Shown: positions 1 through 64,000 of the stretch, piece after piece | Position numbering within the stretch: position 1 is the stretch's first letter | Layout: every line of letters starts with the position of its first letter | Assembly: GCF_016745505.1 (NCBI RefSeq) | Contig: NZ_JAERUC010000206.1 | Location: 62,001 to 126,000 of the forward strand | Direction of reading: 5' to 3' | Origin: Streptomyces silvae | GTDB lineage: Bacteria > Actinomycetota > Actinomycetes > Streptomycetales > Streptomycetaceae | DNA length: 64,000 nt | Made by a program: the position numbers and the translations under genes | Notes under the pieces: model-generated | The model's database searches: none | What the model was told of the DNA's origin: nothing | What the model saw: the letters and a program-made list of their open reading frames with translations, nothing else

Positions 1-494
1 TCGACGGCGGCCACCTGGTCCACCAACGGCTGGTACGCCTGCCCTTCGAGGTCCGTCCGCGGTTCGTACTCCGTCACATCGGCCCGCACCCGGTCGAGGA
101 GCCTGGTTCCCTCGTCGGTGAGGCTCGCGTGGTCCGTCATCGACCTCCACTCGTCGCCGACGACATGGGCCACATAGGCGTCGACGTCGGCCCGGATACG
201 GTCGCGGACCTCGACCGGATAGACGGAGGCCCGCGCGCTCACCTCGTGCAGCGCCTGTGCCTCCAGCCTGACCGACTCCTGGGCGGCGCTGCGGCCCTCC
301 CAGACGCCCGCGATGGCCAGGCCGAGCACGATCGCGTAGACCACGCCGATCATCATCGTCATGTACTCGATGACGTCGGGCGTCTCGGACGGATCGTCGT
401 CCTCGGCGACGCGGCGGTTGCTGAGGACGGCGATGGTCAGGACGACGGCACAGGCCGATGCCATCGCAATGGTCAGAACAAGCCATTCCGACAT
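1..494 (-). CDS. DUF4239 (bestrophin-like) membrane protein, partial
   Basis: The reading frame opens at an ATG (494-492) behind an AGAGGGG ribosome site and runs off the left edge, so only about the first 164 residues are seen. The start is a hydrophobic segment (WLVLTIAMASACAVVLTIAVL), followed by an acidic linker (EDDDPSETPD). A second membrane segment contains MTMMIGVVYAIVLGLAIAGVW and leads into a long polar helix region with SARASVYPVEVRDRIRADV. This layout, with two N-terminal helices and an E-rich polar stretch, is what I know from DUF4239 proteins of actinobacteria; their function is unknown. It starts 16 bp after the proline-rich gene on the same strand, so the two are probably co-transcribed. 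The family call is from pattern memory. Confidence 0.7.
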   Translation of the reverse strand, partial: MSEWLVLTIAMASACAVVLTIAVLSNRRVAEDDDPSETPDVIEYMTMMIGVVYAIVLGLAIAGVWEGRSAAQESVRLEAQALHEVSARASVYPVEVRDRIRADVDAYVAHVVGDEWRSMTDHASLTDEGTRLLDRVRADVTEYEPRTDLEGQAYQPLVDQVAAV

Positions 495-510
495 GGGTTC
501 CCCTCTTCGG

Positions 511-1026
511 TCAGCGGGACGAGCGGGGCCGCAGCACGGCCACGGCGAAAACGGCGGGCGCGGTGATGAGAAGGGTGAGCGAGACCAGTGACGGGCCGGC
601 CCGGGGTGTCTTGCGGGGCGGCTTCCTGTAGGTGGGCAGCGCGACCGGCGCCGGGGCCGGTGGTGAGGGGCGCACGGTGGGCGGCGGCGGTGCGGGCTCC
701 GGTTCAGGTTCGGGTGGAGCGGGGGCCGGCGGAGGGGGCGGCGGCGGCGGAGGAGGAGGAGGAGGAGGAGGAGGCGGTGGCGGAGGAGGGGGCGGTGGTG
801 GTGGGGGAGGCGGGGGTGGTGGTGGCGGTGGGGCAGGTTCGGGCTCGGGCTCGGGTTCAGCGATGACCGCCCCGCACCGGCCCTCGCCCGCCACGGCGAC
901 GGACGAGCCGCCGTCCCCCTGGCCGATGGAGGCGACCGCACAGTCGTCACCGGCCGCCGGCAGCGGGACGGCGAGCAGCAGGAGCAGGGTCGCGGCCGTC
1001 AGCCGCCATATGCGTGATCCGTACAC
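511..1026 (-). CDS. Secreted/membrane protein with a long polyproline tract
   Basis: I start it at GTG 1026, just before a signal peptide (RLTAATLLLLLAVPLPAAG) and behind GGGGGGAA; a longer frame to 1233 has no signal. The 171-residue product has a short exported segment with two cysteines (DDCAVASIGQ..GRCGAV). An EPEPEPEP block and a run of about 35 consecutive prolines follow (codons at positions 831-727), then more Pro/Glu. A C-terminal helix (VSLTLLITAPAVFAVAVL) ends in basic residues. The likely topology is a wall-spanning rod anchored by its C terminus. No enzyme motif is present. Translation of such a tract should depend on EF-P. The function is unknown. It lies 16 bp upstream of the DUF4239 gene. 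Confidence 0.65.
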   Translation of the reverse strand: MYGSRIWRLTAATLLLLLAVPLPAAGDDCAVASIGQGDGGSSVAVAGEGRCGAVIAEPEPEPEPAPPPPPPPPPPPPPPPPPPPPPPPPPPPPPPPPPPPAPAPPEPEPEPAPPPPTVRPSPPAPAPVALPTYRKPPRKTPRAGPSLVSLTLLITAPAVFAVAVLRPRSSR

Positions 1027-1145
1027 GCCGGGAGCATGTTCCCCCCAGCCGCCGGACACGCAGCGGATGGAATTGATTCGCCTGATGGAGGGGACCTGGG
1101 GCAATTCGCGTTTGCGCCCGCCGAAACTTTCTCGGGCTGCCGTTG

Positions 1146-1166
1146 AACACCGGGGCCCCGGCCGTC
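1146..1166 (+). promoter_or_regulatory. Possible ECF-type promoter of the lipoprotein gene
   Basis: TTGAAC (AAC at 1146-1148) is followed after 16 bp by TC (1165-1166, in CCGTCCGTA), 65 bp before the lipoprotein start. Sigma-E-type promoters of Streptomyces share AAC-N16-TC. The motif is short and could be chance. Confidence 0.3.
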
Positions 1167-1231
1167 CGTACCTAGGGCCACGAAAGGCGCGGACTCGCGT
1201 CCCGGACGGCAGAAGGACAACGGGAGTCGAC

Positions 1232-2188
1232 ATGAATACCTGGCGGAACGCCTCGCTCGCGGTGACGGCGGTGGCCCTGTTGGCGCTGACGACGGCGTGC
1301 GGTCAGGAGAAGGGCACCGCGTCCCCGAACGGCCAGGCCGTGGGGAACGCCGCTCCGGCGCAGCAGCCGGCCGACAGCGGCTACGGCTCGGACGGCGGCT
1401 ACGGCTCCGACGTGGGAGCGGGCACGGCACCGAAGGAGGCCGGGCAGCTCGCGGTGTGGGACAGCAAGAAGCTGGGCAAGGTGCTGACGGACAGCGAAGG
1501 GTTCACGCTCTATCGGTTCGACAAGGACACCGCCGAGCCGCCCGCCTCGAATTGCGAGAGCGACTGTGCGAAGACGTGGCCCGCGGTGCCGGCGGAGAAC
1601 GCCGAGGCCGCCGCCGGGGTCGGCGCCTCACTGATCGGCGAGGTCACGAGGGCCGACGGGACCAAGCAGCTGACCGTCGGGGGCTGGCCCATGTACCGCT
1701 ATGCCGAGGACGCCGAACCCGGTGACGCCAACGGGCAGGGCGTCGGCGGAACGTGGTTCGCCGCGGCCCCGGACGGAAAGAAAGCGGCCGTGAACGCCGA
1801 CGGGCCCAGCGGTGCACAGGCCGACGCCGCCGGACTTTCGGTCCGCAAGGACCCGGAACTCGGGAACATCGTCGTCGACAAGCGCGGCATGACGGTTTAC
1901 CGCTTCAAGAAGGACTCGGCGTGGCCGATGAAGTCCGCGTGCACGGGTGACTGCCTCAAGAAGTGGCCGGTCGTCGCTCCCGTACCGAAGAATGACGTCG
2001 ACGGTGTCACCACGAAGGGATTCGTCACCTTCGACCGCCCCGACGGCATCCAGCAGCAGTCGCTCGACTGCTGGCCCGTCTACACCTTCTCCGGTGACGC
2101 CGAGCCGGGAGACACCAACGGCCAAGGCGTCGGGGGCACATGGTACGCGGTCTCGCCCGACGCGAAGCTGGTGGGAGCCGCCAAGTAG
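1232..2188 (+). CDS. Lipoprotein with two secreted-repeat domains (SCO0930-like)
   Basis: The ATG at 1232 follows ACAACGGGAG. The 318-residue product begins with a signal ending ALTTAC, a lipobox-like site with Cys near residue 23. A Gly/Ser/Ala linker containing two GYGSDGGYGSD repeats follows. Two copies of the 'secreted repeat of unknown function' (PF03640 type) come next, at about residues 80-185 and 210-315. Each has YRFxKD, paired cysteines (NCESDCAKTWP / ACTGDCLKKWP), a GGWPMYRY or CWPVYTF strand, and DxEPGDxNGQGVGGTW. It should be anchored on the outer membrane face. Its repeats are not catalytic by any motif I know. I recall a homologue, SCO0930, linked to development. The long frame running upstream into polyglycine is the shadow of the polyproline gene. 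Confidence 0.85.
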   Translation: MNTWRNASLAVTAVALLALTTACGQEKGTASPNGQAVGNAAPAQQPADSGYGSDGGYGSDVGAGTAPKEAGQLAVWDSKKLGKVLTDSEGFTLYRFDKDTAEPPASNCESDCAKTWPAVPAENAEAAAGVGASLIGEVTRADGTKQLTVGGWPMYRYAEDAEPGDANGQGVGGTWFAAAPDGKKAAVNADGPSGAQADAAGLSVRKDPELGNIVVDKRGMTVYRFKKDSAWPMKSACTGDCLKKWPVVAPVPKNDVDGVTTKGFVTFDRPDGIQQQSLDCWPVYTFSGDAEPGDTNGQGVGGTWYAVSPDAKLVGAAK

Positions 2189-2279
2189 CCCCCGGGAGAG
2201 GCTCCGTGGTGCCGGTCCGTCGTCGAATGCGTACGCGCAGCGACGGACCGGCCGCACATGCCTCCGGTGTGTGACCAAT

Positions 2280-2300
2280 AACGGATCTCTAATTTCCGTT
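2280..2300. promoter_or_regulatory. Inverted repeat AACGGA-N9-TCCGTT
   Basis: Perfect 6-bp arms (2280-2285 and 2295-2300) around an AT-rich spacer sit about 95 bp before the methyltransferase start. This is an unusually AT-rich spot for this genome, so a promoter or operator is likely. The binding protein is unknown. Confidence 0.4.
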
Positions 2301-2335
2301 TCCACTCGCTCTCCTGGCGGTCGATCAGTAGCCTC

Positions 2336-2351
2336 TGGTCAACACTGACCA
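2336..2351. promoter_or_regulatory. Inverted repeat TGGTCA-N4-TGACCA before the methyltransferase-rmdA operon
   Basis: Perfect 6-bp arms flank ACAC, 43 bp before the methyltransferase ATG. The GTCA...TGAC core loosely recalls BldD boxes, which control several c-di-GMP genes in Streptomyces, but it is not a clean match. It could be an operator of any dimeric regulator. Confidence 0.35.
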
Positions 2352-2393
2352 TGAACATGGCCGGATCGCCGTGGCGACTTGTTGGAGACATCG

Positions 2394-3212
2394 ATGGAGC
2401 GTCCCGCCTGGGCACCGCAAGGCATTGACATCTCGGTGCCGAGCGTGTCTCGCATGTACGACTTCTATCTGGGCGGTTCGCACAATTTCGAGGTGGACAG
2501 GGAAGCGGCCCGCAAGGCCATGGAGTTCATGCCGGGCCTGCCCAAGGTCATGCAGGCCAATCGGGCTTTTATGCGACGGGCCGTGCAGTACGCGACCACT
2601 TCGGGCGTCAACCAGTTCCTGGACATAGGCTCCGGGATACCGACCTTCGGCAATGTTCATGAAGTCGCCCAGGCCGCCGATCCCGAGGCGCGCATCGCCT
2701 ATGTCGACCACGACTCGGTCGCGGTCGCACACAGCCAGGCGGTGCTCGAGGGCAACGACCGGGCCGTCATCGCCGCCGCCGATCTGCGCAAGCCCCAGGA
2801 CATCCTGGAGAACCCGCAGATCAACGGCCTCCTCGACCTGGACAGGCCGGTGGCGCTGCTGCTGGTGGCGGTGCTCCACTTCATCGAGGACACCGACGAC
2901 CCGTACGCGGCGGTCGCCGAGCTGCGCGACGCACTGGCCCCCGGCAGCCTGCTGCTCCTGACCCACGCCTCGTACGAGGGGATTCCGCTCTCCGAGGAGG
3001 AGGCGGGCGGGACGGTCGGTGTCTACCGCACCATCCGCAACCCGCTGATCATGCGCTCGCGCACGGAGATCGGCCGCTTCTTCGACGGGTACGAGATGGT
3101 CGACCCCGGGCTCGTGGCCATGCCCGAATGGCGGCCCGAGTCCCCGGAGCAGCTCGCGCAGGAGGACCCGTTCGCCTACTCGGGCTTCGCCGGGGTTGGG
3201 CGCAAGGCGTGA
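2394..3212 (+). CDS. S-adenosyl methyltransferase, PF04672 (DUF574) family
   Basis: The ATG at 2394 lies 6 bp after GGAG (2384-2387); a TTG five codons earlier lacks this spacing. The protein is 272 aa. The N-terminal VSRMYDFYLGGSHNFEVDREAA and QFLDIGSGIPTFGNVHEVAQ are typical of the actinobacterial Methyltransf_19 family. FLDIGSG is the SAM-binding loop, AYVDHDSVAVAH the second SAM strand, and LLLVAVLHFIEDTDDP the late Rossmann strand. The substrate is unknown for the family. Its stop overlaps the GTG of the next gene (GTGA, 3209-3212), so translation of rmdA is probably coupled to it. Confidence 0.88.
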   Translation: MERPAWAPQGIDISVPSVSRMYDFYLGGSHNFEVDREAARKAMEFMPGLPKVMQANRAFMRRAVQYATTSGVNQFLDIGSGIPTFGNVHEVAQAADPEARIAYVDHDSVAVAHSQAVLEGNDRAVIAAADLRKPQDILENPQINGLLDLDRPVALLLVAVLHFIEDTDDPYAAVAELRDALAPGSLLLLTHASYEGIPLSEEEAGGTVGVYRTIRNPLIMRSRTEIGRFFDGYEMVDPGLVAMPEWRPESPEQLAQEDPFAYSGFAGVGRKA

Positions 3213-5383
3213 GCATTCCCGCCCAGTCGTCAGGCGCGCCCGACGCGGAGCCCGACGGCCCCGAGGGCCGGCTCCGGAGATTCGCCACCATCTGGAGCCG
3301 GGCGATCTTCCCGTCGACGGCCACCTCCCTGTCACGCCCCGAGTTCGAGGAGCATCTGCTGCCGCTCGCGCGGCAGTTGAGCGACATCCTGCACACCCGG
3401 GTCTTCGACGCCACGCCCGCGCACGGCGTCGGGGCCTCACTCGTCGCCGCGCACTGCACGGATCCCGACGCCCTGAGCTCCACGCTCGGCGTCGTCGACT
3501 CCTACCTGGTCCTGTACTGCGGCGGCAACGGGCCGGTGGAGCTGTCGACCGAGGACAGCCGGGCCCGGTGCGCGCGGATCCAGCACGCGCTGGCCGGCGG
3601 CTTCACCCAGGCCCTGCGGGAGCGGACGCTCGCCGAGCAGGAGGCGATCGCCCGCTCGGCGCTCACCGCCCGCTCCGACGCCGAACAGGCGCTGCACGCC
3701 ACCGAGGCCCGCTTCCGCGCCGTCTTCAAGGACGCCGCCATCGGGATCGGCATCGCCGACCTCGAAGGCAACATCCTGGAGATCAACGACACCCTCACCC
3801 GGATGTTCGGCGGCCTGGAGAACCACGTCCGCAGCCACAAGGTCAACGAATGGGTGCACCCCGAGGACTCGCCGCACGTCTGGAGGTACTACGACGAGCT
3901 GGTGCGGGGCGAGCGCGAGCACTACAGCGTCGAGAAGCCGTACTACCGCAACGACGGCACCGTCCTGTGGACCAACCTCACCGTCTCGCTGCTGCGGGAC
4001 TCGGAGGGGCGTCCGGAGTACCAGCTGGCCCTCATGGAGGACACCACCGAGCGGCGGCTGCTCAATCTGAGGCTGCGGTACGAGGCCACCCACGACGCGC
4101 TCACCGGGCTGCCCAACCGGACGCTTTTCTTCGAGCGTCTGGAGAAGGCCCTCGCGCCCAGGGAGGGCATGCGCTTCGGGCTCTGCTACCTGGACCTCGA
4201 CGGCTTCAAGGCCATCAACGACAGCCTGGGCCACGCGGCGGGGGACCGGCTCCTGGTCGAGGTCGCCGACCGGCTGCAGAGCTGCGCCACCGCCCCCGGT
4301 GAGATGGTCGCGCGGCTCGGCGGCGACGAGTTCGTCGCGCTCACGACCGGGCCGCGCACCCAGGACGAGGTCCACGAGCTCGCCGGGCGGATCCTCTCCG
4401 CACTCGCCACGCCCATGCGTCTCGACGGCCGGGAGCTGACCGTACGGGGCTCCATCGGCGTCGTCGAGGGCCCGTCGGGCGAGCGCACCGCCGCCGAGGT
4501 GCTGCGCAGCGCCGACATCACGATGTACCGGGCCAAGGCGGCGGGCGGGAACCGCTTCGCGCTCGCCGATGCCGAGGCCGACGCCCGCGCCATCACCCGC
4601 CACGGGCTGACCACGGCGCTGCCGGCGGCGCTGGACCGCGGTGAGTTCTTCATCGAGTACCAGCCGCTGGTGCACCTCGGGGACGGCAGTGTGCACGGGG
4701 CCGAGGCGCTGGTGCGCTGGTGCCATCCGCAGCACGGTGTGCTCGGCCCGGACCGGTTCATCCCGCTCGCCGAGCACACGGGGCTGATCGTGCCGCTCGG
4801 CCGCTGGGTCCTGGAGGAGTCGGTCCGGCAGGCGAACTTCTGGCAGGAGCGTCACACCGACGGCGGCCCCCTCCGGATCAACGTCAACCTCTCGCCGACC
4901 CAGCTGCACCACCCGAACCTGGTCGCCGAGACCGTCGACGTACTGGAGCGTTCCGGCCTGGAAGCGGGTGCCCTCTGCCTGGAGGTCACCGAGTCCGCGC
5001 TGATCGGCGCGGACGACGACCTGCTCAAGCCGCTGCGCCAACTGGCGGAGATGGGCGTCGACATCGCCCTGGACGACTTCGGCACCGGCTACTCGAACCT
5101 GGCGAACCTGCGCCGGCTGCCGGTGAGCATCCTCAAGCTGGATCGTTCCTTCACCCAGGGCATGCAGCACCACCCGGCCGACCCGGTGGACCTGAAGATC
5201 GTCGAGGGCATCGTCTCGCTCGCCCACAGCCTGGACCTCGCGGTCACGGTCGAGGGTGTCGAGACCGGCGCCCAGGCAGAGCAGCTGCGACAGCTCGGCT
5301 GCGACACCGCCCAGGGCTGGTACTACGCGCGGCCGGGCGCCCCGGACCGCATCCACTCGCTGCTGCTGGCGGACGCGGTCTGA
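3209..5383 (+). CDS. rmdA: Cyclic di-GMP enzyme RmdA (PAS-GGDEF-EAL)
   Basis: GTG 3209 overlaps the preceding stop; the product is 724 aa and has no membrane segments. Residues about 1-165 are a variable region and a coiled coil (SALTARSDAEQALHATEARF). A PAS/PAC domain spans about 168-290 (RFRAVFKDAAIGIGIAD; YRNDGTVLWTNLTVS). A GGDEF domain follows, with intact GGDEF at 371-375. The EAL domain has intact EAL at 499-501, and DDFGTGYSNL and DRSF metal/loop motifs. Both catalytic signatures are complete, so synthesis and hydrolysis of c-di-GMP are both possible. The S. coelicolor homologue RmdA (SCO0928) is a known phosphodiesterase affecting colony morphology. Its last 61 bp overlap the 3' end of the convergent LysR gene. 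Confidence 0.9.
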   Translation: MSIPAQSSGAPDAEPDGPEGRLRRFATIWSRAIFPSTATSLSRPEFEEHLLPLARQLSDILHTRVFDATPAHGVGASLVAAHCTDPDALSSTLGVVDSYLVLYCGGNGPVELSTEDSRARCARIQHALAGGFTQALRERTLAEQEAIARSALTARSDAEQALHATEARFRAVFKDAAIGIGIADLEGNILEINDTLTRMFGGLENHVRSHKVNEWVHPEDSPHVWRYYDELVRGEREHYSVEKPYYRNDGTVLWTNLTVSLLRDSEGRPEYQLALMEDTTERRLLNLRLRYEATHDALTGLPNRTLFFERLEKALAPREGMRFGLCYLDLDGFKAINDSLGHAAGDRLLVEVADRLQSCATAPGEMVARLGGDEFVALTTGPRTQDEVHELAGRILSALATPMRLDGRELTVRGSIGVVEGPSGERTAAEVLRSADITMYRAKAAGGNRFALADAEADARAITRHGLTTALPAALDRGEFFIEYQPLVHLGDGSVHGAEALVRWCHPQHGVLGPDRFIPLAEHTGLIVPLGRWVLEESVRQANFWQERHTDGGPLRINVNLSPTQLHHPNLVAETVDVLERSGLEAGALCLEVTESALIGADDDLLKPLRQLAEMGVDIALDDFGTGYSNLANLRRLPVSILKLDRSFTQGMQHHPADPVDLKIVEGIVSLAHSLDLAVTVEGVETGAQAEQLRQLGCDTAQGWYYARPGAPDRIHSLLLADAV

Positions 5384-6327
5384 CGCCCGTGTCCTCGGCC
5401 GCCGCCCGGGCCGGACCCGCCGGCGGCTGAGGACACGCCGGGCGGCCCCGCCCCCAGAAGCATCCGCTGGAGCTCGCGCGCCGCGCGCGGCGGTTCGACG
5501 TCGCTGCGGTGCGCCAGGGCGATCGTGCGCCGCAGCCCCGGTGGGGCCAGCGGCGTCGTCCGCAGGCCCTGGCCGGCCCGTACGGCCACCATGCGGGGGA
5601 CGACGGCGATCCCCAGGCCCGCCCGTACGAAGCCGAGTACGGCGTCCATCTCGCCGCCCTCCACCGTGAACGAGGGCTCGAAGCCCTCCGCCCGGCACGC
5701 GGCGACGGTCAGCTCCCGCAGGTCGTAGCCGTGCCGGAACATCACCAGCGGCTCGTTCTCCAGATCGGCGATGTGCACGGACCCCTTCCGGCCGGGCGCG
5801 GGCCGGGACTCCGACGACACCACCACCAGGTCCTCGTGCAGCAGCTCCACCGTGGTCAGCGCCGGGGAGGCCGCGGGCAGCGGCAGCACGAGCAGCGCGA
5901 GATCCAGCGCGCCGCGCGCCAGCTGCCGTACGAGGTCGTGGGAGCCGCCCTCCTCGATCAGCAGCTGGATCCCCGGGTGCGCGCCGTGGAAGGCGCGCAG
6001 CACCTCGGGCAGCAGCCCCGTGCAGACGCTCGGGGTGGCGCCGAGCCTGATCCGCCCGCGGCGCAGCTGTACGAGTTCCTGCACCTCGTGCCGTGCGGTG
6101 TCGGCGTCCGCCAGGATCCGGCGGGCGAGCGGCAGCAGCGCCTCACCCGCGTCGGTCAGCGCGATGTTGCCGCGCGCCCGGCTGAACAGCTCGGCGCCCA
6201 GCTCGTTCTCCAGGGCCTTGATCTGCTGGGAGAGGGAGGGCTGCGACACATGCACCTCCTCGGCGGCCCGGGTGAAGTGCCTGGCCTCGGCCACGGCCAC
6301 GAAATAGGCGAGCTGCTGGAAGTGCAT
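5323..6327 (-). CDS. LysR-family transcriptional regulator of the sdh operon
   Basis: The ATG at 6327 (MHFQQLAYFVAVAEARHFTRAA) gives the canonical LysR N terminus; six upstream codons in frame are not needed. The product is 334 aa. The winged HTH occupies residues 1-60 (EEVHVSQPSLSQQIKALENELG). A linker helix and the effector-binding domain follow (IRLGATPSVCTGLLPEVLRAFH; GLGIAVVPRMVAVR). The C-terminal 40 residues are Gly/Ser-rich and overlap rmdA antisense. It diverges from sdhC with 96 bp between start codons, and a palindromic T-N11-A site lies in that gap. It probably controls both its own gene and sdhCAB; the effector is unknown. Confidence 0.9.
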   Translation of the reverse strand: MHFQQLAYFVAVAEARHFTRAAEEVHVSQPSLSQQIKALENELGAELFSRARGNIALTDAGEALLPLARRILADADTARHEVQELVQLRRGRIRLGATPSVCTGLLPEVLRAFHGAHPGIQLLIEEGGSHDLVRQLARGALDLALLVLPLPAASPALTTVELLHEDLVVVSSESRPAPGRKGSVHIADLENEPLVMFRHGYDLRELTVAACRAEGFEPSFTVEGGEMDAVLGFVRAGLGIAVVPRMVAVRAGQGLRTTPLAPPGLRRTIALAHRSDVEPPRAARELQRMLLGAGPPGVSSAAGGSGPGGGRGHGRQTASASSSEWMRSGAPGRA

Positions 6328-6349
6328 GGCACCCACGATAGCCAATTCG

Positions 6350-6364
6350 ATAGTGACTGCCTAT
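6350..6364. promoter_or_regulatory. LysR-type operator ATAG-N7-CTAT
   Basis: ATAGTGACTGCCTAT is a dyad with the T-N11-A core of LysR sites and matches the OxyR-class half-site ATAG-N7-CTAT. Its centre is about 67 bp upstream of the sdhC start codon. If the sdhC message is leaderless this is the classic -65 activation position. A second CGATAG half lies at 6336-6341. Confidence 0.65.
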
Positions 6365-6385
6365 GGAGATGAGTCGTTTCATGTC

Positions 6386-6424
6386 TTGGACTGATGATGC
6401 CCTCCGCCTCTAGCGTCGTGTCCA
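6386..6424 (+). promoter_or_regulatory. sdhC promoter, probably leaderless
   Basis: TTGGAC (6386-6391) and TAGCGT (6411-6416) are separated by 19 bp. The ATG at 6424 lies 7 bp beyond the -10 with no Shine-Dalgarno sequence, so transcription would start at or next to the start codon. Confidence 0.5.
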
Positions 6425-7131
6425 TGGCACTGGCAACGCGGACGGACCGACGGCCGTCGATGACGCGTACGCTCTGGGACTCGTCCGTCGGCAAGAAGAC
6501 GATCATGGCTGTGAGCGGCCTGATCATGCTCGGTTATCTGGCGGTCCACATGCTGGGCAACCTGAAGATCTTCTTCGGATCCGGCGAGTTCAATCACTAC
6601 GCGCACTGGCTCCGGACCCTCGGTGAGCCCTTCCTGCACTACGAGTGGGCGCTGTGGATCATCCGCGTGGTCCTCGTCGCGGCAGTCGTGCTGCACGCCG
6701 TCTCCGCGTACCAGCTGAGCCGACGCGACCTCAGGGCGCGCCCCACGGCGTACGTGCACAAGAAGGCGCGGTCCAGCTACGCGACGCGCACCATGCGCTA
6801 CGGCGGCGTCATCCTCGCGCTGTTCATCGTCTGGCACATCCTGGACCTCACGACCGGCACCGTGCACACCGGCGGATTCCAGCCGGGGCACCCCTACCAG
6901 AACGTGCTCGACACCTTCTCGACCTGGTACGGGAACGTCATCTACATCGTCGCCGTGCTCGCCCTGGGGCTGCACGTCCAGCACGGCTTCTGGAGCGCCG
7001 CACAGACGCTGGGTGTGGGCAGCGCGACCCGCGACCGGGTGCTGAAGACGCTCGCCAACCTGCTCGCCGTGGTGCTGACCGCGGGCTTCGTCTCCGTACC
7101 CGTCGCCGTCATGACCGGATTGGTGAGCTGA
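6424..7131 (+). CDS. sdhC: Succinate dehydrogenase cytochrome b subunit
   Basis: This is a 235-residue membrane subunit of the Bacillus-type, single-polypeptide b558 family. Five hydrophobic segments are visible, starting with [23 protein letters not shown] and ending with [18 protein letters not shown]. Histidines in [22 protein letters not shown] and LHVQHGFW are candidate haem ligands. It anchors SdhA/SdhB to the membrane and passes electrons to menaquinone. The in-frame ATG at 6394 is possible, but 6424 fits the promoter spacing. The next gene starts one base after its stop. Confidence 0.9.
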
Positions 7132-7132
7132 C

Positions 7133-9078
<1,946 letters not shown>

Positions 9079-9082
<4 letters not shown>

Positions 9083-9825
9083 AGCTCACCCTGCGCGTCT
9101 GGCGCCAGCAGAACGCCGAGGCGCCCGGCGCCATGGCCACCTACGAAGTCGACGGCATCTCGCAGGACATGTCGTTCCTGGAGATGCTCGACACCCTCAA
9201 CGAGGAGCTCATCCTCGGCGGGGACGAGCCCGTCGCCTTCGACCACGACTGTCGCGAGGGCATCTGCGGCGCGTGCAGCCTCGTCATCAACGGCGACGCC
9301 CACGGACCGGAGCGGACCACCACCTGCCAGCTCCACATGCGGTCCTTCGAGGACGGCGACACGATCGACATCGAGCCGTGGCGCGCCTCGGCCTTCCCGG
9401 TCGTCAAGGACCTCGTCGTCGACCGCTCCTCCTTCGACCGGATCATCCAGGCGGGCGGCTACATCTCGGCACCCACCGGTACCGCCCCGGACGCCCACGC
9501 CACCCCGGTGCCCAAGCCGGACGCCGACTCGGCCTTCGAGCACGCCGAGTGCATCGGCTGCGGTGCCTGCGTCGCCGCCTGCCCGAACGGCTCGGCGATG
9601 CTCTTCACCTCCGCCAAGGTCAACCATCTCAACGTGCTCCCGCAGGGAGCGCCCGAGCGCGAGACCCGGGTGCTCGACATGGTCGCCACCATGGACGACG
9701 AGGGCTTCGGCGGCTGCACCCTCACCGGTGAGTGCGCCACGGCCTGCCCCAAGGGCATCCCGCTGCCGTCGATCACCGCCATGAACAAGGAATGGCTGCG
9801 CGCCAACCGCAAGGTGCGCCGCTGA
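9079..9825 (+). CDS. sdhB: Succinate dehydrogenase iron-sulfur subunit
   Basis: The 248-residue product starts at the ATG overlapping the sdhA stop. The N-terminal ferredoxin domain has [14 protein letters not shown] and a later TTTCQLHM cysteine for the 2Fe-2S cluster. The C-terminal domain has [12 protein letters not shown] and [14 protein letters not shown] for the 4Fe-4S and 3Fe-4S clusters. It relays electrons from FAD in SdhA to the haem/quinone site of SdhC. All expected cysteines are present, so the complex should be functional. Confidence 0.95.
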
Positions 9826-9955
9826 CCGGCCGCCGGCTCTGTGTACCGCGTTTTCAGCCGTCCGGCGGGAATCGCCTCCGTCCTCCCCCGGTCCCGCTGG
9901 ACGCTCCGCACGGTACTTTGGAGGGGAAGGCCCCTGAAGAAGGACGGGTGACCCG

Positions 9956-10393
9956 ATGCCGTGGTTCGTGTGGCTGCTCGCCGCCGCGGCGCTGGGTGCC
10001 GCGGAGTTCTTCACCCTGACGCTGGTCCTGGGGCTGCTGGCCGGGGCGGCGCTGGTGGCCGCCCTGGTCGCCGGTGTGGGCGTCGGGCTCCTCGGCCAGA
10101 TCGTGGCCCTGGCGGCAGCGGCTGCGGCCGGCCTCATCCTTGTCCGCCCTGTCGCCCTGCGCCTCATGGCGCAGCAACCGATCACACGCGAGGGCAGCGC
10201 CGCGCTGATCGGCAAGCAGGCGCAGGTCGTGCGGGAGGTCACCGGGACCCGCGGCCTGATCAAACTCGCCGGCGAGGAGTGGTCCGCCCGCGCCCTCGAC
10301 GAGAGCCTCGTGATCCCGGAGGGAGCCCTGGTCGACGTCATGGAGATCGACGGTGCCACGGCTGTCGTCTACCCCAGGGAGCTCCTTCCGTGA
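9956..10393 (+). CDS. nfeD: NfeD-family membrane protein
   Basis: This 145-residue protein begins with helices (WFVWLLAAAALGAAEFF; LLAGAALVAALVAGVG; IVALAAAAAAGLILV). A small OB-fold domain follows (GSAALIGKQAQVVREVTGTRGLIKLAGEEWSARAL...GALVDVMEIDGATAVV). This is the short NfeD type that pairs with SPFH proteins. The next gene, 29 bp downstream, is exactly such a partner. The pair is thought to organise membrane microdomains or quality control. The ATG follows AAGGACGGGTG. Confidence 0.88.
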   Translation: MPWFVWLLAAAALGAAEFFTLTLVLGLLAGAALVAALVAGVGVGLLGQIVALAAAAAAGLILVRPVALRLMAQQPITREGSAALIGKQAQVVREVTGTRGLIKLAGEEWSARALDESLVIPEGALVDVMEIDGATAVVYPRELLP

Positions 10394-10422
10394 CCGGCTG
10401 AACGCAGAGCGACGGAGGCATT

Positions 10423-11529
10423 GTGGATCCCCTTGTCATCCCCATTCTCGTGGCGGCCATCGTCGTCATCTTCCTCGTGGCCTCGACCGTGCGGATCGTC
10501 CCGCAGGCGCGCCGCTACAACGTCGAACGGTTCGGCCGGTACCGCCGGACACTCCAGCCGGGCCTGAACCTGGTCGTGCCCGTGGCGGACCGCATCAACT
10601 CCAAGCTCGACGTGCGCGAACAGGTCTACTCGTCCGAGCCCAAGCCGGTGATCACCGAGGACAACCTCGTGGTGAACATCGACACGGTGCTCTACTACCA
10701 GATCACCGACCCGCGGTCGGCGGCCTACGAGGTCGCCGACTATCTGCACGCGATCGATCAGCTCACCGTCACCACGCTGAGGAACGTCATCGGCTCCATG
10801 GACCTGGAGGGCACGCTCACCTCGCGTGAGGAGATCAACGCCCGGCTCCGTGCCGTCCTCGACGACGCCACCGGCAAGTGGGGCATCCGGGTCAACCGCG
10901 TCGAGATCAAGGCCATCGACCCGCCGAACACCATCAAGGAGGCGATGGAGAAGCAGATGCGTGCCGAGCGTGACAAGCGCGCGGCCATCCTGCACGCCGA
11001 GGGTGAGCGGCAGGCCAAGATCCTCACCGCGGAAGGTACGAAGCAGAAGGACATCCTGGAGGCACAGGGCACCCAGCAGGCCATGATCCTCCGGGCGGAC
11101 GGCGAGGCGAAAGCCGTGGAGCTCGTCTTCCAGTCCGTCCACCGCAACAACGCCGACGCGAAGGTCCTCGCGTACAAGTACCTTGAGACACTTCCCAGCC
11201 TGGCGAGCAGCGACAACAACACCTTCTGGGTGATCCCGGGCGAGCTGACCGAGGCGATCAGGACGGTCACCAGTGCGTTCGGCGACGACTCGAAGGGCGC
11301 CCCGCCGCCTGCCGCCGAGGCCGACGAAGCACGTCCCGAGGACGGCGAGGTGCCGGGCAGCGGCGGGACGCCGGAGCTCGACGCCCCGTCGGCCCTCTCG
11401 CTCGACGCGGCCCAGGCGACCGACGAGGCCGAGAAGCAGGCCGCCGCCGCGGTCAGCGATGCCAAGGCGGAGGCGCAGGCCGCACAGTCGTCCCAGCTGC
11501 CGGGCCGGGGCCGGACGTCCGGCGACTGA
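10423..11529 (+). CDS. SPFH/Band 7 domain protein (slipin/paraslipin-like)
   Basis: GTG 10423 follows GGAGG (10414-10418). The 368-residue product has one N-terminal membrane segment (VIPILVAAIVVIFLVASTV). The SPFH domain follows (VPQARRYNVERFGRYRRTLQPGLNLVVP; LRNVIGSMDLEGTLTSREEIN). A charged coiled coil (EKQMRAERDKRAAILHAEGE) comes next, and the C-terminal tail is low-complexity Ala/Glu. It probably oligomerises on the inner membrane with the adjacent NfeD protein. The tail from about residue 285 looks disordered and is the least conserved part. Confidence 0.9.
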   Translation: MDPLVIPILVAAIVVIFLVASTVRIVPQARRYNVERFGRYRRTLQPGLNLVVPVADRINSKLDVREQVYSSEPKPVITEDNLVVNIDTVLYYQITDPRSAAYEVADYLHAIDQLTVTTLRNVIGSMDLEGTLTSREEINARLRAVLDDATGKWGIRVNRVEIKAIDPPNTIKEAMEKQMRAERDKRAAILHAEGERQAKILTAEGTKQKDILEAQGTQQAMILRADGEAKAVELVFQSVHRNNADAKVLAYKYLETLPSLASSDNNTFWVIPGELTEAIRTVTSAFGDDSKGAPPPAAEADEARPEDGEVPGSGGTPELDAPSALSLDAAQATDEAEKQAAAAVSDAKAEAQAAQSSQLPGRGRTSGD

Positions 11530-11536
11530 GCCTCCC

Positions 11537-11553
11537 GTCCGGCCGGTCCGGAC
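11537..11553. terminator. Weak hairpin between convergent genes
   Basis: GTCCGG (11537-11542) and CCGGAC (11548-11553) form a 6-bp stem in the 39-bp gap between the SPFH gene and the UvrA-like gene. There is no T-run. It is only a candidate terminator. Confidence 0.3.
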
Positions 11554-11568
11554 CCGCCCCCGTGCCGG

Positions 11569-13989
11569 CTACCCGAGCGCCTTCGCCAGATAGCCGGCCG
11601 TACGGCTCCCCGCCGCGCGGGCGACCTCACGCGGCGTACCGGTGGCGACGATCCTGCCGCCCCGGTCGCCGCCGCCCGGACCCAGGTCGATCACGTGGTC
11701 CGCACCGGCCACCACCGCCATGTCGTGCTCCACGACCACCACGGTGTTCCCCGCGTCCACCAGCCCGTGCAACTGCCCCATCAGCACCTCCACATCGGCC
11801 GGGTGCAGTCCCGTCGTCGGCTCGTCCAGGAGGTAGAGCGTGTGCCCCCGCCGGGCGCGCTGGAGTTCGGAGGCGAGCTTGATCCGCTGCGCCTCACCGC
11901 CGGACAGCTCCGTGGCCGGCTGGCCGAGGCGCAGATAGCCGAGCCCCACGTCCAGCAGGGCCCGCAGACTGCGCTCGGCGGCCGGGGTCCCGGCGAGGAA
12001 CTCCGCCGCCGCCTCCACCGTCAGGTCCAGCACCTCGGCGATGGTGAACCCGCGCAGCGTCACCTCCAGCGTCGGCGGGTTGTAGCGCGCGCCGTGGCAG
12101 TCCGGACAGGGAGCGTACGTACTGGGCAGGAAGAGCAGCTCGACCGAGACGAACCCCTCGCCCTGACAGGTCTCGCAGCGCCCGCCCGCCACGTTGAACG
12201 AGAACCGGCCCGCCCGGTACTTCCTGGCCCGCGCCGTCTCCGTCTCCGCGAACATCTTCCGTACGACGTCGAACAGCCCGGTGTACGTGGCCAGGTTGGA
12301 CCGGGGCGTACGGCCGATGGGCCGCTGGTCGACCTGTACGAGCCGGTCCACCGCCTCCAGGCCCTCCGCCGACGCGCAGCCCCGCACCTCCTCCGGAGCG
12401 GCCGGCGCGTCCGTCTCCGCCTGCCGCCGGTCGGCCAGCACACCCGCCAGGACCTGGCCCACCAGCGTCGACTTGCCGGACCCCGACACACCGGTGACCG
12501 CCGTGAGCACCCCGAGCGGGAACGCCGCGTCGACACCGCGCACATTGTGCAGGTCCACCCCGCGCAGGGTGATCCACCCGGTGGGGGTGCGCGGCTCGCG
12601 GGCCGGCGGCGGGTCCTCGTCGAAGAGGAACCGCCGGGTCGCGGATTCCGCCACCCCGGCGAGGTCCGCCGGAGGGCCGCTGTGCAGGACCCGGCCGCCG
12701 TGCTCGCCCGCCAGCGGCCCCACGTCCACCAGCCAGTCGGCCTGCCGCACCACGTCCATCTGGTGCTCCACGACGAAGACCGAGTTCCCCGCGTCCTTGA
12801 GCCTGCCGAGCACCCCGAGCAGCGACTCCGTGTCGGCGGGGTGGAGCCCTGCCGACGGCTCGTCCAGCACGTAGACGACGCCGAACAGGCCCGAGCGCAG
12901 CTGGGTGGCGAGCCTCAGCCGCTGCAGCTCGCCCGAGGACAGGGTCGGCGCCGTACGGTCGAGGCTGAGATAGCCGAGTCCGAGCTCCGTGACCGGCCCG
13001 ATCCTGGCCAGCAGGTCGGCCGTCAGCACGCGTGCCGTGTCGCTCGCGCCGCCCGCCTCCAGCAGCACCTCGGTGAGGGCGGTGAGCGGCAGAGCGACGA
13101 GGTCGGCGATCGTCCGGCCCGCGAAGGTGACCGCCAGGGCCTCCGGCCGCAGCCGGCTGCCTCCGCACACCGGACACGGGGCGCTCGTCAGGAAGCGCTC
13201 CGCCTTCGCCCGCAGCGTCCGGCTCCTGGAATCGGCGAACGTGTGCATCACATAGCGCCGTGCGCTCATGTACGTGCCCTGGTAAGGGCGCTGGATCCGG
13301 CCCGCCTCGCGTACCGGATGGACCGTCACCACCGGCTGCTCGTCGGTGAACAGGATCCACGTACGGTCCGCGGGCTCCAGCTCCCGCCACGGCCGCTCGA
13401 TGTCGTAGCCCAGGGCGTCCAGCACATCGCGCAGGTTCTTGCCCTGCCAGGCTCCGGGCCAGGCCGCGACGGCGCCCTCCCGGATCGACAACGACGGGTC
13501 CGGGACGAGCAGTTCCTCGGTGGTGCGGTGGATGCGCCCCAGGCCGTGGCACTCCGGGCACGCGCCGGCCGCGGTGTTCGGCGAGAAGGAGTCCGAGTCG
13601 AGCCGCTCGGCCCCCGGCGGGTAGTCACCGGCACGCGAGAAGAGCATCCGCAGGGAGTTGGACAGCGTGGTGACCGTACCCACCGAGGAGCGCGAACCGG
13701 GCGCCGACCGGCGCTGCTCCAGGGACACGGCGGGTGGCAGACCGGTGATCTCACCCACGTCGGGCGCCCCGACCTGATGGATCAGCCGGCGGGCGTACGG
13801 GGCGACGGACTCGAAGTACCGGCGCTGGGCCTCCGCGTAGACCGTCCCGAACGCCAGGGAGGACTTGCCGGAGCCCGAGACACCCGTGAACACCACGAGC
13901 ATGTCGCGCGGGATGTCGACGTCCACGTCGGTGAGGTTGTGTTCACGCGCGCCGCGCACCCGGACGTACGGATCATGAGGGGTGGACAT
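11569..13989 (-). CDS. Short UvrA-like excinuclease ATPase
   Basis: This is an 806-residue UvrA paralogue, against about 950-1000 for housekeeping UvrA. ATG 13989 is chosen because [19 protein letters not shown] is the family N terminus and GGAG precedes it. Two ABC cassettes are present: Walker [11 protein letters not shown] near residue 40 and [10 protein letters not shown] in the second half, with [11 protein letters not shown] and [11 protein letters not shown] signatures. Zinc-binding pairs [26 protein letters not shown] and CPDCHGAR are visible. Such short UvrAs often lack the UvrB-binding region and are annotated as drug-resistance or daunorubicin-resistance UvrA-like proteins. The role here is not shown by neighbours. 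Confidence 0.9.
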
Positions 13990-14030
13990 CGGCGGCACGG
14001 CTCCGTGGAGTAGGTGGGGTGGGCATGCTT

Positions 14031-14070
14031 CTGCCGGTGATCCTCCCGCACGGGGAAGAACCACCGGCAG
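14031..14070. repeat. Inverted repeat CTGCCGGTG ... CACCGGCAG
   Basis: Perfect 9-bp arms (14031-14039, 14062-14070) with a 22-bp loop lie between the DUF6381 gene stop and the UvrA-like gene start. It could be a terminator for the small gene or a stem in the uvrA leader. Confidence 0.4.
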
Positions 14071-14084
14071 CGCGGGGGCCGGAC

Positions 14085-14276
14085 CTACACCATCGGGTCC
14101 ATGCCGCGGTCCGTCATGGAGCTCTCCTGCTCGCTCTGCTCCCGCAGGCGGCGGGCCTTGTCCTGGAGCCGCTGCCGCTGCTCCGGGTCGGTGGCGCGTT
14201 CCGCTGCCTCGTTCAGTTCCTGTGCCTTGGCACGCAGCTGCTTGGCACGGCCGCCGGACTCACCTGCAACGCTCAT
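14085..14276 (-). CDS. DUF6381-type small coiled-coil protein
   Basis: The 63-residue product starts at ATG 14276 behind CCAGGAGTG. It is a highly charged helix (GGRAKQLRAKAQELNEAAERATDPEQRQRLQDKARRL in pieces) ending SEQESSMTDRGMDPMV. I recall near-identical small Streptomyces proteins carrying the label DUF6381. The heptad-like pattern suggests a coiled coil. No function is known. It precedes the UvrA-like gene by 95 bp on the same strand. Confidence 0.75.
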   Translation of the reverse strand: MSVAGESGGRAKQLRAKAQELNEAAERATDPEQRQRLQDKARRLREQSEQESSMTDRGMDPMV

Positions 14277-14481
14277 GATCACTCCTGGATCTGTGGGGGA
14301 GCGGACCTCCTCAGCGAAACAGCGCCCGGCCCCGGCTGCATCTCGAACGGCCACGCTCCGCGACCGGTGCCGGCCGGCCCGTGCCCCGTTCGGACCTCCC
14401 GCCCGGCAGGCGTAAGGGTGTGGGTGTGGGGTAGTGGGTGCGACGGGTCACCACCGTCGTCCGACAGTGAGGAGAGGTGCC

Positions 14482-14808
14482 ATGCCGGCAGGATCCAGCC
14501 CCAAGCGTGAACGCCAGTACGAGCACATCAAGGAAGGCGCCGAGAAGCGCGGTACGTCCACGAAGCGTGCCGAGGAGATCGCGGCGCGGACCGTGAACAA
14601 GGAGCGGGCCCGCTCGGGAGAGTCCCGCAGCGCGAGCCGCACCTCGGTCAAGGACCCCAAGTCGGCCTCCGAGCGTGGTGGGCAGCGTTCCCACAGCGGA
14701 GCGCAGGGACCGACGAGGGACCAGCTGTACGAGGAGGCCAGGAAGCGCAACGTCGAAGGCCGGTCCTCGATGAACAAGGAGCAGCTGCGCAAGGCCCTGG
14801 GACGCTGA
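14482..14808 (+). CDS. Small basic protein, 'plasmid stabilization'-type / DUF7218-like
   Basis: ATG 14482 follows AGGAGAGG. The 108-residue product is very basic: SPKRERQYEHIKEGAEKRG, then RAEEIAARTVNKERAR, then a Ser/Arg linker. The C-terminal motif TRDQLYEEARKRNVEGRSSMNKEQLRKAL resembles the Rho N-terminal or SAP-like helix-extended-loop-helix fold that contacts nucleic acid. Streptomyces homologues are often labelled plasmid stabilization protein without experimental support. I infer DNA or RNA binding only. Confidence 0.75.
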   Translation: MPAGSSPKRERQYEHIKEGAEKRGTSTKRAEEIAARTVNKERARSGESRSASRTSVKDPKSASERGGQRSHSGAQGPTRDQLYEEARKRNVEGRSSMNKEQLRKALGR

Positions 14809-14873
14809 GGGCCAGGAGCGTCGCCTGCCGGCCCCGGGACGCTGAGGACGTGAGCGGCGGCGCGGGACCGCTC

Positions 14874-14887
14874 TAAGCTGGCCGCCG
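14874..14887 (+). promoter_or_regulatory. -10 element of a leaderless HAD gene
   Basis: TAAGCT (14874-14879) lies exactly 7 bp before GTG 14887, with no ribosome site between them. This matches the spacing at sdhC and at 27017. Confidence 0.45.
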
Positions 14888-15375
14888 TGAGCGACGACAC
14901 CCGGCCGCTGGCCGTATTCGATCTCGACGGAACCCTCGCCGACAGCGGCCACCGTCAGCACTTCCTCGAAGGCTCGCGCCGGGACTGGGACGCGTTCTTC
15001 TCGGCCGCGCCCCACGATCCTCCGCTGGAGGAGGGCGTGGGACTCGTGCTGGAGAGCGCGCAGGAGTGCGAGGTCGTCTATCTGACGGGCCGCCCCGAGA
15101 AGTGCCGCAAGGACACCCTGGCCTGGCTGGACCGGCAGGGGCTGCCGAGGGGCGCTCTCCACATGCGGCGCAACGCCGACCGGCGGCCGGCCCGCCGCAC
15201 CAAGCTGGAGATCCTGGAACGGCTCGGACGGGAACGCGAGGTGCGCGTCCTCGTCGACGACGACGAACTCGTGTGCGACGCGGCCGAACGGGCCGGTTTC
15301 ACGGTCGTACGCGCCCGGTGGGCCGTGGCGTCGCCGTCGCTGAAGGACGCGCAGGAGCGCCAGGGGCGCACCTGA
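14887..15375 (+). CDS. HAD-superfamily phosphatase (polynucleotide 3'-phosphatase-like)
   Basis: The 162-residue protein has the HAD motif I FDLDGTLADSGHRQHFL at residues 11-27, motif II YLTGRPEKCRKDTLAWL, and motif IV VRVLVDDDELVCDAAERAGF. The short length, absent large cap and TGRP...TxxWL pattern resemble the phosphatase half of T4 polynucleotide kinase and related small bacterial HADs. The nucleophile Asp and general acid Asp are both present. The substrate is uncertain. Confidence 0.8.
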   Translation: MSDDTRPLAVFDLDGTLADSGHRQHFLEGSRRDWDAFFSAAPHDPPLEEGVGLVLESAQECEVVYLTGRPEKCRKDTLAWLDRQGLPRGALHMRRNADRRPARRTKLEILERLGREREVRVLVDDDELVCDAAERAGFTVVRARWAVASPSLKDAQERQGRT

Positions 15376-15438
15376 GGGGCCGGACCCGGCGGTGGCGCGT
15401 GGCGGGCCTTCCGCCCCGCCCCGGACCTGCGCGGGGGG

Positions 15439-15654
15439 TCAGGCCTTCTCGTCGAGCCGGAAGCCCACCTTGAGTCCCACCTGGTAGTGGGCGATACGGC
15501 CGTCCTCGATATGGCCCCGGACCTGCGTCATCTCGAACCAGTCGAGATTGTGCAACGTTTCGGAGGCTCTTGCGACGCCGTTGCGGATGGCCGCGTCGAG
15601 GCCCTCCTCGGAGGTTCCTACGATCTCGGTGACCCGGTAGGTGTGATTCGACAT
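15439..15654 (-). CDS. Dodecin
   Basis: This is a 71-residue protein. HTYRVTEIVGTSEEGLDAAIRNGVARASETLHNLDWFEM has the strand-helix-strand fold, and Trp in NLDWF is the residue that stacks on flavin. GRIAHYQVGLKVGFRLDE is the conserved C-terminal strand. Dodecins assemble as hollow dodecamers that store or buffer flavins. The start ATG 15654 follows GAAAGGAG. It faces the HAD gene and is divergent from the sugar-binding lipoprotein. Confidence 0.93.
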   Translation of the reverse strand: MSNHTYRVTEIVGTSEEGLDAAIRNGVARASETLHNLDWFEMTQVRGHIEDGRIAHYQVGLKVGFRLDEKA

Positions 15655-15752
15655 CTAATGTCTCCTTTCGTGATTCCACGGTGCCTCACTCCGGGTCGGA
15701 GCGCGAGGTATCGGCGTGGCGATCCGGGCTGGGCAGGGGCTTGACCTGCGCA

Positions 15753-15766
15753 TTGGTCCATACCAA
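15753..15766. promoter_or_regulatory. DasR (dre)-like operator TTGGTCCATACCAA
   Basis: The palindrome TTGGT-N4-ACCAA matches the DasR core TGGTCTAGACCA at 10 of 12 positions. It lies 94 bp before the sugar-binding protein start, directly behind TTGACC (15741-15746). A -10-like CAAACT (15764-15769) at 17-bp spacing overlaps the site. Repression by a GntR/DasR-type protein is a reasonable inference. Confidence 0.55.
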
Positions 15767-15859
15767 ACTCCGGTGCACACGCCCCGTGCGAGCGCCGCCC
15801 GCAGTCCCCCCACCCGGGTCCTGTCCTGTCGTCGTGCCGTTTCGCAGAAGGTGACCCCC

Positions 15860-17113
15860 GTGAAGATCCGCATACTGGCCGGAGCCGTCGCGCTCGCTTC
15901 CACCGTCGTGCTGAGCGGCTGCGGCTACCTTCCCGGCGCCGGATCCGGCAGCAGCACGGTGACGGTGTGGCTGATGAAGGGCAGCGCCTCGCAGAGCTTC
16001 CTGGACCGCTTCAAGAATTCGTACGAGGCCGAAAACCCCTCGGTCGAACTGGAGTTCGTCCTCCAGGAGTGGGGCGGCATCGGCCCCAAGGTCCTCAAGG
16101 CGCTCGACGGCGACGAAGCACCCGACGTCATCGAGGTCGGCAACACCCAGGTCGCCCAGTACGCGGAGACCGGTGAACTGCGCGACCTCACCCTGGAATC
16201 CGTCCGCGACCTCGGCGGGGAGGACTGGCTCCCGGGACTCGCGGACCCGGGCAAGGTCAACGGCGCCCAGTACGGCATCCCCTGGTACGCGGCCAACCGC
16301 GTCGTCATCTACAACAAGGACCTCTTCGCGGAGGCGGGGATCACCGAACTCCCCAAGACCCGTGCGGAGTGGGTGGACATCAGCGAGCGGCTGAACACCG
16401 CCGGCCGGCAGGGCGTCTACCTCGCCGGGCAGAACTGGTACGTACTCGCCGGGTTCATCTGGGACGAGGGCGGCGAACTGGCCGACGACAGCGGCGGTGA
16501 CTGGCAGGGCGCACTCGACTCGCCCGCCGCGCTGCGCGGCATGGACTTCTACAAGACGCTCCAGGCCTTCGGCGACGGCCCCAAGGACGCCGACGAGCAG
16601 ACGCCCCCCGAGACCGACGTGTTCGCCGGGGGCGAGGTCGCCCAGATCATCTCCGTACCCGGCAGCGCCGCGCTGATCGAACAGCAGAACCCCGAACTCA
16701 AGGGGAAGCTCGGCTACTTCCCCGTTCCCGGCCGGAGCGCGAAGAAGCCCGGTGCCGTCTTCACCGGAGGATCCGACCTGATCGTGCCGGAAGACGCCGA
16801 TCACCGGGGTGAGGGCATCGACGTCGTCAAGGCCCTCGCGGGGGAGAAGTGGCAGACGGAGCTCGCCCGCGCCATGAGCTACGTCCCCAACAAGCCCGCC
16901 CTGGCGAAGGCCGTCGAGGGCCAGGAGGGCACCGCCGCCATGGCGGAAGGCGCCGCCGAGGGCCGTGCCACCCCCAACTCGCCCTTCTGGGCCGCCGTCG
17001 AGGCGGACAACCCGATCAAGCCGTACATGACGGCGGTGCTGGAGGGCGGCGATCCCGCGGAAGAGGCGAAGAAGGCCTCCGACCGCATCACGTCCAAGCT
17101 CATCACCGGCTGA
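15860..17113 (+). CDS. Sugar-binding lipoprotein of an ABC importer (orphan)
   Basis: The start is GTG 15860 with AAGG about 8 bp upstream. The 417-residue product has a signal peptide ending VVLSGC (lipobox LSGC, Cys about 22). The mature fold is family 1 solute-binding: TVTVWLMKGSASQSFLDRFKNSYEAENP, then PDVIEVGNTQVAQYAETGEL, YGIPWYAANRVVIYNKDLF and a C-terminal AKKASDRITSKLITG. No permease or ATPase is adjacent, so it must use a transporter encoded elsewhere, with a shared ATPase. The dre-like site suggests an N-acetylglucosamine or chitobiose ligand, which is inference. Confidence 0.9.
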   Translation: MKIRILAGAVALASTVVLSGCGYLPGAGSGSSTVTVWLMKGSASQSFLDRFKNSYEAENPSVELEFVLQEWGGIGPKVLKALDGDEAPDVIEVGNTQVAQYAETGELRDLTLESVRDLGGEDWLPGLADPGKVNGAQYGIPWYAANRVVIYNKDLFAEAGITELPKTRAEWVDISERLNTAGRQGVYLAGQNWYVLAGFIWDEGGELADDSGGDWQGALDSPAALRGMDFYKTLQAFGDGPKDADEQTPPETDVFAGGEVAQIISVPGSAALIEQQNPELKGKLGYFPVPGRSAKKPGAVFTGGSDLIVPEDADHRGEGIDVVKALAGEKWQTELARAMSYVPNKPALAKAVEGQEGTAAMAEGAAEGRATPNSPFWAAVEADNPIKPYMTAVLEGGDPAEEAKKASDRITSKLITG

Positions 17114-17285
17114 CCGGACCGGAGAGCGCCGCCCGCCGGGCGACCCGGGGGATTCAGCCGTCGCACATCCCCCCGCTCCACGCCGGTCACGTCGAATCCA
17201 GCCGGTCACGGAAGAAGTAGAGGGCCGGGCCGTCGCACCCCCGCGGCGGCCCACGGCCCCGCTGATCCGTCCCCCGGAGACCGCC

Positions 17286-18119
17286 ATGACCGTGCTGCCG
17301 CTCACCTCCCCGACCCCCATACCCTCCTCCGCCCCCGCACCCGCCGGTGTGCCCGCGCCCCGTCCGGCCGCCTCGGGTGCACCCTCCGGCTACCGGGTCT
17401 CGCTGGCCACCTGCCAGGACGACGTACGGGCCGCCCAGCGGCTGCGCCACCTGGTGTTCGCCGGAGAGCTCGGCGCCCGCCTCGACAGCACCGAACCCGG
17501 CCTGGACAGCGACGCCTTCGACGCGTACTGCGATCACCTGCTGGTGCGCGAGGCGGCCACCGGGGAGGTGGTCGCCACCTACCGGCTGCTGCCGCCCCAG
17601 GGCGCCCGGCTCGCGGGCGGGCTCTACGCCGAGGGCGAGTTCGACCTCCGACGCCTCGGCCCCATCCGCGACGACCTCGTCGAGGTCGGGCGGTCCTGCG
17701 TCCACCCCGCCCACCGGGACGGAGCCGTCATCGCCCTGATCTGGGCCGGCCTCGCCCGCTACATGGAGCGCACCGGCCACACCTGGCTGGCCGGTTGCTG
17801 CTCCGTACCGCTCGCCGACGGGGGAGCACTGGCCGCCAGGAGCTGGGACACCGTACGGACCCACCACCTGGCCCCCGAGGAGTGCTGGGTCACCCCGCAC
17901 CGCCTCTGGGACACCACGGGCCACCCCGGCGGCGGCGCGGGCGGCCGCGCCGGACTGCCTCCGCTGCTGCGCGGCTATCTGCGGCTCGGCGCCTGGGTCT
18001 GCGGAGCCCCTGCCCACGACCCGGACTTCGACGTCGCGGACCTCTACGTCCTGCTCTCGATGCAGCGCACCGACCCGCGCTACCTGCGCCACTTCCTCTC
18101 GCTGGCCCCGCTGCGATGA
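17286..18119 (+). CDS. olsB: OlsB-like L-ornithine N-acyltransferase (GNAT/hemolysin-like)
   Basis: ATG 17286 follows CCCGGAGACCGCC. The first 45 residues of 277 are Pro/Ala-rich and probably disordered. The acyltransferase domain follows: RVSLATCQDDVRAAQRLRHLVFAGELG, then YCDHLLVREAATGEVVATYRLL and DDLVEVGRSCVHPAHRDGAVIALIW. The EVGRSCVHPxxR block is the family signature. It transfers a 3-hydroxyacyl chain from ACP to ornithine, making lyso-ornithine lipid. Its stop overlaps the next start (ATGA), and that gene encodes the partner O-acyltransferase. Confidence 0.82.
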   Translation: MTVLPLTSPTPIPSSAPAPAGVPAPRPAASGAPSGYRVSLATCQDDVRAAQRLRHLVFAGELGARLDSTEPGLDSDAFDAYCDHLLVREAATGEVVATYRLLPPQGARLAGGLYAEGEFDLRRLGPIRDDLVEVGRSCVHPAHRDGAVIALIWAGLARYMERTGHTWLAGCCSVPLADGGALAARSWDTVRTHHLAPEECWVTPHRLWDTTGHPGGGAGGRAGLPPLLRGYLRLGAWVCGAPAHDPDFDVADLYVLLSMQRTDPRYLRHFLSLAPLR

Positions 18120-18955
18120 GCGCCTGGCTGCCCGTCGCCCCCTGCACCCCGCGCGAGTGCGCACACCACGAGGGCGCCAGACGTCCGCCCGCGCACGCCG
18201 TGGCGCTGCTGACCGCCGGATGCGCCCTCACCTTCCTCGGGGTGCTCTGCGTGCCCGCCGTCCTGCTGCTGGGACCGGCCCACCGCGACCTGCTGATCCG
18301 CCGGTGGGCCCGTGCGGTGGTGCGGGCCTTCGGCGTACGCGTACGGGCCACCGGGCAGCCGGTGGAGCGGGTGCGGCCGCCGGCGGGCGAACTCGTCGTC
18401 GCCAACCATGTGTCCTGGCTGGACATCCCGCTGGTGGCCTCCGTGCTGCCCGCCCGGATGGTCGCCAAGAGCGAGATACGGAACTGGCCGCTCCTCGGAC
18501 CGCTCGCCGCGCTCGGCGGCACCCTGTTCATCGAGCGGGACCGGCTGAGGGCCCTCCCGCAGGCCGTGGGGGCCCTCGCCGGGGCGCTGGCCTCCGGGGC
18601 GCGGATCGCGGTGTTCCCGCAGGGCAGCACATGGTGCGGCCGGAGCGGCGGCGGCCCGTTCCGGCCCGCCGCCTTCCAGGCGGCGATCGACGCGGGATCG
18701 GCCGTCCGCCCCGTACGCATCACCTACCGGACGGCGACGGCGGACGCGGCGGGAGCCGCCGCGTTCGTCGGGGACGACCCGCTCGCCGCATCGCTGTGGC
18801 GCGTGGTGACCGCCGCCGGGCTCACCGCCGAGATCCGGGTCCTGCCCCCGGTCCACGCGGCGGGTGAGCCCGGCCGGCGGGCGCTGGCGCGGGCGGCTCA
18901 GTCCGCCGTCGCCAGCGACAGCGCGAACCTGCCCGCCGTGTCCGTCCACCACTGA
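18116..18955 (+). CDS. olsA: OlsA-like lyso-ornithine lipid O-acyltransferase (PlsC family)
   Basis: The 279-residue protein begins with a membrane segment (AVALLTAGCALTFLGVLCVPAVLLL). PlsC motifs follow: NHVSWLDIP (block I, HX4D), LGGTLFIERDR (block II), FPQGSTWC (block III) and VRPVRITY (block IV). Block III reads FPQGS where most relatives have FPEGT, losing the usual Glu. Coupling to olsB supports the second acylation of ornithine lipid. The last 58 bp overlap the 3' end of egtD on the other strand. Confidence 0.82.
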   Translation: MSAWLPVAPCTPRECAHHEGARRPPAHAVALLTAGCALTFLGVLCVPAVLLLGPAHRDLLIRRWARAVVRAFGVRVRATGQPVERVRPPAGELVVANHVSWLDIPLVASVLPARMVAKSEIRNWPLLGPLAALGGTLFIERDRLRALPQAVGALAGALASGARIAVFPQGSTWCGRSGGGPFRPAAFQAAIDAGSAVRPVRITYRTATADAAGAAAFVGDDPLAASLWRVVTAAGLTAEIRVLPPVHAAGEPGRRALARAAQSAVASDSANLPAVSVHH

Positions 18956-19860
18956 TCCAGCCGCAGGCCCGCCGCGGCCAGCTCGTCCCGGACCCTCTCC
19001 TCGCGAAACTTCGCGGAGATCTCCGTACGCAGATCCTCACCCTCCTCGAACTGCACCACCAGATCCAGCTCCCGGATCTTGACCGTCAGCGCACGGCGGG
19101 CCCGCAGCCGCATCTCGATCCACTCGTGGTCCGGGTCCCAGAGCGCCACATGGTCGAAGTCGTCCAGCGGGAAGTCCGCGCCCAGCTCACGGTTGACCAC
19201 CGCCAGCACGTTCTTGTCGAACGCGGCCGTCACGCCCGCAGCGTCGTCGTACGCCGCGACGAGGGTCGCCTTGTCCTTGACCAGGTCCGTGCCGAGCAGC
19301 AGCCCGTCCCCGGGTGCGAGCCGCGCCCGTACGGACCGGAGGAACTCCGCGCGCTCCGCCGGGAGCAGATTGCCCAGCGTCCCCCCGAGGAACGCCACCA
19401 GCCGCGGCCCGGGGCTCGCGGGCAGCTCCAGGACATGCGTGAAGTCGGCGACGAGCGCGTGCACGGAGAGCCCCGGACGCTCGGCCAGCAGCGCCTCGGC
19501 CGCGCCCACGAGCGCGCTCTCACTGACATCGACCGGTACGTACGTGTGCAGCTCCGGCAGCGCGTCCAGCAGGTGTTTCGTCTTCTCCGAGGAGCCCGAC
19601 CCCAGCTCGATCAGGGTGCGCGCCCCGGACGCGGCGGCGATCTCCCCGGCACGCGCGATCAGGATCTCCCGCTCCGCACGCGTCGGGTAGTACTCCTCCA
19701 GACGGGTGATCTCCTCGAACAGGTCGCTGCCCCGCGCGTCGTAGAACCACTTGGGCGGCAGCGTCTTGGGGTGCCGCGTCAGACCGCTGCGCACATCGGC
19801 GCGCAGCGCCGCGTCCGTCGCGTCCGCAGGCAGGGTGCGGGTCAGCTGGAAGGGACTCAC
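18898..19860 (-). CDS. egtD: L-histidine N-alpha-methyltransferase EgtD
   Basis: The 320-residue product starts at GTG 19860, which overlaps the egtC stop (GTGA). PPKWFYDARGSDLFEEITRLEEYYPTRAE is the hallmark N-terminal motif. LIELGSGSSEKTKHLLDAL binds SAM, and FLGGTLGNLLPAERAEFL and MRLRARRALTV are typical of the family. It trimethylates histidine to hercynine, the first step of ergothioneine synthesis, although it is the last gene of the operon. Confidence 0.95.
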   Translation of the reverse strand: MSPFQLTRTLPADATDAALRADVRSGLTRHPKTLPPKWFYDARGSDLFEEITRLEEYYPTRAEREILIARAGEIAAASGARTLIELGSGSSEKTKHLLDALPELHTYVPVDVSESALVGAAEALLAERPGLSVHALVADFTHVLELPASPGPRLVAFLGGTLGNLLPAERAEFLRSVRARLAPGDGLLLGTDLVKDKATLVAAYDDAAGVTAAFDKNVLAVVNRELGADFPLDDFDHVALWDPDHEWIEMRLRARRALTVKIRELDLVVQFEEGEDLRTEISAKFREERVRDELAAAGLRLDQWWTDTAGRFALSLATAD

Positions 19861-20612
19861 GCGGTGGGCTCCTTGAGCGGGGTCAGCAGGACATCGGTGC
19901 GCGTCGCGGCCAGCAGGGTGCGGTCCGGGACCTCGCGCCAGTACGGATCGTCGTCGTAGGGCTCCGAGGCCACCACCGTGCGGCGGCCCGGCTCGTGGAG
20001 ATACCAGAGGGAGTCGCCCCAGGTGGTCGCCACGATGGTGGAACCGTCGGTGAGCAGCAGATTGAGGCGTGAGCCGGGGGCGGCGGCACCGACGTCGCGA
20101 ACGGTCTCGGCGACCGCCCGGGCTATCTCGTCCCCCTGCGCCACCCGGTGGAGGACCAGCGCCCAGATCAGCGCCGAGTCGCTCCGCGCCGCCAGGGCCA
20201 GCATCCTCTCGGGCGGCAGGTCCCCGGCCAGCGGCGCCAGGGAGCCCGGCCAGCCGCGCACCGCGCCGTTGTGGCTGAACAGCAGGCGCCCCTCGGCGAA
20301 GGGGGCCGCCGCGGCGTCCCCGTCCGCCCCGGCGAACGTCGCGTCACGGACCGCGGCGAGCAGCGCCGTGCTGCGCACCACGCGGGCCAGATCGGCGAAG
20401 GTCTCGTCGCCCCAGACCGGCCCGGAACGGCGGTAGCGGCCGGGCACGGGGTCCCCGTCCGCGTACCAGCCGACCCCGAACCCGTCGGCGTTGACCGTGC
20501 CGTGCCTCTGGTGCCGGGGCTCCCAGGACTGGCGCACGAGTCCGTGAGCGGGGGAGACGAGCACCTCGCCCAGCGCCACCGGCGGCCCCAGGTAAGCGAT
20601 ATGACGGCACAT
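19857..20612 (-). CDS. egtC: EgtC, gamma-glutamyl-hercynylcysteine S-oxide hydrolase
   Basis: This is a class II glutamine-amidotransferase fold of 251 residues. MCRHIAYLG places the catalytic Cys at position 2 after Met removal. HGTVNADGFGVGWY and LLFSHNGAVRGWPG are the amidotransferase signatures. It removes the gamma-glutamyl group from the EgtB product. Its ATG shares a base with the egtB stop (TGATG), and its stop overlaps egtD, so egtB-C-D are translationally coupled. Confidence 0.95.
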   Translation of the reverse strand: MCRHIAYLGPPVALGEVLVSPAHGLVRQSWEPRHQRHGTVNADGFGVGWYADGDPVPGRYRRSGPVWGDETFADLARVVRSTALLAAVRDATFAGADGDAAAAPFAEGRLLFSHNGAVRGWPGSLAPLAGDLPPERMLALAARSDSALIWALVLHRVAQGDEIARAVAETVRDVGAAAPGSRLNLLLTDGSTIVATTWGDSLWYLHEPGRRTVVASEPYDDDPYWREVPDRTLLAATRTDVLLTPLKEPTA

Positions 20613-21952
20613 CAGGCATCCCTCGCCGTGCGGAATCCGGAGAAGATCTGACGCCGGACGGGAAGGTCCCAGTTACGGAAGGTGCCACGGCACGCCACCT
20701 GGTCCACGGCGAACGAACCACCGCGCAGCACCTTGTGGCCGGGCCCGAAGAAGACCTCCGAGTACTCCCGGTACGGGAACGCGACGAAGCCGGGATACGG
20801 CAGGAAGTCGCTCGACGTCCACTCCCACACGTCGCCGATCAGCTGGCCCGCCCCCGCGGGGGATCGGCCGGCCGGGTACGCCCCGGCGGCGGCGGGCCGC
20901 AGATGGCGCTGGCCCAGGTTGGCGTGCTCGGGGGCCGGGTCCTCGTCGCCCCACGGGTAGCGCAGCGAACGCCCCGACGCGGGGTCGTGGCGGGCCGCCT
21001 TCTCCCACTCCGGTTCCGTCGGCAGGCGCCGGCCCGCCCAGCGGGCGTACGCGTCCGCCTCGTACCAGCTGACGTGGAGCACCGGCTCGTCCGCCCGCAC
21101 GGGCTCGGTCACCCCGAAGCGCCGCCGGAGCCACTGTCCGGCGTCCCGGTGCCAGAACAGGGGCGCCGTCAGGTCGTGTTCGCGGATCATCGCCCAGCCC
21201 TCGGGCGCCCACCAGCACTCCTCGGTGTAGCCGCCGTCCTCGATGAAGCGCTGGTACGCACCGCAGGTGACCGGGGCGGTGTCGATGTGGAAGGCCGCCA
21301 CCTCGCGCCGGTGCGCGGGCCGTTCGTTGTCCAGTGCCCAGGGCTCCGTGGACGTACCCATGGTGAACGGGCCCCCGGGGACCAGGACTTCGGGCGGAAG
21401 GGTGACGGTGTCCGTGGGCTCGGGCGGTTCCGGGGCGCCGAGCACCGCGGGCCCCGAGCGCAGCTGATGGGTGATCAGCATCGTCTCGTCGTGCTGCTGT
21501 TCGTGCTGGGCGACCATGCCGAAGGCGAACCCCGCCCGCTCCAGCGGACGGCCCTCGCCGTGCAGCGGTGCGCCACCGAGGACGTCCAGGGCACGGCCGC
21601 GTACGTCGGCGGCGTACGTCCGTGCCTCGGCGGGAGCCAGCAGGGGCAGCGAGGGCCGGCTGGCCCGGGAGTGCTCGAAGGCGTCGTACAGCCCGTCGAT
21701 CTCGGGGCGCATCGCCTCGCGGCCGCCCACGGCCCGCAGCAGCCACAGCTCCTCCTGGTTCCCGATGTGCGCCAGGTCCCAGACCAGGGGCGACATCAGG
21801 GGGGAGTGCTGGGCGGTGAGGTCGTGGTCGTCGACGCTGTCGGTGAGCAGGGCGGTGCGCTCGCGCGCGGCGAGGAGCGCGGCCAGGGCACGTTCACGCA
21901 GCTTTTCCGCGTCGAATTCCGCGCCCGTGTGCGGAGCTGAGGTGTCGGTCAT
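20612..21952 (-). CDS. egtB: Ergothioneine sulfoxide synthase EgtB
   Basis: ATG 21952 (MTDTSAPHTGAEF) overlaps the egtA stop. The product is 446 aa. The N-terminal DinB-like domain has DLAHIGNQEELWLL and the iron-binding HX3HXE triad in MVAQHEQQHDETML. The C-terminal FGE-sulfatase domain includes FTMGTSTEPWALDNERPAH, RRLPTEPEWEKAARH and GGSFAVDQVACRGTFRNWD. The iron enzyme couples hercynine to gamma-glutamylcysteine with oxygen. The longer frame to 22012 is not needed. Confidence 0.95.
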   Translation of the reverse strand: MTDTSAPHTGAEFDAEKLRERALAALLAARERTALLTDSVDDHDLTAQHSPLMSPLVWDLAHIGNQEELWLLRAVGGREAMRPEIDGLYDAFEHSRASRPSLPLLAPAEARTYAADVRGRALDVLGGAPLHGEGRPLERAGFAFGMVAQHEQQHDETMLITHQLRSGPAVLGAPEPPEPTDTVTLPPEVLVPGGPFTMGTSTEPWALDNERPAHRREVAAFHIDTAPVTCGAYQRFIEDGGYTEECWWAPEGWAMIREHDLTAPLFWHRDAGQWLRRRFGVTEPVRADEPVLHVSWYEADAYARWAGRRLPTEPEWEKAARHDPASGRSLRYPWGDEDPAPEHANLGQRHLRPAAAGAYPAGRSPAGAGQLIGDVWEWTSSDFLPYPGFVAFPYREYSEVFFGPGHKVLRGGSFAVDQVACRGTFRNWDLPVRRQIFSGFRTARDA

Positions 21953-23247
21953 CGGACCAAGCCCTTTCCGTACGGCGCCCGGGCAGGGTCGGGAAAGTCG
22001 TCGGCCGGACATCGGCCCCGGGCCACATAGCGGTCATGGAAGGCGGCGACCGTCCCGATGACATGGTCGCTCGCCCCGATCCTGGGCAGCGCCTCCAGCG
22101 CCGTCGTGAAGCAGACCGCGGCCGCCGCCGCCAGCTCGGGATCGCTCAGCCCGTCACGGGCGGCGGCGGTCCAGAGCGGATTGCGGGGCGCGGCCGGCGG
22201 GCCCGCCGTCTCGGCCAGCGGTTTCACGGTGCGGTACACGGTTTCTGCTGCCTCCGGGTCGTCGAACAGAGCGGTGGTGACGGCCAGCGGAACGATCCAG
22301 CCGTCGGTGCCGGACTGGGCGTCGATCATGCGCAGTTCCAGGTGCCCGCGCGGGCGCACCGGCGGGAACAGCGTGGTGAGGTGGTAGTCGAGATCGGCCC
22401 GCACCGGTGGTCTCGGCCCACCGCCGCGGATCCAGTCGCGGAACGTCAGCCCCTCCGGCACGGCCCAGGGGCCGTCGTCGGCACGGACGCACATCACCGG
22501 TGTGGCGAGCACATGCGTGGCCCAGGCGTCACGGGGCGAGAGACGGCCCTGCGGCGCGAGCGTCCTGGCCGGATCGAGGTCGGCCCACAGCGACTGCCGG
22601 GTCGACCGCCAGCCGGTGCGCCGGCCCTGCCGGTACGGCGAATTGGCGAACGCGGCGACCAGCACCGCGCCCAGCAGGTGCCCGAGCTGCCAGCGCCGCC
22701 CGTAACCCAGCGGCCCCGGCTCCTCCTCGCCCGCGTCCAGGCAGACCTGCACGGACGCGGAGGTGCACATCATGGCGCGGCCTGCGGAACCCGACCGGTC
22801 CAGCGCCGCTTCCATGGCGTCGTAACGCGGCTCCCGGAGCAGGCGACGCGGCGGATGCCACGGGTCCACGCCCAGGCCGGCCAGTGTCAGCCCGGCCCGG
22901 CCGAGGGTGTCGCGTACGGAGGCCAGATCGGCGGCCGTGGCGTCCACGCACGCCATCATCGAGGGAGCGGGCTGGGAGCTGAGCTCCAGCTGGCCTCCTG
23001 GTTCGAAGGTCAGGGCGGCGTCCAGCTCCGTCGCGCGCACGGCGTCGGCCGCGGCGCGCAGACGGTCGTGCGGGACGGCGACCTCGGGATGTTCACGGTC
23101 GTGAATGAGCCATTCCAGCTCCACACCGACCGTCCGGGGCGGTCCCGTCTTGAAACATATGCCGCGGAGCAGATCCTCCGCCTCTTCCTCACCGAGCGGC
23201 GCCGCGTCGACGGGCGGGCCGTGCTGGCCGAGAGTGTCCGGGGGCAT
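21949..23247 (-). CDS. egtA: EgtA glutamate-cysteine ligase
   Basis: ATG 23247 (MPPDTLGQHGPPVD) has GAGGAGG 8 bp upstream; a much longer frame to 23673 lacks homology. The 432-residue product has TVGVELEWLIHDRE and FEPGGQLELSSQPAPS, the GCS2-type ATP-grasp substrate region. MMCTSASVQVCLDAG and RGHLELRMIDAQ are also characteristic. It makes gamma-glutamylcysteine for EgtB. It heads the egtABCD operon; egtE is absent here, as I recall for other Streptomyces. Confidence 0.93.
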   Translation of the reverse strand: MPPDTLGQHGPPVDAAPLGEEEAEDLLRGICFKTGPPRTVGVELEWLIHDREHPEVAVPHDRLRAAADAVRATELDAALTFEPGGQLELSSQPAPSMMACVDATAADLASVRDTLGRAGLTLAGLGVDPWHPPRRLLREPRYDAMEAALDRSGSAGRAMMCTSASVQVCLDAGEEEPGPLGYGRRWQLGHLLGAVLVAAFANSPYRQGRRTGWRSTRQSLWADLDPARTLAPQGRLSPRDAWATHVLATPVMCVRADDGPWAVPEGLTFRDWIRGGGPRPPVRADLDYHLTTLFPPVRPRGHLELRMIDAQSGTDGWIVPLAVTTALFDDPEAAETVYRTVKPLAETAGPPAAPRNPLWTAAARDGLSDPELAAAAAVCFTTALEALPRIGASDHVIGTVAAFHDRYVARGRCPADDFPDPARAPYGKGLVR

Positions 23248-23393
23248 GCTGGGCCTCCTCTTCGGGTGCTTCCTACCCACCCAAACCCTTACCGGGAGTT
23301 CGCACAAGGGTGCCCCTGGACGCGGAAAACCGGTTGCGTCCATGCCGTCACGGCGTCCAGCATGCCCCGTATGCACCACACGGGGGCGCGCCG

Positions 23394-24230
23394 ATGAGCG
23401 CACGACTGCGCGGCATCGCGCGAGAGACCGAGTCCGTCGTCCGGTCCGGGCGGTACCGCACGCCCGAGGGGCGCGAGGTGACGATCGGGCGCGCCCTGGC
23501 CACCGCCCTCTCCGGCACCCGGCTGTACGGCCCCGAGCCCGTCCACGTGGCGGCCCTGGACACCGACCGCAGTCCGGTCGTCGAGGTGACCGGCGAGACG
23601 AGCCTGCAGGCGGCACACCGGATGACGGGCGAGTCGGCGGCCAAGGTCGCCGTGCTGAACTACGCCTCCGCACGCAACCCCGGCGGCGGCTATCTGAACG
23701 GCGCGCAGGCCCAGGAGGAGTCCCTGTGCCGGGGCTCCGCGCTCCACGCCACGCTGCTGCGGGCCCCCGAGTTCTACGCCCACCACCGCGCCGAACGCAG
23801 CGCCTTCTACACCGACCGGGTCATCCACTCACCCGGCGTACCGGTCTTCCGCGACGACCGGGGGCGGCTGCTGGAATCCCCGTACACGGCCGGATTCCTC
23901 ACCTCGCCCGCGCCCAACGCCGGAGTCATCCGCAGCCGGGAGCCCGACCTGGTCCCGCGCATACCCGCCGCGCTGGCGAGCCGGGCCGAGCGGGTGCTCG
24001 AAGTGGCCGCCGTCCGCGGCTACCGGCGGCTCGTGCTGGGCGCGTGGGGCTGTGGCGTCTTCATGAACGACCCCGCCGAGGTGGCCGGCGCGTTCCGCGC
24101 CCTGCTGACCGGCGGCGGGCGGTTCGCCGGCCACTTCGAGCAGCTCGTCTTCGGCGTACCCGACCGGGATCCCGACTCCGCCGTCCGGGCGGCCTTCACC
24201 CGCGCGCTCGGCGGTCAGCTCCAGCTGTAG
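23394..24230 (+). CDS. Bacterial PARG-like protein (TIGR02452, DUF2263)
   Basis: This is a 278-residue macrodomain-type protein. NPGGGYLNGAQAQEESLCRGS at about residues 98-118 is the bacterial poly(ADP-ribose) glycohydrolase signature GGG-X6-8-QEE, with both catalytic glutamates. VAVLNYASARNPGGG, PVFRDDRGRLLESPYTAGFLTSPAPN and LVLGAWGCGVFMNDP complete the TIGR02452 pattern. It should hydrolyse ADP-ribose polymers or modified targets. ATG 23394 is preferred over an upstream GTG at 23310 because homology begins there. Its last 16 bp overlap the convergent MazF-like gene. Confidence 0.88.
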   Translation: MSARLRGIARETESVVRSGRYRTPEGREVTIGRALATALSGTRLYGPEPVHVAALDTDRSPVVEVTGETSLQAAHRMTGESAAKVAVLNYASARNPGGGYLNGAQAQEESLCRGSALHATLLRAPEFYAHHRAERSAFYTDRVIHSPGVPVFRDDRGRLLESPYTAGFLTSPAPNAGVIRSREPDLVPRIPAALASRAERVLEVAAVRGYRRLVLGAWGCGVFMNDPAEVAGAFRALLTGGGRFAGHFEQLVFGVPDRDPDSAVRAAFTRALGGQLQL

Positions 24231-24682
24231 CGCTCCCGCAGCCGCCCCGCGACCAGGTCGAACCTGACACGGTCCAGGGCACAGGCCTCGCGTCGCATCC
24301 CGTCCTCGTGCACCCGCAGGACCCGGTCCAGATCCACCCAGGACGGCCGGCCCGAGCTGTCCCACGGGCCGGCCCCCAGGGAGACCCACTCGTGGTCCCC
24401 GTCGTGCTGCTTGCTGGAGAGCTGTACGGCGAGCACCGTGCCCCGCTCCTCCCGGGCCACGACGAGTACCGGACGGTCCTTGCCGCGCCCGTCGTTCTCG
24501 TCGTACGGCACCCAGGTCCAGACGATCTCGCCGGGGTCCGGATTCCCGTCGCGGTCGGGGGCGTACGAGGTGCGGACGGGCCCCACGTCGCGGGGTTCCG
24601 CCTCCGTGGTGGCCGCCGGTCCGCTGCGGCCGGGGAAGTCGGTCGTGCTGTCGCTGCTGTGGTTGGTGTGCTGGAACGTCAT
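24215..24682 (-). CDS. PemK/MazF-fold protein, no antitoxin seen
   Basis: This is a 155-residue protein. After a polar, probably disordered first 50 residues comes PGEIVWTWVPYDENDGRGKDRPVLVVAREE, the PemK/MazF beta-barrel start. VLAVQLSSKQHDGDHEWVSLG and SWVDLDRVLRV follow. No small antitoxin gene is adjacent, and the N-terminal extension is long for a toxin. Many such Streptomyces proteins are solitary. RNase activity is therefore uncertain. TACGGT (24694-24689) lies 6 bp before the ATG, with no ribosome site, so a leaderless message is likely. Confidence 0.75.
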   Translation of the reverse strand: MTFQHTNHSSDSTTDFPGRSGPAATTEAEPRDVGPVRTSYAPDRDGNPDPGEIVWTWVPYDENDGRGKDRPVLVVAREERGTVLAVQLSSKQHDGDHEWVSLGAGPWDSSGRPSWVDLDRVLRVHEDGMRREACALDRVRFDLVAGRLRERYSWS

Positions 24683-24753
24683 CGCAATACCGTAGGACCT
24701 GTACGGCCCAGTCCGTGGAGCGGGTCGGCGAAACCGACCGCAGGCTCGACCAC

Positions 24754-25875
24754 ATGATCACCCTCCTCACCCTCCGGACGGCCCGCGCCGTCACCGTCGC
24801 CGGCCTCCTCGCAGCCGCTGTCCTGGCCACGGTTCCTGGTGCCGCGTCAGCCCCGCCGCCGCGGCCGTCCCCCACGCCCACCACGGCGCCGGGCCCCTCG
24901 GCCCGCCCCTCCGCACCCACCGCCCGCACCGTGTCGGCGTGGCTGCCCTACTGGGACCAGGAGGGCGCCTACCAGGACGCGTTGCTCCACGCCGCGCAAC
25001 TGCACACCGTCAGCCCGTTCTGGTACGAGGCCGTGTCGGCAGGCCGGATCGACGCGCACCCCGGCGCGGGCGAACGCCGCATCATCGACGGGCTGCACCG
25101 GGCCGGGACGAAGGTCGTCCCCACGGTGATGGAGACCATGAAGTACGGTGCCCTGGCGGCGATCCTGACCAGCCCCGCCCGCCGCACGGAGCACGCCGAC
25201 GCGCTGATGCGCACCGTCGCCACCCGCGACTACGACGGCCTAGACCTCGACTACGAGTCCATCGCCGCCACCGGCGACTCCACCTACGCCTCCGTACGCG
25301 ACGGGTTCACCGCACTGGCCACCGACCTCTGCGGGCGTCTGCACACCCTCGGCAAGCAGTGCGTGCTCACGGTCTTCCCGAAGACCGCCACGACCGGCCG
25401 CATCTGGGACTACGCGGCCCTCGGGCGTGTCGCCGACCGGATCCGGATCATGGGCTACAACCTGCACTGGTCGGGCGGCGACCCCGGGCCGCTCGCCGAC
25501 ACCCGCTGGTACGAGGACATCCTGACCCGGGCCACCGCGCTCGTACCGGCCGCCAAGCTGGAGATGGGCCTTCCCGCCTACGGCTGGGACTGGCCCGCGG
25601 ACCGCACGGGCACGGCCGCCACCAAGCACGTCACCTGGAAGGAGGCCGAGGCGCTGCGCAAGCGGCAGGGCGTCCCCTACCGCTTCGACCAGGTCTCCGG
25701 CACCCCGTACTTCACCTACCGGGACGGCACGGAGTCCCGCGAGGTCTGGTACCAGGACGCGCGCGGGATCGCCGCCCACCTGACGGTGCTGCGCAAACAC
25801 GGTGTGACCGGGACCGCCCTGTGGGCGCTCAACTTCGAGGACCCGGAGATCTGGCCGGTACTCGCCGACGGCTGA
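24754..25875 (+). CDS. Secreted GH18-family glycoside hydrolase
   Basis: This is a 373-residue protein with signal peptide (VTVAGLLAAAVLATVPGAASA) and a Pro-rich linker. The TIM barrel includes VSAWLPYWDQEGAYQDALLHA and ATRDYDGLDLDYESIA. YDGLDLDYE keeps the DxxDxDxE motif with its catalytic Glu, and RIMGYNLHWSG and LEMGLPAYGWDW are later strands. Proteins of this short type in Streptomyces act on peptidoglycan or spore wall glycans as often as on chitin, so the substrate is open. ATG 24754 has only a poor ribosome site. Confidence 0.85.
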   Translation: MITLLTLRTARAVTVAGLLAAAVLATVPGAASAPPPRPSPTPTTAPGPSARPSAPTARTVSAWLPYWDQEGAYQDALLHAAQLHTVSPFWYEAVSAGRIDAHPGAGERRIIDGLHRAGTKVVPTVMETMKYGALAAILTSPARRTEHADALMRTVATRDYDGLDLDYESIAATGDSTYASVRDGFTALATDLCGRLHTLGKQCVLTVFPKTATTGRIWDYAALGRVADRIRIMGYNLHWSGGDPGPLADTRWYEDILTRATALVPAAKLEMGLPAYGWDWPADRTGTAATKHVTWKEAEALRKRQGVPYRFDQVSGTPYFTYRDGTESREVWYQDARGIAAHLTVLRKHGVTGTALWALNFEDPEIWPVLADG

Positions 25876-25889
25876 CGCCCCGTTACGGT

Positions 25890-25910
25890 GCCCCGCCCCC
25901 GGGGCGGGGC
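25890..25910. terminator. GC-rich hairpin after the GH18 gene
   Basis: A near-continuous palindrome (GCCCCG ... CGGGGC with complementary centre) lies 15 bp beyond the GH18 stop and before the LacI gene. It is probably an intrinsic-type terminator without a T-run. Confidence 0.4.
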
Positions 25911-25938
25911 CGAGGGGTCTGGAAGACTGCCGGACGCC

Positions 25939-26967
25939 ATGAGCCAGTTATCCGAGCAGCCCGCGGGCACCTCCGTACCGACCAGCGCCGACGTGGCGCG
26001 GCTCGCGGGAGTCTCCCGGGCCACCGTGTCCTACGTACTGAACGACAACACCTCCGTACGGATCAGCGAACCCACCCGCCGTCGGGTCAGGGAAGCCGCC
26101 GCCGACCTCGGCTACGTCCCGCACGCGGCGGCCCGGAGCCTGCGGGCCGGGCACACGAGGATGGTGCTGCTGCCCGCCGCCCGGTCCCCGGCCGGGCCCC
26201 TGTACCAGCGGTTTCTCACCGGGCTCGAAACCGGTCTGCGCCGCCTCGACTACACCGTCGTGCAGTACGGGAGCGCCGGCATGGACGCCGACGAGGCGGC
26301 CAGGGCCTGGGCGGAACTCCGCCCGGTGGCCGTCGTCTCGCCCGGGAACATCGCCCTCACCCCGTACGGCACCGGCGTGCTCACCCGCTCCGGCGCCAAG
26401 GCCGTGATCACCCTGGGCCCGCAGCCGGTGGAGGGCGCCCACGCGCTCGTCGTGGACCAGCGCGAGGTCGGCGGCGCCGCGGTCCGCCACCTCCTCTCGC
26501 GGGGGCGGCGGGGGATCGGGGTGGTCATGCCCCAGGAACCCGGCCTCGCCCCCTTCGCCGAACCCCGGCTGGCCGGAGCGGTACGCGCCGTGGAGGAGTC
26601 CGGCGCGGACGCCCGTGTCCGGCCACTGCCCCTGCGGTACGAGGAGGAGTCGGCGGCGGACCTGGCCGCCCGCTGGCGGACGCTGGGCCTGGACGCCGTG
26701 TTCGCGTACGACGACGAGTACGCCATGCTGCTGATGAGCGCCCTCCAGGACGCCGGGATCGGCGTCCCCGCCGAGACGGCCGTGATCGGGGCCGACGACC
26801 TGATGCTCGGCAGGCTCCTGCGGCCCCGCCTCAGCAGCGTCACCATGGAACTGGCGACCGCCCAGTCACCGGCCGAGATGATCGACCGCCTCGTGCAGAG
26901 CCCCGGCGGGGCGCCCGAGCGGCACTATCCGCTGCGGGCCACGGTGGTGGCGCGCGAATCCAGCTGA
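25939..26967 (+). CDS. LacI-family transcriptional regulator
   Basis: The 342-residue product has the N-terminal HTH TSADVARLAGVSRATVSYVLNDNTSVRISEPTRRR with the hinge helix PHAAARSLRAGHT. The periplasmic-binding-like effector domain follows: MVLLPAARSPAGPLYQRFLTGLE, ALVVDQREVGGAAVRHLLSRGRRGIGVV, and FAYDDEYAMLLMSALQDAGIGVPAETAVIGADD. ATG 25939 begins in front of the HTH. No sugar operon adjoins it apart from the upstream GH18 gene, so its target is unknown. Confidence 0.88.
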   Translation: MSQLSEQPAGTSVPTSADVARLAGVSRATVSYVLNDNTSVRISEPTRRRVREAAADLGYVPHAAARSLRAGHTRMVLLPAARSPAGPLYQRFLTGLETGLRRLDYTVVQYGSAGMDADEAARAWAELRPVAVVSPGNIALTPYGTGVLTRSGAKAVITLGPQPVEGAHALVVDQREVGGAAVRHLLSRGRRGIGVVMPQEPGLAPFAEPRLAGAVRAVEESGADARVRPLPLRYEEESAADLAARWRTLGLDAVFAYDDEYAMLLMSALQDAGIGVPAETAVIGADDLMLGRLLRPRLSSVTMELATAQSPAEMIDRLVQSPGGAPERHYPLRATVVARESS

Positions 26968-27016
26968 CCGGCCCTGATGCGCGGCGTTGCGACATGCGAG
27001 GGTGGCCCCGGATGTC

Positions 27017-27030
27017 TAGCGTCGACGGCA
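27017..27030 (+). promoter_or_regulatory. -10 element of a leaderless small gene
   Basis: TAGCGT (27017-27022) is 7 bp before ATG 27030, the same hexamer and spacing as at sdhC. There is no ribosome site. Confidence 0.45.
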
Positions 27031-27476
27031 TGAGCCATCCGCAGAGCTACGAGATCCTGCTCTTCCCGGAACCGGAGGAGCCCGTCACCGGGGCGCCCCC
27101 GCCCGGCACCGCCATCCGCTCCGCGGTCGTGGCGGCCACCGGGGACACCGGGGAGACGGGCTATCCGCGTTACGCCGGGAACGGCATGGAGGCGGACATC
27201 GACCCCGCCTCCCACACGGTGGAAGCCCTGCTGGTGGACGGCGCGGAGCTGGACTACGGGCTCACGGCCAGGATCGCCGACCGCGTCCGCGGCCCTCAGG
27301 AGACCGAGGAGGAGCCGGCCGCGGCCGAGGAGGCGGCGCCCGCCGAGCCCGAGCCGGGGCATACCGGGGCGCAGGAGTCCGGGGCCGGGGGCGCTGGGGC
27401 GCGGGCCGGGGCCGAGGGGGCCGGGACGGAGGGCACCGGGGCCGGCGCGGGGAGCTCGGACGGCACCGCACCATGA
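27030..27476 (+). CDS. Conserved Streptomyces protein of unknown function
   Basis: This is a 148-residue acidic protein. The first 90 residues look folded (SYEILLFPEPEEPVTGAPPP; YPRYAGNGMEADIDPASHTVEALLVDGAELDYGLTARIADRV in pieces). The rest is low-complexity Glu/Ala/Gly. I do not recognise a domain. An in-frame ATG at 27012 is possible, but the -10 spacing favours 27030. A strong bidirectional hairpin follows 4 bp after the stop. Confidence 0.65.
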   Translation: MSHPQSYEILLFPEPEEPVTGAPPPGTAIRSAVVAATGDTGETGYPRYAGNGMEADIDPASHTVEALLVDGAELDYGLTARIADRVRGPQETEEEPAAAEEAAPAEPEPGHTGAQESGAGGAGARAGAEGAGTEGTGAGAGSSDGTAP

Positions 27477-27480
27477 CGAA

Positions 27481-27503
27481 GGCCCGGCCGTTCAGGCCGG
27501 GCC
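27481..27503. terminator. Bidirectional terminator hairpin
   Basis: GGCCCGGCC-GTTCA-GGCCGGGCC is a perfect 9-bp stem with a 5-nt loop between the convergent small gene and the thioredoxin gene. Confidence 0.75.
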
Positions 27504-27533
27504 CTCATCACGTCTGCCGCACATCCGAAGGGA

Positions 27534-27929
27534 CTACTGGGGCTCCTGCTGCGCCTGGCCCTGCTGTGCCTGCTTCTGCTCCTCGACGGACTTGCGTACC
27601 TCGTCCATGTCCAGGTTGCGGGCCTGGCCGATGACATCCTCCAGCGCCTCCGCGGGGAGCGCCCCCGGCTGCGAGAAGACCGCCACGTTGTCACGGACGA
27701 TCATCAGCGTGGGGATGGACCGGATCTCGAAGGCGGCCGCCAGCTCCTGCTGCGCCTCCGTGTCGACCTTGGCGAAGACCAGGTCGGGGTGACGCTCGGA
27801 CGCCGAGTCGTAGACCGGGGCGAACTGCCGGCACGGACCGCACCAGGAAGCCCAGAAGTCGATCAGCAGGAATTCGTTGTCGCTCACGACCTGATCGAAG
27901 TTTTCCTTGGTGAGCTCTATGGTGCTCAT
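27534..27929 (-). CDS. trxC: Thioredoxin, sigma-R controlled
   Basis: The 131-residue thioredoxin has the active site FWASWCGPCRQFAP near residue 30 and the cis-Pro loop RSIPTLMIV. A C-terminal Gln-rich tail (QKQAQQGQAQQEPQ) extends beyond the usual 105-110 residues. It reduces protein disulfides with thioredoxin reductase encoded elsewhere. The ATG follows GGAAGAGG. A perfect sigma-R promoter lies 44-69 bp upstream, so the gene should be induced by disulfide stress. I recall the S. coelicolor counterpart as trxC (SCO0885). Confidence 0.93.
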   Translation of the reverse strand: MSTIELTKENFDQVVSDNEFLLIDFWASWCGPCRQFAPVYDSASERHPDLVFAKVDTEAQQELAAAFEIRSIPTLMIVRDNVAVFSQPGALPAEALEDVIGQARNLDMDEVRKSVEEQKQAQQGQAQQEPQ

Positions 27930-27972
27930 ACTCTGTTACCTCTTCCTGGGACCGTTCGGACCTGTCCGGCAC

Positions 27973-27998
27973 AACGGTGACGTCACTTGCGCTATTCC
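27973..27998 (-). promoter_or_regulatory. Sigma-R promoter of the thioredoxin gene
   Basis: On the minus strand GGAAT (27998-27994) is followed by exactly 18 bp and GTT (27975-27973), the full GGAAT-N18-GTT consensus for the thiol-stress sigma factor SigR. It lies between divergent trxC and the flavin oxidoreductase gene. Confidence 0.85.
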
Positions 27999-28044
27999 GC
28001 CTGCCCATGTGGCCGCTCCGCACACCCACGAGGACACTGTTCCC

Positions 28045-29490
28045 ATGACTGATGATGAAGGTGTGCGGAACCGCGAATACGACGTCGTGGTCATCGGGGC
28101 CGGCCCCGTGGGGGAGAACGTGGCGGACCGGGCCAGGGCCGCCGGGCTGAGCACCGCGGTGATCGAGTCCGAGCTGATCGGCGGTGAGTGTTCGTACTGG
28201 GCGTGCATGCCCAGCAAGGCACTGCTGCGCCCGGTCGTCGCGCGTGCCGACGCCCGCCGCGTACCCGGACTGAGCGGCGCGGTGCAGGGTCCGCTCGACG
28301 CGGACGCCGTGCTCGCCCACCGCGACGAGGAGACCTCCCACTGGAAGGACGACGGCCAGGTCGGCTGGCTGGAGAGCATCGGCGCGGACATCTACCGCGG
28401 CATGGGCCGGCTGACAGGGGTCCGGCAGGTCTCCGTCACGGCCGCCGACGGGACCGAGCAGCACCTCACCGCACGGCACGCCGTCGCCGTCTGCACCGGG
28501 AGCCGGGCCGTGGTCCCCGCCCTGCCCGGCATCGAGGACGTACGGCCGTGGACGAGCCGTGAGGCGACCAGTGCCAAGGAGGTTCCCGGCCGGCTCGTCG
28601 TCGTGGGCGGGGGAGTGGTCGGCGTGGAGATGGCCACCGTGTGGCAGGGCCTCGGCGCCGAGGTGACGATGCTGATCCGCGGCAGCCGCCTGCTCCCCAA
28701 GATGGAACCCTTCGCGGGTGAGCTGGTCGCCGACGCACTCACCGAGGCCGGCGTGCGGATCCTGACCGGGGTCTCGGCCAGCGGTGTGAGCCGCGCGGGC
28801 CACGACGGACCGGTCACCGTCGAACTGGACAACGGCGAGCGGCTGGAGACCGACGAGATCCTCTTCGCCACCGGCCGGGCCCCCCGGACCGGCGATCTCG
28901 GCCTCGACACGGTGGGCCTCAAGCCCGGCTCCTGGCTCTCCGTCGACGACAGCTGCCGCGTGGAGGGCAGCGACTGGCTGTACGGCGTCGGCGACGTCAA
29001 CCACCGCGCGCTCCTCACCCACCAGGGCAAGTACCAGGCCCGTATCGCGGGCGCGGCGATCGCGGCCCGCGCCCAGGAGACCCCGCTGCTGGAGACCGAC
29101 CGCTGGGGCGCGCACGCGGCCACCGCCGACCACGCGGCCGTCCCCCAGGTCGTGTTCACGGACCCGGAGGTGGCCTCCGTCGGGCTCACGCTCGCCGAGG
29201 TGGAAGCCGCGGGCCACCGGGTCCGTGCCGTCGACCACGACCTGGCCTCGGTCGCCGGCGCCGGCCTGTACGCGCAGGGCTACAAGGGCCGGGCCAGGAT
29301 GGTCGTCGACCTGGACCGGGAGATCCTGCTGGGCGTCACCTTCGTCGGCCCCGGCATCGGTGAACTCCTGCACTCGGCGACGGTCGCCGTCTCCGGCGAG
29401 GTCCCGATCGAACGGCTCTGGCACGCGGTGCCCGCGTACCCGACGATCAGCGAGGTGTGGCTGCGGCTGCTGGAGACCTACCGGGGATGA
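28045..29490 (+). CDS. FAD/NAD-dependent pyridine nucleotide-disulfide oxidoreductase
   Basis: The 481-residue protein is of the class I family (lipoamide dehydrogenase, mercuric reductase). The FAD motif is VVVIGAGPVGENVADRARAAG. The redox-active pair is in GGECSYWACMPSKALLRP (Cys-X4-Cys), a variant common in actinobacterial mercuric-reductase-like proteins without a metal-binding domain. The NAD motif is LVVVGGGVVGVEMATVWQGLG. WLYGVGDVNHRALLTHQGKYQ and a dimerisation domain (AVPAYPTISEVW, His present) complete it. The physiological disulfide is unknown. Divergence from trxC suggests a thiol-stress role. Confidence 0.88.
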   Translation: MTDDEGVRNREYDVVVIGAGPVGENVADRARAAGLSTAVIESELIGGECSYWACMPSKALLRPVVARADARRVPGLSGAVQGPLDADAVLAHRDEETSHWKDDGQVGWLESIGADIYRGMGRLTGVRQVSVTAADGTEQHLTARHAVAVCTGSRAVVPALPGIEDVRPWTSREATSAKEVPGRLVVVGGGVVGVEMATVWQGLGAEVTMLIRGSRLLPKMEPFAGELVADALTEAGVRILTGVSASGVSRAGHDGPVTVELDNGERLETDEILFATGRAPRTGDLGLDTVGLKPGSWLSVDDSCRVEGSDWLYGVGDVNHRALLTHQGKYQARIAGAAIAARAQETPLLETDRWGAHAATADHAAVPQVVFTDPEVASVGLTLAEVEAAGHRVRAVDHDLASVAGAGLYAQGYKGRARMVVDLDREILLGVTFVGPGIGELLHSATVAVSGEVPIERLWHAVPAYPTISEVWLRLLETYRG

Positions 29491-29632
29491 GCCCGCGTAT
29501 CGCTCGCCCGCGCTCCGGCCACGTCGGCAGTGTTCGGTCCGCGGTGCAGCGATCCCACATTCTGGACGATGTCTAACCGGTCCGTGAGATGCGTGAGATC
29601 GTTTCGGCGCCCGCACCCGTCGCGCGGCCTTG

Positions 29633-29704
29633 CCACGAGGGGACCTGCGACACCGTGCGGGACCGTCGGCCCTCCAGGCCGACGGCCGCACTACGCCCTC
29701 GTGG
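29633..29704 (+). promoter_or_regulatory. Structured 5' leader (candidate cis-regulatory RNA) of the transporter gene
   Basis: Nested perfect helices occur just before the ATG at 29718. P1 is CCACGAGGG (29633-29641) with CCCTCGTGG (29696-29704). It closes an asymmetric internal loop (29642-29654 and 29692-29695). Inside it GTGCGG (29655-29660) pairs CCGCAC (29686-29691). After a GA bulge, CCGTCGGCC (29663-29671) pairs GGCCGACGG (29677-29685) across a 5-nt loop. Twenty-four base pairs in 72 nt end 13 nt before the start codon. I cannot match it to a riboswitch class I know. Confidence 0.55.
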
Positions 29705-29717
29705 GAAAGCCCCAGAG

Positions 29718-31145
29718 ATGTACGCTCCCACCACCGGACCCTCCCAGGCCCCGTCGCAGTCCCCGGCCGGGACCGCACCCGCCAACTCGCGGTCCCGCGT
29801 CCTGATCGCCAGCCTCATCGGCACGACGATCGAGTTCTACGACTTCTACGTCTACGCGACCGCCGCGGTCCTGATCTTCCCGAAACTCTTCTTCCCGAGC
29901 AGCGACGCGACGACGGCCCTGCTCTCCTCCTTCGCGGTCTTCGGCGCGGCGATGGTCGCCCGCCCGATCGGCGCGATCGTCTTCGGCCACCTCGGTGACC
30001 GGCTCGGCCGCAAGGGCACCCTCGTGGCCTCGCTGCTCACGATGGGCATCGCCACCTTCCTCATCGGCGTCCTGCCGACGTACGCGCAGGTCGGCTGGGT
30101 CGCCACGGCGCTGCTGGTGCTGATGCGCCTCGCCCAGGGCTTCGCGCTCGGCGGGGAGTGGAGCGGCGCGGCCCTGGTCGCCACCGAGAACGCACCTGCC
30201 GGGAAGCGTGCGCTGTGGGGCACGTTCCCGCAGCTGGGAGCCCCGCTCGGGTTCATCATCGGCAACGGCCTCTTCCTGATCATCGGGGCGCTGCTGCCCT
30301 CCGCGGCGGGCGCCGACCCCTCGCAGCCGTCCGAAGCCTTCCAGAGCTGGGGCTGGCGGATCCCGTTCCTGTTCTCGGCCGTCATGGTCGCGATCGGTCT
30401 GTGGGTACGCATGCGCCTGGTCGAGTCGCAGGTCTTCGCGAAGACGCAGGAGACCGGCAAGGTCCGCAAGCTGCCGCTGGCCACCGTCTTCCGCCACCAC
30501 TGGAAGCAGCTGGTCCTCGGCAGCTTCGCGATGCTGGCGACGTACGTCCTCTTCTATCTGATGACGACGTTCTCGCTGAGCTACGGCCGTGCCGCCGAGG
30601 ACGCGGATGTCCCGGGTCTCGGCTACAGCTACACCACGTTCGTCCTGATGATGATCTTCGGTGTGCTGTTCTTCGCCGCGTTCACCCTGATCTCCGGCCC
30701 GCTCGCGGACAAGTACGGCCGCCGTAAGACCCTCGCCTGGGTCACCGTCGGCATCATCGTCTTCGGCCTCGTCTGGGTGCCGCTGATCAACCTGGGCACG
30801 CTCGGCGTGGTCCTGTGGCTGGTCCTCGGCTTCACCCTGATGGGCACGACCTTCGGCCCGATGGGCGCGATGCTCCCGGAGCTCTTCCCGACCAGCGTCC
30901 GCTACACCGGCTCCGGCATCGCCTACAACGTCAGCTCCATCCTCGGCGCGGCCGTCGCCCCGTTCGTCGCGGTCGCCCTCTGGGAGGCCGGCGACGGCTC
31001 CCCGTGGCTGGTCGGCGTCTACCTCTCCGTGATGGCGGTCCTCACCCTGACCGCTCTTCTCATCGGCAAGGAGACGAAGGACGTCGCCCTGGACGAGGGC
31101 GAGGTCCCGGCGGCCCCCGCCCGGACCGAGGTCCCGTCCGCCTGA
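29718..31145 (+). CDS. MFS transporter, metabolite:H+ symporter (MHS) family
   Basis: The 475-residue protein has 12 predicted membrane segments. [24 protein letters not shown] is the MHS family start. [19 protein letters not shown] is the loop 2-3 motif, and [35 protein letters not shown] and [15 protein letters not shown] are further family blocks. Relatives move dicarboxylates, shikimate, proline-betaine or citrate with protons, so the substrate is open. It has a weak ribosome site and a 72-nt nested hairpin just upstream. Confidence 0.9.
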
Positions 31146-31279
31146 CGCGGACCTGTTGGCGTGGCAGGCAACGGTTTCCGTGCGGAGCGGCGTCCGGCTC
31201 CGCGAGAGCGTGCGTCGGACGGGACGTACGTTGCTTGCCACGGCTCCGGGTGTATGCCCGGGGACAGGCGTGCGCGATC

Positions 31280-31990
31280 ATGAGCCGGGTGGACACACGA
31301 TTTCTCGGTATCCCCGATCTGGACGACGTGCCTCCCGTGGCGGTCGTCGTCGACGTCATGCGCGCTTTCACCGTGGCGGCCTGGGCCTTCTCCCGGGGGG
31401 CGGAGAAGATCGTCCTCGCCGGGTCGCCGGACGAGGCGCTGGAACTCAAGGCGGCCCACCCGGACTGGGCGGCGCTCAAGGACGGGCCGCCCGCGCCCGG
31501 TTTCGACCTGGTCAACTCCCCGGGCCTGCTGCGGTCCGCCGAACTAGGCGGACGTACCGTCGTGCAGAAGACCACGGCAGGGACGGTCGGCGCCCTCGCG
31601 GTCAAGGAGGCGTCGCTCGTGCTGTGCGCCGGCTTCGTGGTGGCCGAGGCGACGGCCCGACTGCTGCGAAGGCGCGGGAGCGACAGCGTCACCTTCGTGG
31701 TCACCGGCGAGGACGGGAAGGCCGACGAGGACCTGGCGTGCGCCGAGTACATCGCCCGCAGGGCCGAGGGCGCGGGGACGGACGCCGCGGAGTTCGTCCG
31801 CCGCGCTGCCGGGTCGCGAGCCGCCGCCGAACTGACGCACGGGATACGCCAAGGGGTCCACGCCGATGACATCGCGCTCTGTCTCGAGGTCGACCGCTTC
31901 CCCTTCGCCATGGTGGCGGCCCCGGAGGGCCCGCTCATGGTCCTGCGCCCGCACACGACGCCTGAGCCGGCCGGCGGGCACCCGGCCTGA
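31280..31990 (+). CDS. ComB-like 2-phosphosulfolactate phosphatase family protein
   Basis: This is a 236-residue protein of the PF04029 fold. [29 protein letters not shown], then [28 protein letters not shown] and [15 protein letters not shown] are the conserved blocks. The archaeal family member hydrolyses 2-phosphosulfolactate in coenzyme M synthesis. Streptomyces has no such pathway, so the true phosphatase substrate is unknown. ATG 31280 is not preceded by a clear ribosome site. Confidence 0.82.
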
Positions 31991-32032
31991 CCACCTGTTC
32001 CCACCGCCGAATCATGCGCGTATGACGGGCTG

Positions 32033-32839
32033 TCAGGTCTGGCAGGTCTGGCAGGTCTGGCAGGTCTGGCAGTGCGGGCAGTGGACCGTGCGGCGACCGG
32101 CGACCCGGTCCGACTCCAGGGCATGGCCGCAGCGCGGGCACGACGGCTCGGACGCGTCCCTCCGGCCGGTCAGCCAGGACCGCCGGGTGGGGACGTGCCC
32201 GGCCCGCACGGACGTACGCAGGACGCGTCCCATCGCCCCGTTGACCCGCCGGAGGGTCGCGGCGTCCAGATCGCGTGCCGGGGTCCTCGGGTCGACGCGC
32301 GCCCGCCAGAGGATCTCGTCGCAGAGGAGGTTCCCGAGGCCCGCGACGACGGACTGGTCCATGAGCGCGCTCTTGACCGCCGACCGCCGGCGGGACAGCG
32401 CCTCCTCGAACTCCGCCGTCCCCACGGTCAGGGCGTCCGGGCCGAGTCCGTCCAGGAGGTGGTCGAGGTCGTGGTCGCTCATCCACGACACGCCCTTGAG
32501 CTTGCGCTGGTCGCGGTAGCGCACCTGCCGCCCGTCGTCGAGCGTCAGCACCAGGCGGTCGTGCCGGTGGATTTCCTCCTCGGGGGAGCAGCACCGCAGC
32601 GACCCCGTCATCCCGAAGTGCCAGGCCAGCGTCGGGCCGTCGTCCGTGGGCGCGAGCAGCCACTTGCCGTGCCGCCGCGGTGTGCCCAAGCGCGACCCGG
32701 TCAGTTCTCCGCGCAGCCGTCGCCCGGAGACTCCCTCCAGGACTCCGCTGTCGCGTACGTCGACCTCGGTGACCGTCCGTCGCCGCCCGCATGTGGTCAG
32801 CTCCCGGCGGAACCCTTCGACGTCAGGGAGTTCGGGCAT
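32033..32839 (-). CDS. Fpg/Nei-family DNA glycosylase with a Cys-Gln-Thr tail
   Basis: This 268-residue product starts MPELPDVEGFRREL, the Fpg/Nei N terminus with catalytic Pro2 and Glu3. RRHGKWLLAP has the conserved lysine, and SAVKSALMDQSVVAGLGNLLCDEILWRARVDP is the helix-two-turn-helix. The zinc finger is CPRCGHALESDRVAGRRTVHCPHC. Immediately after its last Cys come four Cys-Gln-Thr units encoded by a perfect 9-bp tandem repeat, adding three cysteines. It excises oxidised bases. It is the last gene of a ligase-polymerase-glycosylase operon. Confidence 0.9.
   Translation of the reverse strand: MPELPDVEGFRRELTTCGRRRTVTEVDVRDSGVLEGVSGRRLRGELTGSRLGTPRRHGKWLLAPTDDGPTLAWHFGMTGSLRCCSPEEEIHRHDRLVLTLDDGRQVRYRDQRKLKGVSWMSDHDLDHLLDGLGPDALTVGTAEFEEALSRRRSAVKSALMDQSVVAGLGNLLCDEILWRARVDPRTPARDLDAATLRRVNGAMGRVLRTSVRAGHVPTRRSWLTGRRDASEPSCPRCGHALESDRVAGRRTVHCPHCQTCQTCQTCQT
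32034..32069. repeat. Four tandem copies of CAGGTCTGG inside a gene end
   Basis: The 9-bp unit is repeated without mismatch at 32034, 32043, 32052 and 32061, then breaks off at CAG. It encodes Cys-Gln-Thr repeats at the C terminus of the glycosylase and is prone to slippage. Confidence 0.95.
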
Positions 32840-32877
32840 GGTTCTTTCCTCCGCTTCTCCTGCCGTCGCCCCTCCGC

Positions 32878-33804
32878 TCAGGTGCCTTCCCGGGGGCCGG
32901 AGCCGAGTGCTTCGACGCGCCGCAGAGCGGCCCCGGCCGCCCGGGGGTGCCGGAACGCGTTCTTCCACGGGTCGTCGCCGAGGCGGTCGAGGACGGAGAC
33001 CGTCGTGAAGCTGCGGGCGTGGATCCGCGGGTCCTCCACCTCCGCCCAGGTGAGCGGCGCGGCCACGGGAGCGCCCGGACGGGCCCGTACGGCATAGGGG
33101 GCGACGGCGGTCTGGGCGTACGCGTTGCGCTGGACGTCGAGGTAGAGACGACCGCCCCGGGCCTGCTTGCGCGGTGCGGTGGTGAGCGTCTCGGGGTGAC
33201 GGGCGGCGAGCAGACCGGAGATCCGGTGAGCCAGGTCGCGTATCTCGTCGAAGGGCGCCCGGCGGTCCAGCGGCACCACGACGTGCAGCCCGCGCGAGCC
33301 CGTGGTCATCACGGCGGCGGGCAGCTCCAGTTCGTCCAGGAGCGCGCGGAGGCGGAGCGCCGCCGTGCGGACGGTGCCGAAGTCGTCGCCGGACGGATCG
33401 AGGTCGAACACCATGCGGTCGGGATGGTCCGGACGGTCCGTCCGGGACAGGAAACGGTGCGGGGTGATGCACGCCTGGCCAGCGAGGTACACGAGCGCCG
33501 CCGCCTCGTCGCACACCGCGTAGGTGACCGTCCCGCCCTCCTTCGGCAGTTCGACGCGGTGGAACCAGTCGGGGAAGTGGCCCGGCACCTCCTTCTGCAT
33601 GAAGGCCGGCCCGTCGATGCCCTCGGGACGCCGCTCCATCATCAGCGGCCGCCCCCGCAGGTGGGGGATCATGGCGGAGGCAACGCACTTGTAGTAGTCC
33701 GCGAGGCCGGCCTTGGTGATCCCGTCGTCCGTGAACAGGACCTTCCCGGGGCGGGTGAGGGCCACCGTGCGCCGGCCCACCCGGATGTTCTCCTCCGCGC
33801 TCAT
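32878..33804 (-). CDS. LigD-type DNA polymerase domain protein (NHEJ primase-polymerase)
   Basis: The 308-residue stand-alone PolDom has KVLFTDDGITKAGLADYYKCVA, MERRPEGIDGPAFMQKEVPGHFPDW, then MVFDLDPSGDDF with the metal-binding Asp-X-Asp, and TTGSRGLHVVVPLDRR with the catalytic His. GRLYLDVQRNAYAQTAVAPYAVRARPGAPVAAPL in pieces is the end of the domain. It fills gaps or adds ribonucleotides at double-strand breaks. The ATG overlaps the ligase stop (ATGA), so it functions with the upstream ligase. Confidence 0.92.
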   Translation of the reverse strand: MSAEENIRVGRRTVALTRPGKVLFTDDGITKAGLADYYKCVASAMIPHLRGRPLMMERRPEGIDGPAFMQKEVPGHFPDWFHRVELPKEGGTVTYAVCDEAAALVYLAGQACITPHRFLSRTDRPDHPDRMVFDLDPSGDDFGTVRTAALRLRALLDELELPAAVMTTGSRGLHVVVPLDRRAPFDEIRDLAHRISGLLAARHPETLTTAPRKQARGGRLYLDVQRNAYAQTAVAPYAVRARPGAPVAAPLTWAEVEDPRIHARSFTTVSVLDRLGDDPWKNAFRHPRAAGAALRRVEALGSGPREGT

Positions 33805-34880
33805 GGTCCTCCCTCCGACGGTGTCTCCCGTACGACGTCCGCCGGGTCCTTGTCGTCCCGCAGTCCGAGAAAGCGCGGGTGACGGAGGCGGCCCGCCCGG
33901 GTCCATTCGGTGAAGCCCAGCTGCGCCACCAGCTCAGGACGCACCCAGCGGGCCGTCGGCTCGGGTACGGGATCCGCGAACGGCGACCGGTCCGCCGACA
34001 GTTCCTCCAGACGCCCCGTCAGGTCCCGGAGTGTCCGGGTGTCGAAGCCGGTCCCCACCTTGCCGGCGTACCGCAGCCGCCCCTGCTGGTGGTAGCCGAT
34101 CAGGAGCGCTCCGAAGCCCACCCTGCTGCCCGAGGGCCGTGTGTAGCCGCCGATCACGAACTCCTGTCCCGCCTCGCACTTCAGCTTCAGCCAGTCGGGC
34201 GAGCGACGCCGCACATAGGGCGAGTCCCCCCGTTTCGCGATCAGCCCCTCCCAGCCGCTCGCGCAGGCGTCGGGCAGCAGCCGGTCGGACCAGGTGTTGC
34301 GGTGCGGGGTGAACCTGAGCGGCGTCCGGAACGTCATCGCGTCGCGCAGCAGACTCTTACGCACCCGCAGCGGCAGGCCGGTCGTGTCGCGTCCGTCAAG
34401 GCGCAGGAGGTCGAACACGTAGTACAGCACGGTGACGCCGGCGGCGCGCGCTGCCCGCGGATCGGTGATACCGCTGCGCTGCTGGAGCAGGGAGAAGTCC
34501 ATGCGCCCGCCCTTGACGGCGACGATCTCGCCGTCGACGGTGAAGTCCTCGCACGCCTGGGCCGCCAATGCGTCGACGACCTCCGGATAGGTGTCCTCCC
34601 GCGACAGGCCTCCGCGCGACAACAGGCGCACCCCGTCGCCGGAGCGCAGGGCGAGGGTGCGCACCCCGTCGAGCTTGCGTTCGAAAAGCCAGCGTTCGTC
34701 GAAGGACCGGCGGTCACTGAGCACCGCGAGCATCGGCTTCTCGGCCGCGCGTTCGCCGACCTGCGGGACCGCCGGGCCGAGGCGGGCCGCCAGATCGGCC
34801 GGAAGCCGGTCGAGCACGTTCATCGCCACTCCGCAGGACCGTCCTTCCCGTACGTCACGTACATCAGGCACCTCCGCCAT
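33801..34880 (-). CDS. ATP-dependent DNA ligase (LigD ligase-domain type)
   Basis: The 359-residue product starts at ATG 34880 with GGAGG 6 bp upstream; ATG 34823 with GGAG is also good and would remove 19 residues. The adenylated lysine is in FERKLDGVR (motif I, KxDG). DFTVDGEIVAVKGGRMDF is motif III, YYVFDLLRLDGRDTTGLPL motif IIIa, EGLIAKRGDSPYVRRRSPDWLKLK motifs IV-V. A C-terminal OB fold follows. In Streptomyces the ligase and polymerase of LigD are usually separate genes, as here. No Ku gene is in the window. Confidence 0.92.
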   Translation of the reverse strand: MAEVPDVRDVREGRSCGVAMNVLDRLPADLAARLGPAVPQVGERAAEKPMLAVLSDRRSFDERWLFERKLDGVRTLALRSGDGVRLLSRGGLSREDTYPEVVDALAAQACEDFTVDGEIVAVKGGRMDFSLLQQRSGITDPRAARAAGVTVLYYVFDLLRLDGRDTTGLPLRVRKSLLRDAMTFRTPLRFTPHRNTWSDRLLPDACASGWEGLIAKRGDSPYVRRRSPDWLKLKCEAGQEFVIGGYTRPSGSRVGFGALLIGYHQQGRLRYAGKVGTGFDTRTLRDLTGRLEELSADRSPFADPVPEPTARWVRPELVAQLGFTEWTRAGRLRHPRFLGLRDDKDPADVVRETPSEGGP

Positions 34881-35009
34881 CAGGCGCCTCCGCGCCACGC
34901 CGTATCCGGGCCGGACGCAGGACGGACCGGACCTTCCAGGATCCTCCGGTGGACGGATCGCGCAACCGAGCGCGGTCGCACACCGGCACCGGGCGCGGTC
35001 CGGCCGCTC

Positions 35010-35107
35010 TCACGCCCCGGCCCGCTGGTGCCGCTTTCCGCCGTCCTTCTCGCTCCGCCGGCGTCGGGCCGCGACCCACGCCAGCGGTACGCCGACGGCC
35101 AGCACGA
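35010..35107 (-). pseudogene. Out-of-frame last helix of the APC permease
   Basis: Directly beyond the premature stop at 35110-35108, the -1 frame encodes GLIVLAVGVPLAWVAARRRR and a basic tail (SEKDGGKRHQRAGA) ending at a TGA (35012-35010). This is a plausible last membrane helix, so it belongs to the permease displaced by a one-base loss in the GGGGCGGGGCC run. Confidence 0.65.
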
Positions 35108-36364
35108 TCAGGCCCCGCCCCACACCGCGCCCTCGATCCTCGTGGCCAGCAGCACACACGAGGCGGCCCCGAGCAGGGCGACGATCCTGGGCGTCCTGTA
35201 GTGGTTGTGCGGCACGGTGTCGCCACGCAGGCGCAGAACGGCCGTGTTGACCAGGAGGAAGACGACGAGGAGCAGCAGTACGAGCGTCGAGGCGAGGGCG
35301 GCCACATCCCCCGTCACGGCGAGCAGCAGCGACAGCAGGGCCGTCGTCGCGATGGCGGCCCAGGGAGTGCGCCGCCCGGGGAGCACGCGCGTGAGGAAGC
35401 GCGGCAGGAGGCCGTCGCGTGCCATGCCGTACGCAAGCCGGGAGGACATGACGCCCGTCAGCAGGGCGCCGTTGGCCACCGCGATCAAGGCGATCACACT
35501 GAACAGCCGCGTCGGGACACCACCCGCGGTCTCGACGACAGCGAGCAGGGGACCGCTGGACTGCACCAGTGTGCTCGTCCTCACAGCGGAACTCGCGGTG
35601 GCACCGACCAGCGCGTACACCACGCCGGCGGTGGCGAGCGCGCCGAACAGCGCACGGGGATACGACCGCGCGGGGTCGCGGGTCTCCTCGGCCACGTTGA
35701 CGGACGTCTCGAAGCCGACGAAAGAGTAGAAGGCCAGGACGGATCCGCTCAGCACGGCGGCGGCAGGCGAGTGCTCGGCGGTGCCGAGCCGGGTCAGCCG
35801 CCCGAGGTCGCCGTCACCGCGCACCACCACCCACACCCCCAGGCCGATCACCAGGACGAGGCCTCCGACCTCGATGACGGTCGCGACCACGTTGGCCCGG
35901 GTCGACTCGCTGATGCCTCTGGCATTGAGCAGAGCCAGCAGGCCGAGGAACAGTACGGCCACCAGCGCGACGGGCAGCGAGACGAACACACTGAGGTAGT
36001 CGCCGCCGAATCCGCGGGCCAGGGCAGCCACGGACACCACCCCCGCCGCCAGCATGCAGAAACCGGTGAAGAAGCCGGCGAACGGGCCGTAGGCCAAGGT
36101 GGTGTAGTGAGACGCGCCACCGGCCCGTGGGTACTTCGTCGCGAGTTCCGCGTACGAGGAGGCCGTCAGCAGGGCCAGCCCGAGGGCCACCGACAGGGGG
36201 ACCCACACCGCGCCACCGGACTCCGCGGCCACCTGCCCCACGAGGACGTAGACCCCGGCACCCAGCACGTCACCGAGGATGAAGAAGTAGAGAAGCGGCG
36301 TGGTCAGCGTGCGCTTGAGCGGTGACTCCGCGAGTTCCGTGTCGTCGTGCGCAGGACGGTTCAT
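35108..36364 (-). CDS. APC-family amino-acid permease, 3' frameshift suspected
   Basis: The frame encodes 418 residues with about 11 membrane helices. LTTPLLYFFILGDVLGAGVYVLVGQVA is TM1 of the APC superfamily. SYAELATKYPRAGGASHYTTLAYG and FYSFVGFETSVNVAEETRDPARSYPRAL are family motifs. It stops at AVWGGA, short of the usual 450-500 residues. Inserting one G at the GGGGCGGGGCC run restores a frame of 451 residues that ends with another helix. It would import amino acids or amines. The start is ATG 36364; no clear ribosome site was verified. Confidence 0.85.
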   Translation of the reverse strand: MNRPAHDDTELAESPLKRTLTTPLLYFFILGDVLGAGVYVLVGQVAAESGGAVWVPLSVALGLALLTASSYAELATKYPRAGGASHYTTLAYGPFAGFFTGFCMLAAGVVSVAALARGFGGDYLSVFVSLPVALVAVLFLGLLALLNARGISESTRANVVATVIEVGGLVLVIGLGVWVVVRGDGDLGRLTRLGTAEHSPAAAVLSGSVLAFYSFVGFETSVNVAEETRDPARSYPRALFGALATAGVVYALVGATASSAVRTSTLVQSSGPLLAVVETAGGVPTRLFSVIALIAVANGALLTGVMSSRLAYGMARDGLLPRFLTRVLPGRRTPWAAIATTALLSLLLAVTGDVAALASTLVLLLLVVFLLVNTAVLRLRGDTVPHNHYRTPRIVALLGAASCVLLATRIEGAVWGGA

Positions 36365-36473
36365 GGTCACCTGGTACCACGCCAGGGCGTCCCCAAGCAG
36401 GCGGCCGGCGCCCGGGGCGGGGAGTGCCGGCCCGGTGCGCGGGGTCCGGGCCCGGTGCGCGCCCGGCGCGTTA

Positions 36474-36503
36474 GTCCAAGACCCGCTCCTCCTTTGTCCA
36501 TGG
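36474..36503 (+). promoter_or_regulatory. AraC-type operator upstream of GH101 (site A)
   Basis: Two GTCCA half-sites (36474-36478 and 36496-36500) lie 22 bp apart, the second inside TTTGTCCATGG. The element ends 65 bp before the GH101 start. The same bipartite element occurs in front of the GH35 gene (site B) with shared bases between the halves. Confidence 0.6.
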
Positions 36504-36568
36504 GCGCGTTCACCCCCGAGACGCGATCTTGGCGTGCACGGATGCCGTCCAGCGTCAGGAGAGCGCGC

Positions 36569-39500
36569 ATGCACGCACAAGATCCCGGACCGAGCCGCAG
36601 GACCGTGGTGGCCGCCACCGCGCTGGCGGGGGCGGGGCTGGCCCTCGCGGGTCCCGGTGTGGCGTTCGCGGCGCAGCGGGAGACCGTGCTGCGCTCCCGT
36701 GAGCTGGAGGTGCGCGTCGATCCGGACTTCCCGCGCATCGTCTCGTACACCGACCGCGCCGGCGGCGCCGTCCTGCACGGCCAGGAGGACCCGGTCACCT
36801 CGGTGCTGATCGACGGGACCGCCCGCACCCCGCGGGTGACCTCACGCTCCGGCCGTGACAGCGCCTCGTACACCCTCGCCTTCGACGGCGGTACCGAGAT
36901 CAGGGTCGAGATCCGTGTCACCGGCCGCCGGGTCGACTGGCGGGTCACAAGGATCACCGACACACCGGCCCTGCGCGTCGGCACGCTGCAGATCCCGTCG
37001 CTGGCCTTCCTGTCGGTACGGAGCGACCAGCCGGGCGCCGCGCTCCTCGCCGCCCGGATCCAGCTCGACAAGGCCACCAGCGGAGACACCCTGGTCGAGG
37101 TCACGCCCGGTACCGCGCCCGAGGCCGAGCCGACGGGCTGCGCCTACGCCGTCGTGGCGCACGACCGGCTCGGCGGCGCCGTCGAGACCAACACGACGTA
37201 CGACAAGCCCGACAGCACCCCCGGTGCCACCTGGGAGAACGGGCGGCTGTGGCGGCAGACCGTCAAGAAGGACGGCTACGTCAAGGCGCAGCTGGCCTGC
37301 GGGCAGTGGACGCACCGCGCCGCGACCGCGCCCGTGGACGCCACCGAGCCGCTCCCGTACGCCACCGTCATCGTCACCGGGGACCGCAACGGCGACGGGG
37401 TGGTGGACTGGCAGGACGCCGCCATCGCCTTCCGCGACATCATGGTCGACCCGCTGGGCGCCGACGAACAGCACCTGCGCGTCGTCCCGCACATCCCGTT
37501 CAACTTCGCCAGCCAGGCCACCAACCCGTTCCTCGCGACGCTCGACAACGTCAAGCGGATCTCCCTGGCGACGGACGGCCTGCGCCAGTACACCCTCCTC
37601 AAGGGCTACCAGTCGGAGGGTCACGACTCCGCCCACCCCGACTACGCGGGCAACCACAACGAGCGCGCGGGCGGCCTGAAGGACCTCAACACCCTCGTGC
37701 GCGAAGGACGCCGGTGGGGGAGCGACTTCGGCGTCCATGTGAACGCCACCGAGTCGTACCCCGTCGCGAACGCGTTCTCCGAGACACTCGTCGACAAGAA
37801 CAACGAACAGTGGGACTGGCTCGACCAGAGCTACCGCATCGACCAGCGCCGTGATCTCGTGTCCGGCGACATCATCAAGCGCTTCCAGGACCTCAGGGAC
37901 GAGACCGACCCCGCCCTGAACATGCTCTACATCGACGTGTTCCGCGAGTCGGGATGGACCTCCGACCGGCTCCAGCGTGCCCTGCGGGACCAGGGGTGGC
38001 AGGTCACCACCGAGTGGGGCCACGGCCTCGAACGCTCCTCCCTGTGGTCCCACTGGGCCACCGAGACCGACTACGGCGCCGACACGTCCCGGGGCATCAA
38101 CTCCCGGCTGATCCGCTTCGTCCGCAACCACCAGAAGGACGTCTTCGCCGACAAGTGGCCCACGCTCCTGGGCATCCCGCGCACCGGCAACTTCGAGGGC
38201 TGGGTCAACAAGACCGACTGGAACACCTTCTACGAGCAGATCTGGACCGACAGCCTGCCCGCCAAGTACCTCCAGGCGTACCCCGTCAGAACCTGGGGCG
38301 ACCACGAGATCACGTTCTTCGGCCCGACGAGGACGTCCGTGGACGACACCGAAGGCACCCGCCGCATCACCACGGACGGCCGGGTGGTGTACGAGGCGGG
38401 ACGCTACCTGCTGCCCTGGGAGCCGCGTGAGGCCACCGACCCCGACCGGCTCTACCACTACAACCCGGAGGGCGGCACCACCACCTGGCAGCTGCCGCGC
38501 GGCTGGGCCGGCCGGTCGAAGGTCGCGGTCTACCGGCTCACCGACCAGGGGCGGGCCGGCCTCCGTGAGGTGCCCGTCCGCTCCGGCCGGGTGACCATCG
38601 AGGCCGAGGCGAAGCAGCCGTACGTCGTCCACCGCACCCGGATGCCCGCGCACCGGGACCCGCAGTGGGGGCAGGCGACACCGCTGCACGACCCGGGCTT
38701 CAACTCCGGCTCCCTGGACGGCTGGAACGTCAGCGGGCCGGCGTCGGTGGAGCTGAGCGCCCTCGGAGACTACGAACTGGTCATCGGCGCCGGTGCGGCC
38801 GCCGCCGTCGGCCGGCGGCTCACGCGCCTGGCCCCGGGCACCTACGCCGCGTCCGTACAGGTGGAGGTGGGAGCGAAGGCGGGGGAGAGGCGCCGGGCCG
38901 CGCTCACCGTGCGCACCGCCGACGGAACCACCGCCGAGAACTGGACGGACTCCTCGACCGCCGTCAACCTCGTCGCGGCCGACCGCAAGCACGACACCCG
39001 CTTCCAGCGCCTGTTCACCTGGTTCACCGTGCCGGCCGGCTCGGGCCCCGTGGACCTCACCCTGCGGGCCGGGGCAGGGAGCGCCAGGGTCCGCTTCGAC
39101 AACGTGCGGATCGTGGCCGCGCAGCGCACCACCAAGGCCGGAACCGTGGCCTTCGAGGACTTCCAGCACGTGCCCCAGGGCTGGGGAGCCTTCGTCAAGG
39201 GCGACGCGGGCGGCTCGACCGACCCGCGCACCCACATCGCGCAGCGGCACGCCCCGTTCACCCAGTGCGGCTGGAACGGCAAGGCGATCGACGACATCGT
39301 CGACGGGACCCAGTCGCTCAAGTCGCGTGGTGAGAACACCGGACTCGTGTACCGCACCGTGCAGCACACCGTCCGCTTCGCACCGGGCAAGCGCTACCGG
39401 GTGACCTTCCGTTACGAGAACGAGAAGGCCGGCGAGTACGCCTGGATCACCGGTGTCGACGCACCGGCCTCCCGCGAACTCGACCGCAGGGACCTGCCCG

Positions 39501-39637
39501 TCGCCACCTCGCCGGCCGTGCTGAGCTACGAGTTCACCGCGCCCTCCGAGGGCGAGACCTGGGTCGGCCTGCGCAAGACCGGGGACGACGGCACGGCGGA
39601 GTTCGTCCTCGACTCCTTCGAGGTGCGCGAGGTGTGA
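36569..39637 (+). CDS. Secreted endo-alpha-N-acetylgalactosaminidase (GH101)
   Basis: ATG 36569 has AGGAG 8 bp upstream. The 1022-residue product has a Tat signal (SRRTVVAATALAGAGLALAG). A beta-sandwich domain comes first, then an EF-hand-like calcium loop DRNGDGVVDWQD. The catalytic barrel has GYQSEGHDSAHPDYAGNHNERAGG in pieces, MLYIDVF with the presumed nucleophile Asp456, and TTEWGHGLERSSLWSHW as the likely acid/base region. Galactose-binding-like C-terminal domains follow (PGFNSGSLDGWNV; EDFQHVPQGWGAF). GH101 releases Gal-beta-1,3-GalNAc from Ser/Thr of mucin-type glycoproteins. The family call is by overall pattern. It shares an operator with the GH35 gene. Confidence 0.85.
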   Translation: MHAQDPGPSRRTVVAATALAGAGLALAGPGVAFAAQRETVLRSRELEVRVDPDFPRIVSYTDRAGGAVLHGQEDPVTSVLIDGTARTPRVTSRSGRDSASYTLAFDGGTEIRVEIRVTGRRVDWRVTRITDTPALRVGTLQIPSLAFLSVRSDQPGAALLAARIQLDKATSGDTLVEVTPGTAPEAEPTGCAYAVVAHDRLGGAVETNTTYDKPDSTPGATWENGRLWRQTVKKDGYVKAQLACGQWTHRAATAPVDATEPLPYATVIVTGDRNGDGVVDWQDAAIAFRDIMVDPLGADEQHLRVVPHIPFNFASQATNPFLATLDNVKRISLATDGLRQYTLLKGYQSEGHDSAHPDYAGNHNERAGGLKDLNTLVREGRRWGSDFGVHVNATESYPVANAFSETLVDKNNEQWDWLDQSYRIDQRRDLVSGDIIKRFQDLRDETDPALNMLYIDVFRESGWTSDRLQRALRDQGWQVTTEWGHGLERSSLWSHWATETDYGADTSRGINSRLIRFVRNHQKDVFADKWPTLLGIPRTGNFEGWVNKTDWNTFYEQIWTDSLPAKYLQAYPVRTWGDHEITFFGPTRTSVDDTEGTRRITTDGRVVYEAGRYLLPWEPREATDPDRLYHYNPEGGTTTWQLPRGWAGRSKVAVYRLTDQGRAGLREVPVRSGRVTIEAEAKQPYVVHRTRMPAHRDPQWGQATPLHDPGFNSGSLDGWNVSGPASVELSALGDYELVIGAGAAAAVGRRLTRLAPGTYAASVQVEVGAKAGERRRAALTVRTADGTTAENWTDSSTAVNLVAADRKHDTRFQRLFTWFTVPAGSGPVDLTLRAGAGSARVRFDNVRIVAAQRTTKAGTVAFEDFQHVPQGWGAFVKGDAGGSTDPRTHIAQRHAPFTQCGWNGKAIDDIVDGTQSLKSRGENTGLVYRTVQHTVRFAPGKRYRVTFRYENEKAGEYAWITGVDAPASRELDRRDLPVATSPAVLSYEFTAPSEGETWVGLRKTGDDGTAEFVLDSFEVREV

Positions 39638-39677
39638 CGCACAGCTGACAGCGGCCGCCTGCGAGCGGTGACGACAC

Positions 39678-39709
39678 GGAGGGCCGGTCCTGATGAGGAC
39701 CGGCCCTCC
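39678..39709. terminator. Bidirectional terminator between GH101 and GH35
   Basis: A perfect 14-bp stem (GGAGGGCCGGTCCT, GATG loop, exact complement) lies between the convergent stops. Confidence 0.85.
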
Positions 39710-39727
39710 ACGGGTGGCACGCGTGAC

Positions 39728-41497
39728 TCAGCGGAGCGTCAGCAGGTGCTCGCCCGAGCGCTCCAGCTCCAGGACCCACACCTCGTTCACACCCTCCCGC
39801 AGCAGGGGCCCGGGAACGTACAGGGACTCCTGGGGGCCCACGTCCCAGTAACGGCCCAGGCAGAAGCCGTTCACCCAGACGAAGCCCCGCTCCCACCCCG
39901 GCAGGGCGATCCCGGCGTCCCCCGCACCGCGTACGTCGAAGGTGCCCCGGAACAGGCCCGTGGCGCCCGGCTCAGGGGAACGGAACGGCACCTTCCCGAG
40001 TGCGTCCTCGCCCTCGAACGCGTCCAGGGCCAGCCCACGCGCCCATACGCCGTGCAGATACTGCCGCTCGTGCAGGATGCCGCCCGTGATCCCCTTGGGC
40101 TCGGCGAGCCGCGGCCCGTAGTTGACCCGGCCCAGCGACTCCACCCACAGCTCCACCGAGGCAGGCCCCGCGAGGGGCTCCTTCAGCGCCGTGTACGAGC
40201 CGGCCTCGGCGGGGCCGCCGCCCAGCACCCCCGCCCGCACCCCGTCGACGTACACCACCGCCCGGTCCCGCAGCCCGGTCACGCCCAGCGGATACGGCTG
40301 ACGCGGCCCCGGCACCTCCACCCGGTAGCGGACCAGCCCCCGGTCCACCCCCAGCTCCTCGAACGTCGGCGGCATCGCCCACTCGGCCTCCGGTCCGCCC
40401 AGCGTGTCCATCACCTCGCCCAGCGGCGCCCACTCCACGAGCTCCGCGCGCACCGGACCGGCCAGCGCGGCGGGCTGCGCCGGGACGTCCGGCAGCGGGG
40501 TGCCGTCCTCCCGGTGGAGCGCCAGGACGTCCCGGAAGAGCCAGAACTTGTCGGTGGGGCGGCCGTACTCGTCGACGGGCGCGTCGTAGTCGTACGACGT
40601 CACCGTCGGCTGGAGCTCCCCGCCGTGCAGGTCCCCGGCGCGGTTCGCCCCCGACCAGCCGCCGAAGTTCGTACCGCCGTGCGCCATGTAGATGTTCACG
40701 GATGCGCCGCACGCGAGGATCTCCTGCAACGCCGCAGCCGCGTCGGCGGGGTGCCGCACCACCGGCTCCGCACCCCAGTGCCCGAACCAGCCGCACCAGA
40801 ACTCCATGCACATCAGCGGCCCGTCCGGACGGTGCCGCCGCAGCGTCGCGAAGCCCTCCCGGGCCCCCGAGCCGAAGTTCGCCGTGGCCAGCACGCCCGG
40901 CACCGAACCGCCGGTCAGCATGTGATCCTCCGGCCCGTCGGACGTGAACAGCGGCACCGTCACACCGAGCTCACGCAACAGCTCCGTGAGCCGGCCCAGA
41001 TACACCTGGTCGGAGCCGTAACTGCCGTACTCGTTCTCGACCTGCACCATGACCACCGGGCCGCCCCGGTCGATCTGCCGCTCCACCACCTGCGGGAGCA
41101 GCCGCCGGAACCAGCGTTCCACCTGCCCGAGGTACTCCGCGTCCCGGGTCCTGACCCGGGTGCCCAGCGCCCCCGTCAGCCAGTGCGGCAGACCGCCGTT
41201 CTCCCACTCCGCGCAGATGTACGGCCCCGGCCGCACGATCGCCCAGAGCCCCGCGGCCGCCGCCGCGTCCAGGAAACGCCCCAGCGCCTCGACATCCCGG
41301 TGGTGTCCCTGCCGCGGCTCGTGCAGGTTCCACGGGACGTACGTCTCCACACAGTTCAGCCCCATGGCACGCAGCATCGCCAGCCGGTGCCCCCACCGGC
41401 CTTCGTGCACCCGGAAATAGTGCATCGCCCCCGACAGCAGCCGTACGGGCCGCCCGTCCAGTTCGAAATCCCGCTCGCCCACCGTGAATTCAGCCAC
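39728..41497 (-). CDS. Beta-galactosidase, GH35 family, cytoplasmic
   Basis: The 589-residue protein has no signal peptide. GTG 41497 (VAEFTVGERDFELDGRPVRLLSGAMHYFRV) is chosen because the N-terminal strand starts there; an upstream in-frame GTG is possible. LRAMGLNCVETYVPWNLHEP is the GH35 barrel start. GGPVVMVQVENEYGSYG is the acid/base signature (Glu in ENE) and MCMEFWCGWFGHWG carries the nucleophile Glu. Jelly-roll domains follow. It removes terminal beta-galactose inside the cell, for example from Gal-GalNAc. The next divergent gene encodes its AraC regulator. Confidence 0.92.
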   Translation of the reverse strand: MAEFTVGERDFELDGRPVRLLSGAMHYFRVHEGRWGHRLAMLRAMGLNCVETYVPWNLHEPRQGHHRDVEALGRFLDAAAAAGLWAIVRPGPYICAEWENGGLPHWLTGALGTRVRTRDAEYLGQVERWFRRLLPQVVERQIDRGGPVVMVQVENEYGSYGSDQVYLGRLTELLRELGVTVPLFTSDGPEDHMLTGGSVPGVLATANFGSGAREGFATLRRHRPDGPLMCMEFWCGWFGHWGAEPVVRHPADAAAALQEILACGASVNIYMAHGGTNFGGWSGANRAGDLHGGELQPTVTSYDYDAPVDEYGRPTDKFWLFRDVLALHREDGTPLPDVPAQPAALAGPVRAELVEWAPLGEVMDTLGGPEAEWAMPPTFEELGVDRGLVRYRVEVPGPRQPYPLGVTGLRDRAVVYVDGVRAGVLGGGPAEAGSYTALKEPLAGPASVELWVESLGRVNYGPRLAEPKGITGGILHERQYLHGVWARGLALDAFEGEDALGKVPFRSPEPGATGLFRGTFDVRGAGDAGIALPGWERGFVWVNGFCLGRYWDVGPQESLYVPGPLLREGVNEVWVLELERSGEHLLTLR

Positions 41498-41560
41498 GGT
41501 CCCCGCCTCTCGTTCCACGCCCCCACCGTCCCTCACCTCACCCCCTGGCGGCGGAGCGGT

Positions 41561-41589
41561 CCATGGACAAAGATCAGCGCTGGTTGGAC
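41561..41589 (-). promoter_or_regulatory. AraC-type operator upstream of GH35 (site B)
   Basis: On the minus strand GTCCA half-sites (41589-41585 and 41568-41564) are 21 bp apart, the second in TTTGTCCATGG. The element ends 63 bp before the GH35 GTG. The ATG of a longer AraC frame (41563) lies inside this element. Confidence 0.6.
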
Positions 41590-41631
41590 ACAACGGAACG
41601 CCGACGGCCGGGCGGGGAGGAACGGAAGCGG

Positions 41632-42519
41632 ATGTACCACACCTGGATGCGCTATTTCACGCCGAGCCCCACGCACCACAAGCTGGGTCTGGTCTGCCTC
41701 GGGGTCGGCCTCCAGCACGGCACGCTGCCCACGGTGGGGCCCCGTACGCTCGACCACCATGTCGCCGTCGTCATCAGCGCGGGCAGCGGCTGGTACCGCT
41801 GCCCCGACGGCACGGTCACGCCCGTGACCGCCCCCGCGCTGATCTGGCTCGTGCCGGGCGTCCCGCACCACTACGGCCCCGATCCGGCCACCGGGTGGGA
41901 CGAGAGCTTCGTCGACTTCACCGGCCCGGCGACCGCCCCGTACACCGAACTCGGTTATATCGAGCCCGACCGGCCGGTCGTCCCCCTCGCCGACACCGCG
42001 TCCCCCCGGGCCGCCGTGAGCCGCATCGCCCGCGCCGCCCGCCTGGGCAATCCCCTCCTGGAGGTCGAGACCGGCGCCGCCGTGCACGAACTGCTCGTCG
42101 CCCTGCGCCGGTCCCGCGCCGACGTCGGAGCCGACGGGGACCCCGTGCTCAACGCCCTCGCCCGCGACGCCTTCCAGCCGCTGTCCGTCGCCGAGCACGC
42201 CTCCCGCCACGGGATGACGCCCGCCGAGCTGCGCACCGCCGTACGCCGCGTCGCCGGATGCAGCCCCAAGGACTACCTCCTCGGCATCCGGCTCGGCCGC
42301 GCCAAGGAGCTCCTCGCCGGCACCGAGCTCCCGGTGTCCGCCGTGGCCCGCCGCGTCGGCTACGACGACCCCGCCTACTTCTCCCGCCTCTTCACCCGGC
42401 GGGTCGGCTTGGCGCCCGTACGTTTCCGGGACCAGCAGGGCAGGGCGGTCCCCGGCGGCTGGAGCAACCGGATCCCGGACCCCGGGCACCCTCCGACCAT
42501 CGTCAACCCGCCGGTGTGA
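41632..42519 (+). CDS. AraC-family regulator of the galactoside genes
   Basis: The 295-residue protein starts at MYHTWMRYFTPSPTHHKLGLVCLGVG behind GGAGGAACGGAAG. The longer frame from 41563 begins inside the operator and is rejected. The N-terminal cupin has HHVAVVISAGSGWYRCPDG and PALIWLVPGVPHHYGPD, and binds a sugar. The C-terminal double HTH has LSVAEHASRHGMTPAELRTAVRRVAGCSPKDYLLGIRLGRAKELL in pieces and VSAVARRVGYDDPAYFSRLFTRRVGLAPVRFR. It diverges from GH35. Both the GH35 and GH101 promoters carry the same bipartite element, so it is the likely activator of both. Confidence 0.9.
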   Translation: MYHTWMRYFTPSPTHHKLGLVCLGVGLQHGTLPTVGPRTLDHHVAVVISAGSGWYRCPDGTVTPVTAPALIWLVPGVPHHYGPDPATGWDESFVDFTGPATAPYTELGYIEPDRPVVPLADTASPRAAVSRIARAARLGNPLLEVETGAAVHELLVALRRSRADVGADGDPVLNALARDAFQPLSVAEHASRHGMTPAELRTAVRRVAGCSPKDYLLGIRLGRAKELLAGTELPVSAVARRVGYDDPAYFSRLFTRRVGLAPVRFRDQQGRAVPGGWSNRIPDPGHPPTIVNPPV

Positions 42520-42535
42520 GATCCCTGGCCGGGGA

Positions 42536-42755
42536 TCAGAGGCGGGTGGCGTCCACGACGGCCCGGGCGAAGGCGGCCGGTGCCTCCTGGGGCACGTTGT
42601 GGCCGATCCCGGCGAGCGTGCGGTGCTCGTAGGGCCCGGTGAAGAAGTCCCGGTAGGAGGAGCCGTCGCCGGGGGCGGTGAACGGGTCGCGCTCGGCGTC
42701 GAGGGTGATCGTCGGGGTGGCGATGCGGGGGCGGGCGTCCGGATGGTGAGGTGAA
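42536..42755 (-). pseudogene. C-terminal remnant of an alpha/beta hydrolase
   Basis: The minus frame ending at TGA 42538-42536 reads RIATPTITLDAERDPF, then YRDFFTGPYEHRTLAGIGHNVPQEAPAAFARAVVD in pieces. This is the last 70 or so residues of an epoxide-hydrolase-like alpha/beta hydrolase, with the catalytic His in GHNVPQEAP. No start or core precedes it: the CGNR gene begins at the break. It is a truncated gene, not a working enzyme. Confidence 0.65.
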
Positions 42756-43313
42756 CCTCGACCATGTCTTCGTCTGCGGGAACCCCGCCCTCGACTTCGC
42801 CGCCACCCTCCGGGCCCGCCGTTCGGCGCGCTTCGAGATGTTCGTGACGCCGGAACGGCTCGGCGCGTGGTACGAGGAATCCGGCGTCGTCGACGCGGTC
42901 ACCCCGGGCGAGGACGGCGACGTACAGCAGGCGCGGGCCGTGCGTGAAGCCGTGTACGCACTGATCACGGCCCGCCGCCTGGGGGAGGAGTTCGGCGCGG
43001 ACGCACTCGCCGTGGTCAACGAGGCGGCGCGCCGGCCCTCCGCCGTGCCCCAGCTCACCCGCGTCGGCGCCGGACCGTGGCGACCCCGGAGCAGGCGTTG
43101 TCGACCGTCGCCCGGCTCGCCGTCGAACTGCTCACCGGGCCGGACGTGCCCCTGATGAAGGAGTGCGGCAACCCGGAGTGCACCCGGGTGTACACCGACC
43201 GGTCGCGCGGCATGCGGCGGCAGTGGTGCGGCATGGACTCGTGCGGCAACAAGAGCAACGCGGCCGCCTACCGCGCGCGCAAGAAGAGCGCACCCGCCGA
43301 GCCGGCCCGCTGA
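42751..43313 (+). pseudogene. ABATE/CGNR zinc-finger protein, frameshifted
   Basis: The first part (from GTG 42751, frame 1) reads NLDVFVCGNPALDFAATL-like sequence and VREAVYALITARR, the ABATE (stress-induced transcription-factor) domain. The second part (frame 3) reads ATPEQALSTVARLAVELLTGPDVPLMKECGNPECTRVYTDRS in pieces and RRQWCGMDSCGNKSNAAAYRARKK, the CGNR-type zinc finger. Continuity of the domain requires one base inserted near 43073-43078 (after GGCGCCGGACC). With it the protein is about 187 residues, the usual size. The CGNR motif itself reads CGNK. Either a recent mutation or a sequencing error. Confidence 0.75.
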
Positions 43314-43319
43314 GCAGGC

Positions 43320-43347
43320 CCCCCCGCATCGGTGGTGATGCGGGGGG
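43320..43347. terminator. Bidirectional terminator hairpin
   Basis: CCCCCCGCATC (43320-43330) pairs GATGCGGGGGG (43337-43347) around GGTGGT, between the CGNR gene and the convergent DUF4235 gene. Confidence 0.75.
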
Positions 43348-43422
43348 CCGTCGCCTACCTCGGAGCGTCAGGCGCACCACCGCAGGGCGATGGTGTCACC
43401 CGCGTTGATCACCCGGGTCAGG

Positions 43423-43689
43423 TCAGCCCGGCCAGGTGCCCGTCAGACGCCGTGCTGCCACGGCCCCCGAGCGGTCGACCGCGGCCTTGACCACGGCGAA
43501 GACGGCACCCTGGATGGCGGCGGCGAGCAGGATCTGCCGCCAGGACCGGTCCTCGTCCAGGGCGTCGGGCGCATCGCCCTCACCCTCGATGATCTTCCAC
43601 GTCTGCTTGAAGGCGGCACCCGCGATCATGCCGCTCGCCGCGCCGAGCGCCATCCCGACCGGCTTGTACGCGATCCTGGACACCTTCAT
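43423..43689 (-). CDS. DUF4235 membrane protein
   Basis: The 88-residue protein MKVSRIAYKPVGMALGAASGMIAG starts at ATG 43689, which overlaps the previous stop. Two hydrophobic segments (PVGMALGAASGMIAGAAF; ILLAAAIQGAVFAVVKAAV) flank an acidic loop. This is the DUF4235 family, found in actinobacteria next to DUF3618. The function is unknown. Confidence 0.88.
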   Translation of the reverse strand: MKVSRIAYKPVGMALGAASGMIAGAAFKQTWKIIEGEGDAPDALDEDRSWRQILLAAAIQGAVFAVVKAAVDRSGAVAARRLTGTWPG

Positions 43690-44165
43690 CGGCGTCCTCG
43701 CGCCCGGCGCACCAGCAGGAAGGCCGCGAGCAACGTACCGCTCACGATCAGGGGGCCGCGGTTGGTGCGTGCGAACGACGCGGCCTGACCGGCCTTTTCG
43801 CGCACCGGCTCGGGAGCCTTGCCGGCCGCGTACTGTCCCGCCTTGGACGCGGTGTCCCGTACCTGGGCCGCCGCCTGGGCCGTCCGCTCCAGGAGGGGGT
43901 CGGGTGTCTTGTCCTTGACGAGTCGCGTGGCCTGTTCGGCCTTCCCCCGGAGCTGATCGGCGGCCAGAGCCACCTTCTCCGAGGCCTGTTCCTTCGCGGC
44001 GGCCGTCTTCTCCTTGGCCTGCGCCTTGACGTCGGCCTTGGCGGCCAGCGCCTCGACGGTCCGCCCCAGCTCGTCCCGGGTGCGCTCGACCTGCTCGTGC
44101 AGCTCCTCCGGGTCGGAGGCGTCGGGGACGGGGGTGCCTATGTTGGTCCGGGATTCTTCCTTCAT
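43686..44165 (-). CDS. DUF3618 protein
   Basis: The 159-residue protein contains the DUF3618 motif LHEQVERTRDELGRTVEALAAKADVKAQAK. A long Ala/Lys-rich amphipathic helix follows. The C-terminal membrane segment (GPLIVSGTLLAAFLLV) ends RRARGRR. It likely links the membrane to a coiled coil. Its ATG overlaps the upstream gene's stop and its stop overlaps DUF4235 (ATGA at both). Confidence 0.88.
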   Translation of the reverse strand: MKEESRTNIGTPVPDASDPEELHEQVERTRDELGRTVEALAAKADVKAQAKEKTAAAKEQASEKVALAADQLRGKAEQATRLVKDKTPDPLLERTAQAAAQVRDTASKAGQYAAGKAPEPVREKAGQAASFARTNRGPLIVSGTLLAAFLLVRRARGRR

Positions 44166-44575
44166 CGGTGTGCCTTCTCCTTGATCTCGGCCAGGTCGGC
44201 CTTGACGCTGTCGACGGTCTGTTCGGGGGCGGGTGACCCGGCTTCGGCGAACTCCTTCTTTCCGGCCAGGGCCGCCACGGCTGCCACCGCAGCCAGCACC
44301 GCCGTGACGACGAGAGCCGACGCCCACACCGGCAGCACCAGCGCGAGAGCCGCGATGCACGTCGCGACGAGGGCCTGGGCGGCCAGGATGCCGATGAAGC
44401 CGGCGGCGCCGAAGAGGCCACCGCCCTTCCCGAAGCGCTTGCCCTTCTGGGTCATCTCCGCCCGGGCCAGCGCCATCTCCTCGCGGACCAGCTCCGAAAT
44501 CTGCTGCGAGGCCCGCGACACCAGCACGCCCACCGGTTCGTCGGTGGCGTGGGGCGGTCGCTCTGCCGTGCTCAT
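44162..44575 (-). CDS. Phage-holin superfamily III protein (PF07332 / DUF1469)
   Basis: The 137-residue protein starts at ATG 44575. The helix DEPVGVLVSRASQQISELVREEMALARAEM is followed by two membrane segments (GGLFGAAGFIGILAAQALVATCIAAL; LPVWASALVVTAVLAAVAAVAAL). This is the Hol-X family that opens the DUF1469-DUF3618-DUF4235 operon. It is not evidence of a prophage, since no other phage genes are near. Confidence 0.88.
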   Translation of the reverse strand: MSTAERPPHATDEPVGVLVSRASQQISELVREEMALARAEMTQKGKRFGKGGGLFGAAGFIGILAAQALVATCIAALALVLPVWASALVVTAVLAAVAAVAALAGKKEFAEAGSPAPEQTVDSVKADLAEIKEKAHR

Positions 44576-44624
44576 GGCCAGGTCACCTTGCCTTCCTCGG
44601 TCTGTCGCCGGTGTCTTGGCCCGA

Positions 44625-45890
44625 CTACCCCGCAACCGCTCCTGCACCCGCCTCAGGGGGAAGGGATTGGATCGATTTGAGCGCTTGCTCCCACGCCTGG
44701 GGCAGTGCGCCGACCCCCGGCATGGAGGTGTGCGAGCCGAAGGCGACCCGGGCCCGCCCCTGGTAGGACCACAGCACGCACGACAGGGCCTGCCCCGGGA
44801 AGGTCGGGGCTGCCGGCACCAGGTCCAGCACGGGGGACCCGTTGAAGGAGAGGGGGTTCCTGGAGCGGATGGAGGAGACCACCGCCCTGCAGCACACCCC
44901 CGAGCTGATGCGCCGGCCCAGGGCGAGGGTGGCCGGAAAGGGGGTGATCCGCCGGATCGTCAGGTCGAGGGCCGCCCGGAACCCGGGCGTCGGCCACGCG
45001 GCCATCTGCGCCCCGGTCCCGGCGAGTACGCGTGCGGGATCCCCGGTGGGCAGCGCCAGACGCATCGGCGCGAAGTGGTTGCCCAGTGCCCGCTGTTCGC
45101 CGGGCACCCTCAGGTCCATCGGGACCAGTGCGTGCACCTCCCGGTCCCCGGGCAGCGGCCACCAGGAGTCGGCGGCCAGCGCGAAGCAGGCGGCGAAGAC
45201 CTGGCTGAGAGTGGCGCCCGGTTGCTTGACGGCCTCCACCTCCAAGGGCTCGGTCACCGCGTACGTCGCGGAACCCTCGGCCCGTGCTGCCGCCGGTGCC
45301 GGCCAGGGTGCGGTGGGCAGGGCCGCCCGGAGCACCGAGGCCGCCGCGGACGGAAGACGCGGCAGAGCGGGGAGGAGCCCGCCGCCCAGCAGGGAGCGGC
45401 GCCGGGCCCTGGGGCCGTCGCCGAACAACTGGTCCAGGGTGTGGGTGATGGCTCCGCCGTCCATCAGGGTGTGATGGCAGCGGAACACCAGTGCCCACCG
45501 CCGGGGCGCGAAGCCGGTGGCGATCAGGACATCCCACATCGGCGCCCCCGCCGGGGACACGGGTGGCCGCCGCCGGACCTCCCGCATCAGTCCGTCGAGC
45601 CCCGCGTCGGCCGCGTCGGCGCCGAGGGGGAGCAGGGCGACATGGTCGGCGGCCCGCACCCGCTGCGGCTGCCAGACGGGCCGCCCCGCGCGCTCGGCAT
45701 AGCGGTGCCACAGGCCCGGCACCCGCCCCACGCGCGGTGCGAGGTGACCGGCGACCTCCGCCGCGCCGGGTGCTTCGCCCTCCAGGATCAGTGCCGTGGC
45801 GATGTACATCTGTGCCGCGTGTGTGAGCGGTGCCATCTCCATGAGCACCGCGTCACCGGCCTGCGCCGGTAGGGGCGTACTCGACTGCAT
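44625..45890 (-). CDS. WS/DGAT-like acyltransferase (condensation fold)
   Basis: The 421-residue protein starts at ATG 45890 (MQSSTPLPAQAG) behind GAGGAAA. It has the condensation-type motif FRCHHTLMDGGAITHTLDQLFG (HHxxxDG with the catalytic His). PGATLSQVFAACFALAADSWWPLP and the late SFNGSPVLDLVP block are typical of bacterial wax-ester synthase / diacylglycerol acyltransferase-like proteins. Acyl-CoA-dependent triacylglycerol or wax synthesis is probable, but the N-terminal region is poorly conserved. No lipid gene adjoins it. Confidence 0.75.
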   Translation of the reverse strand: MQSSTPLPAQAGDAVLMEMAPLTHAAQMYIATALILEGEAPGAAEVAGHLAPRVGRVPGLWHRYAERAGRPVWQPQRVRAADHVALLPLGADAADAGLDGLMREVRRRPPVSPAGAPMWDVLIATGFAPRRWALVFRCHHTLMDGGAITHTLDQLFGDGPRARRRSLLGGGLLPALPRLPSAAASVLRAALPTAPWPAPAAARAEGSATYAVTEPLEVEAVKQPGATLSQVFAACFALAADSWWPLPGDREVHALVPMDLRVPGEQRALGNHFAPMRLALPTGDPARVLAGTGAQMAAWPTPGFRAALDLTIRRITPFPATLALGRRISSGVCCRAVVSSIRSRNPLSFNGSPVLDLVPAAPTFPGQALSCVLWSYQGRARVAFGSHTSMPGVGALPQAWEQALKSIQSLPPEAGAGAVAG

Positions 45891-46153
45891 GTGTTTCCTC
45901 GCGTCCTGTCTGCGGAACCGGTCCGCGCCCCCGTCTGCCGCACGGACGAAGCGGTCCGGGCCTCGGAAGCCCGTGCACGGACAACCGCGCCGGAGCCGTT
46001 CCGTAGCGCGCCGCCCGCACAATGCCCGGAGAGATCACCCGCGCAGGTGAGGGCGGCGCGCGCCGGTGGACGCCGGCGGCGGCGGGTCCGTGACCTCCCG
46101 GACCCGCCCCGCACCGCAGCAGGCCGGCACAACACACCCTCCGTGCACGACCG

Positions 46154-46183
46154 TTGACACACTTCCTCACGCGTCACTACCGT
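46154..46183 (+). promoter_or_regulatory. GH2 beta-galactosidase promoter
   Basis: TTGACA (46154-46159), an 18-bp spacer and TACCGT (46178-46183) match the vegetative consensus well. The start would be near 46190. Confidence 0.65.
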
Positions 46184-46192
46184 CACGGCAGG

Positions 46193-46213
46193 ATTTCGGA
46201 CGCCAGACGAAAT
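46193..46213. promoter_or_regulatory. Operator-like palindrome ATTTCG-N9-CGAAAT
   Basis: A perfect 6-bp dyad sits just downstream of the GH2 -10, where a repressor would block initiation. The regulator is unknown. It does not resemble the GTCCA site of the GH101/GH35 genes. Confidence 0.5.
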
Positions 46214-46282
46214 ATCGAACGGAACTCGACACGCCGGCCTGCTGTACGCCCCACCGACGCACAGCGGTACGGCCATTCCTAG

Positions 46283-50248
<3,966 letters not shown>

Positions 50249-50255
50249 CACGGGG

Positions 50256-50298
50256 ACGGGCAGGGCCGTTCCCGGCGCCCGGGAACGGCCCTGCCCGT
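50256..50298. terminator. Bidirectional terminator between GH2 and dehydratase genes
   Basis: Arms 50256-50275 and 50279-50298 pair perfectly over 20 bp around CGC. This is the strongest hairpin in the window. Confidence 0.9.
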
Positions 50299-50301
50299 GG
50301 C

Positions 50302-51516
50302 TCACCAGTCGTGGACCGTCCCGTCCTGCAGCCGGTTGACGGGGAGGTACGCCGCCTCGTAGGGGTGCGCGGCGGCCAGTTCCTCGTTCAGCTCGACCCC
50401 GATGCCCGGCGCCTCACCCGGGTGCAGATATCCGTTCTCGAAGGTGTACGCGTGGGGGAACACCTCCTCGGTGAGCGCGGTGTGGCCCGAATACTCCTGG
50501 ATACCGAAGTTGTGCACGGCGAGGTCGAGGTGGACGGCGGCCGCCATGCCGACCGGGGAGATGTCCTCCGGCCCGTGGATCGCGCTCTTGATCTGGTACT
50601 GGGCGGCGAAGTCGAAGAGCTTGCGCAGCGGCGTGACGCCTCCGAAGTGCGTGACGGCCGAGCGTACGTAGTCGATCAACTGCTCGGTGATCAGGGCCTG
50701 GTAGTCGTACACCGTGTTGAAGACCTCACCGATGGCCAGCGGTGTGGTCGTGTGGCGGCGGACCAGCCGCAGCGCCTCCTGGTTCTCGGCGGGCGTGCAG
50801 TCCTCCAGCCAGAACAGGCGGTACGGCTCCAGGTCCTTGCCCAGACGGGCGGCCTGCACGGGCGTGAGGCGGTGGTGCGCGTCGTGCAGGAGGGGCAGCT
50901 CCGGGCCGAACTCGGCGCGCACGGCCTCCAGTACGTCCGGCATGTGACGCAGATAGGCGTCGGTGTCCCAGTCCTCCACCAGCGGCCGGGCCTGCTGGTG
51001 CAGCACGGGGGAGCCGCTCGCGTCCGTGCTCGACACACCGTAGACCGCCTTCAGCCCGGGGATGCCGGACTGCACGCGGACCGCCGGATAGCCCTCGGCG
51101 AGGCGGGCCCGGACCGAGTCGAGGAGCTCGGGGATGTCCCGGCCGTTGGCGTGGCCGTAGGTGCCCACCCGGTCCCGGCTCGCGCCGCCCAGGAGCTGGT
51201 AAAGCGGCAGGCCCGCGGCCTTCGCCTTGATGTCCCACAGCGCCACGTCGACGGCGGCGATCGCGGCCATCGTCACCGGACCGCGCCGCCAGTAGGCGCC
51301 CCGGTAGAGCGACTGCCAGGTGTCCTCGACGCGGTGCGGGTCGAGACCCATGAGGAGGGGCACCACATGGTCCTGGAGATAGCTGACGACGGCCAGCTCC
51401 CGTCCGTTGAGCGTGGCGTCGCCGAGGCCGGTGAGCCCCTCGTCGGTCGTCAGCTTCAGGGTGACGAAGTTACGGCCCGGGCTGGTGACGAGGACCTTCG
51501 CGTCGACAATTTTCAT
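50302..51516 (-). CDS. Mannonate/gluconate-type dehydratase (enolase superfamily, ManD/RspA)
   Basis: The 404-residue protein starts at ATG 51516. The N-terminal capping domain has [41 protein letters not shown] in pieces. [45 protein letters not shown] in pieces is typical of the ManD subgroup. Barrel ligands follow: [24 protein letters not shown] and [10 protein letters not shown]. Members dehydrate D-mannonate or D-gluconate, giving 2-keto-3-deoxygluconate. It is the last gene of a three-transporter-gene operon with a 37-bp gap, so the transported substrate may be a sugar acid or a precursor. Confidence 0.88.
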
Positions 51517-51553
51517 GGGGGTACTTTCTTCCGAATGCGGTGGTGAGGGTGGT

Positions 51554-52414
51554 TCAGCCCTTGGTGGCGCCGGAGGTCAGGCCGGCCACCAGGTACTTCT
51601 GTCCGAGGACGGCGGCCAGGACGACGGGGACGGTGATGAGCGTCGCCGCTGCCATCAGGCCGCCCCAGTCGGTGCTCGCGTACGAGATGAAGTTGAAGAG
51701 GGTCACCGGCACCGTCTGGGTGCGGTCGTCGGCGAAGATCAGCGCGAACATGAAGTTGTTCCAGCTGAAGACGAAGGCGAGCAGCGACGCGGTCGCCGTC
51801 CCGGGGGCGGCCAGCGGCAGAGCGATGCGCCAGAAGGCCCCGAAGGCGCTGAGTCCGTCGGTGCGCGCCGCTTCCTCCAGTTCGACCGGCAGGCCGGCGA
51901 AGAAGCTGATCATGATCCACATGATGAGCGGGACGGAGACGAACATCTGGCTGAGGATCAGCACGGTGTAGGAGCCGACGAGACCCATCTGCGCGAACAG
52001 GTAGTACCAGGGGACGAGCAGGGAGATCGCCGGAACGATGCGCGCCACCAGGATCAGCGATCCCGTCCGGTGCATGTCGAACCGTCCGACCGCCCAGGCG
52101 GCGGGCACCGCGATGACGGCGGAGAGCACGGTCGAGACCACCCCGACCAGCAGGGAGTTGCCCATGGACCGGACGATCTGCCCGGCCTCGACGATGCTGC
52201 GGAAGTTCTCCAGGGTGGGGCTGAACCACAGCCCCACCGACGGGTCGGTCACCTGGACGTTGGTCTTGAAGGCGGCGGCGAACATCCACACCAGGGGCAG
52301 CGCGAAGACGAGCGTCACGACGGCGATGGCGATTCCGCGCAGCCACGACCGGACCGCGCGCCGGCGCAGGTGCCGGGCGACGGGGACGGGCACGGGGGTG
52401 ACGGTGGCAGTCAT
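51554..52414 (-). CDS. ABC sugar importer permease (MalG type)
   Basis: The 286-residue protein starts at ATG 52414, overlapping the previous stop. Six membrane segments begin with [23 protein letters not shown]. The EAA loop is [29 protein letters not shown]. It forms the inner pore with the MalF-type partner encoded upstream. No ATPase is in the operon, so an external shared ATPase (MsiK-like) is expected. Confidence 0.92.
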
Positions 52415-53370
52415 GCGGTCTTCCTTCCGCCCCGGCGGCGCAGCAGCACCACGACGCCGATGATGAAGAGCGTGAACAGGACCAGGACGGCGGCGGCCAG
52501 GCCGTACTCCTGGTAGTCGAAGGTCAGCCCGTAGGCGTAGACGTTCAGGGTCTCCACCTCGAAGTCCGAGCCGCCGCCCGCACCCTTGGTGGCGTAGAGG
52601 ATGTCGAAGGTCTTGAGGGCGTCCACCGCGCGCAGGACCAGGGCGGTGGCGAGCGTCGGTCCGAGCATGGGGAGCACGACGTGCCGGAACCGCTGCCAGC
52701 CGTTCGCCCCGTCGACGCGCGCCGCCTCCTCGGGCTCCTCGGGCAGGGTGGTCAGCCCGGCGAGCAGCAGCAACGTCATCATGGGCGTCCACTGCCATAC
52801 GTCGATGAGCATCAGGGTCGGCAGCGACTGGCTGACCGAGCCGAGGAACTCCTGGCGGGGCAGGCCCACTCCGGCGAGCAGGTGGTTGGCTATGCCGTTG
52901 GTGGGGTCGAGGATCAGCAGCCAGAGGATGCCGATCGCCACCGGCGTGGTGAGCAACGGGATGATCAGGACCGTACGCACCCACCGCATGCCGCGGAACG
53001 GCTTGCGCATGAGCATCGCGAGGGCCAGTCCGAGCACCGTCTCCAGGACCACCGCCCCGACCGTGAAGACCAGCGTGCGCCGGGCGGCGGGCCAGAACCT
53101 GCGGGTGTCGCCGAGGGCGTCGGCGAAGTTCTGCAGTCCGACGTGGGCCTTGCCCGCGTTCACCGCGCCGAAGGCGTCGGTCAGGCTGAGGTTGACGGTG
53201 TAGACCAGCGGAAAGACGATCATCAGGCCGACGAACAGCAGCGCCGGGGCGAGCATCGTCCACTTCAGCCGCCGGTTGGCCTGCTCGAAAGTACGGGGGC
53301 GGCGCGCGGGGGCCGGTCCCGTGCCCGGCGCGGCTGCCGCGCGGGCGGGGGAGACCTCGGTGGTGGACAT
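52411..53370 (-). CDS. ABC sugar importer permease (MalF type)
   Basis: The 319-residue protein starts at ATG 53370, whose A is the last base of the binding-protein stop. An N-terminal Pro/Ala-rich tail precedes membrane segments such as WTMLAPALLFVGLMIVFPLVYTVNLS. The EAA loop is PEEPEEAARVDGANGWQRFRHVVLPMLGP. Start and stop overlaps with both neighbours indicate strict co-translation. Confidence 0.92.
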   Translation of the reverse strand: MSTTEVSPARAAAAPGTGPAPARRPRTFEQANRRLKWTMLAPALLFVGLMIVFPLVYTVNLSLTDAFGAVNAGKAHVGLQNFADALGDTRRFWPAARRTLVFTVGAVVLETVLGLALAMLMRKPFRGMRWVRTVLIIPLLTTPVAIGILWLLILDPTNGIANHLLAGVGLPRQEFLGSVSQSLPTLMLIDVWQWTPMMTLLLLAGLTTLPEEPEEAARVDGANGWQRFRHVVLPMLGPTLATALVLRAVDALKTFDILYATKGAGGGSDFEVETLNVYAYGLTFDYQEYGLAAAVLVLFTLFIIGVVVLLRRRGGRKTA

Positions 53371-54689
53371 CAGGACTCCTTGTGGCGGTTGTCGCGGACG
53401 AGGAAATCGGCGAACTCCGCGTCGGCGTCACGAGCCACCGGTCGTACGTCGTTGCCGAGGATGCCCGCGACCAGGGGCCGTCCGACGATGTCCCTGGCCC
53501 GGCCGACCTGGAGGACCCGGGGCCGGTCGTAGCCGAGACCCCGCTCCGCGTTGAGCCGCATGGCCTCGGCGAGATCGGGCGGGAAGGAGGCCAAGGACTT
53601 CGGGTCGGACCACACCGAGCTACGGGCGCCGGGGATGCCGCCCTTCTGGAGCTCGGCGGTCATCTCGGTGCCGGCGGCCCACTTGACGAACTCCCAGGCG
53701 TCGTCGCGCAGCAGGGAGAACTTGCTGATGCCGAGGCTCCAGGACGGGATGTTGTGCGGCCGGGCGCCGGCCGGTCCGGCCGGGAAGGGCGCGAAGCCGA
53801 CGGACTCGCGGACGGTCGACACCTTCGGGTCGAGGAAGCTGCTGTAGATGGCGTCGGCGTCGATGTAGAAGGCGGCCTTGCCCTGCGCGAAGATCGGCAT
53901 GGCCTGTTCGAGGCTCATGTTGGTGGCGCCGGGCGGCCCCGTCCTCGCCAGGAGCCCGCCGTAGTACGCGTACGCGGCGAGGGCCTCCGGGGTGCCGATG
54001 CCGGACCTGCCCCGCACGACGAAGTCCCCGCCGTGGGAGTACAGGAAGCTCGACCACTGGGACACGGCGCCGCTGCGCTGGCCCCGGCCGACGAACCCGT
54101 AGAAGCCCTTCTTCTTGTCGGTGAGCTCCTGGGCGGCCGCCATCAGCTCCTCCAGGGTGCCCGGCGGTCCGCCGAGGTCCTGCACCAGGTCCTTGCGGTA
54201 GTACAGCGCCGGACGCTCGGTCACCACGGGGACGCTCAGCACCTGGCCCGCCGTCACGGAGGCGTCGCGCGGGGCCTTCTGGAAATCCTGCCAGGCGAAG
54301 TCCTCGTCCTGGGTGACGCGGTCGCTCAGGTCGGCCAGCCAGCCGTTGTGGGCGAAGAGCAGCTGCTCCTGGAGCGCGCGGACCATCATGACGTCCACAT
54401 CGGTGCCCGAGGCGTTGAGCTTCACGTTGTAGCTGCTCGCCAGCTGGTCCGCGGTGAGCAGGGTCATGGAGACCCGCCGGCCGATGCGCTCCTCGAACTC
54501 CTTCGTACGGCGCCGGATCGCCTGGGACCACACATGGTTGATCGCCATGATCCGCAACGGGGTGTCCGCGGAGGGCCGTCCGCCCCCGGTCGTACACGCG
54601 CTGAGCGCCCCCAACCCGGCGGCTCCCGCGACTCCCGCCGCCAGCCTGCCGAAGGAGCGCCGGTTGAGGAGCTGGCTGCTCGTGGACAT
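53370..54689 (-). CDS. ABC sugar-binding lipoprotein, Tat-exported
   Basis: The 439-residue protein starts MSTSSQLLNRRSFGRLAAG, a Tat motif (NRRSFGR). The lipobox LSAC precedes TTGGG, so the protein is a lipoprotein. The family 1 SBP fold is visible in LRIMAINHVWSQAIRRRTKEFEE, DVMMVRALQEQLLFAHNGWLADLSDRV, PVVTERPALYYRKDL and AWEFVKWAAGTEMTAELQ. It delivers a sugar or sugar acid to the two permeases. A FadR-type operator sits 84 bp upstream of the start. Confidence 0.9.
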   Translation of the reverse strand: MSTSSQLLNRRSFGRLAAGVAGAAGLGALSACTTGGGRPSADTPLRIMAINHVWSQAIRRRTKEFEERIGRRVSMTLLTADQLASSYNVKLNASGTDVDVMMVRALQEQLLFAHNGWLADLSDRVTQDEDFAWQDFQKAPRDASVTAGQVLSVPVVTERPALYYRKDLVQDLGGPPGTLEELMAAAQELTDKKKGFYGFVGRGQRSGAVSQWSSFLYSHGGDFVVRGRSGIGTPEALAAYAYYGGLLARTGPPGATNMSLEQAMPIFAQGKAAFYIDADAIYSSFLDPKVSTVRESVGFAPFPAGPAGARPHNIPSWSLGISKFSLLRDDAWEFVKWAAGTEMTAELQKGGIPGARSSVWSDPKSLASFPPDLAEAMRLNAERGLGYDRPRVLQVGRARDIVGRPLVAGILGNDVRPVARDADAEFADFLVRDNRHKES

Positions 54690-54773
54690 CGTCGTCCTCG
54701 TCTCTCTGCGCTGTCGTGCGTCCTGCTCACCCGGGGGCGTACCGCCTGCGGGGAGCGTCCGTTCGTCTGGCCC

Positions 54774-54790
54774 AACTGGTAGGACCAGTT
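54774..54790. promoter_or_regulatory. FadR/GntR-type operator AACTGGTAGGACCAGTT
   Basis: A perfect 7-bp dyad with a 3-bp spacer lies between the sugar-binding protein gene and its likely regulator (FadR-type, stop at 54878). The TGGT-N3-ACCA core is the expected FadR-subfamily pattern. Confidence 0.75.
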
Positions 54791-54877
54791 CGACCAGAGA
54801 CGGACGTTAGCAGGGGAGAGGCGTCCCGAACAGCCCTTTCGCGGGCCGGATTCACCGTGCCGCGCGGGCGGTGACCC

Positions 54878-55684
54878 CTACTGGACCGCGCCGTAGCGGT
54901 TGCCGGTCCCGTCCAGGAGTGCCTCGATGTGGTTGCGCGCCATGATGTCGACCTGGACGTCCAGGTCCTTCCCGTAGGTCCGCAGACCGAGCATCAGATG
55001 CTCGCGCATCCGTTCGCCCGCCAGGTCCACGTCACGGGCCTCGATCGCCTCGAAGATCTCGGGGTGGTGCGGGACCCCGGGCTCCCCGATCGACGGGTCG
55101 GAGTTGGAGCGGAGCATCATCTCGAACATCATCCCGCTGATCGACGAGAGCATGATCCTCAGGACCGGGTTCTTGCTCGCCTCGGCCACGGCGTCGTGGA
55201 ACGCCATGTCGGCCCGGGCCTTGACGACGACGTCGCTCGCGGATTCCAGCGCGTCCCGGGCGGACCTCAACGCCTCGATGTCCTCGTCCGTCGCGCGCTC
55301 GGTCGCCAGGCGCACCGTCTCGACCTCCAGCGGCAGCCGGGCCTCGATCAGCTGCCGGACGGTGGGCCGGCCGGCCCGGTACAACGCGTCGTACCCCCGG
55401 GCCTGCCCCGAGCTCTGCTCACGCACGAAGGAACCGCGGCCCGGGGCCACCTCGATCAGGAGCTGGGCCTCCAGCCGGCGCAGGACCTCGCGTACGACGT
55501 TCCTGCTGGCGCCGAACTGGGCCGCGAGCTCGCGCTCCGAGGGAAGTTTGGTTCCGACGGGGATGTCACCGGACCGGATGTCGTGCTCGAGTTCGCGCGC
55601 GATCCGTTCCGTCAGGAGTCCACGCCGGTCGGGAGCTGCGGCCTGACCGGACCGCGCGGAGGAGGAAGAGGCGGACGGCTGCAT
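54878..55684 (-). CDS. FadR-subfamily GntR regulator
   Basis: The 268-residue product has a Ser/Ala-rich N terminus, then the winged [64 protein letters not shown] in pieces. The all-helical FCD domain has [22 protein letters not shown] and [17 protein letters not shown], with the His/Asp metal-ligand pattern. It probably represses the sugar-acid operon 190 bp downstream through the AACTGGT palindrome. TACGCT (55696-55691) lies 6 bp before the ATG, which fits a leaderless message. Confidence 0.92.
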
Positions 55685-55760
55685 CCCCGCAGCGTACAGG
55701 CTGGTCCCTGGCGGTACGCTGCCGATCCGGCCGAGCCCGGGGGAGCGGTCAGGCCCGCGG

Positions 55761-55850
55761 ACTTCCCGGCCGGCTCAGGCACTTCCCCGATCGGCTCAGG
55801 GGCTTCCCGGCCGGTTCAGGGACTTCCCGGCACGGCTCACGGACTCCCCG
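55761..55850. repeat. Five imperfect ~20-bp tandem repeats
   Basis: The unit acttcccggccggctcaggc recurs at 55761, 55781, about 55802, 55822 and 55843 with alternating 20- and 21-bp steps, about two helical turns. It spans the stop of the XRE gene and the gap before the FadR gene. Confidence 0.7.
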
Positions 55851-56781
55851 GTACGGACGAGCCGGCCCGGGTGGCGTCCGCGCCCCAGCTCGCCAGCAGG
55901 AGCAGGGCGTCCGCGGACGCCGAGCCCGGCTCCGGGTGATAGACGACCACCGACTGCTCCGCGTCGTCGGGCAGGGCGAACGTCTCGTAGTCGAGCGTCA
56001 GTTCACCCACCAGCGGATGACGCAGCCGCTTCACGCCGTGGCTCTTCTCCTTGACGTCGTGCCTGGCCCAGAGCCGCCTGAACTCCTCGCTCTTCACGGA
56101 CAGCTCACCGATGAGCGCGGAGAGCCGGGTGTCGTCGGGGCGGCAGCCCGCGTCCATCCGCAGATAGCTCACGATGTCCGACGCCTTCTGGTCCCACTCC
56201 ACGAACAGATCGCGGTACTCCGGCTTCAGGAACGTCAGCCGTGCCCAGTTCCTCTCCTGCGCCGGCAGCAGGGACCAGTCGCCGAAGAGCGCTGCCGCCA
56301 TCCGGTTCCAGGCGAGAATCTCCGAACGCCGCCCGATGACGTACGCGGGAACACCGTCCATCGTGTCGAGCAGCCGGCAGAGGCTTCCCCGCACCCGCTG
56401 CTGCCGGGCCGACGGCTTCTTCCTGTGCTGCTTGGGCTTCGCGAGGTGCGTCAGATGCGCCTGCTCCGCGTCGGTCAGCCGCAGCGCCGACGCGATGGCG
56501 CCGAGCACCTCCGCGGAGACGTTCTGGCCGTTGCCCTGCTCAAGACGTGTGTAGTACGCCACGGAGACACCGGCCAGCTGGGCCAGCTCCTCGCGGCGCA
56601 GCCCCGGCACCCGGCGGTGCCGCCCGAAGTCCGGCAGCCCCACATCCTCCGGCTTGAGCCGGGCACGCCGGCTGCGCAGGAACTCGCTGAGCTCGGCACG
56701 CCGGTCGAGGGCGTGCCCCGCGCCGCCACCGGGACCGGGGTCACCGGCGGGCTGCCGACCGGGTACAGGCTGCTCGTCCAT
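55837..56781 (-). CDS. XRE-family regulator with MmyB-like ligand domain
   Basis: The 314-residue product starts at ATG 56781 (MDEQPVPG); the longer frame adds only nine residues. The HTH is [44 protein letters not shown] in pieces. The C-terminal part ([71 protein letters not shown] in pieces) is the MmyB-like, PAS-related ligand-binding domain. Such regulators are commonly divergent from a short-chain or alcohol dehydrogenase, as here. The last codons lie in the tandem repeat. Confidence 0.9.
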
Positions 56782-56783
56782 GT

Positions 56784-56844
56784 GTCCAGTATCCACGGTC
56801 GTACGCACACCATCCTGACCCCGTCAGTAGTAGGACCACTGGAC
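56784..56844. promoter_or_regulatory. Inverted GTCCAGT ... ACTGGAC arms in a divergent promoter
   Basis: Exact 7-bp complementary arms at 56784-56790 and 56838-56844 flank 47 bp in the gap between the XRE and dehydrogenase genes. They may be two binding halves of the XRE regulator. Confidence 0.35.
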
Positions 56845-56952
56845 GTAGGCAGAGCCGTGGCCTGGGTGAACGCGGTCAGGTGGGGCAGGCTGGTCTGCGT
56901 GCCCGGACCGAAAGCCGCCGGGCGCAGGACCACCTCCTTAGGAGAATTCCGG

Positions 56953-57993
56953 ATGACCACTGTCGCTGCGTACGCCGCCCCCTCCGCGAAGGCACCGATC
57001 GAGCGCACCACCATCGAGCGACGCCCGGTCGGCGAGTACGACGTCCTGATCGACATCAAGTTCGCCGGTATCTGCCACTCGGACATCCACCAGGCCCGTG
57101 ACGGCTGGAGTGAGGGCATCTTCCCGATGGTGCCCGGTCACGAGATCGCCGGCATCGTCACCGAGACCGGCCCCGGCGTCACCAAGTTCGCCGTCGGCGA
57201 CCGGGTGGGAGTCGGCTGCATGGTGGACTCGTGCCGCGAGTGCGACAACTGCAAGGCCGGCCTGGAGCAGTACTGCGCCAAGGGCAACACCGGCACGTAC
57301 AACGCCCTGGACAAGAACGGCGACCCCACGTACGGGGGCTACTCCACGCACATCGTCGTCGACGAGAACTACACCCTGCGCATCCCCGACGGCCTCTCCC
57401 TCGACGAGGCGGCGCCGCTGCTCTGCGCGGGCATCACCACGTACTCCCCGCTGAAGCACTGGAACGCCGGACCCGGCAAGAAGGTCGCCGTCCTCGGTAT
57501 GGGCGGGCTCGGGCACATGGGCGTCAAGATCGCGCACGCGCTGGGCGCGGAGGTGACCGTTCTCTCGCAGACCCTGCGCAAGCAGGACGACGGGCTGAAG
57601 CTCGGCGCCGACCACTACTACGCCACCAGCGACCCGAAGACCTTCGAGGAGCTGCGCGGCACCTTCGACATCATCCTGTCCACCGTCTCCGCGCCGCTGG
57701 ACTTCGGTGCGTACCTCTCCCTGCTCAGGACGGACGGTGCGCTGGTCAACGTCGGCGCCCCGGAGGAGCCCATATCCGTCAACCTCTTCTCGCTGATCGG
57801 CGGCCGTAAGTCCCTCTCGGGTTCCGGCATCGGCGGTATCCAGGAGACCCAGGAGATGCTGGACTTCTGTGCCGAGCACGGATTCGGCGCGGAGATCGAA
57901 CTGATCGGCGCGTCCGAGATCAACGAGGCGTACGAGCGGGTGCTGAACAGTGATGTGCGGTACAGGTTCGTGATCGACGCCGCGACCATCTGA
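56953..57993 (+). CDS. NAD(P)-dependent zinc alcohol dehydrogenase (CAD/YahK family)
   Basis: ATG 56953 follows TTAGGAGAATTCC. The 346-residue enzyme has catalytic-zinc residues in [14 protein letters not shown] and [12 protein letters not shown]. Structural-zinc cysteines are in [17 protein letters not shown]. The NADP Rossmann motif is [21 protein letters not shown]. It reduces aldehydes or cinnamyl-type substrates with NADPH. The adjacent XRE regulator is probably its controller. Confidence 0.92.
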
Positions 57994-58051
57994 GGACTCC
58001 CGTCCGAAGGCACTCTTAGCCGGTCCCGTCCGGGGGCCGGGTGCACGAAGA

Positions 58052-58081
58052 GGGCCCCGACACGCGTGCGTGTCGGGGCCC
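58052..58081. terminator. Bidirectional terminator after the alcohol dehydrogenase
   Basis: GGGCCCCGACACGC and its exact complement form a 14-bp stem with a 2-nt centre, between convergent dehydrogenase and TetR genes. Confidence 0.85.
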
Positions 58082-58096
58082 TTCACGTGCGAGGGG

Positions 58097-58693
58097 TCAG
58101 CCCGCGTCGGGGCCGAGCTGCGACCGCCAGCCGTTGATCAGCAGGTCGAAGACCGTCTCCACGGTTGCCCGGGGATCGTGCCTGCCCGTGGCCAGGGCCG
58201 GGATCTCCAGGACGAACCGTGCGAGCGCCGCGCACGCGAGGTCGTCCTCGTCCCGGCCGAGCTCCTCCGCGATCGCGGAGCTGAGCGCGCCCGCGTGCCG
58301 CATCCACATGCGCTCGCCGTACTCGCGCAGCGCGGGCGTCCCGTTCACCAGGGCCGTGAACCGTTCCCGGCGCGGGTCGGCGGCCAGCGGCACCCAGGAC
58401 GCCAGTGCGTGGGCGCGGAGCGCCTCGACCACACCCAGGCCCTCGGGTCGGTCCCGTACCGCGGCGACCAGCTCCGCCTCCACATCCGCCTCCCGGTCGA
58501 AGACCAGTGCCTCCTTGCCCGGGAAGTGCGCGAAGAGGGTGGTCGTCGACACGTCGGCTCTCTCGGCGACGTCACGGACGCTCACACGTTCGAAACCGTG
58601 CTCCAGGAAGAGCTCCAGGGCGGCATCGGCGATGGCCTGTCTCGTCGCGGCCTTCTTGCGCTCGCGGCGGCCGACGGTCGGGGAATCGGGCAT
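58097..58693 (-). CDS. TetR-family regulator
   Basis: The 198-residue protein starts MPDSPTVGRRERKKAATRQAI. The HTH is ALELFLEHGFERVSVRDVAERADVSTTTLFAHFPGKEALV in pieces. The all-helical ligand domain (ADPRRERFTALVNGTPALREYGERMWMRHAGALS) follows. TACAGT (58705-58700) lies 6 bp before the ATG and no ribosome site is seen, so a leaderless message is probable. It diverges from a TetX-like flavin monooxygenase, its likely target. Confidence 0.92.
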   Translation of the reverse strand: MPDSPTVGRRERKKAATRQAIADAALELFLEHGFERVSVRDVAERADVSTTTLFAHFPGKEALVFDREADVEAELVAAVRDRPEGLGVVEALRAHALASWVPLAADPRRERFTALVNGTPALREYGERMWMRHAGALSSAIAEELGRDEDDLACAALARFVLEIPALATGRHDPRATVETVFDLLINGWRSQLGPDAG

Positions 58694-58721
58694 GAGATCA
58701 CTGTACCCCAAGGCTGGAATG

Positions 58722-58765
58722 AAGCAGAAACTTGAACGGTTGCACTTATTGACTCGTTTCTGCTT
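58722..58765. promoter_or_regulatory. Inverted repeat AAGCAGAAAC ... GTTTCTGCTT
   Basis: Perfect 10-bp arms (58722-58731 and 58756-58765) enclose 24 bp including TTGACT, in the divergent TetR/monooxygenase promoter. It is a good candidate operator for the TetR protein. Confidence 0.6.
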
Positions 58766-58862
58766 TGGTTGCTTCAGCAGGGGTCGCCGCCCGTCCTGGT
58801 CGCGGCACCCGGTCATCGCCGTGCCCCGGCGCCCGGAACCCCGCCGACGAAAGGACCCCACC

Positions 58863-60011
58863 ATGAACTCTCCGACGCCGCCGAACGCGCGGATCAGCAT
58901 CATCGGAGCCGGCCCCGGAGGCCTCACCTGTGCCCGCATCCTCCAGCGGCACGGCATAGCGGTGACGGTGTACGACCGGGATCCGGATGCCGGCTCCCGC
59001 AACCAGGGAGGCTCCCTCGACCTGCACGAGGAGGACGGGCAGCTCGCGCTCCACGAGGCGGGCCTGCTGGAGGAGTTCTTCGCACTCGCCCGGTTCGAGG
59101 GGCAGGAGATGCGCAGCATGGACCGGACGGGACACCTCATCGGCCATCACCTGCCGGACGAGGGCGAGACGGCCAGGCCCGAGATCGACCGCGGGCAGCT
59201 CCGCGATCTCCTGGTGGCCTCACTCGCGCCGGGGACCGTCCGCTGGGGGAGTGCCCTCGTCTCGGTGGACGGACCGGCCGACGGGCCGCGCACCCTGACG
59301 TTCACCGACGGCACGGCCGTGGAGACGGATCTCGTGATCGGTGCGGACGGCGCCTTCTCCCGGGTCCGCGCGGCGGTGTCGGCCGCAGTGCCGCAGTACA
59401 CCGGGGTCAGCTTCCTGGAGGCGTGGTTCGACGCCATGGAGACCGCGCACCCCGAGCTCTCCGAACTGGTCGGGAAGGGGAGCGCGCACGCCGGCGACGG
59501 TGAGCGGGGCCTCTTCGCGCAGCGCAACAGCGGGGGCCATATGCGGGTCTACCTCATGCGGCGCGTCCCCGTGGACTGGATCGCGGCGAACGGGCTGCGC
59601 CCCGGGGACACCGAAGGCATCCGCGCGCATCTGCTGGAGGCCTACGCGGGGTGGTCGCCGCAGATGCTCCGCATGATCACCGACAACGACGGCCCGTACG
59701 TCGACCGTCCGCTGTTCGCCCTGCCGGTGCCGCACACCTGGGAGCACACGCCCGGGGTGACGCTCCTGGGCGACGCCGCGCACCTCATGCCGCCGCTCGG
59801 CGTCGGCGTCAACCTCGCCATGCTCGACGCCTGCGAACTGGCGCTCGCACTCGCCGGCGCGTCCACCGTCGACGACGCGGTGCGCGGCTACGAGAAGACC
59901 ATGCTCCCGCGCTCGGCCGAGCTGGCCCGGCAGCTCGAAGGCGGAGCCGAGCACCTTCTCGGCGTCCCCGACGCCGAGGGGGCCGAGCCGTCCGGCCACG
60001 CCCAGCCCTGA
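58863..60011 (+). CDS. TetX-like FAD-dependent monooxygenase
   Basis: ATG 58863 follows AAAGGACC. The 382-residue protein has the FAD GxGxxG motif ISIIGAGPGGLTCARILQRHGI. The loop NQGGSLDLHEEDGQLALHEAGLL closely matches the TetX GGTLDLH block. LVIGADGAFSRVR and VTLLGDAAHLMPPLGVGVNLAMLDACELA complete the p-hydroxybenzoate hydroxylase fold. It may hydroxylate or destroy aromatic polyketides, including tetracyclines. The divergent TetR gene supports inducible detoxification. Tetracycline as the substrate is inference. Confidence 0.88.
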   Translation: MNSPTPPNARISIIGAGPGGLTCARILQRHGIAVTVYDRDPDAGSRNQGGSLDLHEEDGQLALHEAGLLEEFFALARFEGQEMRSMDRTGHLIGHHLPDEGETARPEIDRGQLRDLLVASLAPGTVRWGSALVSVDGPADGPRTLTFTDGTAVETDLVIGADGAFSRVRAAVSAAVPQYTGVSFLEAWFDAMETAHPELSELVGKGSAHAGDGERGLFAQRNSGGHMRVYLMRRVPVDWIAANGLRPGDTEGIRAHLLEAYAGWSPQMLRMITDNDGPYVDRPLFALPVPHTWEHTPGVTLLGDAAHLMPPLGVGVNLAMLDACELALALAGASTVDDAVRGYEKTMLPRSAELARQLEGGAEHLLGVPDAEGAEPSGHAQP

Positions 60012-60036
60012 CCGCACGTACGGGTCAGGAGGGGGT

Positions 60037-60819
60037 TCAGCGCAGCGCTGCCACCAGCGCGTCGCTGGCGGAGCACCAGACCTGCCGGGCCTCGCCGAAG
60101 CCCTGCTCCAGCAGGGTCTCGATGTGCCACCGGGTGAGGGTGGGGCGATCGCGCCGGCCGGCGTCCGCCCTGGGGCGCCGTGGATCGCCCAGCAGGGCGA
60201 ACCGCTCGGCCGTGGCCGCGGCGAGGAGAGGATCGCGGGCCGCCGCGTCCCACCAGTCCGCCCAGTCCACGGCTCCCTCCCGCCGCTGCTGCTCCTGGCG
60301 CCCGGTGTGCAGGGTCCGGAGCGCCGCGTTGAGACGGGGGGCGGACCCGTCCTCCATGTGGTCGGCGTTCAGGAAGACGCCGCCCTCACGCAGGACCCCG
60401 GTCAGTGAGCCGTAGAGACGGCGGAGCGGCTCGGTGTCCAGCCAGTGCAGGGCGGTGGCCGTCACCACCGCGTCGTACGGCGCTTCGGGGAGGCGGCCGG
60501 TCCAGCCGGGGTCGGTCAGGTCGGCCTCCACGAAGGTGACGCGGTCGTCGCCCGCGAAGTGCCCGCGCGCGATGGTCAGCAGCGTCGGATCGATGTCCAG
60601 ACACGTGGTGCGGGCGCCGGGCAGTCGCCGCAGCAGCCGGTCGGAGATGCTGCCGGTGCCGCACGCCAGGTCGAGGACGCGCGGGGCGGATCCCGCCACG
60701 GCCTCGACCGTGTCGAGCATGACCCGGAAGCGCTCCTCCCGGTCCGGCATGTACCACTCCTGCTGCCGGTCCCAACTGGTCTGCAGGCGCTGCCATGCGG
60801 AGGTGGCGGTCGCTGTCAT
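60037..60819 (-). CDS. Class I SAM-dependent methyltransferase
   Basis: ATG 60819 follows GGAAGGGAAGAG; upstream in-frame codons are less likely. The 260-residue protein has PRVLDLACGTGSISDRLLRRLPGA (SAM motif I). ARTTCLDIDPTLLTIARGHF and VEADLTDPGWTGRLPEAPYDAVVTATALHW follow. The substrate is unknown. It is near but not overlapping the ABC exporter and NRPS genes on the same strand, so it could tailor the peptide, though the 161-bp gap contains its own palindrome. Confidence 0.88.
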   Translation of the reverse strand: MTATATSAWQRLQTSWDRQQEWYMPDREERFRVMLDTVEAVAGSAPRVLDLACGTGSISDRLLRRLPGARTTCLDIDPTLLTIARGHFAGDDRVTFVEADLTDPGWTGRLPEAPYDAVVTATALHWLDTEPLRRLYGSLTGVLREGGVFLNADHMEDGSAPRLNAALRTLHTGRQEQQRREGAVDWADWWDAAARDPLLAAATAERFALLGDPRRPRADAGRRDRPTLTRWHIETLLEQGFGEARQVWCSASDALVAALR

Positions 60820-60927
60820 GAGTGCGGCTCTTCCCTTCCGGATACGGTCTGTCCCGGCCGTCGCGGACAATCACCGTGCCCAGTATGTGCACTCGATGTG
60901 TTCTTACCACCAGCTCGCAACAATGCC

Positions 60928-60944
60928 GATCCATGGAATGGATC
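60928..60944. promoter_or_regulatory. Palindrome GATCCATGGAATGGATC
   Basis: A 7-bp dyad with a 3-bp centre sits 109 bp before the methyltransferase start and 37 bp after the exporter stop. It may be an operator for the methyltransferase or a remnant of a terminator. Confidence 0.4.
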
Positions 60945-60980
60945 ACTCGGCGTGAACGGCACCGCAGGCGGCCGGGTCCG

Positions 60981-61777
60981 TCAGCCGAGAGTGATGCGGC
61001 GGAACCGCCTCAGCGCGAGCGCACTGAACACGGCGGTGATGAGGCAGGCGCAGAACACCGCGTACGGCAGCGCGTGCACGACCGGCCAGGCGTCTCCGGC
61101 AGGGAAGCCGCCCGGCGGCGGATTGCCGAAGAGCTGCCGTACGGCGGTCGCGGTGGCGGAGACGGGATTCCACTCCGCGACCGTACGCAGCGGACCCGGC
61201 ATGGAGTCCGTCGAGACGAACGCGGAGGAGACGAAGGTGACCGGGAACAGCCAGACCAGCCCGGCGCTCTGCGCCACCTCCACGCTGCGGGCCAGCAGCC
61301 CGATCGCAGCACCGACCCAGGACATGGCGAAGGCGAACAGCAGGATCAGCCCGTAGGCGAGCAGAGCGCCGGCCGCGGAACCCGCGATGCGCCAGCCCAC
61401 CAGCAGCCCGCACACCGAGGTGACGGCCAGCGTCACCGTACTCATCGTCAGGTCGGACAGGGCCCGGCCCAGGAGCACGGCCATCGGGGGCATCGGCAGG
61501 GAGCGGAAGCGGTCGACGATCCCCTTGTCCATGTCGCCGGCCAGCCCGAGCGCGGTGAACGCCGCGTTGAAGGTGACGGCCTGGGCGAAGATCCCGCCCA
61601 TCAGAAAGGTGCGGTACCCCGCTCCGCCGAGGCTCCCGCCGAAGACGTAGGCCAGCAGCAGGACGAACATCACCGGCTGCACCAGGGCCGCGACGACGGA
61701 GCCGGGGGTACGGCGCAGGTTGAGCAGATTACGCCAGGCGATGAGAGAGGAGTCGCGTGCCAGCCTCCGGGCGGCCT

Positions 61778-61781
<4 letters not shown>
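60981..61781 (-). CDS. ABC-2 type exporter permease (DrrB-like)
   Basis: The 266-residue protein starts at GTG 61781, overlapping the ATPase stop (GTGA). Six membrane segments (PGSVVAALVQPVMFVLLLAYVFGG; LVGWRIAGSAAGALLAYGLILLFAF in pieces) and the ABC-2 motif LVWLFPVTFVSSAFVSTDSMPGPLRTVAEWNPVS in pieces. It pairs with the DrrA-type ATPase and probably exports the peptide or confers self-resistance. Confidence 0.92.
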
Positions 61782-62776
<995 letters not shown>

Positions 62777-62819
62777 GAGTGCCTCTCCTCGCACGGTGGG
62801 ACGGGCCGGACGGCCGTGT

Positions 62820-63026
62820 TCAGGCGACCCGCACGCGTGCGCTCCTGGGCGTGATGTCGGTCCAGTTCAGCTCCACGTACTCCAGGCAGGCGCCGTGCCC
62901 GGCCGGGCCGAACACCTCGTCCCAGCCGGCCGGTACGGGGGCGAAGGACGGCCACAGCGCGTGCTGCCCCTCGTCGTTGACCAGAACGCGGTGCTCGGTC
63001 CGGGGGTCGTCGAACGGGTTGGTCAT
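62820..63026 (-). CDS. MbtH-like protein
   Basis: The 68-residue protein starts [28 protein letters not shown]. The W residues in [13 protein letters not shown] and [13 protein letters not shown] match the MbtH fold. These proteins activate NRPS adenylation domains. Its ATG overlaps the NRPS stop (ATGA), which ties it to that synthetase. Confidence 0.95.
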
Positions 63027-64000
63027 GAGAGATCTCCTTGTGCGGTTCGATGGATGGAGCGCAGGGCGGCCGACACGGTGGCGCCGATCTGCGCCCGCGC
63101 GGCCGGGGTCATCATCTGGGCGTGCGCGCACGCCACGTCGTGGTTCTCGATGTGCCCGTCGATGTACGGGGCCCAGAGGCCGAGCCCGAAGGTGTCGGGC
63201 GAGCGGCCCTCGGTGGCGGTGAAGAACAGCACCGGACCGTGGAACGTACGCGGGGTGTAGGCCCGCATCAGCCGGGCCTGACCGGCGAAGTTGTCCACCA
63301 TCGCGTCGATCGTGGCCGGTTCCAGGGACCCGAGCGGGCTGCCGGCGCGGCGGAACTCCTCCCGTACGGCGGCCGCTTCGACCTCCTCCGCCCCGGCCAG
63401 GGCCTCCTCGCCGACGCCGATGTTGGACAGCAGCGCCCGGAACACGGTGTCACGGCCGGCGCTGTCCAGGTCGTCCAGCGGGGCGAGCGGGAAGGCGTCC
63501 AGGACCGTCAGCAGAGCCACCCGCTCGCCCGCCTCCTGGAGCTGCACGGCCACCTCCTGGACGACATTGCCTCCGAAGGACCAGCCGAGGAGGTGGTACG
63601 GGCCGTGCGGCTGGACGCTCCGCAGCTCGGCCACGTAGACGGCGGCCATCTCCTCGATGCTGTCGGGGAAGGGTGCCGTGCCGTCCAGATTCGGCGTCTG
63701 CAGCCCGTACACCGGCTGGTCGTCGTCCAGGTGCGGGAGCAGTCCGCCGTACGACCAGGCCAGGCCGCCCGCCGGATGGACGCAGAAGAGCGGGGGCCGG
63801 CCGCCGGTGGTACGCAGCGGCAGCAGGGTCGCCAGCGGGTTGTCCCGTGCGCCGTCGAGGAGCCTTTCCGCCAGGGCCGCGACGGTCGGGGCCTCGAACA
63901 GGCTGCGGATGCTGACCTCCACACCGAGCGTGGTCCGGATACGGCCGATCAGCTGGGTGGCCATCAGGGAGTGGCCCCCCAGGGCGAAGAAGTCGTCGTC
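63023..64000 (-). CDS. Nonribosomal peptide synthetase, C-terminal T-TE fragment
   Basis: The frame enters from the right edge and stops at 63025-63023. The first visible part is [26 protein letters not shown], the peptidyl carrier domain with the phosphopantetheine Ser in [24 protein letters not shown] ends it. A type I thioesterase follows: [18 protein letters not shown], the nucleophile Ser in GWSFGGN, and a late His in [11 protein letters not shown] releases or cyclises the peptide. The adenylation and condensation domains lie outside the window, so the product cannot be predicted. Confidence 0.95.

Follow-up and report, generated by a model that had tools for sequence, protein, structure and literature searches.

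A single AraC-type regulator and a shared operator unite a GH101 endo-alpha-N-acetylgalactosaminidase gene and a GH35 beta-galactosidase gene of Streptomyces silvae in what sequence comparison indicates to be a well-supported regulon. We consider it likely that this regulator, here called AraC, activates both genes through GTCCA direct repeats for use of the disaccharide Gal-beta-1,3-GalNAc of animal-type glycoproteins. A sequence-only reading of this DNA had proposed one AraC-type regulator and a shared operator over the two enzymes, a proposal now strengthened by conservation of the element, by its co-occurrence with the AraC gene and by further sites ahead of an MFS gene. Comparison among genomes reveals the element and how well it is conserved, as well as its link to the AraC gene and its fixed promoter geometry; DNA binding by AraC, activation rather than repression, the ligand, the substrate and its import are steps that we infer. 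As predicted here, a soil genus would have a regulon dedicated to the core-1 disaccharide of mucin type and conserved in many of its genomes, although use of this sugar is a trait mostly discussed for gut and respiratory bacteria.

An operator shared by two glycosidase genes

The features concerned lie in the window, meaning the whole stretch of 64,000 nucleotides that was analysed:

36474-36503, forward strand: operator site A, GTCCA-N14-TTTGTCCATGG, half-sites 22 bp apart, upstream of GH101; from sequence and conservation
36525-36530, forward strand: -10-like hexamer GATCTT (nAnnnT), at a conserved distance from site A
36569-39637, forward strand: GH101 endo-alpha-N-acetylgalactosaminidase, 1022 aa (PF12905, E 4e-125, and other GH101 domains)
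39728-41497, reverse strand: GH35 beta-galactosidase, BgaC-like, 589 aa (PF01301, E 2e-105)
41534-41539, reverse strand: GAGGTG, a weak -10-like hexamer that follows site B, with the A at the conserved position and the T off by one
41561-41589, reverse strand: operator site B, GTCCA-N13-TTTGTCCATGGAC, half-sites 21 bp apart, in the GH35/AraC intergenic region; from sequence and conservation
41632-42519, forward strand: AraC-type regulator, 295 aa, divergent from GH35 (PF02311, PF12833, PF00165)

The GH101 protein has a signal-peptide-like, twin-arginine N-terminus and aligns with pneumococcal (SpGH101) and bifidobacterial enzymes of solved structure. In the alignment to 5a55, the Asp of YIDVF (about D456) and the Glu of EWGHG (about E482) are conserved, and these align with the described GH101 catalytic Asp/Glu pair. 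By inspection GH35 lacks a signal peptide. Its best PDB matches are 4mad, 8h25 and 4e8c, of which the first and last are the BgaC enzymes of Bacillus circulans and S. pneumoniae. Its EFWCGW and VNYG motifs align with EFWDGW and VNYG in 4e8c, and hold the Trp/Trp/Tyr subsite residues of BgaC-type enzymes. Homology and the missing GH35 signal peptide are compatible with the earlier placement of GH101 outside the cell and GH35 in the cytoplasm, and with the two-compartment pathway predicted from it. AraC itself joins an N-terminal cupin-like ligand-binding domain (PF02311, E 4e-8, residues 30-144) to a C-terminal double HTH (PF12833, E 7.5e-20, residues 190-267). Elsewhere in the window, an ergothioneine egtA-egtD-like set (GCS2, FGE-sulfatase/DinB, class-II amidotransferase, histidine methyltransferase) occupies 18898-23673.

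Site A comprises GTCCA at 36474-36478 and TTTGTCCATGG at 36493-36503 on the forward strand, with 22 bp between the starts of its GTCCA blocks and 65 bp from the element to the GH101 ATG (36569). On the reverse strand, site B has GTCCA at 41589-41585 and TTTGTCCATGG at 41571-41561, a start-to-start distance of 21 bp, and 63 bp to the GH35 GTG (41497). It contains the palindrome GTCCATGGAC and lies 42 bp ahead of the AraC start (41632). The bipartite element described earlier ahead of both enzyme genes is thereby reproduced in coordinates and distances, and the site assigned to the divergent region is indeed found between GH35 and the AraC gene. One correction concerns the search gap of N16/17: the actual distance from GTCCA to TTTGTCCATGG is N14 at site A and N13 at site B, and N16/17 instead measures what separates one GTCCA block from the other. 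A search with N15-18 before TTTGTCCATG gave zero matches.

The window holds exactly two perfect copies of TTTGTCCATGG. Genome-wide (7.96 Mb, 207 contigs), TCCA-N13/14-TTTGTCCAT also matches exactly twice, at sites A and B, and the reversed control gives 0. Scans of the same genome allowing 3 mismatches revealed no convincing extra target among the matches listed, where coding background was dominant (about 100 control hits for N13); the closest other N14 match among those listed, with 1 mismatch on contig 200, falls within a coding region.

Beyond S. silvae, we surveyed 393 Streptomyces genomes, calling AraC orthologs at E <= 1e-110 and the element at its exact pattern. GTCCA-N13/14-TTTGTCCATG is present in 192 genomes, against 1 for the reversed control, and an AraC ortholog in 223. 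The two coincide in 187 genomes, with the element only in 5, AraC only in 36 and neither in 165 (Fisher p ~1e-66; the genomes share ancestry, so the counts are not independent events and p values in this survey overstate the independent number). Degenerate forms were seen in those examined of the 36 genomes with AraC and no exact pattern. The proposal that a genome search would find the site upstream of orthologous GH101 and GH35 genes has thus held up, the element being present across Streptomyces and tracking the AraC gene.

At finer scale, 80 loci of close AraC orthologs, all from Streptomyces, carry a B-type site between GH35 and AraC in 79 cases; in the 80th the sequence in between has changed, but the two GTCCA blocks, GTCCATGGACC and the spacing of 21 bp are retained. 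An A-type site stands upstream of every intact GH101 copy in these loci (24/24), usually with about 90-100 bp from site start to gene, and is still present in the 6 loci where GH101 lies inverted beyond AraC. Genes of the same GH101 class without the exact string have near forms of the site, mostly TTTGTCCATAGG; in a second GH101 class (43-46% identical) the element is usually absent. The two blocks are invariant and the spacer and flanks variable, the N14 and N13 forms each hold their own consensus, and B sites have GATC ahead of the proximal block and GGAC behind it in 99/99 aligned copies.

Predicted substrate and scope of the regulon

Enzyme homology is what points to core-1 Gal-beta-1,3-GalNAc as the predicted substrate, GH35 being similar to BgaC-type beta-1,3-galactosidases. 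GH101 enzymes release Gal-beta-1,3-GalNAc. In the proposed scheme, AraC would bind a sugar in its cupin domain, with galacto-N-biose or a monosaccharide contained in it as the likeliest ligand, and promote production of secreted GH101, which would free Gal-beta-1,3-GalNAc from core-1 O-glycoproteins. The disaccharide would be imported by a transporter and then split by intracellular GH35. BgaC/GnbG-type enzymes cleave Gal-beta-1,3-HexNAc (PMC5583593, PMC5018945), with pneumococcal BgaC acting on terminal Gal-beta-1,3-GlcNAc (PMC5018945). Because the GH101 and BgaC/GnbG-type activities fit, the simplest interpretation is that the core-1 disaccharide is handled by an outside-inside pathway.

A tenable, if less than probable, alternative accepts the operator and AraC control as real and makes the substrate a broader set of beta-1,3-galactosides, such as lacto-N-biose or arabinogalactan fragments, with GH101 added in some lineages. 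GH101 is absent from 81 of the 223 AraC-positive genomes, the majority of the 80 AraC loci contain GH35 without GH101, and substrates differ among GH35 enzymes, all of which would suit a broader diet. Yet BgaC-type GH35 is described as beta-1,3-specific (PMC5018945), and where GH35 has been lost AraC and its site persist with GH101 alone, so that the AraC signal fits GH101 too. We prefer core-1 use as a predicted function, but not as the sole one, since GH101 is missing from most GH35-AraC loci. Likewise, given the 81 genomes without GH101, the several lineages that lost GH35 and kept GH101 and AraC, and an MFS gene as third target, the label "O-glycan regulon" does not cover the general case. 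In two AraC-positive genomes (L012 in G081 and L203 in G290) an N13-type element stands ahead of the gene for a secreted protein of right-handed beta-helix type (PF13229), which may be another target.

For the importer, the own-genome mismatch scans gave no further site among the matches listed. An ABC sugar transporter at 52414-54689 in the window, with genes for a GntR regulator, a GH2 beta-galactosidase and an enolase-superfamily protein as neighbours, was considered and left out of the regulon because no operator copy lies near it, a perfect copy being absent there. The MFS gene was also rejected as importer in S. silvae, where it is absent (best homolog 52% identical); its product is exporter-like, the best family models being the efflux-type Cmx/CmrA and AraJ. 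A search for a GH112 phosphorylase found no match in the genome, a weak negative given that the control search was likewise empty. The GH2 beta-galactosidase near the ABC sugar transporter, at 46295-50248 in the window, is of LacZ type, contains an insert resembling LamG, begins in a twin-arginine-like manner and has no operator copy.

Several known systems resemble parts of this arrangement. Bifidobacterium GNB/LNB utilization (GH101 EngBF, ABC transporter, GH112) likewise couples extracellular GH101 release to intracellular breakdown, but its inner step is a GH112 phosphorylase, where here it would be GH35. The S. pneumoniae aga operon (BgaC GH35, PTS, AgaS) also employs a BgaC-type GH35 in Gal-beta-1,3-HexNAc use, and BgaC is induced with GalNAc genes; AgaR, though, is a repressor of the GntR family, and the one operon that it targets has no GH101 gene (PMC5018945). 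The S. silvae regulator is by contrast AraC-type, a single protein would control both enzymes, and no PTS gene is in the regulon. In the Lactobacillus gnb system an intracellular glycoside hydrolase, GnbG, similarly hydrolyses imported lacto-/galacto-N-biose, although import is by a PTS, the regulator is another and the regulon has no secreted GH101; elsewhere the inner step is performed by an LnbABC transporter together with a phosphorylase (PMC5583593). In the open-licence papers searched, we found no earlier report of the operator or of AraC-GH101-GH35 co-regulation.

Promoter geometry and the direction of control

The hexamer nAnnnT begins 22 or 23 bases past the last T of TTTGTCCAT in 57/57 GH101 and 27/27 MFS promoters, and lies at the same fixed distance in 97% of GH35 promoters (n = 110); site B in the window is among the roughly 3% of GH35 promoters without an exact nAnnnT. 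The hexamer looks like a -10 box accompanied by a poor -35 located at the proximal half-site. That the spacing from operator to -10-like element is constant in about 97-100% of promoters points towards class-II activation. Class-II activation by E. coli AraC and RhaS has the same layout, with a poor -35 at the proximal half-site. In our proposal, AraC (41632-42519) would bind the two GTCCA half-sites in direct repeat at both promoters and activate both. Spaced 21 or 22 bp apart, or two helical turns, the half-sites would present one DNA face, and the proximal one (TTTGTCCATGG) would abut or overlap the -35 position about 24 bp ahead of the weak -10 (nAnnnT). Class-II activators such as AraC and RhaS are arranged in this way where they recruit RNA polymerase to promoters whose -35 is poor. 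Many MFS promoters and some GH35 promoters likely yield leaderless transcripts, since the start codon follows so close behind the -10. Two half-sites and one -10 provide exact base-level targets for tests.

AraC-family operators have been described that consist of direct repeats with a period of 21 bp (PMC3870299), and in the related genomes a direct-repeat operator of about 21-bp period is conserved upstream of the targets, as in an AraC-type regulon. E. coli AraC at araI1-I2, RhaS and the predicted AraC-type RhaR regulators (PMC3870299) likewise pair a cupin and double-HTH regulator, encoded beside its targets, with direct half-sites 21-22 bp apart, the proximal one at -35. In contrast to those systems, the half-site here is GTCCA(TGG), the host an actinomycete and the targets GH101 and GH35.

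It is improbable that AraC binds the element only to repress, or only to regulate itself. The proximal half-site is near enough to the core promoter for a steric block, and the 42 bp between site B and the AraC start, together with the palindrome GTCCATGGAC inside the site, could suit autoregulation. The weak -35, the fixed -10 distance and the direct-repeat form nevertheless make up a class-II activator pattern. Moreover, where GH35 has been lost or broken (L234/G367, L259/G727, L325/G312), site B has decayed while AraC, GH101 and site A are retained; site B is consequently not needed for AraC expression. Activation of both enzyme genes remains our preferred reading.

The probable reader of the element, and its changing targets

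Since site B adjoins the AraC gene, their co-occurrence could be mere linkage, and another transcription factor might read an element that the AraC gene merely adjoins. A chromosomally unlinked MFS gene speaks against this. In a large-genome Streptomyces clade, this gene carries CGTCCAAGCG...CTTTGTCCATGGAC, and among genomes that hold it the element is present in its promoter in 26 of 37 with AraC against 0 of 13 without (p 7e-6). The MFS loci with the operator (L003, L016, L018, L020, L021, L029, L209, L268-L312) encode AraJ/Cmx-like proteins and occur only where an AraC ortholog is present.

AraC homologs adjoining other genes retain the same half-sites. For example, 74%-identical homologs beside GH101 with GH35 absent (L257, L258) keep the GTCCA repeats; a 62% homolog beside GH35 (L264) keeps the repeat with ATCCA as its distal block; and 52% and 40% homologs beside a PhyH dioxygenase gene (L265, L266) keep GTCCA repeats as well. 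A PhyH-type dioxygenase gene is divergent from a distant AraC homolog (40-52%) at L250/L265 (G570), L251 (G431) and L256/L266 (G731), and in these three genomes the two genes are separated by a region with direct repeats of GTCCA type, spaced 22-23 bp. Further distant homologs (L247, L248, L249, L252, L253) had no GTCCA repeat within the stretch inspected. The second recognition-helix region (~GYDDPAYFSRLFTRRVG) is nearly invariant among site-keeping homologs. With GTCCA direct repeats kept by AraC homologs ahead of differing genes, AraC emerges as the common factor.

For most of the five genomes with the element only, an AraC copy that is broken up, masked or divergent accounts for the exception: the gene is split into two reading pieces in G119, the contig stops soon after the site in G277, a divergent AraC adjoins the site in G224, and a 66% homolog adjoining a run of N is found in G071; the fifth genome, G376, is 55% complete. 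We accordingly regard a different reader of the element as very unlikely. That the similarity reflects chance, or a recently duplicated functionless promoter, is scarcely credible, for although S. silvae has just two short elements, the blocks are conserved genus-wide while spacer and flanks vary, the N14 and N13 forms hold their own consensus, and the pattern occurs in 192 genomes against 1 for the reversed control.

Around this operator, the targets themselves change. Diverged GH101-AraC pairs keep the operator at L207 (G363), L208 (G071), L257 and L258, with GH101 identities of about 45% and about 70%; they probably represent the same gene pair in distinct lineages. Operator-like sites at L204 and L205 have no clear target and may be due to chance. 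We see an even balance of likelihood in the broader idea that this AraC subfamily and its GTCCA operator form a portable unit attached to different actinomycete genes, appearing in Streptomyces as a genus-wide O-glycan/galacto-N-biose regulon of gains and losses. The roster of genes so attached is as finely poised: it would comprise GH35, three GH101 clades, the AraJ/Cmx-like MFS and the secreted beta-helix protein, with the PhyH dioxygenase in other genera. Such gains and losses of targets around a constant operator offer a natural series for regulon assembly and dismantling, in which L081, L084 and L263 retain an orphan site A after deletion of GH101.
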